A DNA stretch of 35,229 nt, taken from positions 1 to 35,229 of the forward strand of contig JAICXH010000020.1 in assembly GCA_025981645.1 (NCBI GenBank), written 5' to 3'. The notes under the pieces are model-generated. The model was not told the origin of the DNA and made no database searches. It saw nothing but the letters and a program-made list of their open reading frames with translations. This document shows positions 1 to 35,229 of the stretch, one piece after another. The DNA comes from Burkholderiales bacterium. GTDB taxonomy: Bacteria; Pseudomonadota; Gammaproteobacteria; Burkholderiales; Casimicrobiaceae. The position numbers were made by a program, and so were the translations under genes. Position 1 is the stretch's first letter. Each line of letters starts with the position of its first letter.

Positions 1-136
1 ATTACGTTACCCGTCGATGATGTCGGTCGCCGAGGTGATCGACGGCTTCAATTTCTTCGTGCGCCCGCTCTTCGCCGTGATCACCGCCGAGACTGAGGCC
101 GCGTACGCAGCGGCCGGTCTCACTCCAGCTTCTTGA
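1..136 (+). CDS. 3' end of an unidentified gene (partial)
   Basis: Reading from base 2, an open frame runs 44 codons to a TGA at 134-136. It carries no start, so it is the C-terminus of a gene that begins before the window. The tail includes the stretch AEVIDGFNFFVRPLFAVITA and ends AAAGLTPAS, which looks like ordinary coding sequence. I cannot assign a family from 44 residues. It converges on the LolA-like gene, and the two 3' ends overlap by 17 bases (120-136). Confidence 0.5.
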   Translation, partial: LRYPSMMSVAEVIDGFNFFVRPLFAVITAETEAAYAAAGLTPAS

Positions 137-980
137 GGTAGTCCTTCGTGAACACCTTGTCGGGAAGATCGCGGAGCTTCATGTCGCCGTAGTCGAGCAC
201 CGACTGCTCGCCCTGGTGCAGCGCGTCGATCATCACGAGCTCAGTCGGCCGCATCCTACCGACCATCTTCTCGTACTTCCCGTAGGTGCAGGTCTTCAGG
301 AGCCGGTTCGACACCGAATAGAACTCGGCCTTGTACGGCTCGTGGTTCGACTCGCGCACCCAGTAGAGGACGCGGCGATAGGTGACGCTGTTGTCGACCG
401 CGTCGAGCTCGAGCACGTCGTAGCGCACACCGTCGATCGTGTCGGTGCGAAGTACCTTCGGGTTGTAGTCGCCGGTGAAGTTCGCGCGTGCGAGGTCGCC
501 GTTCGCGACCTGTCCGGTCAGGCGCTGCGCGAGCGAAAGGCGCACCGGCTGCGACACGTTGGGCAGGAACACCCACAGGTCGTGCTCCTTCATCAGCAGG
601 ATCTGGCCGCGCTCGTCGGCGGGCGCCGTCACCATCACGATCGTGCTGTCGTTGCCCTTGGTGAGGACCCGATAGCGGTGCTCATCGGGATCGCGCCCCG
701 GCGCAGTGGTGACGATGCGCACGTCGACCTGGAAGCCCTCGGCGGGAAAGCGGATCCGGTCGGCATCCTCGACGATGCGGCGGGCTGTCGCAGCGTCGGC
801 GGGGATTGCCGCAGCGAGAGTCCCTGCGGCCGGACTCGCGGTCGAGGCCGGCGCGTCGCGCATGGCCGCCCGAGAAGGCGACAGCAACGACAGGGTCAGG
901 CACACCCCAATTACAAGCGTCAAAGTCGCCTGGCGGGACGCACCCCGCGTAACACGACATGACGCAGTCGATCCGAACAT
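120..980 (-). CDS. LolA-like outer-membrane lipoprotein-sorting family protein
   Basis: A 286-residue protein. The N-terminus has a basic stretch, then a hydrophobic segment (about 20-38, TLTLVIGVCLTLSLLSP) and a likely signal-peptidase site near SRAAMRDA, so it should be exported to the periplasm. The mature part (about 60-286) resembles the LolA-like family annotated as outer membrane lipoprotein-sorting protein. These proteins share the LolA/LolB half-barrel fold and often accompany RND/MMPL-type exporters; no such transporter is visible here. Family hallmarks include LLMKEHDLWVFLPN (about 127-140), RLTGQVANGDLARANFTGDY and the C-terminal KYEKMVGRMRPTELVM. The ATG at 978-980 has only a weak ribosome site. 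The gene lies 16 bases downstream of the antitoxin gene and may be read with it. The ligand is unknown; the fold assignment is better supported than any function. Confidence 0.75.
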   Translation of the reverse strand: MFGSTASCRVTRGASRQATLTLVIGVCLTLSLLSPSRAAMRDAPASTASPAAGTLAAAIPADAATARRIVEDADRIRFPAEGFQVDVRIVTTAPGRDPDEHRYRVLTKGNDSTIVMVTAPADERGQILLMKEHDLWVFLPNVSQPVRLSLAQRLTGQVANGDLARANFTGDYNPKVLRTDTIDGVRYDVLELDAVDNSVTYRRVLYWVRESNHEPYKAEFYSVSNRLLKTCTYGKYEKMVGRMRPTELVMIDALHQGEQSVLDYGDMKLRDLPDKVFTKDYLKKLE

Positions 981-996
981 CTTCGGCGCGGAGCCT

Positions 997-1293
997 TTAG
1001 GCCACCTTGAGCGCCCGGATGACTGCCTTCGGCTCGCGCTCGATGATCTTCAAGAGCGTCTTCGCTGCCCCGGTTGGCGTGCGCTGTCCCTGCTCCCACT
1101 TGCGCAGGGTCGACGCGCTGACTCCAAACGCGCTGGCAAACTGATCCTGCGAAAGCCCCAGGCGCTTGCGGGCAGTTTGAATTTCATCGGGTGTGACGGA
1201 GATCTTGTGCGCGCGCGCGCCCATCTCCCTGCCCTTGGCGTGGGCCAGCGCCTCAGCCATCGATTCGACGAGTTCGTTTCCCAGCTTGCTCAT
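997..1293 (-). CDS. Orphan HigA/NadS-type antitoxin, helix-turn-helix protein
   Basis: A 98-residue protein starting at the ATG at 1291-1293 (MSKLGNELVESM). The frame is open further upstream, but that extension overlaps the toxin relic and is not convincing. The C-terminal half holds an XRE-type helix-turn-helix: TPDEIQTARKRLGLSQDQFA (about 35-54) followed by SASTLRKWEQGQRTPTG (about 59-75). Length, the SMAEALAHAKG start and the WEQGxRxPxGxAxxLL motif match antitoxins of HigB/HigA (NadS-like) type II systems, which bind the toxin and repress their own operon. Only the last ~31 codons of the toxin survive upstream, so this is probably an orphan that may still bind DNA. Its ATG overlaps the toxin TGA by four bases (ATGA), the usual arrangement for this family. 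Confidence 0.8.
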   Translation of the reverse strand: MSKLGNELVESMAEALAHAKGREMGARAHKISVTPDEIQTARKRLGLSQDQFASAFGVSASTLRKWEQGQRTPTGAAKTLLKIIEREPKAVIRALKVA

Positions 1294-1385
1294 CTTCGTT
1301 TCCTCGTTGCCTTGATGGCAGCGGCAAAGGCAGCGACCGACTTCCGCTGCTCCGCCGTAAGATTCGCTCGCTCGTTCTTGAAGAC
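1290..1385 (-). pseudogene. C-terminal remnant of a HigB/RelE-type toxin
   Basis: In the frame offset from the antitoxin, the minus strand reads VFKNERANLTAEQRKSVAAF and then AAAIKATRKRR before TGA at 1290-1292. This matches the C-terminal end of HigB/RelE-type toxins, which typically read VFAKNExANLTxxQR. The upstream part of the toxin, normally about 75 residues, is missing. The frame is open for only another 15 codons of unrelated sequence and meets a stop at 1431-1433, and the tRNA gene follows within 80 bases. The toxin should be inactive. The call rests on my memory of the family's C-terminal motif. Confidence 0.65.
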
Positions 1386-1463
1386 ATCGTGGTGGGAAGG
1401 GTCCGTCACCCATGCCTTGAGTACGGACCGTCACCTATGTGTCCGGGTCTACAAATCGATTCT

Positions 1464-1540
1464 TGGCGCGCCCGACAGGATTCGAACCTGTGACCCTTGG
1501 CTTCGGAAACCAATACTCTATCCAACTGAGCTACGGGCGC
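1464..1540 (-). tRNA. tRNA-Arg (anticodon CCG)
   Basis: A 77-nt cloverleaf including an encoded CCA. The acceptor stem pairs GCGCCCG (1534-1540, minus strand) with CGGGCGC before discriminator G and CCA (1464-1466). The D arm contains GCTCAGTTGGATAGAG. The anticodon stem TTGGT/GCCAA encloses the loop TTCCGAA, giving CCG, which decodes CGG arginine codons. The T arm is ACAGGTTCGAATCCTGT. A minus-strand TATAAT lies just upstream at 1552-1557. Confidence 0.95.
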
Positions 1541-1551
1541 GCGGAAGAAGG

Positions 1552-1557
1552 ATTATA
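1552..1557 (-). promoter_or_regulatory. -10 box of the tRNA-Arg gene
   Basis: The minus strand reads TATAAT here, 11 bases upstream of the mature 5' end of tRNA-Arg. A convincing -35 box is not visible; GTGACC at 1573-1578 would leave only 15 bases of spacing. Confidence 0.5.
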
Positions 1558-1593
1558 GCCGCCGCGCATCCCGGTCACGCCGGAGGCGGGACG

Positions 1594-1599
1594 TATAAT
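1594..1599 (+). promoter_or_regulatory. -10 box upstream of the tandem cytochrome c gene
   Basis: A perfect TATAAT lies 24 bases before the ATG at 1624, so a transcript would have a leader of roughly 18 bases. No good -35 match is seen at 17 bases' spacing. Confidence 0.5.
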
Positions 1600-1623
1600 T
1601 CCGCATCTTTCGCTGGGGGACCC

Positions 1624-2502
1624 ATGGAGCACGACCCGCACTCCTCGTTCATCAAGACGCCGAAGCAGCTCGTAATCGTGGTGCTGCTCGCGTTCGCGAT
1701 TCCGATCTCGATGTCGGTACTCCTCTCGCAGCTTGCGACGAGCGGAATGGAGACGGGGGGAAGCAAAGACCAGATCGCCGCGCGCATCAAGCCGGTCGGG
1801 AGCATCGTGATGGCGGAGGCGACGGCGCCGAAGGGAAGCATGACGGGAGAGCAGGTGTTCGGGCAGACCTGCAAGACCTGTCACGGGACGGGCCTCGCAG
1901 GAGCACCGAAGGCGGGCGACAAGGCGGCGTGGAGTCCGCGGATTGCCCAAGGTGAGGCGACGCTCGTCAAGCACGCGCTCGACGGCTTCACTGGCAAATC
2001 GGGCACGATGCCGCCCCGGGGCGGCAACAGCGAATTGACCGACGACGAAGTACATCGCGCGGTCGTCTACATGGCTGACCTCGGCGGAGCGGGCTGGAAG
2101 GAGCCGCCGGTGACCGCAACGACCGCGGCGGTTGCATCGGCCGCAGGAGCGACCGCCGCCGCAGCTGCGACTGCTGCGCCGGCCGCAGCGGCCGCAGTCG
2201 TCGCGTCGGCAGCCCCTGCTCCCGCCGCGCCTGGCGCGCCTGTCGCAGCCCCGGCCGACGCCGCCGAGGGCAAGAAGGTCTACGACGAAACCTGCCACGT
2301 CTGCCACGGGACCGGGCTTCTCGGCTCGCCGAAGTTCGGCGACAAGGCGGCGTGGGCGCCGCGGATCGCGCAGGGCATGGACACGCTCTACAACGCGGCG
2401 CTGCACGGTCTGCGTTCGATGCCGCCAAAGGGCGGCAACTCGGCGCTGACCGACGCGCAGGTCAAGGCCGGCGTCGACTACATGACGTCCGCGGCGAAGT
2501 AG
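1624..2502 (+). CDS. Membrane-anchored tandem (di-heme) cytochrome c5-type protein
   Basis: A 292-residue protein. A single N-terminal membrane helix (about 16-37, LVIVVLLAFAIPISMSVLL) with no clear cleavage site would anchor it with the rest in the periplasm. Two cytochrome c5-like domains follow. The first (about 73-155) has CKTCH (Cys83, Cys86, His87) and a likely Met ligand in TMPPRGGN. The second (about 212-290) has CHVCH (Cys224, Cys227, His228) and SMPPKGGN. An Ala/Pro-rich linker (about 163-212) joins them. The domains are near-duplicates (CHGTGLxGxPKxGDKAAWxPRIAQG in both). Such proteins are periplasmic electron carriers towards terminal oxidases; with sox genes in the same window it could accept electrons from sulfur oxidation, though this is inference. 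The ATG at 1624 is chosen because it follows the TATAAT and starts just before the helix; the upstream open frame runs antisense through the tRNA. Confidence 0.88.
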   Translation: MEHDPHSSFIKTPKQLVIVVLLAFAIPISMSVLLSQLATSGMETGGSKDQIAARIKPVGSIVMAEATAPKGSMTGEQVFGQTCKTCHGTGLAGAPKAGDKAAWSPRIAQGEATLVKHALDGFTGKSGTMPPRGGNSELTDDEVHRAVVYMADLGGAGWKEPPVTATTAAVASAAGATAAAAATAAPAAAAAVVASAAPAPAAPGAPVAAPADAAEGKKVYDETCHVCHGTGLLGSPKFGDKAAWAPRIAQGMDTLYNAALHGLRSMPPKGGNSALTDAQVKAGVDYMTSAAK

Positions 2503-2541
2503 CGCGTCACCGGACCGCGAGCGACTTCGACGCGGCCCGCA

Positions 2542-4569
<2,028 letters not shown>

Positions 4570-4608
4570 CGAGGGAACCTGCCACCTGCGTTGCTACAAT
4601 GCGCCGCG

Positions 4609-4614
4609 ATTATA
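4609..4614 (-). promoter_or_regulatory. -10 box upstream of rep
   Basis: The minus strand reads TATAAT 40 bases upstream of the rep ATG. A plus-strand TACAAT at 4595-4600 overlaps the same region and could serve apaH, so the two divergent promoters would be interleaved. No strong -35 box is seen for either. Confidence 0.4.
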
Positions 4615-4632
4615 GTGGCGGGCCGCGACTTC

Positions 4633-5454
4633 ATGGCGCTCTACGCAATCGGCGATATCCAGGGTTGTCACGCAGAATTCTGCGATCTCCTCTCGCTCGT
4701 CGGCTTTTCGCGCGAGCGCGACCGCCTGTGGCTCGTCGGCGACCTCGTCAACCGCGGGCCCGCGTCGCTCGCCCTCCTGCGCGAGGTGGCCGCGATGGGC
4801 GAATGCGCGACGACGGTCCTCGGCAATCACGATTTGCATCTGCTCACCGTCGCCGCGGGTCACCGGCAAGCGCACCGCGGCGACACCCTCGACGACATCC
4901 TCGGCGCACCGGATCGCGACGATCTCATCGACTGGCTTGCACGGCGTCCGCTCGCGGTCGCGGAGGGCGGCTGGCTGATGGTGCATGCAGGGGTGCTGCC
5001 GCAATGGACGAGCGCCGACGTCCTCTCGCTCGCTCGCGAAGTCGAAGCCGTCCTCGCCGGTGACGGCCGAGGCGAGTTCCTGCGCGTTCTCTACGGCGAC
5101 GAGCCAGCGGCCTGGTCCGACGATCTCGTGGGGAATGACCGCTTGCGCGCGATCGTCAACGCACTGACGCGGCTTCGCTTCTGCACGGCCGAAGGACGGA
5201 TGGAGTTTCGCGAGAAGCGCGGTGCGGCGTTCGCACCCGAGGGCTACGCCGCTTGGTTCCTGCACGAGAACCGTCGCACCGAGAACGTGCGCGTCGTCTG
5301 CGGCCATTGGTCGACGCTTGGCCTGACACTCGCCCCGAACGTCGCGATGCTCGACTCCGGCTGCCTGTGGGGCGGCAGCCTCACGGCGCTAAGGCTCGAC
5401 GACCTGCGTGTCTTCCAGGTCCCCGGGCGGGCTCAGGTCTTGCCTTTTTCCTGA
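4633..5454 (+). CDS. apaH: Bis(5'-nucleosyl)-tetraphosphatase, symmetrical (ApaH)
   Basis: A 273-residue enzyme that hydrolyses Ap4A and related dinucleoside tetraphosphates symmetrically to two nucleoside diphosphates; it also removes Np4 caps from RNA in enterobacteria. It belongs to the calcineurin-like metallophosphatases. Metal-site motifs are GDIQG (7-11), GDLVNRGP (about 34-41), GNHDLH (about 62-67) and HAG near 116. The later GH in VCGHWSTLGL also fits. The ATG at 4633 puts MALYAIGDIQG at the N-terminus as in the family; the longer open frame upstream runs antisense to rep. The last residues (AQVLPFS) lie inside a REP-like palindrome, and the 3' end overlaps the convergent acyltransferase by 22 bases. 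Confidence 0.92.
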   Translation: MALYAIGDIQGCHAEFCDLLSLVGFSRERDRLWLVGDLVNRGPASLALLREVAAMGECATTVLGNHDLHLLTVAAGHRQAHRGDTLDDILGAPDRDDLIDWLARRPLAVAEGGWLMVHAGVLPQWTSADVLSLAREVEAVLAGDGRGEFLRVLYGDEPAAWSDDLVGNDRLRAIVNALTRLRFCTAEGRMEFREKRGAAFAPEGYAAWFLHENRRTENVRVVCGHWSTLGLTLAPNVAMLDSGCLWGGSLTALRLDDLRVFQVPGRAQVLPFS

Positions 5455-5479
5455 CAGGCACAGGGCAAGCCCTGACCCC
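5433..5479. repeat. REP-like palindrome (element A) at the apaH / acyltransferase junction
   Basis: TCAGGTCTTGCC (5433-5444) is matched by the inverted arm GGCAAGCCCTGA (5464-5475) with 11 of 12 bases paired, a 19-base centre and a trailing CCCC. The sequence family (GGTCAGGTCTTGC...CCTGACCCC) recurs at 14802-14831. Both convergent genes end inside it, so it may act as a two-way terminator. It resembles the GGGGTCAGG-type intergenic palindromes common in betaproteobacteria, which I recall as linked to REP-associated (RAYT) transposases. Confidence 0.6.
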
Positions 5480-6215
5480 GGTCGAGCACTTCGCGGATCG
5501 CCCCCTCCGCTTCGCGCGCGAGGTCGTGGCGCCTGCGGTCCGTGGCAGGCAGCGCGTCGGCGACGACGAGGTCGACGACGAGCGAGCGCTCGCCGCAGAT
5601 GCTCCAGAACGACGCCAGGAAGGTCGTGTCGCCGGCGTAGGCGGCGGCGGTCGACGCGCGCCCGTCGTGATCGTGATAGCGAAACGCGATCGGCAGCAGC
5701 GCGCCCTTCGCATCGACGATCGGCTGCAGCAGCGAGCTCTTGAACGGAAGCACCGTGCTGCCGTCGGTCGTCGTGCCCTCGGGGAACACTGCGACGATGT
5801 CGCCCGAGGCGAGCGCGTCGCGCGTCTCGACGGTGACGCGATGCGCGTCGTGGCGCCGCGCCCGCTCGACGAACAGCGTGCCGACGTTGCGGATCAGCCG
5901 GCCGATCGCCGGCCAGCGCGCGAGCTCAGCCTTGGCGACGAAGCGCATCGGCCCGATCGCGTTCAGTACGAAGATGTCGAGCCACGACACATGGTTGGCA
6001 ACGACGAGCAGGTTGCCGCCGGGCGGCAGCGTGCCTGCCATGCGCACGTCGACCGCGAGAATGCGCAAGAGCCGCGCTGACCACTTCCGCACGCGCGCCC
6101 GGCGGCCCTCCGCCGAAACGAGCGGAAACACGAACACGGTGGTCGCGAGCCCGGCCGCGAGGTGCACGGTCATGCGCGCGGTGCGCCATCCTCGCCTTAC
6201 CGCGCGCGGCGTCAC
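5433..6215 (-). CDS. 1-acyl-sn-glycerol-3-phosphate acyltransferase (PlsC family)
   Basis: A 260-residue inner-membrane-associated acyltransferase expected to convert lysophosphatidic to phosphatidic acid, or to acylate a related lipid. It has an N-terminal membrane segment (about 16-34, TVHLAAGLATTVFVFP), the HX4D block NHVSWLD (His75, Asp80) and FPEGTTTDGS (about 145-154). The start is uncertain. The GTG at 6213-6215 overlaps the kinase stop by four bases (GTGA) and includes RRGWRTARMTVHL, which fits the family. The ATG at 6171-6173 would give 246 residues. The upstream open frame to 7013 runs in another frame through the kinase gene and is not part of this protein. The C-terminus CQEKGKT is encoded by element A, so it is probably a lineage-specific replacement of the native tail. 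Confidence 0.85.
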   Translation of the reverse strand: MTPRAVRRGWRTARMTVHLAAGLATTVFVFPLVSAEGRRARVRKWSARLLRILAVDVRMAGTLPPGGNLLVVANHVSWLDIFVLNAIGPMRFVAKAELARWPAIGRLIRNVGTLFVERARRHDAHRVTVETRDALASGDIVAVFPEGTTTDGSTVLPFKSSLLQPIVDAKGALLPIAFRYHDHDGRASTAAAYAGDTTFLASFWSICGERSLVVDLVVADALPATDRRRHDLAREAEGAIREVLDRGQGLPCACQEKGKT

Positions 6216-7147
6216 CACGGGTCGTCGCCGAAGGCCGTCCGGTAACGTGATGCGACGATCTCGCGCGTGACCGTATGATTCTGACCACCGCGGCTCGCGA
6301 TCTTGAGCGAGCCCAGCACCGCCGCGAGTCGGCCGGCCCGCTCCCAGTCCCAGCCTTGCGCGATGCCGTAGAGAAGCCCGGCCCGGTAGGCGTCGCCGCA
6401 TCCCGTCGGGTCCTTGAGCTCGGTCGCCGGTACCGCGGGGATCGTCCACGTCGATCCGCCCGCGTGGATCACCGAGCCTTCGCCACCGAGCGTGATGACG
6501 AGCGCGTCGACGCGCTCCGCCATCTCGGCGATCGACCAGCCGGTGCGCTCGCCGAGGAGGCGCGCCTCGTAGTCGTTCACCGCGAGCCACGACGCCTGTT
6601 CGATCATCGTGGCGAGCTCGGATCCCGTGAAGAGCGGCAGGCCTTGGCCGGGGTCGAGCAAAAACGGCACCTTGGCCGCCGCGAACTGCGCCGCATGCTG
6701 CTGCATCCCGTCCTTGCCGTCGGGCGCGACAATGCCTAGCGCGACGTCGCGCACGTCGCCGACGCGATTGACGTGTGACGCGTTCATCGCGCCAGGATGG
6801 AACGCGGTGATCTGATTGTCGTCGAGGTCGGTGATGATGAAGGCCTGCGCCGTGTATGCGCTGTCGACCACGGTGAGACCGTCGGTGGCAACGCCGAGCG
6901 TGGCGAGGCGCTCGCGGTACGCGCCGCCGTCCTGCCCGAGTGTCGCCATCACCACCGGGGCGCCGCCGAGCGCCTGCAGGTTGTACGCGATGTTGCCGGC
7001 GCAACCGCCCCACTCGCGACGCAGGTCGGAGATCTGGAACGCGACCGACAGCATGTGCGTCTGGTCGGGAAGGATGTGGCGCGCGAAGCGATCCGGGAAC
7101 ACCATGATGGTGTCGAACGCCAGCGAGCCGCAGACGAGGGTGCGCAT
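6212..7147 (-). CDS. PfkB-family carbohydrate / adenosine-type kinase
   Basis: A 311-residue sugar or nucleoside kinase of the PfkB (ribokinase) superfamily. It starts MRTLVCGSLAFDTIMVF (ATG 7145-7147). The first PfkB signature is WGGCAGNIAYNLQALGG (about 46-62). The C-terminal ATP-binding and catalytic signature is DPTGCGDAYRAGLLYG (about 245-260), with the catalytic Asp in GCGD. FxxxLP and IGxxPFG motifs of fructose-phosphate kinases are absent, and the closest family annotation I know is adenosine kinase-like or carbohydrate kinase, so the substrate stays open. It lies 57 bases after the response-regulator start region ends at 7205 on the same strand, and its stop is coupled to the acyltransferase start. 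Confidence 0.82.
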   Translation of the reverse strand: MRTLVCGSLAFDTIMVFPDRFARHILPDQTHMLSVAFQISDLRREWGGCAGNIAYNLQALGGAPVVMATLGQDGGAYRERLATLGVATDGLTVVDSAYTAQAFIITDLDDNQITAFHPGAMNASHVNRVGDVRDVALGIVAPDGKDGMQQHAAQFAAAKVPFLLDPGQGLPLFTGSELATMIEQASWLAVNDYEARLLGERTGWSIAEMAERVDALVITLGGEGSVIHAGGSTWTIPAVPATELKDPTGCGDAYRAGLLYGIAQGWDWERAGRLAAVLGSLKIASRGGQNHTVTREIVASRYRTAFGDDPW

Positions 7148-7204
7148 GAGGACCGCGCGAGTTTAGCGCAGCGCCTGCGGCCGCCGCCGCGCGGCGGAAG
7201 GAAG

Positions 7205-7987
7205 TTAGGCCGCCTTGCCGTTGATCACGTCGCGCCCGATCTCGCGCACGACGTACTGCTGGCGGCGCGAGACCGGCAGCGTTTCGAGGATGCCGTGCAG
7301 CAACACTTCCCAGTGCGCGTCGCCGTCGATGTTGGCGCGCCGTTCGAAGCCGCGGATGTAGTCGCGCGCGACGAGGCAGTTGCGATGGACGCGCACGAAG
7401 CGCGCGCCGAATTCCTGCTCGAGCCGGGTGAGCGACTCTTCAAGCAGGTGTTCACGTTGTACGGTACGAATGGTGATGTACTTCAGCTCGGCCTTGAGGT
7501 AGATGATCTCCTCGACCGGGATCAGGACCACGCGCGAGCGCTCGGTCACGGAAAGGAAACGTCGGGACGCGGTCGGCAGTTGCGAGAGTTTCTCGAAGGT
7601 CATGGGCTTCAATCGCGGCACCTTTTGCAATGCGTCGAGCAGGCGCTGGATCCGTACCGGCTTCACCAGGTAGTCGACGGCGTGCACCTCGAACGCCGCC
7701 AGCGCATGCTCCGGGTAAGCCGTCGTGAACATCACGACGGGTGGACGCGGAAGCTTTAGCAAATGCCGGGCCAGCTCGATGCCGTCCATCCCGGGCATGT
7801 GAATGTCGGTGAGCACGAGGTCGGCAGCGACGGCATGCAGCATGTCGAGCGCCTCGCGCCCGTTCTGCGCCTCGCCGACCACGGCGAGCGGGACCGCGGC
7901 GCGGCAATCCTCGAGGAGCTCGCGCAGCCGGTGGCGCGCCGGCGCCTCGTCGTCGACGATCATCACGCGCAGTGCGGTCTCATCCAT
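7205..7987 (-). CDS. LytTR-type response regulator (AlgR-like)
   Basis: A 260-residue response regulator. The receiver domain (about 6-125) has the acidic pair VDDE (11-14), the phospho-acceptor Asp61 in TDIHMPGMDG, T/S in FTTAYPEHA and K in VDYLVKPV. The LytTR DNA-binding domain (about 150-255) includes FVRVHRNCLVARDYIRGF and ETLPVSRRQQYVV. LytTR regulators such as AlgR bind short direct repeats as dimers. The start (ATG 7985-7987) overlaps the kinase stop by eight bases, so the two are translated together. In Pseudomonas the equivalent algZ(fimS)-algR pair is also next to argH, which supports an AlgR-type assignment. Its targets here are unknown. Confidence 0.9.
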   Translation of the reverse strand: MDETALRVMIVDDEAPARHRLRELLEDCRAAVPLAVVGEAQNGREALDMLHAVAADLVLTDIHMPGMDGIELARHLLKLPRPPVVMFTTAYPEHALAAFEVHAVDYLVKPVRIQRLLDALQKVPRLKPMTFEKLSQLPTASRRFLSVTERSRVVLIPVEEIIYLKAELKYITIRTVQREHLLEESLTRLEQEFGARFVRVHRNCLVARDYIRGFERRANIDGDAHWEVLLHGILETLPVSRRQQYVVREIGRDVINGKAA

Positions 7988-9161
7988 GACTCACCTTGGC
8001 GGCCTTGAGGGCGGGCAGAGCCCGTAGCGTCGGCGCCTCGCGCCGTTTCTCGTCCGCATTGCCGACGTAGGGCTCGCGCCGCATCTGGCCGTTGCGGGGG
8101 TTCGGCGCCAGGATCGGCTTCTCGGTACGGTACGGCATCCTGATGTGCACTTCGTACCCGTCGCGCGTCACCCGCGAATCGAGGCTCGCCTCCGCGTCGA
8201 AATGGAGTGCGAGCCGCTCGCGGATGTTGGCGAGCGCCATCCGGTTGCCCGAGCGATGCCGTCCGTCGTCGGCGAGCCACGGGTTTCGCAGCACCGCGTG
8301 CACTTCCTCGCGGCTCTGGAAGATGTTGATCGAGATGACGCCCGGCGTCGTCGAAGGCTCGATGCCGTGATAGACGGCGTTCTCGAGCAGCGGCTGCAGC
8401 ACGAGCGGCGGCACCATCGCGTCGGCCGGCATGCTCTTCAGGTTCCAGTCGACGATGAGGCGCTCGCCGAGGCGAAGCTGCTCGAGGTCGAGGTACTGCC
8501 GGCAGAGCGCAACTTCATCGGCCAGCGGGATCAGCTCGCGGTTGTCGCGCATCAGCACGCGGAAGAGCTCGGCGAGGTCCTCGAGTGCGGTCTCGGCACG
8601 CCGCGGCTCGCGGCGCATCAGCGAGAGCACCGCGGTGATGCTGTTGAACAGGAAATGCGGCCGGATGCGCGCCTGCAGCGCGGCGAGGCGCGATTCGGTG
8701 ATCGCCGGCGACAGCGCACGTGCGCGCAGCCTGAAGTAGCCGAGGAGCGCGAACTGCGCGAGGAGCGCGAACACGACGTGTCGCAGCATGGGCCAGCCGA
8801 AGCCGGCTGTCCCGTGCCACGTGCCGCCGGAATCAAACGTGAGCCTGCCGAGCAGAACGTGGACGACGACTGCGCACGCTACGGTAATCACCGCGATCGC
8901 CGTGGCGCCCGCCGTCCAGGTTGCGCGCGTCAGCCACGGCGCGATAATCCATAGGAAGAGAACTTCGGCGAAAAGCTGCGGCTCGACGTAGCCCGAGATC
9001 GCCGCCCACTGATCGGCGATCCCGGCGAGCCGGGGCTCGCGCGCAAGCGCGATCACCAATGCCGCCGCGTTGACGCCGACGAGCACGCGCAGCACCGTTC
9101 CGAGATTGCGAAAATCCGGCAGCGCCGGCGGGTCGTCGGAGGGTCTTATAATCCGCGACAT
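7980..9161 (-). CDS. LytS/AlgZ (FimS)-type sensor histidine kinase
   Basis: A 393-residue membrane sensor kinase. Four hydrophobic segments (about 23-40, 63-77, 88-104 and 128-145) form the membrane part. The His-kinase domain follows with ARIRPHFLFNSITAVLSLM (phospho-acceptor His169) and the N box LQPLLENAVYHGIEP (about 260-275); the G-box NRMALANIRERL comes later. After the ATPase domain there is an unusual ~50-residue hydrophilic tail (TEKPILAPNPRNGQMRREPY onward). I use the ATG at 9159-9161; a TTG at 9177-9179 would add six residues. It partners the downstream LytTR regulator (8-base overlap) and is divergent from argH. Confidence 0.88.
   Translation of the reverse strand: MSRIIRPSDDPPALPDFRNLGTVLRVLVGVNAAALVIALAREPRLAGIADQWAAISGYVEPQLFAEVLFLWIIAPWLTRATWTAGATAIAVITVACAVVVHVLLGRLTFDSGGTWHGTAGFGWPMLRHVVFALLAQFALLGYFRLRARALSPAITESRLAALQARIRPHFLFNSITAVLSLMRREPRRAETALEDLAELFRVLMRDNRELIPLADEVALCRQYLDLEQLRLGERLIVDWNLKSMPADAMVPPLVLQPLLENAVYHGIEPSTTPGVISINIFQSREEVHAVLRNPWLADDGRHRSGNRMALANIRERLALHFDAEASLDSRVTRDGYEVHIRMPYRTEKPILAPNPRNGQMRREPYVGNADEKRREAPTLRALPALKAAKVSHG
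9147..9152 (+). promoter_or_regulatory. Possible -10 box for argH
   Basis: A perfect plus-strand TATAAT lies 68 bases before the argH ATG at 9220, inside the first codons of the divergent sensor kinase. No clear -35 is seen. The downstream leader holds the palindrome GATGATGCAATCATC (9170-9184). Confidence 0.35.
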
Positions 9162-9219
9162 AGCGGGCAGATGATGCAATCATCATGCCGGATCCTGGCA
9201 TTCCCGCCTGCACGATCCG

Positions 9220-10722
9220 ATGCCGACCCCGAAGAAGAGGTCCCCCTCCGCGGACCGCCCCTCCCAACGCTCCGGCGGCCGTCGCGCGGGCCGGGCGGCC
9301 GCGCCTTCGCTGCCGCAGAGCGGCACCTGGTCGGCGCGATTCGCCGAGCCGATGTCCGAGCGGATGCAGCGCTTCAACGCGTCGGTCCTCGTCGACCGCC
9401 GTCTCGCCGAGGCCGATCTCGCCGGGTCACTCGCCCACGCGCGGATGCTCCGCGGCGCGGGCGTCCTTTCGGCGATCGACCTCGCGGCGATCGAGAAGGG
9501 GCTCGGCGCGATCGGCGGCGAGATCGCCCGCGGCGAGTTCGCCTGGAAGATCGAGAACGAGGACGTGCACTTCAGCGTCGAGCGCAGGCTCATCGAGCTC
9601 GTCGGCGATGCCGGCAAGCGCCTGCATACCGGGCGATCACGCAACGACCAGGTCGCAACCGACGCGCGGCTGTGGCTGCGCGGCGCGATCGATGCGATCG
9701 CATCGCAACTCGTCGCGCTGCGGCGCGCGTTCCTCGATCTTGCCGACCGCAACGCCGCGACGATCATGCCGGGATTCACACACCTGCAGGTCGCGCAGCC
9801 GGTCACGTTCGGCCACTACCTGATGGCCTACGACGCGATGTTCGCGCGCGATCTCGAGCGTCTTGCCGATTGCCGCCGACGGGTCAATCGGCTCCCACTC
9901 GGCAGTGCTGCGCTTGCCGGCACCGGCTTTCCGATCGACCGCGCGCGCGTCGCGCGCGAACTCGGTTTCGAGGCGCTTGCGCCGAATTCGATCGACGCCG
10001 TCTCCGATCGCGATTTCGCGATCGAATTCGCCGCCGCCGCATCGCTCGTGTCGATTCACCTGTCGCGCTTCGCCGAGGAGCTCGTGCTGTGGTCGACACC
10101 CCGCTTCGGCTTCGTGACGCTCGCCGACCGCTTCTGCACCGGGAGCTCGATCATGCCGCAGAAGAAGAATCCCGATGTGCCGGAGCTCGTGCGCGGCAAG
10201 TCGGCGCGCGTGATCGGAAACCTGACGGCTCTGCTCGTGCTGATGAAGGCGCAGCCCCTTGCCTACAACAAAGACAACCAGGAGGATAAGGAGCCGCTCT
10301 TCGACAGCGTCGACACGCTCGCCGATACGCTTGCAATCATGACCGACCTGGTCGCAACCGGGTTGACGCCGAATGTCGGGCGGATGCGCGACGCGGCTCT
10401 CGACGGCTTTGCCACGGCGACCGACCTTGCCGACTACCTGGTGAAGAAGGGTCTTCCGTTTCGCGATGCGCACGACGCGGTCGCGCGCGCGGTGCGCGAG
10501 GCGGAGGCGCGTGGCTGCGGCCTCGAGGAGCTCCCGCTCGACGCGCTGCGAGCGTTCTCGGGGCTGATCGGCGACGACGTGTACGACGTCCTGACGCTCG
10601 AAGGCTCGGTGGCGAGCCGCGACCACCCCGGCGGCACGGCGCCGCGCCAGGTGCGCCTCGCCATCGCCGCCGCGCGGCGCGAGATCGAGCGCAGCGGCGA
10701 CGGCGGCGCCGCAGCGCGCTGA
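9220..10722 (+). CDS. argH: Argininosuccinate lyase
   Basis: A 500-residue fumarase/aspartase-superfamily enzyme that splits argininosuccinate into arginine and fumarate, the last step of arginine synthesis. Recognisable regions are [20 protein letters not shown] near the start, [13 protein letters not shown] (about 144-156), [11 protein letters not shown] and the signature [20 protein letters not shown] (about 308-327). The body is full length (family about 460). The first ~40 residues ([20 protein letters not shown] and on) are an Arg/Ser/Pro-rich extension, so translation may begin later than the ATG at 9220, but I see no better start. Divergent from the AlgZ/AlgR-type pair. Cytoplasmic tetramer in the family. 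Confidence 0.93.
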
Positions 10723-10765
10723 GCCGCGTCACCCTGCATCGACTTATGGAGCCGGAGAAAACTCG

Positions 10766-11623
10766 ATGAACCGATCGCTCGCCTTCCTCGGCCTCGGCGT
10801 GATGGGCTTCCCGATGGCGGGACACCTCGCGCGCGCCGGGAACAAGGTCACCGTCTACAACCGCACGGACTCGAAGGCTGCGGCGTGGGTCGATCAATAC
10901 GGCGGGCGCAGCGCCGCGACGCCGGCCGATGCCGCGCGCGACGCCGACCTCGTGATGATGTGCGTCGGCAACGATCGCGACGTCCGCGAAGTCGCTTCGG
11001 CGGCGCTTCCCGCGATGCGTGAAGGATCGATCCTCGTCGATCACACGACGGCGTCGGCCGTAGTGGCGCGCGAGATTCACTCCGCAGCGTCGGCGCGCGG
11101 CGTGGCCTTCCTCGACGCGCCGGTATCCGGCGGGCAATCGGGTGCCGAGCGCGGCGAGCTCACGATCATGGTCGGCGGCGACGCCGCCGCGTTTGAGCGG
11201 GCGAAGGACGTGCTCGCGCATTACGGGCGCGCCGTCACGCTGATGGGACCGCCGGGTGCGGGTCAGCTCACCAAGATGGTCAACCAGATCTGCGTCGCCG
11301 GTGCGGTTCAGGGTCTCGCCGAGGGACTCGCGTTCGGCGTCCACGCCGGGCTCGATGTCGAGCGCGTGCTCGAAGTCATCGGCAAGGGTGCTGCGCAATC
11401 GTGGCAGATGGACAATCGCGGCAAGACAATGCTCGCCGATCGCTTCGACTTCGGCTTCGCCGTCGACTGGATGCGCAAGGATCTTGCGATCTGCCTCGCC
11501 GAGGCGAGTGCGAATGGTGCGGCGCTCCCGTTGACCGCGGTGATCGACCAGTTCTACGCGCGAATCCAGGCGGCCGGCGGCGGGCGCTGGGACACGTCGT
11601 CGCTGATCCGCCTCCTCCGGTAG
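10766..11623 (+). CDS. NAD(P)-dependent 3-hydroxyisobutyrate-dehydrogenase-family oxidoreductase
   Basis: A 285-residue beta-hydroxyacid dehydrogenase. The dinucleotide-binding motif is FLGLGVMGFPMAGHLARAG (8-26), with VYNRT after the second strand. The substrate motif DAPVSGGQSGAERGELTIMVGG (about 117-138) and the catalytic-Lys region GQLTKMVNQICVAGAVQGLAEG (Lys about 170) match the family that includes 3-hydroxyisobutyrate dehydrogenase, tartronate-semialdehyde reductase and glyoxylate/succinic-semialdehyde reductases. The substrate cannot be decided. NRT after the second strand suggests an NADP preference. The ATG follows GGAGCCGGAG. It converges on the OsmC gene with a 4-base gap. Confidence 0.85.
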   Translation: MNRSLAFLGLGVMGFPMAGHLARAGNKVTVYNRTDSKAAAWVDQYGGRSAATPADAARDADLVMMCVGNDRDVREVASAALPAMREGSILVDHTTASAVVAREIHSAASARGVAFLDAPVSGGQSGAERGELTIMVGGDAAAFERAKDVLAHYGRAVTLMGPPGAGQLTKMVNQICVAGAVQGLAEGLAFGVHAGLDVERVLEVIGKGAAQSWQMDNRGKTMLADRFDFGFAVDWMRKDLAICLAEASANGAALPLTAVIDQFYARIQAAGGGRWDTSSLIRLLR

Positions 11624-11627
11624 GCGG

Positions 11628-12044
11628 TCACGCGTCGTTGATCGATACCTCGAAGGTGATCTCCGCCGACTTTGCGAGCATCGCGGTCGCCGAGCAGTAC
11701 TTCTCCTTCGACAGCTTGACCGCGCGCTCGACCTGATGCGGGTCGAGCCCGCTGCCCGCCACGCTGTACCTGAGATGGATACGCGTAAACACGTGCGGAT
11801 CCTCGGTGGCCCGCTCCGCGTCGGCTTCGACGACGCAGTCGGCGACCGGCTGGCGCGCCTTCTTCAGGATCCAGATCACGTCGAATGCCGTGCAGGCGGC
11901 AGTCCCTGCGAGCACCAGCTCCATGGGCCGCATGCCGAGGTTGCGCCCGCCCGCCTCGGGGGCCCCGTCGACGACCATCGCGTGACCGCTTTCCGATTCG
12001 GCGACGAAGGACACGCCTTCGACCCACTTGACCCGCGTTTTCAT
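11628..12044 (-). CDS. OsmC/Ohr-family protein
   Basis: A 138-residue protein starting at the ATG at 12042-12044, preceded by the strong ribosome site GGGAGGCGG. The fold is OsmC-like: MKTRVKWVEGVSFVAESESG at the N-terminus, RPMELVLAGTAACTAFDV (about 45-62) carrying the first conserved Cys, and KEKYCSATAML near residue 115 carrying the second. These two cysteines form the peroxidatic pair that reduces organic hydroperoxides in OsmC and Ohr. The short length and sequence fit the generic YhfA-like OsmC subfamily more than Ohr, so the substrate is open. A longer open frame upstream crosses the small-RNA region and is not coding. Confidence 0.85.
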   Translation of the reverse strand: MKTRVKWVEGVSFVAESESGHAMVVDGAPEAGGRNLGMRPMELVLAGTAACTAFDVIWILKKARQPVADCVVEADAERATEDPHVFTRIHLRYSVAGSGLDPHQVERAVKLSKEKYCSATAMLAKSAEITFEVSINDA

Positions 12045-12116
12045 GTCCGCCTCCCGATCCGCCCCTCGATCCGCTCGAACCGCCCGAATCGCCCGCTCGC
12101 CGAGGTGGGGCTTGCA

Positions 12117-12145
12117 TTGTGCGCTGCAATATGGAATGCTATCAA
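12117..12145 (+). promoter_or_regulatory. Candidate promoter of the small RNA
   Basis: TTGTGC (12117-12122) and TATCAA (12140-12145) are spaced by 17 bases, and the -10 is preceded by TGC (12137-12139), giving the extended -10 form TGnTATnnn. The predicted start, near 12151-12153, falls at the foot of the first hairpin. Confidence 0.4.
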
Positions 12146-12150
12146 CCGTT

Positions 12151-12251
12151 CGCGGCCCCGCCGTCTCCTCCTTCGGCACCGCGAGCACATTCCTCCATTC
12201 TCCTCCTATGGTGGAATTCTCGGCGCGGCCCAACGGTCGCGCCGTTTTTTT
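12151..12251 (+). ncRNA. Candidate small RNA with two anti-Shine-Dalgarno hairpin loops
   Basis: Three consecutive hairpins on the plus strand. Hairpin 1: outer stem CGCGG/CCGCG (12151-12155, 12179-12183), inner stem GCCG/CGGC (12160-12163, 12174-12177), loop TCTCCTCCTT. Hairpin 2: ATTCCTCCAT/ATGGTGGAAT (12189-12198, 12208-12217), 9 of 10 pairs, loop TCTCCTCCT. Hairpin 3: the intrinsic terminator with a T run. The 9-base loop sequence is identical in both hairpins and resembles the anti-Shine-Dalgarno end of 16S rRNA. This design is known from alphaproteobacterial CcsR / 'cuckoo' small RNAs with CCUCCUCCC loops and other C-rich-loop small RNAs, which bind ribosome sites of target mRNAs. A promoter-like sequence sits at the right distance. 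It is not a family I can name, and expression is inferred. Confidence 0.55.
12221..12251 (+). terminator. Intrinsic terminator of the candidate small RNA
   Basis: CGGCGCG (12221-12227) pairs perfectly with CGCGCCG (12238-12244). Inner GCC/GGT pairs extend the stem to 10 bp around a CAAC loop, and seven T residues follow (12245-12251). No plus-strand protein gene ends upstream within 600 bases, so it most plausibly ends the small RNA. Confidence 0.85.
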
Positions 12252-12378
12252 GCCCGAATCCAGTGTTCCGCGCCGCAACAACCCGCAGAGCCGATCGGAA
12301 CTCGCGACCGCAGGCGCAGGCACGAGGGTATCGCGGCGGCTCTGGCGGGGCCGGGCACTGCGTTCCCGGCCGCCCGCG

Positions 12379-12408
12379 TTGACGCGACGTGCCGATCGCC
12401 CGTATAAT
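12379..12408 (+). promoter_or_regulatory. Sigma-70-type promoter of rplM-rpsI
   Basis: TTGACG (12379-12384) and TATAAT (12403-12408) are separated by 18 bases. The predicted start near 12415 leaves a leader of about 20 bases before the rplM ATG at 12434, too short for an autoregulatory leader structure. Confidence 0.8.
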
Positions 12409-12433
12409 TCAATGCTTTGCTCAGTTCACCCCG

Positions 12434-12862
12434 ATGAAGACCTATTCCGCCCGGCCCGCCGACGTCAAGCGTGGCTGGTACGTGATCGACGCCACCGACA
12501 AGGTGCTCGGCCGGCTGGCGACCGAAGTTGCCGCACGGCTGCGCGGCAAGCACAAGCCGATCTTCACGCCGCATATCGACACCGGCGATTTCATCGTCAT
12601 CACCAACGTCGAAAAGCTCCGCGTCACCGGCCGAAAGAACGACGACAAGCTCTATCACCGCCACAGCGGCTATCCTGGCGGCATCACGACGACGACCTTT
12701 GGCGAAATGCAGTCGCGCTTTCCCGGCCGCGTGTTCGAGAAGGCCGTCAAGGGCATGCTCCCGAAGGGGCCGCTCGGCTATGCGATGCTGAAGAAGCTCA
12801 AGTGCTATGCCGGCCCGACGCACCCGCACTCAGCGCAGCAACCGATGACGCTCGACCTCTGA
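12434..12862 (+). CDS. rplM: 50S ribosomal protein L13
   Basis: 142 residues, the standard bacterial length. It begins [20 protein letters not shown] and contains the L13 signature region (KMLPKGPLG-like [21 protein letters not shown], about 109-129). L13 is an early-assembly protein that binds 23S rRNA in the large subunit. The ATG at 12434 is chosen over an upstream in-frame start because of the family N-terminus and the promoter position. rpsI follows 43 bases downstream in the usual rplM-rpsI operon. Confidence 0.98.
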
Positions 12863-12905
12863 GCATCCCCCGGATTCGGCCGCGCACGCACATTCCACGA
12901 CCCTC

Positions 12906-13298
12906 ATGATCGGCAACTACTACTACGGCACCGGGCGTCGCAAGACCTCCGTGGCGCGCGTCTTTCTGAAGCGCGGCGACGGAAAGATCGTCGTCAACGA
13001 AAAGTCGCTCGACGAGTTCTTTACCCGCGAGACCGGGCGCATGGTCGCCCGCCAGCCACTGGTGGTCACGAGCCACCAGACGACCTTCGACATCATGGTG
13101 AACGTGACCGGCGGCGGCGAGTCCGGACAGGCCGGCGCCGTGCGTCACGGCATCACGCGCGCCCTGATCGACTACGACGCGCAGCTCAAGCCGACGCTGT
13201 CGAAGGCCGGTCTCGTCACGCGCGACGCGCGCGAGGTCGAGCGCAAGAAGGTCGGCCTGCACAAGGCGCGACGCCGCAAGCAGTTCTCGAAGCGTTAG
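12906..13298 (+). CDS. rpsI: 30S ribosomal protein S9
   Basis: 130 residues, standard length. The N-terminus [18 protein letters not shown] and the Arg/Lys-rich C-terminal tail ending [11 protein letters not shown] are diagnostic; that tail reaches the P-site tRNA in the ribosome. The motif [19 protein letters not shown] (about 71-89) is the S9 signature. It is co-transcribed with rplM. A short palindrome, GGGGTCCGACCCC, follows the stop. Confidence 0.98.
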
Positions 13299-13306
13299 CA
13301 TAGGGA

Positions 13307-13319
13307 GGGGTCCGACCCC
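13307..13319. repeat. Short GGGGTC palindrome (element D) between rpsI and argC
   Basis: GGGGTC-C-GACCCC, six-base arms around one base, fills most of the gap between rpsI and argC. It shares the GGGGTC/GACCCC ends with elements A and B and ends ten bases before the argC ATG, so it could influence argC translation or partly terminate the rplM-rpsI transcript. Confidence 0.45.
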
Positions 13320-13328
13320 ACCCGCGCG

Positions 13329-14360
13329 ATGATCAAGATCGGTATCGTCGGCGGCACCGGTTACACCGGCGTCGAGCTTCTGCGCCTGCTCGCGCACCAC
13401 CCGCAGGCAGACGTGCGCATGATCACTTCGCGTAAGGACGCGGGCACGCGTGTCGCGCAGATGTTCCCGAGCCTGCGCGGCGCGTTCGAACTCGCGTTCA
13501 CCGAACCGTCACAGGCGGATCTTCGCTCGTGCGATGTCGTCTTCTTCGCCACACCGCACGGCGTCGCGATGGCGCAGGCGAGAGAGCTCATGACGGCCGG
13601 AGTCCGCATCATCGACCTCGCCGCCGATTTCCGCCTCGCCGACCCGGCTGAATTCGAGCGGTGGTACAAGATGCCGCATGCCTGCCCCGAGCTCCTCGCA
13701 GAGGCGGTTTACGGCATTCCGGAAATGAACCGCGAGGCGATCCGCAACGCCCGCATCGTCGGCAACCCCGGCTGCTATCCGACCGCGGTCCAGCTCGGCT
13801 TCCTGCCGCTCGTCGAAGCAGGGGTCGTCGACACGACGCGCCTCATCGCCGACTGCAAGTCGGGCGTGTCGGGGGCGGGCCGCAAGGCCGAACTCAACCT
13901 GACGTTTTCCGAGGCGTCGGATAACTTCGCCGCCTACGCGATCGCGGGGCACCGCCATCATCCCGAGATCGTGCACGGACTCGGGCGCCGGTCGAAGACC
14001 CCCGTAAAGGTCGTGTTCACGCCGCACCTCGTCCCGATGATCCGCGGAATTTTCGCGACGCTCTATGCCCCGCTCATCGACCGTGGCGCGGACCTGCAGG
14101 CAATCTACGAGGAACGCTACGCCAGTGAGCCCTTTGTTGACGTGATGCCAAAGGGGTCGCTCCCCGACACGCGAAGCGTGCGCGCGTCGAATGTGCTGCG
14201 GATCGCCATTCATCGCCCCGCGGACTCGGATCTCGCGCTCGTCGTTGCGGTCGAAGACAATCTGGTCAAGGGTGCCGCCGGGCAGGCGATCCAGAACATG
14301 AACCTGATGTTCAGCCTTCCGGAGACCACCGGGCTCGATGCGCTTGCGATCCTGCCCTGA
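13329..14360 (+). CDS. argC: N-acetyl-gamma-glutamyl-phosphate reductase
   Basis: 343 residues, the usual length of the type 1 enzyme. It reduces N-acetylglutamyl phosphate to N-acetylglutamate semialdehyde with NADPH, the third step of arginine synthesis. The Rossmann motif is [17 protein letters not shown] (5-21) and the catalytic Cys149 sits in [14 protein letters not shown]. Other matches are [10 protein letters not shown] and HRHHPEI. A conserved neighbour of rpsI in betaproteobacteria. The second arginine gene of the window, argH, is separated from it by 2.6 kb. Confidence 0.96.
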
Positions 14361-14378
14361 CCGCAGCGCCCCCTGGCG

Positions 14379-14409
14379 GTGACACACGCGTCCGGGACAG
14401 TGAGATAAT
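14379..14409 (+). promoter_or_regulatory. Possible promoter of erpA
   Basis: GTGACA (14379-14384) and GATAAT (14404-14409) with a 19-base spacer lie in the 82-base gap before erpA. The ATG at 14443 has the ribosome site GGAG eight bases before it. No IscR-type site was recognised. Confidence 0.35.
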
Positions 14410-14442
14410 GATCGAATTGGAGTCGTACGAACGGAGCTTCCC

Positions 14443-14793
14443 ATGAACGCGATGACCGACATGCCTGCGCCGCTCCTCTTCACCGACGCCGCCGCCGCCA
14501 AGGTGAAGGCGCTGATCGACGAGGAAGGCAATCCCGATCTGAAACTGCGCGTATTCGTATCGGGCGGCGGCTGCTCGGGCTTCCAGTACGGCTTCACGTT
14601 CGACGAGGCCGTCAACGAGGACGACACGTCGATGGAGAAGAACGGCGTGACGCTCTTGATCGACCCGATGAGCTACCAGTACCTGGTCGGTGCCGAGATC
14701 GATTACCAGGAAGGCCTCGAGGGCGCGCAGTTCGTCATCAAGAACCCGAACGCCCAGACGACCTGCGGCTGCGGGTCGAGCTTCTCGGCCTGA
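14443..14793 (+). CDS. erpA: Iron-sulfur cluster insertion protein ErpA
   Basis: A 116-residue A-type carrier that passes Fe-S clusters to apoproteins. The three cluster-binding cysteines are in place: Cys44 in [12 protein letters not shown], and Cys108 and Cys110 in TTCGCGSSF near the C-terminus. Length and the spacing match ErpA/IscA; the [20 protein letters not shown] stretch is of the ErpA kind. Neighbours argC and anmK agree with the betaproteobacterial erpA locus. It converges on anmK, with element B between the stops. Confidence 0.95.
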
Positions 14794-14801
14794 CGCAAGG
14801 C

Positions 14802-14831
14802 GGGGTCAGGTCTTGCCCTTTGCCTGACCCC
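14802..14831. repeat. REP-like palindrome (element B) at the erpA / anmK junction
   Basis: GGGGTCAGG (14802-14810) and CCTGACCCC (14823-14831) are perfect nine-base inverted arms around TCTTGCCCTTTG. It lies eight bases after the erpA stop, and the anmK reading frame ends inside it. It shares TCAGGTCTTGCC with element A at 5433. A bidirectional termination role is plausible. Confidence 0.65.
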
Positions 14832-15957
14832 TCGGGTAGATCGCCCCGAGCACCCGCGGCCCCTTCGCGCCGGTGACTGCGGGGATGTTCCCCGGCCGCC
14901 CCGCGAGCGTTTCCCGGGCGAGCCAGGCGAACGCCAATGCCTCGACCTGCTCGATCGCGACGCCTTCGTCGGCCGTCGATTTGACGCTGCGCGGAGCAAG
15001 TTCGCGGGCGAGGCCCGACATCAGCGTCGCATTGTTGGCGCCGCCGCCGCCGACGAGGATCTCGGTCGCCGCCGAAGCAGTCGCGCGAATCGCGTCGGCG
15101 ATCGTGCGCGCGGTCAGTGCGACCAGCGTCGCCTCGACGTTCTCGGCCTCGATCTGGCGTCCCCCGCGGCCGAGCCGCTCGTCGAGCCACGCGAGATCGA
15201 AACGGTCGCGGTGCGTGCTCTTCGGCGGCGGCGCCGCGAAGTACGGATCCGCGAGCAGCGCGTCGAGGAGAGCGGTATCGACCTTGCCCGCCCCCGCCCA
15301 GGCGCCCTGCGCATCGAACGGGGTGCCGCGGCACTTCGCACACCAGAGATCGGAGAGCACGTTGCCGGGGCCCGTATCGAAGCCGCGCACCTCGCCGTCG
15401 GGCGGGAGGTCGGTGATGTTGGCGATGCCGCCGACATTGACGATGACGCGGTGGACGCCGGGCTTCGCGAACATTGCCGCATGGAAGCCGGGAACCAGCG
15501 GCGCACCCTGCCCGCCCGCGGCGACGTCGCGGCTCCGGAAATCGGCCACGACGGTAACGCCGGCACGCTCGACGACGCGCGCCGGATTGTTGAGCTGGAA
15601 GGTGAAGCCGCGATCAGGACGGTGGCGCAGCGTCTGCCCGTGCACTCCTGCACCGGAGAGATCGGACGCAGCGAGCTTCGCAGCCGCGAGCGCGTTGCCG
15701 ATCGCATCGGCGTAGAGCTCGGCGAGCAGATTCGCCGCCGCGCCGATGCGGGTGAGCTCGTTGGCGCCCGGAGCCTGCAGCGCGAGAAGCTCGTCGCGCA
15801 GCATCGTCGGGTACGGCACGTGCGCCGCACCCAGCGCCTGGCACGCTGCCCCCGAGGCGGGCGCGAAATCGGCGACGACGGCGTCGACGCCATCGAGACT
15901 CGTGCCGGACATCACGCCGGCGTAGAGTTCCCGCCCTGCCACGGCCTCGACCGGCAC
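14806..15957 (-). CDS. anmK: Anhydro-N-acetylmuramic acid kinase
   Basis: A 383-residue enzyme that opens and phosphorylates 1,6-anhydro-MurNAc to MurNAc-6-phosphate, feeding cell-wall recycling. Family motifs are YAGVMSGTSLDGVD (12-25, ATP and sugar binding), GVHGQTLRHRP, VADFRSRDVAAGGQGAPLVP (about 137-156), NVGGIANITDLP and FDTGPGN (about 192-198), and VGGGGANN. The start is the GTG at 15955-15957, 16 bases after the M23 peptidase stop, which suggests one wall-turnover operon. The final residues RGQAKGKT are encoded by element B. Confidence 0.93.
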   Translation of the reverse strand: MPVEAVAGRELYAGVMSGTSLDGVDAVVADFAPASGAACQALGAAHVPYPTMLRDELLALQAPGANELTRIGAAANLLAELYADAIGNALAAAKLAASDLSGAGVHGQTLRHRPDRGFTFQLNNPARVVERAGVTVVADFRSRDVAAGGQGAPLVPGFHAAMFAKPGVHRVIVNVGGIANITDLPPDGEVRGFDTGPGNVLSDLWCAKCRGTPFDAQGAWAGAGKVDTALLDALLADPYFAAPPPKSTHRDRFDLAWLDERLGRGGRQIEAENVEATLVALTARTIADAIRATASAATEILVGGGGANNATLMSGLARELAPRSVKSTADEGVAIEQVEALAFAWLARETLAGRPGNIPAVTGAKGPRVLGAIYPRGQAKGKT

Positions 15958-15973
15958 CTGCGTAGCCGCGCGC

Positions 15974-17353
15974 CTACTCGGCGGCGACCATGTCGTTCAC
16001 CGGCATCCGGTCGACCACCGCCAGCTCGCTCACCAGAGGCGCGATGTCGGCAACGAAATCCGACTTCTCGTCGGGCGTGATCGGTGTCGCCGCGGGCAAT
16101 GCCACCTTCATCGGATCGCGCGGGATCCCCGCCACGCGCATCTCGTAATGCAGGTGCGGACCGGTCGCCCAGCCGGTCATGCCGACGTAGCCGATCACGT
16201 CGTCCTGCTGCACCTTCTCGCCCACATGAAGCCCGGTCTCGAAGTGCGACAGGTGCGCGTAGACGCTCGTATACGTCGCGTCGTGCCGGATGAACACGAC
16301 ATTGCCGTAGCCCGTCTGCTGGCCGACGAACGCGATCTCGCCGTCGGCGGTCGCGTGCACCGGGGTGCCGACCGGGGCCCCGAAATCCGTTCCGGTATGG
16401 GCGAGCCACTTATGCAGGAACGGGTGGTAGCGCGACGGCGTGAAACCCGAGGTGATGCGCGAAAACGCGAGCGGCGAGCGCAGGAACGCGCGATGCAGGC
16501 TGTGCCCGTCGTCGGTGTAGTACGAGTCGCTCCCGTCGGGCGCGCGCCAGAGAAAAGCGCGATGGGCGACACCGTGGTTGTCGAACTCGGCAGCGAGGAT
16601 GCGCCCGGTTCCGACCGGCTCCCCGTCGGCATAACGCGTCTCGTACACGACGGCGAAGCGGTCGCCGCGGTGCACGTCGTGATAGAAGTCGATGTTGCTC
16701 GCGAAAACGTCGATGAGCGCGCGGGTGATCGCGTCGGGCATTCCCGCGTCGTCTGCCGCGGCGAACAGCGAGCTCTGGATCTCGCCGCTGCGAAGCGTGA
16801 CGCGAACGTCCGGCGGCTCGCCTTGCATCTTCACCGCGAATGCATCGCCATTGCGCGTCACCGACAGCATCTCGCCGCCACCGGCGAGGAAGCGCAGCGC
16901 GAGCAGGTTGCCGTCCGCATCGGTGGCGACACGCAACGCGCGCCCGGGACGAAGCTGGTAAAGCGGTCGCGCGGCGGCGTCGGTGCGCAGGAACGACATC
17001 GCGTCGGGGTCGTCGACCCCCGCGCGCGCGAGCAGGCTGCCGATCGTGTCGCCACGCCGCACGCGCTCCTCGTGCCAGTAGCGATCGTCGGTCGGGTCGA
17101 CGTCTACGAGAGGCGGCACCGAAAGCGCGCGCGTCACCCGATGCGTCGGCATCGTGTCGAGCATCGTGCCGGGCGTGATGCCGAAGGCCGCGACACCGGA
17201 GAGCGCGAGGACCGCGATGGCGAGCGTCTGCCCCGGTGAAAGCGCGGGCATCCGCGGGCGCCGAAGCGCCGGGATGCGCGCGGCGAGCGCGCCTGCTGCC
17301 GACGAGGTCCGTCTCAGTGCCTGCGCTAGAATCCGGAGTTTGTTCGTATTCAA
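15974..17353 (-). CDS. Peptidoglycan DD-metalloendopeptidase family protein (M23, MepM-like)
   Basis: A 459-residue envelope peptidase that cleaves peptide cross-links in peptidoglycan. An N-terminal membrane segment (about 41-58, TLAIAVLALSGVAAFGI) is followed by a LysM/OapA-like module around VRRGDTIGSLLARAG and the M23 catalytic domain near the C-terminus. The zinc motifs are HTGTDFGAP (HxxxD) and HLHYE (HxH). The start is a TTG at 17351-17353, with AGGAAG six bases upstream; a TTG at 17399-17401 would add 16 residues. It is divergent from tyrS and is followed by anmK. That order is common in betaproteobacteria and couples wall cutting with recycling. Confidence 0.88.
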   Translation of the reverse strand: MNTNKLRILAQALRRTSSAAGALAARIPALRRPRMPALSPGQTLAIAVLALSGVAAFGITPGTMLDTMPTHRVTRALSVPPLVDVDPTDDRYWHEERVRRGDTIGSLLARAGVDDPDAMSFLRTDAAARPLYQLRPGRALRVATDADGNLLALRFLAGGGEMLSVTRNGDAFAVKMQGEPPDVRVTLRSGEIQSSLFAAADDAGMPDAITRALIDVFASNIDFYHDVHRGDRFAVVYETRYADGEPVGTGRILAAEFDNHGVAHRAFLWRAPDGSDSYYTDDGHSLHRAFLRSPLAFSRITSGFTPSRYHPFLHKWLAHTGTDFGAPVGTPVHATADGEIAFVGQQTGYGNVVFIRHDATYTSVYAHLSHFETGLHVGEKVQQDDVIGYVGMTGWATGPHLHYEMRVAGIPRDPMKVALPAATPITPDEKSDFVADIAPLVSELAVVDRMPVNDMVAAE

Positions 17354-17606
17354 AAAACGCTTCCTGCGCGCCGGGCAATGCGCTTCCACCGATGAAGACA
17401 AGAACGATCCTTGTAGCGGGTACGGCGACGGAGCCGGTTGCCGCTGGCTCCGGCCGCGATTGTAGCAGGCTCATCCGCCATGACAAGAGCATGAACCCTC
17501 GGCGGCGCGACCGCCGGTCGGCATCGCTGAACCATCGTTCGACGGTGCCGCTGCGCATGCCGGATTCCTCCCTTCGGCGTCCGGCGCCCGCGCGGCTCGC
17601 CGTGCG

Positions 17607-18809
17607 ATGAGCTTCGACGTCGATCATCACGTCGCGGTATTCCGCCGCGGGGCCGACGAGCTTCTCGTCGAATCGGAGCTGCGCACGAAACTTGCGCGCG
17701 GCAAGCCGCTGACGATCAAGGAGGGCTTCGACCCGACGCGGCCGGACCTTCATCTCGGCCACACCGTACAGTTCAACAAGCTGCGCCAGCTCCAGGATCT
17801 CGGGCACCGGATCGTGTTCCTGATCGGCGACTTCACCGGGCTCATCGGCGACCCGACCGGGCGCAACGTGACGCGACCGCCGCTCTCGCGCGAGGAGATC
17901 GACGCCAACGCGAAGACCTACACCGACCAGGTGTTCCTGATCCTCGATCGTGACCGGACCGAGGTCGCGTTCAACTCGAAGTGGCTCGCCGCACTCGGCG
18001 CCGACGGCATGATCAGGCTGGCGGCGACGTACACGGTCGCGCGGATGCTCGAGCGCGACGATTTCGCGAAGCGCTTCAGATCCGAGCAGCCGATCGCGAT
18101 CCACGAGTTCCTCTACCCGCTCGCGCAGGGCTACGACTCGGTCGCGCTCGCGGCCGACGTTGAGCTCGGCGGGACCGACCAGAAGTTCAACCTGCTCGTC
18201 GGGCGCGAGCTGCAGCGCCACTACGGTCAGGAACCGCAGTGCATCCTGACGCTGCCGCTCCTCGAAGGACTCGACGGTGTCGCGAAGATGTCGAAGTCGC
18301 TCGACAACTATGTCGGCATCACCGAGGCGCCCGGCTCGATGTTCGGCAAGCTGATGTCGATCTCTGACCCGCTGATGTGGCGCTACTACGACCTGCTGTC
18401 GTTTCGCAGCGCCGACGAGATCGCGGCGCTGAAGCGCGAGTGCGCCGCCGGACGCAATCCGCGAGACGCGAAAGTGATGCTGGCGCAGGAGATCGTCGCG
18501 CGCTTCCACTCGAAGAGTGCCGCCGAGGCCGCACTCGCCGAGTTCGAGGCGCGCTTCCGCGAACACCAGATGCCCAGCGACATGCCGGAGGTGACGCTGC
18601 ACGCCGACGGCTCGGGACTGGCGATTGCGCAGCTCGCGAAGCAGGCGGGAATCGTCGAGTCGACGTCGGAGGCACTACGCCTCATCGCGCAGCGCGGTCT
18701 CAGGCTCGACGGCGAAACGGTGTCCGACAGGGCGCTCGTCGTTGCGCCGGGCACGACCGTCGTGGTTCAGGCGGGCAAGCGCCGCTTCGCACGCGTGACG
18801 GTGAAATAG
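17607..18809 (+). CDS. tyrS: Tyrosyl-tRNA synthetase
   Basis: A 400-residue class I aminoacyl-tRNA synthetase charging tRNA-Tyr. The HIGH-type motif is HLGH (49-52) in [14 protein letters not shown], and KMSKS is at 227-231. [19 protein letters not shown] (about 185-203) and [16 protein letters not shown] are typical of the TyrRZ-like form found in many Gram-negatives. A C-terminal S4 RNA-binding domain spans about 335-400. The stop is six bases from the convergent soxB stop, and a GGGGTCAGG half-element lies in between. Confidence 0.96.
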
Positions 18810-18815
18810 CGGGGG

Positions 18816-20546
18816 TCAGGAAGCGAGTCCCGGATCGTCGCGAATGCCGACGAGCTTCGGCTGCTCGGGAGCGCGCGGCGACACCGTCTTCTTCGCGCGC
18901 AGCCAGCGCGCGACGACGTCCCATACGGGCTCGAGCTTCGCATCGCGCGCGGCTTCGGAGACCGGCGCCCAGCCCGCAACCGTGTAAGTCTTCGCGGCAT
19001 CGATCGGCTTCCCGGCGAGCTCCATCGCAGTGACCCGCTTGCCCATCGGCGCGCTCGGCTCGATCGCGTAGCGCATGCCGCCGACGCGCACCATGTCGCC
19101 GCCCTGCTGGTAGTAGGGATCGGGGTTGAACAGGTTGTCGGCGACGTCCTCCATGATCGTCTTGATCGTCGCGCCGGTCATCCGCGTCACTGTCGCCCAC
19201 GGATAGGTGATCGCCGTCTGGTCCATCAGGTGCTCGTAGCGGATCGTGTCGCCGGGCAGCAGCGTCGTTCCCCAGCGAAAGCCCGGCGAGAATGCGATTT
19301 CCGCGTTCTTCTCCGCCATCAGCGCGTCGAGAATGAGCTGGTCGTAGCTGCCGTTGAAGTTGCCGCGCCGGTAGAGGATTCCTTCGGTGACGGCGAGGGG
19401 CTCGTCGAGCTTCGCGCGATACGGCGCCCGCACGCGCTCGATCAGCGCGGCCATCGCGGCATCGGCGGGCAGGAGGTCGGCGAACACCGGCAACAGACGA
19501 TAACGCGCATCGGCGACCTTGCCGCCGCGGACGTCGAGGTCGAGCACGCCGACGAACTTGCCGTTGCTTCCCGCGTTCGTGACGAGCGTGCGGCCGCCGC
19601 GGTTGGCGACGACCGTCGGCTGCGGCACGCCGTCGTGCGTGTGCCCGCCGAGGATCACGTCGATGCCGGAAACGCGCGTCGCAAGCTTCAGGTCGACGTC
19701 CATGCCGTTGTGCGACAGCAGCAGGACGACCTGCGCGCCTTTGCCGCGCGCCTCGTCGACCGCCTTCTGCAGGTCCTGGTCGCGGATGCCGAACGTGAGG
19801 TCGGGCATCAGGTAACGCGGATGCGCGATCGGCGTATACGGAAACGCCTGCCCGACGATCGCGACCTGGATGCCGTTCACCTCCTTCACGACGTAAGGCT
19901 TGAACACCGGATCGTCAAAATCCGCCGTGCGAACGTTCTGTGCGACAAATTCGACGTGACCGGCGAAATCCTTCGCCACCACCTCCTTCACCCGCGCCGA
20001 GCCGTAGGTGAACTCCCAATGCGCGGTCATCACGTCGACGCCGAGGAGCTTCTGCGCCTCGATCATGTCCTGGCCGCGCGTCCACAGCGAGGTGGCCGAG
20101 CCCTGCCAGCTGTCGCCGCCGTCGAGGAGGAGCGAGCCGGGACGCGCCGCACGCAGGCGCTTCACCAGCGTCGCGAGCGGCGCGAATCCACCCATCGCGC
20201 CGAAAGCGCGCGACGCCCGCTCGAAATCGAGATAGGTGAACGCGTGCGCGTCGCGCGTGCCGGGTGCGATCGCGAAGTGCCGCAACAGCGCTTCGCCGAC
20301 GAGGTGCGGCGGCTGGCCGCGCGCGGCGCCAACGCCGAGGTTGACGGAGGGCTCGCGGAAACGGATCGGCAGGAGTTGCGCGTGCGTGTCGGTGATGTGC
20401 AGGATGCCGACGTTGCCGAACGGCGGCAGCGCGTCGTAGAAGTGTGCCGCCGCCTGCGCGTCCGGTCCTTCGGCGCGAATGCGGTCGACCGGCAGCCCGG
20501 CCAGCGCGGCCGCGGCGATGCCCTGCAGGAATTCGCGCCGTCTCAC
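18816..20546 (-). CDS. soxB: Thiosulfohydrolase SoxB
   Basis: A 576-residue periplasmic enzyme that hydrolytically removes sulfate from thiosulfonate groups on the SoxY cysteine. The N-terminus RRREFLQGIAAAALAGLP is a twin-arginine export signal. The metallophosphatase/5'-nucleotidase core carries metal-site motifs HITDTHAQ (Asp53, His55), DGGDSWQGSATSLWTRGQ (about 145-162), SHNGMD and GGHTHDG. YPWATVTRMTGATIKTIMED and the C-terminal GWAPVSE fit SoxB. Last gene of the soxYZAXB run, 13 bases after soxX. The final codons (DPGLAS, then TGA) lie at a GGGGTCAGG half-element next to the tyrS stop. Confidence 0.95.
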   Translation of the reverse strand: MRRREFLQGIAAAALAGLPVDRIRAEGPDAQAAAHFYDALPPFGNVGILHITDTHAQLLPIRFREPSVNLGVGAARGQPPHLVGEALLRHFAIAPGTRDAHAFTYLDFERASRAFGAMGGFAPLATLVKRLRAARPGSLLLDGGDSWQGSATSLWTRGQDMIEAQKLLGVDVMTAHWEFTYGSARVKEVVAKDFAGHVEFVAQNVRTADFDDPVFKPYVVKEVNGIQVAIVGQAFPYTPIAHPRYLMPDLTFGIRDQDLQKAVDEARGKGAQVVLLLSHNGMDVDLKLATRVSGIDVILGGHTHDGVPQPTVVANRGGRTLVTNAGSNGKFVGVLDLDVRGGKVADARYRLLPVFADLLPADAAMAALIERVRAPYRAKLDEPLAVTEGILYRRGNFNGSYDQLILDALMAEKNAEIAFSPGFRWGTTLLPGDTIRYEHLMDQTAITYPWATVTRMTGATIKTIMEDVADNLFNPDPYYQQGGDMVRVGGMRYAIEPSAPMGKRVTAMELAGKPIDAAKTYTVAGWAPVSEAARDAKLEPVWDVVARWLRAKKTVSPRAPEQPKLVGIRDDPGLAS

Positions 20547-20559
20547 CGCACGGCGCGTC

Positions 20560-21213
20560 TCAGCGGTTGACCGGCGATTCCGGATCCATCAACAGCGCCA
20601 CGACGTCGCGAATCTGCTCGTCGGTCAGGATGTGGTGCTCGCCGAAGCGCGGCATGTTGGTGCATGCCGAGAACGCCTCGGCGTCGTAGACCTTGGCCCA
20701 CACGTAGCGCCGGTTCTCCTCGGTATACCCGCGCTTCTTGCCGAACTGGTAGAGCGACGGGCCCATCGTGCCGTAGGAGAGCTCCTTCGGCGCAAGCTGA
20801 TGACACGCGTAGCAGTTGGCACCCGCGGGCTTCGCGGGATCGTCGGAGAACTGCATGCCGCGCCCCAGCTGCGCGATCTTCTCGCCTTTCTTCCAGTCGC
20901 CCATCAGCTTGCCGTCGGCGGGATAGCGGACCTTGGCGAGATTCTCGCCCTCGATCTTCTTCGCGACCGCCGCGGGCGGAGGCGTCGTCGAGTACTTGCT
21001 GCAGAGCCGCTGCGTGTCGTCCTGGTCGAGCCGGTCAAGCCCGGCCTGGCCGTGCGCCTTGAACGACTCCTTCATCATCGCGATCGTTTGCGCCTCGACC
21101 GAAGCGGAATTGTCCTCTGCCGGCGTGCCGGCACAGCCGTAGAGGATCGCTGCGGCTCCGGCGAGGAGCACTGCGATGCCGGCAAGCCTGGTCCCGGAGA
21201 TGCGTGGAATCAT
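20560..21213 (-). CDS. soxX: Sulfur oxidation c-type cytochrome SoxX
   Basis: A 217-residue mono-haem cytochrome, partner of SoxA. The SoxAX complex couples thiosulfate to the SoxY cysteine and takes the electrons. The haem motif is CYACH (Cys135, Cys138, His139), and the Met ligand is probably in NMPRFGEHH near residue 190. The N-terminal hydrophobic stretch ends LYGCAG; Cys27 could be a lipoprotein cysteine, with Tyr at -2 being unusual. An N-terminal insert (about 30-110) precedes the haem domain, and Cys72 and a Cys before NMPR are additional. The ribosome site GGAGGA lies seven bases upstream. 15 bases separate it from soxA. Confidence 0.92.
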   Translation of the reverse strand: MIPRISGTRLAGIAVLLAGAAAILYGCAGTPAEDNSASVEAQTIAMMKESFKAHGQAGLDRLDQDDTQRLCSKYSTTPPPAAVAKKIEGENLAKVRYPADGKLMGDWKKGEKIAQLGRGMQFSDDPAKPAGANCYACHQLAPKELSYGTMGPSLYQFGKKRGYTEENRRYVWAKVYDAEAFSACTNMPRFGEHHILTDEQIRDVVALLMDPESPVNR

Positions 21214-21228
21214 CGGTGTCGTCCTCCG

Positions 21229-22071
21229 TCAGCGCTTCATGCCGGGACCGGCGTACGCGGCGCCGTTGGCGCGTGCTGCAAGATAGGTCGTGAGTGCGAT
21301 CGACGCGTCCGAGCCGTAGATGAGATCCGGGAAGCGCTGCTGGCGAAGACAGTCGTGCAGGCGCCACTGGAACGTGCGCACCTCACCCTGCGACACGCGG
21401 TAGGCGGGCCAGCTCGTGTACGCCCTCTGCGCGTCGGCCTTCTTCGTGAGATTGGGAAGATCCTGCAGCCGGATGCGCTTGCCGTCGGAGCCGTGGCAGG
21501 TCGCGCAGGCGAAATCGTGCGTTCCCGCGCGATAGAAGAACATCTTCTCGCCGATCTCGTACATGTCGCGCACGTGCGGGTCGGCAAGCGAAACGTTCAT
21601 CTTCGTGCCGTCCGATTGCGCGACGACGTACGCGGTGAGCGCCTCGAGATCGGAGCGCTTGCGGCTGCCCTTGCCGAACGTGACCTTCGTCGCTTCGGCG
21701 TGGGTGAGGCCCTGCTGGTTCACCATGCACCACACGAGCCTCGACTCGAGGTCGAGCACGCGGCCGGCGTCGGGGAAATAGCGCGGAAGCTGCGCATACG
21801 CGCCCTTGACGATCCCGGGCCCCAGGCCGAGGTCGCACGACTTGAACGAGGCGTGCTTCGGCCCGCGTGGCGTGTTCCAGATCTCCTCGCCGCGAGCTTC
21901 CCACAACTCGGCGGGGTTGCCTCCCTGGAGGTCCTGGCGGTATTGCTCGATCGCCTTCTCGACCGACTCCTGCGCGGCCGCGGGCACGGAAACAATCGGC
22001 AGCGTGACGGTGATCACGGCGAGCGCGAGCGCCGCGGCCGCACCCGGAATGCTGCGTAGCTTGCGGGGCAT
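21229..22071 (-). CDS. soxA: Sulfur oxidation c-type cytochrome SoxA (mono-haem form)
   Basis: A 280-residue periplasmic cytochrome with signal peptide (about 1-33, ending VPAAAQ). It has one CxxCH, CATCH (Cys189, Cys192, His193); the N-terminal haem of di-haem SoxA is missing. Cys79 (FKSCDLGLGPG) and Cys115 (VWCMVNQQG) remain and probably form the disulfide seen in mono-haem SoxA. Cys241 in HDCLRQQRFP is at the place of the active-site cysteine that carries the persulfide haem ligand. The ATG at 22069-22071 has AGGAGGAGG upstream; the longer open frame runs through soxZ. soxX follows. Confidence 0.94.
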   Translation of the reverse strand: MPRKLRSIPGAAAALALAVITVTLPIVSVPAAAQESVEKAIEQYRQDLQGGNPAELWEARGEEIWNTPRGPKHASFKSCDLGLGPGIVKGAYAQLPRYFPDAGRVLDLESRLVWCMVNQQGLTHAEATKVTFGKGSRKRSDLEALTAYVVAQSDGTKMNVSLADPHVRDMYEIGEKMFFYRAGTHDFACATCHGSDGKRIRLQDLPNLTKKADAQRAYTSWPAYRVSQGEVRTFQWRLHDCLRQQRFPDLIYGSDASIALTTYLAARANGAAYAGPGMKR

Positions 22072-22100
22072 CGAGGACCTCCTCCTGTCGATTGCGCGCG

Positions 22101-22412
22101 TTATCCGACGACCGCGGAGTCGGTGCGCGTCTCGTTGTGGTTGTCGACCCAGGTGATCGTGACCTTGTCGCCCTTCGCACCACCCTTGAACTTGAACGAC
22201 ATGAACGGATTCTTCGACACCGCGGTGCCCCACTGCGCGTAGAGAACCTGCTGGTCGTTGTGCAGCACGGTCACCTTCTGGATGAACCACGCCGGAATGA
22301 CCTTGCCGGAAGAATCCTTGGCGAGACCCGTGTCCATCTCGTGGCTCATCAGCACCTTGACCTCGGTCGAATCCCCGACGAGATTCGCGCGAATTTTCAT
22401 CGGATCTGGCAT
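22101..22412 (-). CDS. soxZ: Thiosulfate oxidation carrier complex protein SoxZ
   Basis: A 103-residue beta-sandwich partner of SoxY. It begins DPMKIRANLVGDSTEVKVLM (3-22) with SHEMDTGLAKD next, and has VPAWFIQ-like IPAWFIQKVTV (about 39-49) and FKFKGGAKGDKVTITWVDN (about 73-91), the SoxZ hallmarks. It has no signal peptide and is exported with SoxY through the Tat pathway. The ribosome site is GGAGGAG. soxY precedes it by 31 bases and soxA follows by 29. Confidence 0.95.
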   Translation of the reverse strand: MPDPMKIRANLVGDSTEVKVLMSHEMDTGLAKDSSGKVIPAWFIQKVTVLHNDQQVLYAQWGTAVSKNPFMSFKFKGGAKGDKVTITWVDNHNETRTDSAVVG

Positions 22413-22443
22413 CGACTCCTCCGGAATGCGGCAATGCGCGCGC

Positions 22444-22920
22444 TCAGCCGCCGCAGCCGCCGAGCGTGACCTTGATTTCCTTCGACGTCACGTAGTAGTT
22501 GCCGCCCGCCTTGACGAGCGCGTAGACGTTGGATGTCTCGCGCATCTTGACGCGCGTCGTGATCGCCGGCTCGGTCCCCGTCGGGATCTCGAACAACGCC
22601 GCCAGCATGTTCGGGTTCTTCTCCACCAGGATCGCGATCGACTCGGTGTTGGGAACTTTGCTGGTGATGCCGACCGGCACCACGGCGCCGTTCTCGGCGA
22701 TGTCGGGCGTCGAGAAGAAGACGACGTTGGCACTCGGTACCGGCGTGCCATCGCCGAGCGCCTTCAGCGTCGAATCCATGTCGTGCGTCTGAAACGCGGC
22801 CTTGTTCCACGCCTCGGCGGGCGCGGCGGCAGCCGGGTCGATCCAGCCGGCGGCAGCGAGGAGCGCCACGAGCGAGAGACCCCCTCCCGATTTCAGGGCC
22901 TGCCTGCGGTGTCTGTCCAT
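22444..22920 (-). CDS. soxY: Thiosulfate oxidation carrier protein SoxY
   Basis: A 158-residue periplasmic carrier that holds pathway intermediates on a C-terminal cysteine. The protein ends KVTLGGCGG, the canonical swinging arm with Cys156. The N-terminus DRHRRQALKSGGGLSLVALL is a twin-arginine signal, with likely cleavage after PAAAA. The body (VVFFSTPDIAENGAVVPVGI, about 66-85) is typical SoxY. First gene of the operon, with GGGAGGA as ribosome site and a well-spaced promoter at 22972-23000. Confidence 0.95.
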   Translation of the reverse strand: MDRHRRQALKSGGGLSLVALLAAAGWIDPAAAAPAEAWNKAAFQTHDMDSTLKALGDGTPVPSANVVFFSTPDIAENGAVVPVGITSKVPNTESIAILVEKNPNMLAALFEIPTGTEPAITTRVKMRETSNVYALVKAGGNYYVTSKEIKVTLGGCGG

Positions 22921-22935
22921 CGATTCCTCCCAGGA

Positions 22936-22963
22936 TTCCCGGCGCCCGCGAAAGCACCGGGAA
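22936..22963 (-). promoter_or_regulatory. Hairpin in the soxY leader
   Basis: TTCCCGG (22936-22942) pairs with CCGGGAA (22957-22963), seven base pairs around a 14-base centre, in the leader between the sox promoter and the soxY ribosome site. No T run follows on the minus strand, so it is not a terminator; it could stabilise the mRNA or bind a regulator. Confidence 0.4.
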
Positions 22964-22971
22964 GCTCTATC

Positions 22972-23000
22972 AGATTATTCGAATGTAAGCGGACGGTCAA
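22972..23000 (-). promoter_or_regulatory. Promoter of the soxYZAXB operon
   Basis: On the minus strand TTGACC (22995-23000) and TAATCT (22972-22977) are exactly 17 bases apart, giving a sigma-70-type promoter with the predicted start about 45 bases before the soxY ATG at 22918-22920. No obvious regulator gene lies next to the operon. Confidence 0.6.
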
Positions 23001-23078
23001 CGCGCGCTTCGCCCCGACCGGGCTGTCTGCCGCGAGCCGTGTCGCATCGCGACACAGGGGCGCGCGCAGCGTGCACCG

Positions 23079-23945
23079 CTACGCGAGCAAGGCCCGCACG
23101 AAGTTCGGCAGCGCAAGCGCCGCGCGGTAGGTCTCGCCGTTTACGTACTGCAGGGCACCGATACGGCGCTGCGCGATGCGCAGATCGATCGCCATCGCCG
23201 AATGCGCGCGCGGATCGAGATTCGGTGCCGCGCAGGCCATCATCCACATGCCGCCGTACAGCGGGATCGAGGCGAGATAGGGTGTGACACGGGCAAACAC
23301 CCGTCGGAGGTCGTCGAGCGCCGAGCGGAGGCGCGCGCCGTGGGACACCGGACTGCCGACGTGCATGCTGAGCGCGCCGGACGACGTCAGACGCTTCGCA
23401 CAGGCGGCGTAGAACTCCGGCGTATAGAGCGCCGTCGACGGGCCGCCTGGATCGGTGAGGTCGAGCACGATGAGGTCGTAGGCGCCGGTGTCGTCGGCGA
23501 CGAAGCGGAAGCCGTCGCCGATGTGCAGCGTGACGCGTGGGTCGTCGAACGCTCCACGATGCACGGCAGAAAGGTGGCGGCGCGAGATGTCGACCACGGT
23601 GGCATCGATCTCGGCGAGGATCACCGACCGCATCGACGGGTACTTCAGGAGCTCCTCGGTCGAGCCGCCGTCGCCGCCGCCGATCACCAGCGCGCGCTCG
23701 GGGCCCGGGTGCGCGAGGCCCGGAACGTGGACGAGATTCTCGTGATAGTAGAACTCGTCCTTCTCCGACGTCATGAAGTGGCCGTCGAGGCGAAAGAGCT
23801 TCCCGAACGGCACGCTGTCGTGCACCTCGACCTCCTGATACGGCGAGCGGAACCGCTCGAGGAGCGCACGCGAACGGATGAACATGCCCCAGTCGTCGGT
23901 GACGTACTCGGTCATCACGCCGGGTGCGAGATCGCCGTCAGCCAT
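23079..23945 (-). CDS. speE: Spermidine synthase
   Basis: A 288-residue aminopropyltransferase that moves the aminopropyl group of decarboxylated S-adenosylmethionine to putrescine. Motifs are SPYQEVEVHDS (34-44), LDGHFMTSEKDEFYYHENLVH (about 53-73), the nucleotide-binding VIGGGDGGSTEELLK (about 87-101), AEID and the catalytic DLTDPGGPS (about 161-169, usually DxTDPxGP). Its ATG overlaps the speD stop by eight bases, so the two genes are translated together and provide substrate and enzyme. Cytoplasmic. Confidence 0.93.
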   Translation of the reverse strand: MADGDLAPGVMTEYVTDDWGMFIRSRALLERFRSPYQEVEVHDSVPFGKLFRLDGHFMTSEKDEFYYHENLVHVPGLAHPGPERALVIGGGDGGSTEELLKYPSMRSVILAEIDATVVDISRRHLSAVHRGAFDDPRVTLHIGDGFRFVADDTGAYDLIVLDLTDPGGPSTALYTPEFYAACAKRLTSSGALSMHVGSPVSHGARLRSALDDLRRVFARVTPYLASIPLYGGMWMMACAAPNLDPRAHSAMAIDLRIAQRRIGALQYVNGETYRAALALPNFVRALLA

Positions 23946-24303
23946 CCTTGCCGCCGCGATGAATGGCCTGCAAGCGCTTGCGCTTCGGCTTCAGCGCGAC
24001 TTCGAGTGCGTTGAACACGCGCTCGGCTTTGCCGGTGTTGTCGGTCGTGTAGTTGCAGACATAGACGTCGACGGTGACGAAGCCCGCTTCCGGCCAGGTG
24101 TGAATGGCGACGTGCGATTCGGCGAGCAGGACCGTGCCGGTCACGCCCTGCGGCTCGAACTGGTAGAAGCGATCGCCGACGATCGTGAGCCCTGACGCGT
24201 TCACTGCGTCGATGCACACCTCGCGCAAGACCGCGGCCTGCGTGAGCGCGGGGTTGTCGGCCGGGCAACCGTACAACTCGCCCAGCAGATGGATCCCGTC
24301 CAT
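23938..24303 (-). CDS. speD: S-adenosylmethionine decarboxylase proenzyme (small, Thermotoga-type)
   Basis: A 121-residue proenzyme that cleaves itself before Ser63 (in [13 protein letters not shown]) to make a pyruvoyl group and then decarboxylates S-adenosylmethionine. His68 and Cys83 (YVCNYTT) sit at the numbering of the Thermotoga enzyme. Length about 120 marks the short class 1B form rather than the ~265-residue enterobacterial type. The ATG at 24301-24303 gives the family start [13 protein letters not shown] and is preceded by GGAGG; the longer open frame upstream is not coding. Divergent from tkt. Confidence 0.94.
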
Positions 24304-24538
24304 GGCGTTTCCCTCCAGGAACTGCTCCCCGCGCGGCTCATGCCGGATCCCGGAGCAACCGGTGCTTGTTCTTCCCCCCGCCGGCACGTTGGCGCCGGCG
24401 CCGCTGCACAGGACGGAAACGTTATCCGCCCGGCTAAACGGCGAATTATGGCACACTACGCAAGTTTGGCGACAGTTTTCGACGTCTGTCCGTCGCGATC
24501 CGCGACGGTCCCCTGGTTCCCTGCCCCCGCGATCCACG

Positions 24539-26605
24539 ATGCCCGACTCGTCCGCGACGTTGCAAAAGCCCGCGATCGAAGCGTTCGGCGCCTCCGACGC
24601 TGATCTTGCGAACTCGATCCGGATCCTCGCGATGGATGCGGTCGAGGCGGCGAAGTCCGGGCATCCGGGCATGCCGATGGGGATGGCCGAGATCGCCGTC
24701 GCGCTGTGGACGCGCCACCTCAAGCATAACCCCGCCAATCCGCACTGGCCCGACCGCGACCGCTTCGTGCTGTCGAACGGCCACGGGTCGATGCTCCAGT
24801 ACGCGCTCCTGCACCTTACCGGCTACGACCTTCCGATGGCCGAGCTGCGCGCCTTCAGGCAGCTCCACTCGCGCACGCCGGGTCATCCCGAAACGGCGGT
24901 CACGCCTGGCGTCGAGACGACGACGGGTCCGCTCGGGCAGGGCCTCGCCAATGCGGTCGGCATGGCGCTCGCCGAGCGCCTGCTCGCCGAGACCTTCAAC
25001 CATCCCGGGCACGCGATCGTCGACCACCGCACGTGGGTCTTCGTCGGCGACGGCTGCCTGATGGAAGGCATCTCGCACGAAGCCTGCTCGCTCGCCGGAA
25101 CGCTGGGCCTCGCGAAGCTCGTCGCGATCTACGACGACAACGGCATCTCGATCGACGGGGCGACCTCCGGCTGGTTCACCGACGACACTCCGCGCCGGTT
25201 CGAAGCCTACGGTTGGAACGTGATCGCCGGCGTCGACGGGCACGACGTCGACGCGGTGAGCCGCGCGATCGCGAGCGCGAGGAACGAGCGCGGGCGACCG
25301 ACGATCATCTGCTGCCGCACGACGATCGGGCGCGGCTCGCCCGGCAAGGAGGGCAGCGCCGAGGCACACGGCGCGGCACTCGGCGAGCGCGAGGCGGCAG
25401 CGACGCGCAAGGCGCTCGGGTGGACGCACCCGCCTTTCGAGATCCCGCAGCCGATCTACGACCGCTGGAATGCGCGCAGCCGCGGCGCCGACGACGAGCG
25501 TGCGTGGAGCGCACGCTTCGCCGACTATGCGGCGCGCTATCCCGATCTTGCCGCCGAGTTCACGCGGCGTACGGCCGGCGATCTCCCGGACGGCTTCGAG
25601 CGCGCCGCGAGCGAACTCGTCGCCGCGCAGCTCGCCAAGGCCGCGTCGATCGCCACGCGCAAGGCGTCGCAGCAGGCGATCGAGGCGTTCGCGCGCGCAC
25701 TCCCCGAGATGCTGGGCGGTGCCGCCGACCTGACCGGATCGGTGTTCACCAACTGGTCGGGAAGCATCCCGGTGCGGCGCAGTGCGCCGGCAGGCAACTA
25801 CGTCAATTACGGCGTGCGCGAGTTCGGCATGGCCGCGATCGCCAACGGCGTCGCGCTCCACGGCGGCTTCATTCCGTACGTGGGAACCTTCCTCACCTTC
25901 TCCGATTACATGCGCAACGCGATCCGCATGGCGGCGCTGATGCACATCCGCTCGATCCTCGTGTTCACCCACGACTCGATCGGGCTCGGCGAGGACGGTC
26001 CGACCCACCAGTCGATCGAGCACACGGCGAGCCTGCGACTCGTTCCTGGTCTCGACGTCTGGCGCCCCTGCGACAGCGTCGAGACTGCCGTGGCATGGCG
26101 CGAAGCGCTCGCCCGGCGCGACGGACCCACGGCGCTCGTGCTGACCCGTCAGAACGTCGCAGCGGCGCCGCATGGTGCAGACGCGCAGGCGTCGATCGCG
26201 CGCGGCGGCTACGTCGTCGCCGATTTCGAAGGTGACGGTCGTCGGGCCGTCGTCATCGCCACCGGTTCGGAGCTGCCTCTGGCGCTCGCCGCACGTACGG
26301 CAGTCGCGACCGAGGGGATCGCCGTGCGCGTGGTGTCGATGCCGTGCACGCAGGCTTTCGACCGACAGGACGCCGCGTGGCGCGCGAGCGTGCTCCCGGC
26401 CGGAGTCGCGCGAGTCGCCGTCGAGGCCGGCGCGAGCGGCGGCTGGTATCGCTACGTCGGTGCAGCCGACAGCGCAGCCGCTGCGGTGATCGGCATCGAC
26501 CGCTACGGCGAATCGGCACCCGCGGGTGTGCTGTTCAAACACTTCGGATTCACCGCCGAGCACGTGGCCGATGCGGTTCGACGTGTCGTCGACGCGAAAA
26601 CGTGA
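24539..26605 (+). CDS. tkt: Transketolase
   Basis: A 688-residue thiamine-diphosphate enzyme that transfers two-carbon ketol units in the pentose phosphate and Calvin cycles. [19 protein letters not shown] (about 26-44) and [19 protein letters not shown] lie in the N-terminal part. The ThDP/metal motif [20 protein letters not shown] is at about 164-183. [18 protein letters not shown] (about 478-495) and LVLTRQ are C-terminal. The ATG at 24539 ([10 protein letters not shown]) fits the family; the longer open frame extends antisense into speD. It heads a plus-strand carbon-metabolism run, which would fit a cbbT role if the organism fixes CO2; no RuBisCO or phosphoribulokinase gene is in the window. 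Confidence 0.95.
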
Positions 26606-27171
26606 CGATCGCGATCCGCCCTGCGACGCCCGGCGATGCCGCCGCGATTGCGCACGTCCGCATCGCGAGCTGGCGCGCGACCTATCGCGGCATCGTCCCC
26701 GATCCGTATCTCGACGCGATGCAGGACGCTCCCAGTGCCGCGCTGTGGGAGCGCGTACTCGCCGCGCACGCGGATGCGGCGACGGTCGTCGTCGCGACCG
26801 ATGGCAGCGACATCGTCGGATTCGCCGCCGCGAACCGGCTGCCGGAGCCCAAGCGAGGCCTCGACAGCGAGCTCACCGCCGCGTACGTGCTCCCGGGTTG
26901 GCTGCGCGCCGGGATCGGCAGGCGCCTCGTCCACGATGCCGTGCGCGCACAGCGCGACCGCGGCGCGAGCGCGATGATCGCCTGGGTCATCGCGAAGAAC
27001 CGTGGCGCGCGGACATTCTTCGAGCGGCTCTCGGGAGAGCTTCTGGTCGAGCAGCCCTTCGAGTGGGACGGGATCGAACTCGTCGAGGCGGGTTATGCGT
27101 TTCGCGACCTCGACGCGGTCGTCGCGCGGTGCAACGAGTGGCCGGCCGCCGCGCCCGGCAGGCTACACTGA
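26602..27171 (+). CDS. GNAT-family N-acetyltransferase
   Basis: A 189-residue acetyltransferase of unknown substrate. Motif A (acetyl-CoA pyrophosphate binding) is [19 protein letters not shown] (about 94-112, with RAGIGR). The N-terminus [20 protein letters not shown] and [11 protein letters not shown] are common in this family. The start is a GTG at 26602-26604 that overlaps the tkt stop by four bases (GTGA), so it is translationally coupled to tkt. gap follows after 13 bases. A GNAT gene inserted between tkt and gap is not part of the usual cluster. Confidence 0.82.
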
Positions 27172-27184
27172 TATCGGAGTCATT

Positions 27185-28201
27185 ATGCCGTTCAAAGTCG
27201 CCATCAACGGTTACGGCCGTATCGGCCGCAACATCCTGCGGGCACATTACGAGGATGGGAAGAAGCACGATCTCGAGATCGTCGCGATCAACGACCTCGG
27301 CAGTCCCGCGATCAACGCGCACCTCACCCGCCACGATACCGCGCACGGCAGGTTTCCCGGTACCGTCGGCGTCGACGGCGACGCGATGGTCGTCAATGGC
27401 GACCGCATTCGCGTATTCGCCGAGCGCAGTCCGGCGCGGTTGCCGTGGGGCTCGCTCGGCGTCGACGTGGTGCTCGAGTGCACGGGGCTCTTCGCGAGCA
27501 AGGAGAAGGCCTCGGCGCACCTCGACGGCGGCGCGAAGAAGGTCATCATCTCCGCGCCCGGGGGCAAGGACGTCGATGCGACGATCGTCTACGGCGTCAA
27601 CCACCAGCTCCTGAAGTCGACGCACACGGTGATCTCGAACGCGTCGTGCACGACGAACTGCCTCGCTCCGCTCGTCAAGCCGCTGCACGAGCGGATCGGC
27701 ATCGTCAACGGCCTGATGACGACCGTCCATGCCTACACGAACGACCAGGTGCTGACCGACGTCTATCACGAGGACCTGCGCCGCGCGCGCTCGGCGACGA
27801 TGAGCATGATCCCGACGAAGACCGGCGCAGCGTCGGCGCTCGGGCTCGTGCTCCCGGAGATGGCCGGCAGGCTCGACGGCTACTCGATCCGCGTGCCGAC
27901 GATCAACGTGTCGCTCGTCGACCTTTCGTTCGTTGCTGCGCGCGACACGACCGTCGACGAGGTCAACGCGATCATGAGGGCCTCGTCGGAGTCGGGGCCG
28001 CTCGCCGGGGGCATTCTGCGCTACAGCACCGAGCCGCTGGTGTCGGTCGACTACAATCACGACCCCGCGTCGTCGACGTTTGACGCGACGCTCACCAAGG
28101 TCTCGGGGCGCCTCGTCAAGGTGGCGAGCTGGTACGACAACGAGTGGGGGTTTTCGAACCGCATGCTCGACGCCACGATCGCGCTGATGTCGGCGCGGTG
28201 A
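27185..28201 (+). CDS. gap: Glyceraldehyde-3-phosphate dehydrogenase, type I
   Basis: A 338-residue glycolytic / Calvin-cycle dehydrogenase. The Rossmann motif is [10 protein letters not shown] (7-16), and IND (35-37) indicates NAD specificity. The catalytic Cys155 is in [12 protein letters not shown]; the general-base His lies in the later [12 protein letters not shown] region context. [13 protein letters not shown] marks the C-terminus. The ATG at 27185 is preceded by GGAG. It forms the run with tkt and pgk, interrupted by a sulfotransferase gene after 36 bases. Confidence 0.97.
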
Positions 28202-28237
28202 CCGGGGGTCCGGGTTCCCCGGCCGGGCGACGCGACG

Positions 28238-29041
28238 ATGGCGACGAGCGATGCGCAGGCGATCGACGCCGACGTCTATGCGCTGTCGTACCCCAAAGCC
28301 GGACGCACCTGGCTTCGCGCGCTGATCGGCAAGCTGCTCGCCGACCGGTTGCGCATCCCGGAGCGATGGATCCTGCAGACCGAGTTCCTGACACGACGGG
28401 CAGGAACACCCGCGGTTCGCTTCGATCACGATGGCAGCGACCCGATGTCGGGAATCCGCTGGCAGGACATGCCGCACGATCGAAGCCGGTACGCCGGCAA
28501 GCGCGTATTGCTGCTCGGCCGGGACGTGCGCGACAACCTCGTGTCGGCGTACTTTCAGGCAACGCGCCGAATCCACGTCTGGACCGACGGGATCTCGCCT
28601 TTCCTGCTCGACGAGCGCTACGGGGTCGAGAAGCTGCTGGCGTTCTACCGGATCTGGTCGGAGAGTCGCGTCGTGCCGGCGGCGTTCATGTTCGTCCGCT
28701 ATGAGGAGCTGCACGCCGACACCGCGGGCACGCTGATGCGCGTGCTCGGGTTCCTCGGTATCGAGGCGAATCCCGAAGCGATCGCGGCAACCGTCGACTA
28801 CTGCCGCTTCGAGAACCTGCAGCGCGGCGAAGCCGAAGCACGCTTTGCCGATATGGCGCTCGCTCCCGGCGCGCACGGCGATCCCGAGTCGTTCAAGGTG
28901 CGTCGCGGCAGGGTCGACGGCTATCGCGATTACCTGTCTCCCGGCGACATCGCGCTGATCGACGCCGCGGTCGCCACACGTGGATGCGAGTTCACCGGAG
29001 GGAGCGAAGTCACTGATTGCCGCATCGATACGAAATCATGA
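28238..29041 (+). CDS. Sulfotransferase-domain protein (PAPS-dependent)
   Basis: A 267-residue cytosolic-type sulfotransferase. The 5'-phosphosulfate loop is [11 protein letters not shown] (17-27), the 3'-phosphate motif is [13 protein letters not shown] (about 94-106), and the C-terminal [16 protein letters not shown] (about 227-242) resembles the RKGxxGDWKN region that binds the PAPS 3'-phosphate. [11 protein letters not shown] is the usual YEDL motif. It would transfer sulfate from PAPS to a hydroxyl or amine of an unknown acceptor. Its stop overlaps the pgk ATG by four bases (ATGA), so it is coupled to pgk. A hairpin-forming CCGGGG/CCCCGG pair (28202-28222) lies between gap and this gene. 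Confidence 0.88.
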
Positions 29042-30297
29042 CGATGACCGATCGACCTGCTCCCGGCACCCACCCGCCACGCATCGGCGAGCACGCCGGC
29101 GCCGCGTCCGCACGCCGCTACCTGCGCCTCGCCGACATCGACGTCGCCGGACGGCGCGTGTTCATCCGCGCCGACTTCAACGTGCCGCTCGACGATACCG
29201 GCACGATCACCGACGACACGCGCATCCGCGCGTCGCTCGCGGGCATCCGCGACGCGCTCGCCCGCGGCGCCTCGGTGATGGTCACGTCGCACCTCGGACG
29301 CCCGGTCGAAGGAAAGCCGACAGCCGCCGACACGCTCGCGCCGGTGGCAGCACGTCTCTCGGAACTGCTCGGCCGCGACGTCCCGCTGATCCGCGACTGG
29401 GTCGACGGCGGCGCCTGGCAGCGAAGGCTCGTGCCCGGCGCGCTGGTGCTCCTCGAAAACTGTCGCCTCAACGTCGGCGAGAAGGCCGACAGCGTCGAGC
29501 TCGCGCAGAGGATGGCGAAGCTCCTCGACGTCTACTGCAACGACGCGTTCGGCGCGGCGCACCGCGCCGAAGCGACGACGCACGCGCTCGCACGTGTCGC
29601 CGCGATCGCCTGTGCCGGGCCGCTCGTCGCCGCGGAGATCGACGCGCTGACGCGCGCGCTTCTCGAGCCGAAGCGTCCGCTGGTCGCGATCGTCGGTGGC
29701 GCCAAGGTGTCGACCAAGCTCACGCTGCTGCGTACGCTGGCCGCGACCGTCGATTCGCTGATCGTCGGCGGCGGGATCGCCAACACCTTCGTTCTCGCGG
29801 CCGGCAACCGGATCGGGAAATCGCTCGCCGAGCCCGGCCTTGCGGACGAGGCGAAGGCGATCCTCGCCGAGTGGCCGAACAAGGTGCCGCTGCCGGTCGA
29901 TGTCGTCTGCGCGAAGCGCGTCGCCGCCGATGCCATCCCCGAGGTAAAGGCGGTCGCGGATGTCCTCGGCGACGATCTCATTCTCGATCTGGGCCCGCGA
30001 AGCGTGGCCGCGCTCGGCGCGATCGTCGCGGGCGCGGGAACCATCGTTTGGAACGGGCCGATCGGCGTGTTCGAGCTCGATCCGTTCGCGGGCGGGACGC
30101 GTGCGCTCGCGAATGCGATCGCCGATTCGCCTGCATGGTCGATCGCCGGGGGCGGCGACACGATCGCTGCGATCAACCGCTTCGGCGTCGCCTCGCGCAT
30201 CGATTACATCTCGACCGCCGGCGGCGCATTCCTCGAATTCCTCGAAGGACGGACGCTGTCGGCGATCGCCGTGCTCGAAGAGCGCGCGCAGGCGTAA
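29038..30297 (+). CDS. pgk: Phosphoglycerate kinase
   Basis: A 419-residue enzyme interconverting 1,3-bisphosphoglycerate and ATP with 3-phosphoglycerate. [14 protein letters not shown] (about 40-53), TSHLGRP (about 83-89), [25 protein letters not shown] (about 220-232), WNGPIGVFE and [13 protein letters not shown] (about 375-387) are the PGK motifs. The body is full length (family about 395), with ~25 extra N-terminal residues. The ATG at 29038 overlaps the sulfotransferase stop; ATG 29044 and TTG 29017 are alternatives. In many betaproteobacteria pyk follows pgk; here two AhpD-like genes do. Confidence 0.95.
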
Positions 30298-30341
30298 CAT
30301 CGGGCTGCAGGTCGATCGCCCCCACAAATCATCGCCGCGTC

Positions 30342-30386
30342 GCTGGAACCATCGCCGCTGGGATCGTCGCCACCGGAACCGTCGTC
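30342..30386 (+). repeat. Three imperfect 15-bp tandem repeats before the first AhpD-like gene
   Basis: GCTGGAACCATCGCC, GCTGGGATCGTCGCC and ACCGGAACCGTCGTC lie head to tail in the 93-base gap between pgk and the next gene, ending four bases before its ATG. No ribosome site is seen in the usual position, so the repeat occupies the translation-initiation region. Confidence 0.5.
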
Positions 30387-30390
30387 ACCT

Positions 30391-30864
30391 ATGAGTCAAC
30401 GAGTCGATTTCAACGCGACGGCGCCCGGCGCCTATGCGGCGATGCTCGGCCTCGAGCGCTACGTCAGGCAAAGCGGACTCGAGCACGGCCTGCTTGAGCT
30501 CGTCAAGACGCGCGTGTCGCAGATCAACCGCTGCGCATTCTGCATCGACATGCATACGCAGGACGCACGTGCAGCCGGCGAGAGCGAGCAGCGCCTCTAT
30601 GCGCTATCAGCGTGGCGCGAGACGCCGTTCTTCACCGCCCGCGAGCGGGCGGCGCTCGCGTGGGCCGAGGCGGTGACGCGCGTCGCCGACGCCGGCGTGA
30701 CCGACGTCGACTACGCCGCCGCGAGCGAGCACTTCGGCGACAAGGAGCTCGTCGATCTCACGCTCGCGATTGTCGCCATCAACGGCTGGAACCGGCTCGC
30801 GATCTCGTTCGCGACGCCGGCCGGCACCTATCGGCCGGCAGGCAAGCCGCTACCCGGCCGCTGA
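30391..30864 (+). CDS. AhpD-like carboxymuconolactone decarboxylase family protein (first of two)
   Basis: A 157-residue helical protein with the AhpD core motif RCAFCIDMH (Cys48, Cys51, His55). In the AhpD branch these residues form a thiol redox and proton-relay centre for peroxide defence. The start VDFNATAPGAYAAMLGLERYV and the C-terminal INGWNRLAISF are typical of the broad CMD/AhpD-type family often found near sigma factors. It is not a true 4-carboxymuconolactone decarboxylase, since the Cys-X-X-Cys pair marks the redox branch. The second AhpD-like gene follows after 15 bases; the pair probably acts together. Confidence 0.85.
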   Translation: MSQRVDFNATAPGAYAAMLGLERYVRQSGLEHGLLELVKTRVSQINRCAFCIDMHTQDARAAGESEQRLYALSAWRETPFFTARERAALAWAEAVTRVADAGVTDVDYAAASEHFGDKELVDLTLAIVAINGWNRLAISFATPAGTYRPAGKPLPGR

Positions 30865-30879
30865 CCCTGGAGCACGACG

Positions 30880-31242
30880 ATGGACCACCCGATGTATCCC
30901 GAATCGACGCGTGAGCTCTCCGCGATGCGGCGCGAGCTCGCTCCCGAGCCCCTTGCCGCGTTTCGCGCGTTCAGCCACGCTGCATTTGCCGACGGCGCGC
31001 TGCCGACGAAGATCAAGCAACTGATCGCCGTCGCCGTTGCGCACACCACGCAGTGCCCGTACTGCATCCGCGGACACACCGAAGCGGCGATCAAGAGCGG
31101 GGCGACGGAGAAGGAAGTCATGGAGGCGATCTGGGTCGCCGCCGAGATGCGCGCAGGTGCCGCCTACGCCCATTCCGCGCTCGCGCTCGACACGATGCGC
31201 ACGCTGGCGGGGGCCAAGGCCGACGCGCGCGCCGGGGGATAA
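30880..31242 (+). CDS. AhpD-like carboxymuconolactone decarboxylase family protein (second of two)
   Basis: A 120-residue protein, the usual size of the small CMD family. The AhpD core is QCPYCIRGHTEAA (Cys59, Cys62, His66), followed by GATEKEVMEAIWVAAEMRAGA. It differs strongly from the 157-residue neighbour, so the two are paralogues rather than a recent duplication. The C-terminal ALDTMRTL is common in the family. Ribosome site is weak (GGAGCACGACG). It would carry thiol redox chemistry in the cytoplasm; no AhpC gene is nearby. Confidence 0.85.
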   Translation: MDHPMYPESTRELSAMRRELAPEPLAAFRAFSHAAFADGALPTKIKQLIAVAVAHTTQCPYCIRGHTEAAIKSGATEKEVMEAIWVAAEMRAGAAYAHSALALDTMRTLAGAKADARAGG

Positions 31243-31249
31243 CGCCCGG

Positions 31250-31255
31250 TAGAAT
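31250..31255 (+). promoter_or_regulatory. Possible -10 box for fba
   Basis: TAGAAT lies 41 bases before the fba ATG at 31297. A convincing -35 was not found, so fba may instead be read mainly from upstream. The ribosome site GGAGG is 6 bases before the ATG. Confidence 0.35.
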
Positions 31256-31296
31256 CGGCAGTTCGTCCAACCGACCGACTCCCGACGGAGGCGTTC

Positions 31297-32361
31297 ATGC
31301 CCCTCGTTTCGATGCGCCAGCTTCTCGATCATGCGGCCGAGCACGGCTACGGGTTGCCGGCGTTCAACGTCAACAACCTGGAGCAGGTGCAGGCGATCAT
31401 GGCCGCGGCCGCCGAGACCGACAGCCCGGTGATCATGCAGGCGTCGGCGGGCGCGCGCAAATACGCTGGCGAGACGTTCCTGCGCCACCTGATCGAAGCC
31501 GCCGTCGAGAGTTATCCGAACATCCCGGTCGTCATGCATCAGGACCACGGGCAGTCGCCTGCAGTCTGCGAGTCGGCGATGAAGCTCGGCTTCTCTTCGG
31601 TGATGATGGACGGCTCGCTCGAGGGGGACGGCAAGAGCATCGCGAGCTACGACTACAACGTCGGCGTGACGCGCAAGGTCGTCGATCTCGCGCACGCGCA
31701 GGGCGTCACCGTCGAAGGCGAGCTCGGCTGCCTCGGATCGCTCGAAACGATGAAGGGCGACAAGGAGGACGGTCACGGCGCCGACGGGACGATGACGCGC
31801 GAGATGCTGCTGACCGATCCCGACCAGGCCGCGGACTTCGTCAAGGCGACCCAGCTCGACGCGCTGGCGATCGCCATCGGCACGTCGCACGGCGCCTACA
31901 AGTTCTCGCGCAAGCCGACCGGCGACATCCTGGCGATCGATCGGATCAAGGAGATCCATCGCCGCATCCCGAACACGCACCTCGTGATGCACGGCAGTTC
32001 GTCGGTGCCGCAGAACCTGCTCGCCGAGATCCGCGCGTTCGGTGGCGACATGAAGGAGACCTACGGCGTACCGGTCGACGAGATTCGCGAGGGCATCCGG
32101 CACGGCGTGCGCAAGGTGAACATCGACACCGACATCCGCCTTGCGATGACCGGGGCGATCCGCCGTTTCCTCGCCGAGAATCCGTCGAAGTTCGATCCGC
32201 GCGATTACCTGAAGCCGGCGATGCTCGCGGCGAAGGCGATCTGCAAGGAACGTTACGAGCAGTTCGGCTGCGCCGGCATGGCGCCGAGGATCGCGCCGAT
32301 GCCGCTCGGGCACATGGCGCAGCGCTACCGTTCGGGCGAGCTCGCGCAGGTCGTGCACTGA
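31297..32361 (+). CDS. fba: Fructose-bisphosphate aldolase, class II
   Basis: A 354-residue zinc-dependent aldolase interconverting fructose 1,6-bisphosphate with glyceraldehyde 3-phosphate and dihydroxyacetone phosphate. It belongs to the class IIB / CbbA-type group. [20 protein letters not shown] (about 19-38), the zinc motif HQDHG (about 81-85), VEGELGCLG (about 142-150), GTSHGAYKF (about 198-206) and MHGSSSVP are characteristic. The [16 protein letters not shown] stretch is near residue 275. Final gene of the tkt-gap-pgk run, and its last 37 bases overlap the convergent DUF1223 gene. Confidence 0.96.
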
Positions 32362-33209
32362 GCGCGCGCTGCGAGTAGCCCGCCGGACCGCGGCTCGACG
32401 GCGCCGACGCTGCGTACCGCGCAGGCTCCGAGCGGCAGCGCAAGCGCCTGCAGCACGTCGCCGTTCGACTCGCGCTGCACGAACACGACGATGGTTGCAT
32501 CGGTGCCCGCCTCGGCGGGGCGCTCGAGCGTCACGTGTGCATCGAGCCCGCCGGCCGCATCGACGGCGCCTGCGTCGGTCAACGCGCGCACGACGTGGGC
32601 GTGGACGAGCCGCACGCCGCGATTCTCACCGGAACGAATCTCCGAGACGAGTCCGTTGTCGGCATAGGCGGCAAACACTTTCGCGTCGCGGCGATCCGGC
32701 GCGTCTGCCACCTCCACGACCACGTGCAGCCGCACTTCATGCAGCGCGACCGTCGCGTCCGCGCCGATCGTCGCGCGTGCGGGCTTTCGCAACGCGGATT
32801 CGATTGCCCTGCCGGCGTCCTCGCGCCACTGCCGCACGGCGACACCCTGCACCAGCACTTCCGGGGTGTAGACGAACGAGCTGCGGTTCTCCCGCATCGC
32901 TTCATACTGCCGTGCGGTGTACGCAGGCGTTGCGAAGCGATCGCGCCAGCCGAGGCGATCCCAGTAGTCGACGTGAAAGGCGAGTGGAACTGCCCCGGCG
33001 CCCGGATCGCCTGCCGGGAAGCGTCCCGCGAGCCAGCGATCAGCGGGAGGACAGCTGTCGCAACCCTCCGACGTGTAGAGCTCGACCAGCGGTCTCGCGA
33101 CCGCCGCGCTCGCCGCGCGGCATTCCGTGCCGGCGAGCGAAGGTCCGCTCGCCGTCATGATGACGAACGATGCGAGCGCACCGAGGCGCGCGGACGTGGT
33201 GTTCAGCAT
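32325..33209 (-). CDS. DUF1223 family thioredoxin-like protein
   Basis: A 294-residue exported protein. A signal peptide is likely (about 5-27, [21 protein letters not shown]). The thioredoxin-like core has [20 protein letters not shown] (about 41-60; Cys50, Cys53 as a CxxC) and [20 protein letters not shown], which are the DUF1223 signatures. The last ~35 residues, with a CTTC pair, overlap the fba 3' end on the opposite strand. The ATG at 33207-33209 fits the signal peptide; GTG at 33231-33233 would add eight residues. Function unknown; a periplasmic thiol-redox role is only suggested by the fold. Confidence 0.85.
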
Positions 33210-33308
33210 CGATTGTACGATCGTCGGCCCCACTTGCGTGATTCGCCGACGACTATGCTACGCTCGCCGACGCGCCGATCGGGCGCTCATGTCCAGACGG
33301 AGGCAACC

Positions 33309-33566
33309 GTGGGTCTGTTCCACATCATTTCGATGATCATCGTGGGGTTCATCGTCGGTGTGATTGCACGCTTCGTTTATCCTGGCGCGGTGCACATGGG
33401 ATTCATCGCGACCGCGATCGTCGGGATCATCGGATCGCTGATTGGCGGTGTGATCGGCGGCCTCATCTGGCGCTCCGCGGACGGCAAATACCATCCGGCA
33501 GGCTGGATCCTGTCGATCATCGGCGCGCTGATCGTCCTCTACATCTACCTGAATTTCGTGCACTGA
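33309..33566 (+). CDS. YeaQ/YmgE (GlsB) family small membrane protein
   Basis: An 85-residue inner-membrane protein of the transglycosylase-associated (YeaQ/YmgE/GlsB) family, which is often stress-induced; no catalytic activity is established. Three hydrophobic segments are visible: FHIISMIIVGFIVGVIARFV (4-23), GFIATAIVGIIGSLIGGVIG (about 31-50) and AGWILSIIGALIVLYIYL (about 64-81). It starts at a GTG (33309-33311) with GGAGG upstream. The longer open frame before it runs antisense through DUF1223. Divergent from DUF1223 by 99 bases. Confidence 0.88.
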   Translation: MGLFHIISMIIVGFIVGVIARFVYPGAVHMGFIATAIVGIIGSLIGGVIGGLIWRSADGKYHPAGWILSIIGALIVLYIYLNFVH

Positions 33567-33609
33567 CCCGCATTCGTTACACCGGTTGGACCGGGCCGGT
33601 GCGAAAGAC

Positions 33610-34212
33610 TCAGACAAGATCGGCGGCAGTGCCGAGAATCTGCTCGCGCAGATCGCGGTAGCGCGGAAGCTGCGGCGGATAGACGCAGACGTACTTGACC
33701 TGAGCCGCGGAGAGGCAGCGCTGCTTGATCGTCTCGAGCTTCTGATCGCGCGGATCGACGACGTGGTCGGGCTCGCGCGTGTCGACGATCGCGATGATCG
33801 TCATGTCGCGGTCGCAGACGACAAATCCGACGTGCTGGTTGGCGATCTTGCGGAACGCGCGCAGGCGCTCGAGGCCCTGCGGTCCGATCTTCACCTGCAG
33901 CACGTCGGCGAGGCGCACGCGCGCGAACACCTCATGGCGCGGAAAGGCGGCCTTCAGGAGCAGGAATACCGCGGCCTCCGACTTCGACAGGAAGCGCGGC
34001 CGCAGCAGGTAGAGCCCGGGGACTTCGGCCGACGACAGGAGGCGCGTCGTTTCGCCCTCGGTCCACGGGGCGAGCGCCGTCGGTCCATCGGCAGCGCTGC
34101 GTGCCGCGCTCTCCGCTTCGCGCCGCCTGCGCACGAGGCCGGCGACGACGACGATCGCGAGCAGCGCGATCGCCAGCGCAAACACCAGTCCCGACGTCAG
34201 CCAGGACGTCAT
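33610..34212 (-). CDS. DUF2726 domain protein with an N-terminal membrane helix
   Basis: A 200-residue protein. An N-terminal helix (about 8-26, GLVFALAIALLAIVVVAGL) precedes a basic RRRR stretch and a DUF2726 domain (about 70-190) with LSKSEAAVFLLLKAAFPRHE, VFARVRLADVLQ and HVGFVVCDRDMTIIAIVD. DUF2726 is a predicted nuclease-like (restriction-endonuclease-fold) family, and FVVCDRDMTIIAIVD with the following E/K residues fits that fold; activity is not shown. ATG at 34210-34212. The 190 bases upstream to the groEL terminator hold no gene. Confidence 0.8.
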   Translation of the reverse strand: MTSWLTSGLVFALAIALLAIVVVAGLVRRRREAESAARSAADGPTALAPWTEGETTRLLSSAEVPGLYLLRPRFLSKSEAAVFLLLKAAFPRHEVFARVRLADVLQVKIGPQGLERLRAFRKIANQHVGFVVCDRDMTIIAIVDTREPDHVVDPRDQKLETIKQRCLSAAQVKYVCVYPPQLPRYRDLREQILGTAADLV

Positions 34213-34401
34213 GCGGGCGGCTGCGCCGTGGCGGCGCGCACGGATGCCGGGAATGACCGATGCATAAGCGTTGCGATTTTACGGCAGTTCCGAGCAATCT
34301 GAAGCAGGTGTTTGAATTTTCTGGAATCAGCGGGCGCGGGCGTTGCGCCGCCGCAGCGTTTCCCCGCCCGGACGCACGGCTCGCGCTGCCGGCGCAACAA
34401 A

Positions 34402-34432
34402 GCAAAGGGCCGCCCGGAAGGCGGCCCTTTGC
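34402..34432 (-). terminator. Intrinsic terminator after groEL
   Basis: GCAAAGGGCCGCC (34402-34414) pairs perfectly over 13 bp with GGCGGCCCTTTGC (34420-34432) around a five-base loop. It lies 30 bases after the groEL stop on the minus strand, followed by TTTGTTG. The stem's T-rich flank on either strand means it could also stop plus-strand transcription. Confidence 0.8.
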
Positions 34433-34461
34433 CCATGAAGCTTTCCTGAAGATTCAGGAGC

Positions 34462-35229
34462 TTACATGTCCATGTCGCCCATGCCCCCCATGCCGCCGCC
34501 CGGCATTGCCGGCTTGTCGTCCTTCGGCAGCTCGGCCACCATCGCATCGGTGGTCAGCATCAGACTCGCCACCGAGGCGGCGTTCTGCAGCGCGAAGCGG
34601 GCCACCTTGGTCGGATCGACCACGCCCATTTCCACCAGGTCTCCGTACTGACCGGTCTGCGCGTTGTAGCCGTAATTGCCCTTGCCTTCGACGATCTTGT
34701 TCAGCACGACCGAAGGCTCGTCGCCGGCATTGGCGACGATCTGGCGCATCGGCTCCTCGAGCGCACGCAGCACGATCTTGATGCCGGCGTCCTGATCGGG
34801 GTTGTCACCCTTCAGATTCTTGACGCCCAGGCGCGCCCGCAGATAGGCGACCCCGCCTCCGGGGACGATGCCCTCCTCGACCGCCGCACGCGTGGCGTGC
34901 AGCGCGTCCTCGACGCGCGCTTTCTTCTCCTTCATCTCGACTTCGGTCGCGGCGCCGACCTTGACCACCGCCACGCCGCCCGCGAGTTTGGCCACGCGCT
35001 CCTGCAGCTTCTCCTTGTCGTAGTCGGAGGTGGCTTCCTCGATCTGCTTGCGGATGTTCTTGACCCGCGCCTCGATCGCGGCCTTCTCGCCCGAACCGTC
35101 GATGATCGTCGTATCTTCCTTCGCCGCCTCGACGCGCTTCGCACGGCCGAGGTCCTTCAGCGACGCGTTCTCGAGCTTCAAGCCAAGCTCTTCCGCGATG
35201 ACCGTGCCGCCGGTGAGGATCGCGATGTC
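34462..35229 (-). CDS. groEL: Chaperonin GroEL, C-terminal part (partial)
   Basis: The last 255 codons of the 60-kDa chaperonin; the gene starts beyond the right edge. The visible stretch runs from the apical-domain end ([20 protein letters not shown]) through the intermediate and equatorial domains, with [41 protein letters not shown] and [20 protein letters not shown]. It ends in the Gly-Met repeat tail [13 protein letters not shown], which lines the cavity. The groES-groEL order cannot be seen. Confidence 0.97.

Follow-up and report, generated by a model that had tools for sequence, protein, structure and literature searches.

The window (the whole 35,229-base stretch of DNA analysed) contains a predicted small RNA (sRNA) between an osmC-family gene and rplM. 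The features of the locus are as follows.

11628..12044, minus strand: osmC-family gene, the divergent neighbour.
12112..12133, plus strand: PhaR-type operator palindrome, TTGCATTGTGCGCTGCAATATG, overlapping the -35 element and the spacer.
12112..12117, plus strand: -35 element TTGCAT, conserved and 17 nt from the -10 element in homologues.
12135..12140, plus strand: -10 element AATGCT (GATCCT, CATTAT, TTTAAT or CAGAAT in homologues).
12148..12251, plus strand: predicted sRNA, with the 5' end placed from the promoter; it has homologues and covariation.
12148..12186, plus strand: hairpin 1, with like folds in the homologues; its loop (12164-12173) contains UCUCCUCCU.
12189..12217, plus strand: hairpin 2, with a core homologous to RF02278; its loop (12199-12207) is also UCUCCUCCU.
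12221..12251, plus strand: intrinsic terminator, a 10-bp stem (12221-12244) followed by T7, with covariation.
12434..12862, plus strand: rplM (L13), the downstream neighbour.

There are exactly two copies of the 9-mer TCTCCTCCT in the window (12164-12172 and 12199-12207), where shuffling leads one to expect 0.12; none of 100 window shuffles had two. Both copies lie in hairpin loops. The original prediction described two adjacent hairpins with identical 9-base loops. The hairpins are adjacent and the 9-mers are where it placed them, but loop 1 is 10 nt long, with one extra T, and only loop 2 has 9 nt. Hairpin 1 is also longer than described. Once the 5' end is counted, it spans 12148-12186, with 8 outer and 4 inner pairs. 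The sRNA folds as a single strand at -42.7 kcal/mol (z -4.9), and none of 200 shuffles folded equally well.

The terminator stem of 10 bp with seven T residues was found as predicted. It belongs to neither neighbour, as had been argued, because osmC is divergent and a promoter-like site of rplM's own, matching at 11 of 12 positions, lies at 12379-12408. About 180 nt separate the element from rplM, which follows on the same strand, and this layout is kept in the Casimicrobiaceae loci holding both, as would be expected of an rplM leader or attenuator that yields no independent RNA. This explanation is very improbable given the strong terminator before rplM, the separate promoter-like site, and the related RNAs at rplM-less loci in other genomes.

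Searching 61 related genomes at the DNA level retrieved homologues from the same genus and family, with E values down to 1e-59. Where the hairpin-2 word occurs in named GTDB records, these are MAGs of uncultured bacteria labeled Burkholderiales, Betaproteobacteria, or Proteobacteria, and one is labeled Casimicrobiaceae. The homologues between osmC and rplM span one Burkholderiales family, Casimicrobiaceae by that one MAG label. Nearly all sufficiently long loci keep the order osmC(-), sRNA(+), rplM, rpsI, argC. Synteny and element are kept together; relatives with the flanking genes and without the stems and loops, which would have spoken against the original prediction, were not found.

The stems covary and loop 2 is fixed, as that prediction anticipated. 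Among 21 sequences, 21 of 30 pairs have double-sided changes (equally high score in 0 of 500 shuffles), including all 12 pairs of hairpin 1; these counts come from an alignment made with a structure-aware model fitted to the structure, and they lean towards that structure. Plain MAFFT places the outer stem of hairpin 1 wrongly, and the structure-aware model was used instead. The named structure was paired in 97.3% of cells, against 37-44% with the partners slid. The second loop, CUCCUCCU, is invariant while the stems covary strongly. Its word CTCCTCCT is present in 21 of 21 homologues and is unpaired in every fold. For the CU loop of hairpin 1, a clearly unpaired state is seen in just 14 of 21 homologues, which counts against the best explanation given below.

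Mechanical open reading frames cross the region on both strands, as they would if it were part of a coding sequence. The compensatory changes and indels over the 21 homologues fit an RNA structure and not codons, and two copies of the 9-mer occurred in no shuffle. Coding sequence or chance hairpins are thus scarcely credible. The element at 12148-12251 is almost certainly a real conserved sRNA, with a predicted transcript.

At gathering thresholds, Rfam reported only a tRNA in the whole window. The sub-threshold matches of the RNA are to RF02278, ar14, NmsRb, mmgR, and CcsR1. The RF02278 match (12190-12251) covers the full model, 1-64 of 64, at 34 bits, below the gathering threshold of 50 bits. 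The Casimicrobiaceae homologues score 31-34 bits. Hairpin 2 and the terminator reproduce the two-hairpin architecture of that family, a CU-loop hairpin and then a terminator. Canonical members occupy the osmC-rplM slot in other families (L104, L106, L110, L114, and L118). The threshold was passed by 15 of 20 further loci scanned, five of them between osmC and rplM. Since canonical members share the slot, the window RNA is in all likelihood a divergent RF02278 relative. It is probably the RF02278 orthologue at this slot, with hairpin 1 added. A covariance model of the homologues has matches in 198 of 399 genomes of the order.

RF02278, the Betaproteobacteria toxic small RNA family, represents the Burkholderia double-hairpin RNAs, which PMC5688073 describes as raised in glucose medium and in starvation; growth inhibition of E. 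coli by the cloned RNA is a further criterion for membership. The Burkholderia RNAs ncS03/05/27/62 and Bordetella S17 share the homologous CU-loop hairpin and terminator with the window RNA. PMC11722255 reports the similarity of S17 to the Burkholderia RNAs, and its repression of one target and probably many transport genes through ribosome sites. In the group as a whole, CU stretches pair with the ribosome sites of transport and metabolism genes, according to PMC5688073 and PMC11722255. Unlike RF02278, the window RNA has an additional hairpin at its 5' end, carrying a second CU loop, and an operator inside its promoter. A CU motif 5' of the core was found in 12 of 107 related RNAs elsewhere.

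The CcsR/cuckoo and ar14 RNAs of Alphaproteobacteria also present anti-Shine-Dalgarno sequences in hairpin loops. A betaproteobacterial RNA of the same design as the alphaproteobacterial CCUCCUCCC RNAs had been proposed, and the design is borne out. The exact CCUCCUCCC word is absent from the window RNA, with its loops reading UCUCCUCCU. The scores are 19.2 bits against 65.3 for CcsR1 and 33.7 against 58.8 for ar14. CcsR/cuckoo membership was rejected on the CcsR1 score and the missing loop motif. The suggestion that the RNA was possibly undescribed holds only in part; it is not a CcsR/cuckoo member, and as a divergent RF02278 relative it is not wholly new. The betaproteobacterial NmsR/RcoF sibling sRNAs of Neisseria likewise have two unpaired CU-rich stretches directed at ribosome sites (24.4 bits against 52). 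They are tandem siblings with TCA-cycle targets, as described in PMC5688073.

MmgR has a CU-rich anti-Shine-Dalgarno design. It is the alpha-r8 RNA of Sinorhizobium meliloti (Rfam RF00519, suhB) and is repressed by PhaR (AniA), with a dyad between -35 and -10 (PMC8401924). The window RNA resembles it in having a predicted PhaR operator in the promoter. It differs in scoring 19.7 bits against a gathering score of 41, in belonging to another bacterial class, and in that phasin mRNA is not among its predicted targets. The relation is either parallel or very distant. By Rfam membership tests, the window RNA is formally outside MmgR, CcsR, and RF02278.

The promoter had been predicted with a 17-bp spacer. 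TTGCAT-17-AATGCT is present, and its position and spacing are conserved, but both elements match the consensus poorly (3 of 6 each), and a generic promoter scanner missed it. Several homologues have a better -10 element (CATTAT, TTTAAT, or CATGAT). The original prediction did not mention the operator, which we consider the most informative feature, as it suggests both a signal and a function. A TGCN3GCA core is present in 20 of 21 aligned homologues, and the remaining one has CGCN3GCA. The palindrome in homologues is close to TTGCATTGTGC-NNN-GCAATATG across the -35 element and the spacer, with NNN overlapping the half-sites according to species. All 13 family phaP1 promoters examined contain two TGCN3GCA sites at a spacing of 56-57 bp, and three of these loci have additional matches of this type.

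PhbF of H. seropedicae was footprinted on this type of motif (PMC3206438), and S. meliloti PhaR binds mmgR in EMSA at the site CAATTGTGCACCGCAGCATTA (PMC12542648). The strict PhbF consensus, TGNTGCN3GCAA, was not enriched in the own genome (36 matches versus 49 for the reversed pattern). It was replaced by a matrix from 24 phaP-promoter sites of other genomes, with the own genome excluded. This matrix placed 12115-12132 first in the window at 15.4 bits; the next unrelated place scored 8.2. A palindromic matrix from 16 sites bound efficiently by S. meliloti PhaR in EMSA also ranked the sRNA promoter first (12.9 versus 9.4), although with this matrix alone the observed score was reached somewhere in 4 of 60 simulated windows. 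The own genome encodes phaR (PF05233) on contig C119, divergent from phaP. As expected for a member of a PhaR regulon, the operator has phaP-like flanks and lies at a promoter, and phaR is in the same genome. The sRNA is very probably under PhaR control.

A second, weaker PhaR-like site lies at 12264-12281, just past the terminator and about 150 bp downstream of the operator. Similar places were seen in L002, L014-L016, L020, and L021. It is possibly a looping site or due to chance. A minus-strand promoter-like sequence, TTGATA-18-CACAAT (12116-12145), points towards osmC. Since it overlaps the operator, PhaR might also control osmC at this locus.

The phaP matrix was applied to positions -110 to +15 of 107 related RNAs from genomes not used to train it, and a box was called at 10 bits or more. 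Boxes were found at 43 of 52 osmC-rplM sRNAs (in 16 families), at 21 of 55 other loci, and in 1.1% of 2,376 control windows drawn from those loci. Of the RNAs with a box, 58 had phaR in their genome and 6 did not, and of those without a box, 12 did and 31 did not (phaR scored as PF05233; P = 3e-11); this value, which like the target statistics ignores phylogeny, is optimistic because genomes of one family are not independent. Four of the six boxes in phaR-negative genomes are in incomplete MAGs, and two are apparently spurious on reading. At two loci without a box, L172 and L208, a box sits at the upstream limit of the scan and is partly cut off. Three osmC-rplM sRNAs of the phaR-positive family f32 fall below the threshold.

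The RF02278-group anti-Shine-Dalgarno sRNA could be real and its palindrome read by another regulator, with no special role for PHB. Compared with the strict PhbF consensus, the window operator has no leading TG, and its ATTG/CAAT arms are extended. Where phaR is missing, RF02278-type copies carry another dyad, ATTAGA-N-AAT, seen on 23 RNAs from such genomes and on 2 from phaR-positive ones, so the RNA family can change regulators. We consider another regulator unlikely here, as the site comes out top of the window with two independent PhaR matrices, the presence of the box follows phaR across the order, and phaP, the classic PhaR target, has a similar hairpin in its own 3' UTR. A ATATTAGAWAATTCTAATA-like dyad was seen near the -10 element of RF02278-type RNAs, mostly in phaR-less genomes (L109, L111-L113, L115, L117, L119, L122, L123, L125, L129, and others).

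The hairpin at phaP, a second one of anti-Shine-Dalgarno type, was found at these loci.

L077, 2057-2155: CU-loop hairpin and terminator in the phaP 3' UTR of the own genome (C119).
L071, L072, L074, L075, L076, L078, L079, L080, and L083: further phaP 3' UTR hairpins.

It reads CTGTATC...CTCCTCCT...GATACAG, is followed by a terminator, and lies downstream of phaP1 at 10 of 13 family loci. The word CTCCTCCT is invariant in these copies. They had no Rfam match at E 0.05. Of the 30 loci with the best order-wide matches to a model of this hairpin, 15 have it immediately 3' of a same-strand phaP match; three of the 15 belong to the training family, and phaR is nearby in nearly all. Six more of the 30 adjoin phaR, with no phaP detected. 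Many lower-scoring matches may be unrelated terminators. At L196 (G136, 2001-2095), in another family, a match to the RNA model lies directly 3' of a phasin ORF. It weakly resembles anti-hemB (29.5 bits, cut-off 49.5).

Candidate targets were sampled as AGGAGGAG-N4-9-ATG ORFs in eight genomes, by pattern and in limited stretches. Substrate-binding Pfam classes account for 34 of the 89 sampled ORFs if the classes are disjoint (Peripla_BP_6, 13; SBP_bac_1, 7; NMT1, 6; DctP, 4; TctC, 4). The control Shine-Dalgarno sequence AAGGAGGT gave 4 of 34 (Fisher P = 0.004); the enrichment is suggestive only, because sampling was incomplete and there were few control ORFs. In these genomes, strong Shine-Dalgarno sequences may simply be usual for substrate-binding proteins. 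On this pattern, repression of uptake genes by the sRNA is somewhat favored.

The sRNA might instead act mainly on phasin mRNA and limit granule formation, as proposed for MmgR, which reduces the amounts of PhaP1 and PhaP2 protein and is under PhaR repression (PMC8401924). The phaP ribosome sites at 13 Casimicrobiaceae loci do not contain AGGAGG, and their duplexes with the loop reach only -3.5 to -9.1 kcal/mol, which makes this improbable. As these sites do not fit the loops, phaP was dropped as a target.

Our preferred reading, with a probability of about 0.7, is a trans-acting sRNA that is repressed by PhaR, triggered by storage, and blocks the translation of uptake genes. The sequence evidence behind it is the conserved RNA fold, the synteny, the relatedness to RF02278, and an operator whose presence goes with phaR. 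PhaR would repress the sRNA from the operator overlapping its promoter. When PHB granules form, they would bind PhaR and take it off the operator, and the phasin and the sRNAs would then be made together. The sRNA would use Hfq. Its two CU-rich loops would pair with AGGAGGAG-type Shine-Dalgarno sequences and block translation, above all of periplasmic substrate-binding proteins, and uptake would fall once carbon is stored. Predicted in this model are transcription, PhaR binding, release by PHB, the involvement of Hfq, which mRNAs are targeted, and that they are repressed.

The RNA itself is close to a known family, and the link of this kind of sRNA to PHB storage appears to be new. A PhaR or PHB link is not named for the double-hairpin RNAs or S17 in the consulted parts of PMC5688073 and PMC11722255. 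The cause of accumulation of Burkholderia cenocepacia sRNAs, including the double-hairpin ones, is stated to be unknown in PMC5688073, and PMC8401924 calls the riboregulation of PHB in Cupriavidus necator undeciphered. Both questions would have one directly testable answer in a PhaR operator on these RNAs. There is an even chance that PhaR controls storage-coupled anti-Shine-Dalgarno sRNAs throughout the Betaproteobacteria, as stand-alone RNAs between osmC and rplM and as RNAs released from phaP 3' UTRs. They would report PHB granules and damp the translation of nutrient uptake genes as a counterpart of MmgR, and PhaR would be the missing regulator of many RF02278 RNAs. The operator would tie carbon storage to RNA control of uptake. 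It may also be relevant to the production of bioplastics, a field in which PhaR and phasins serve as targets for engineering.
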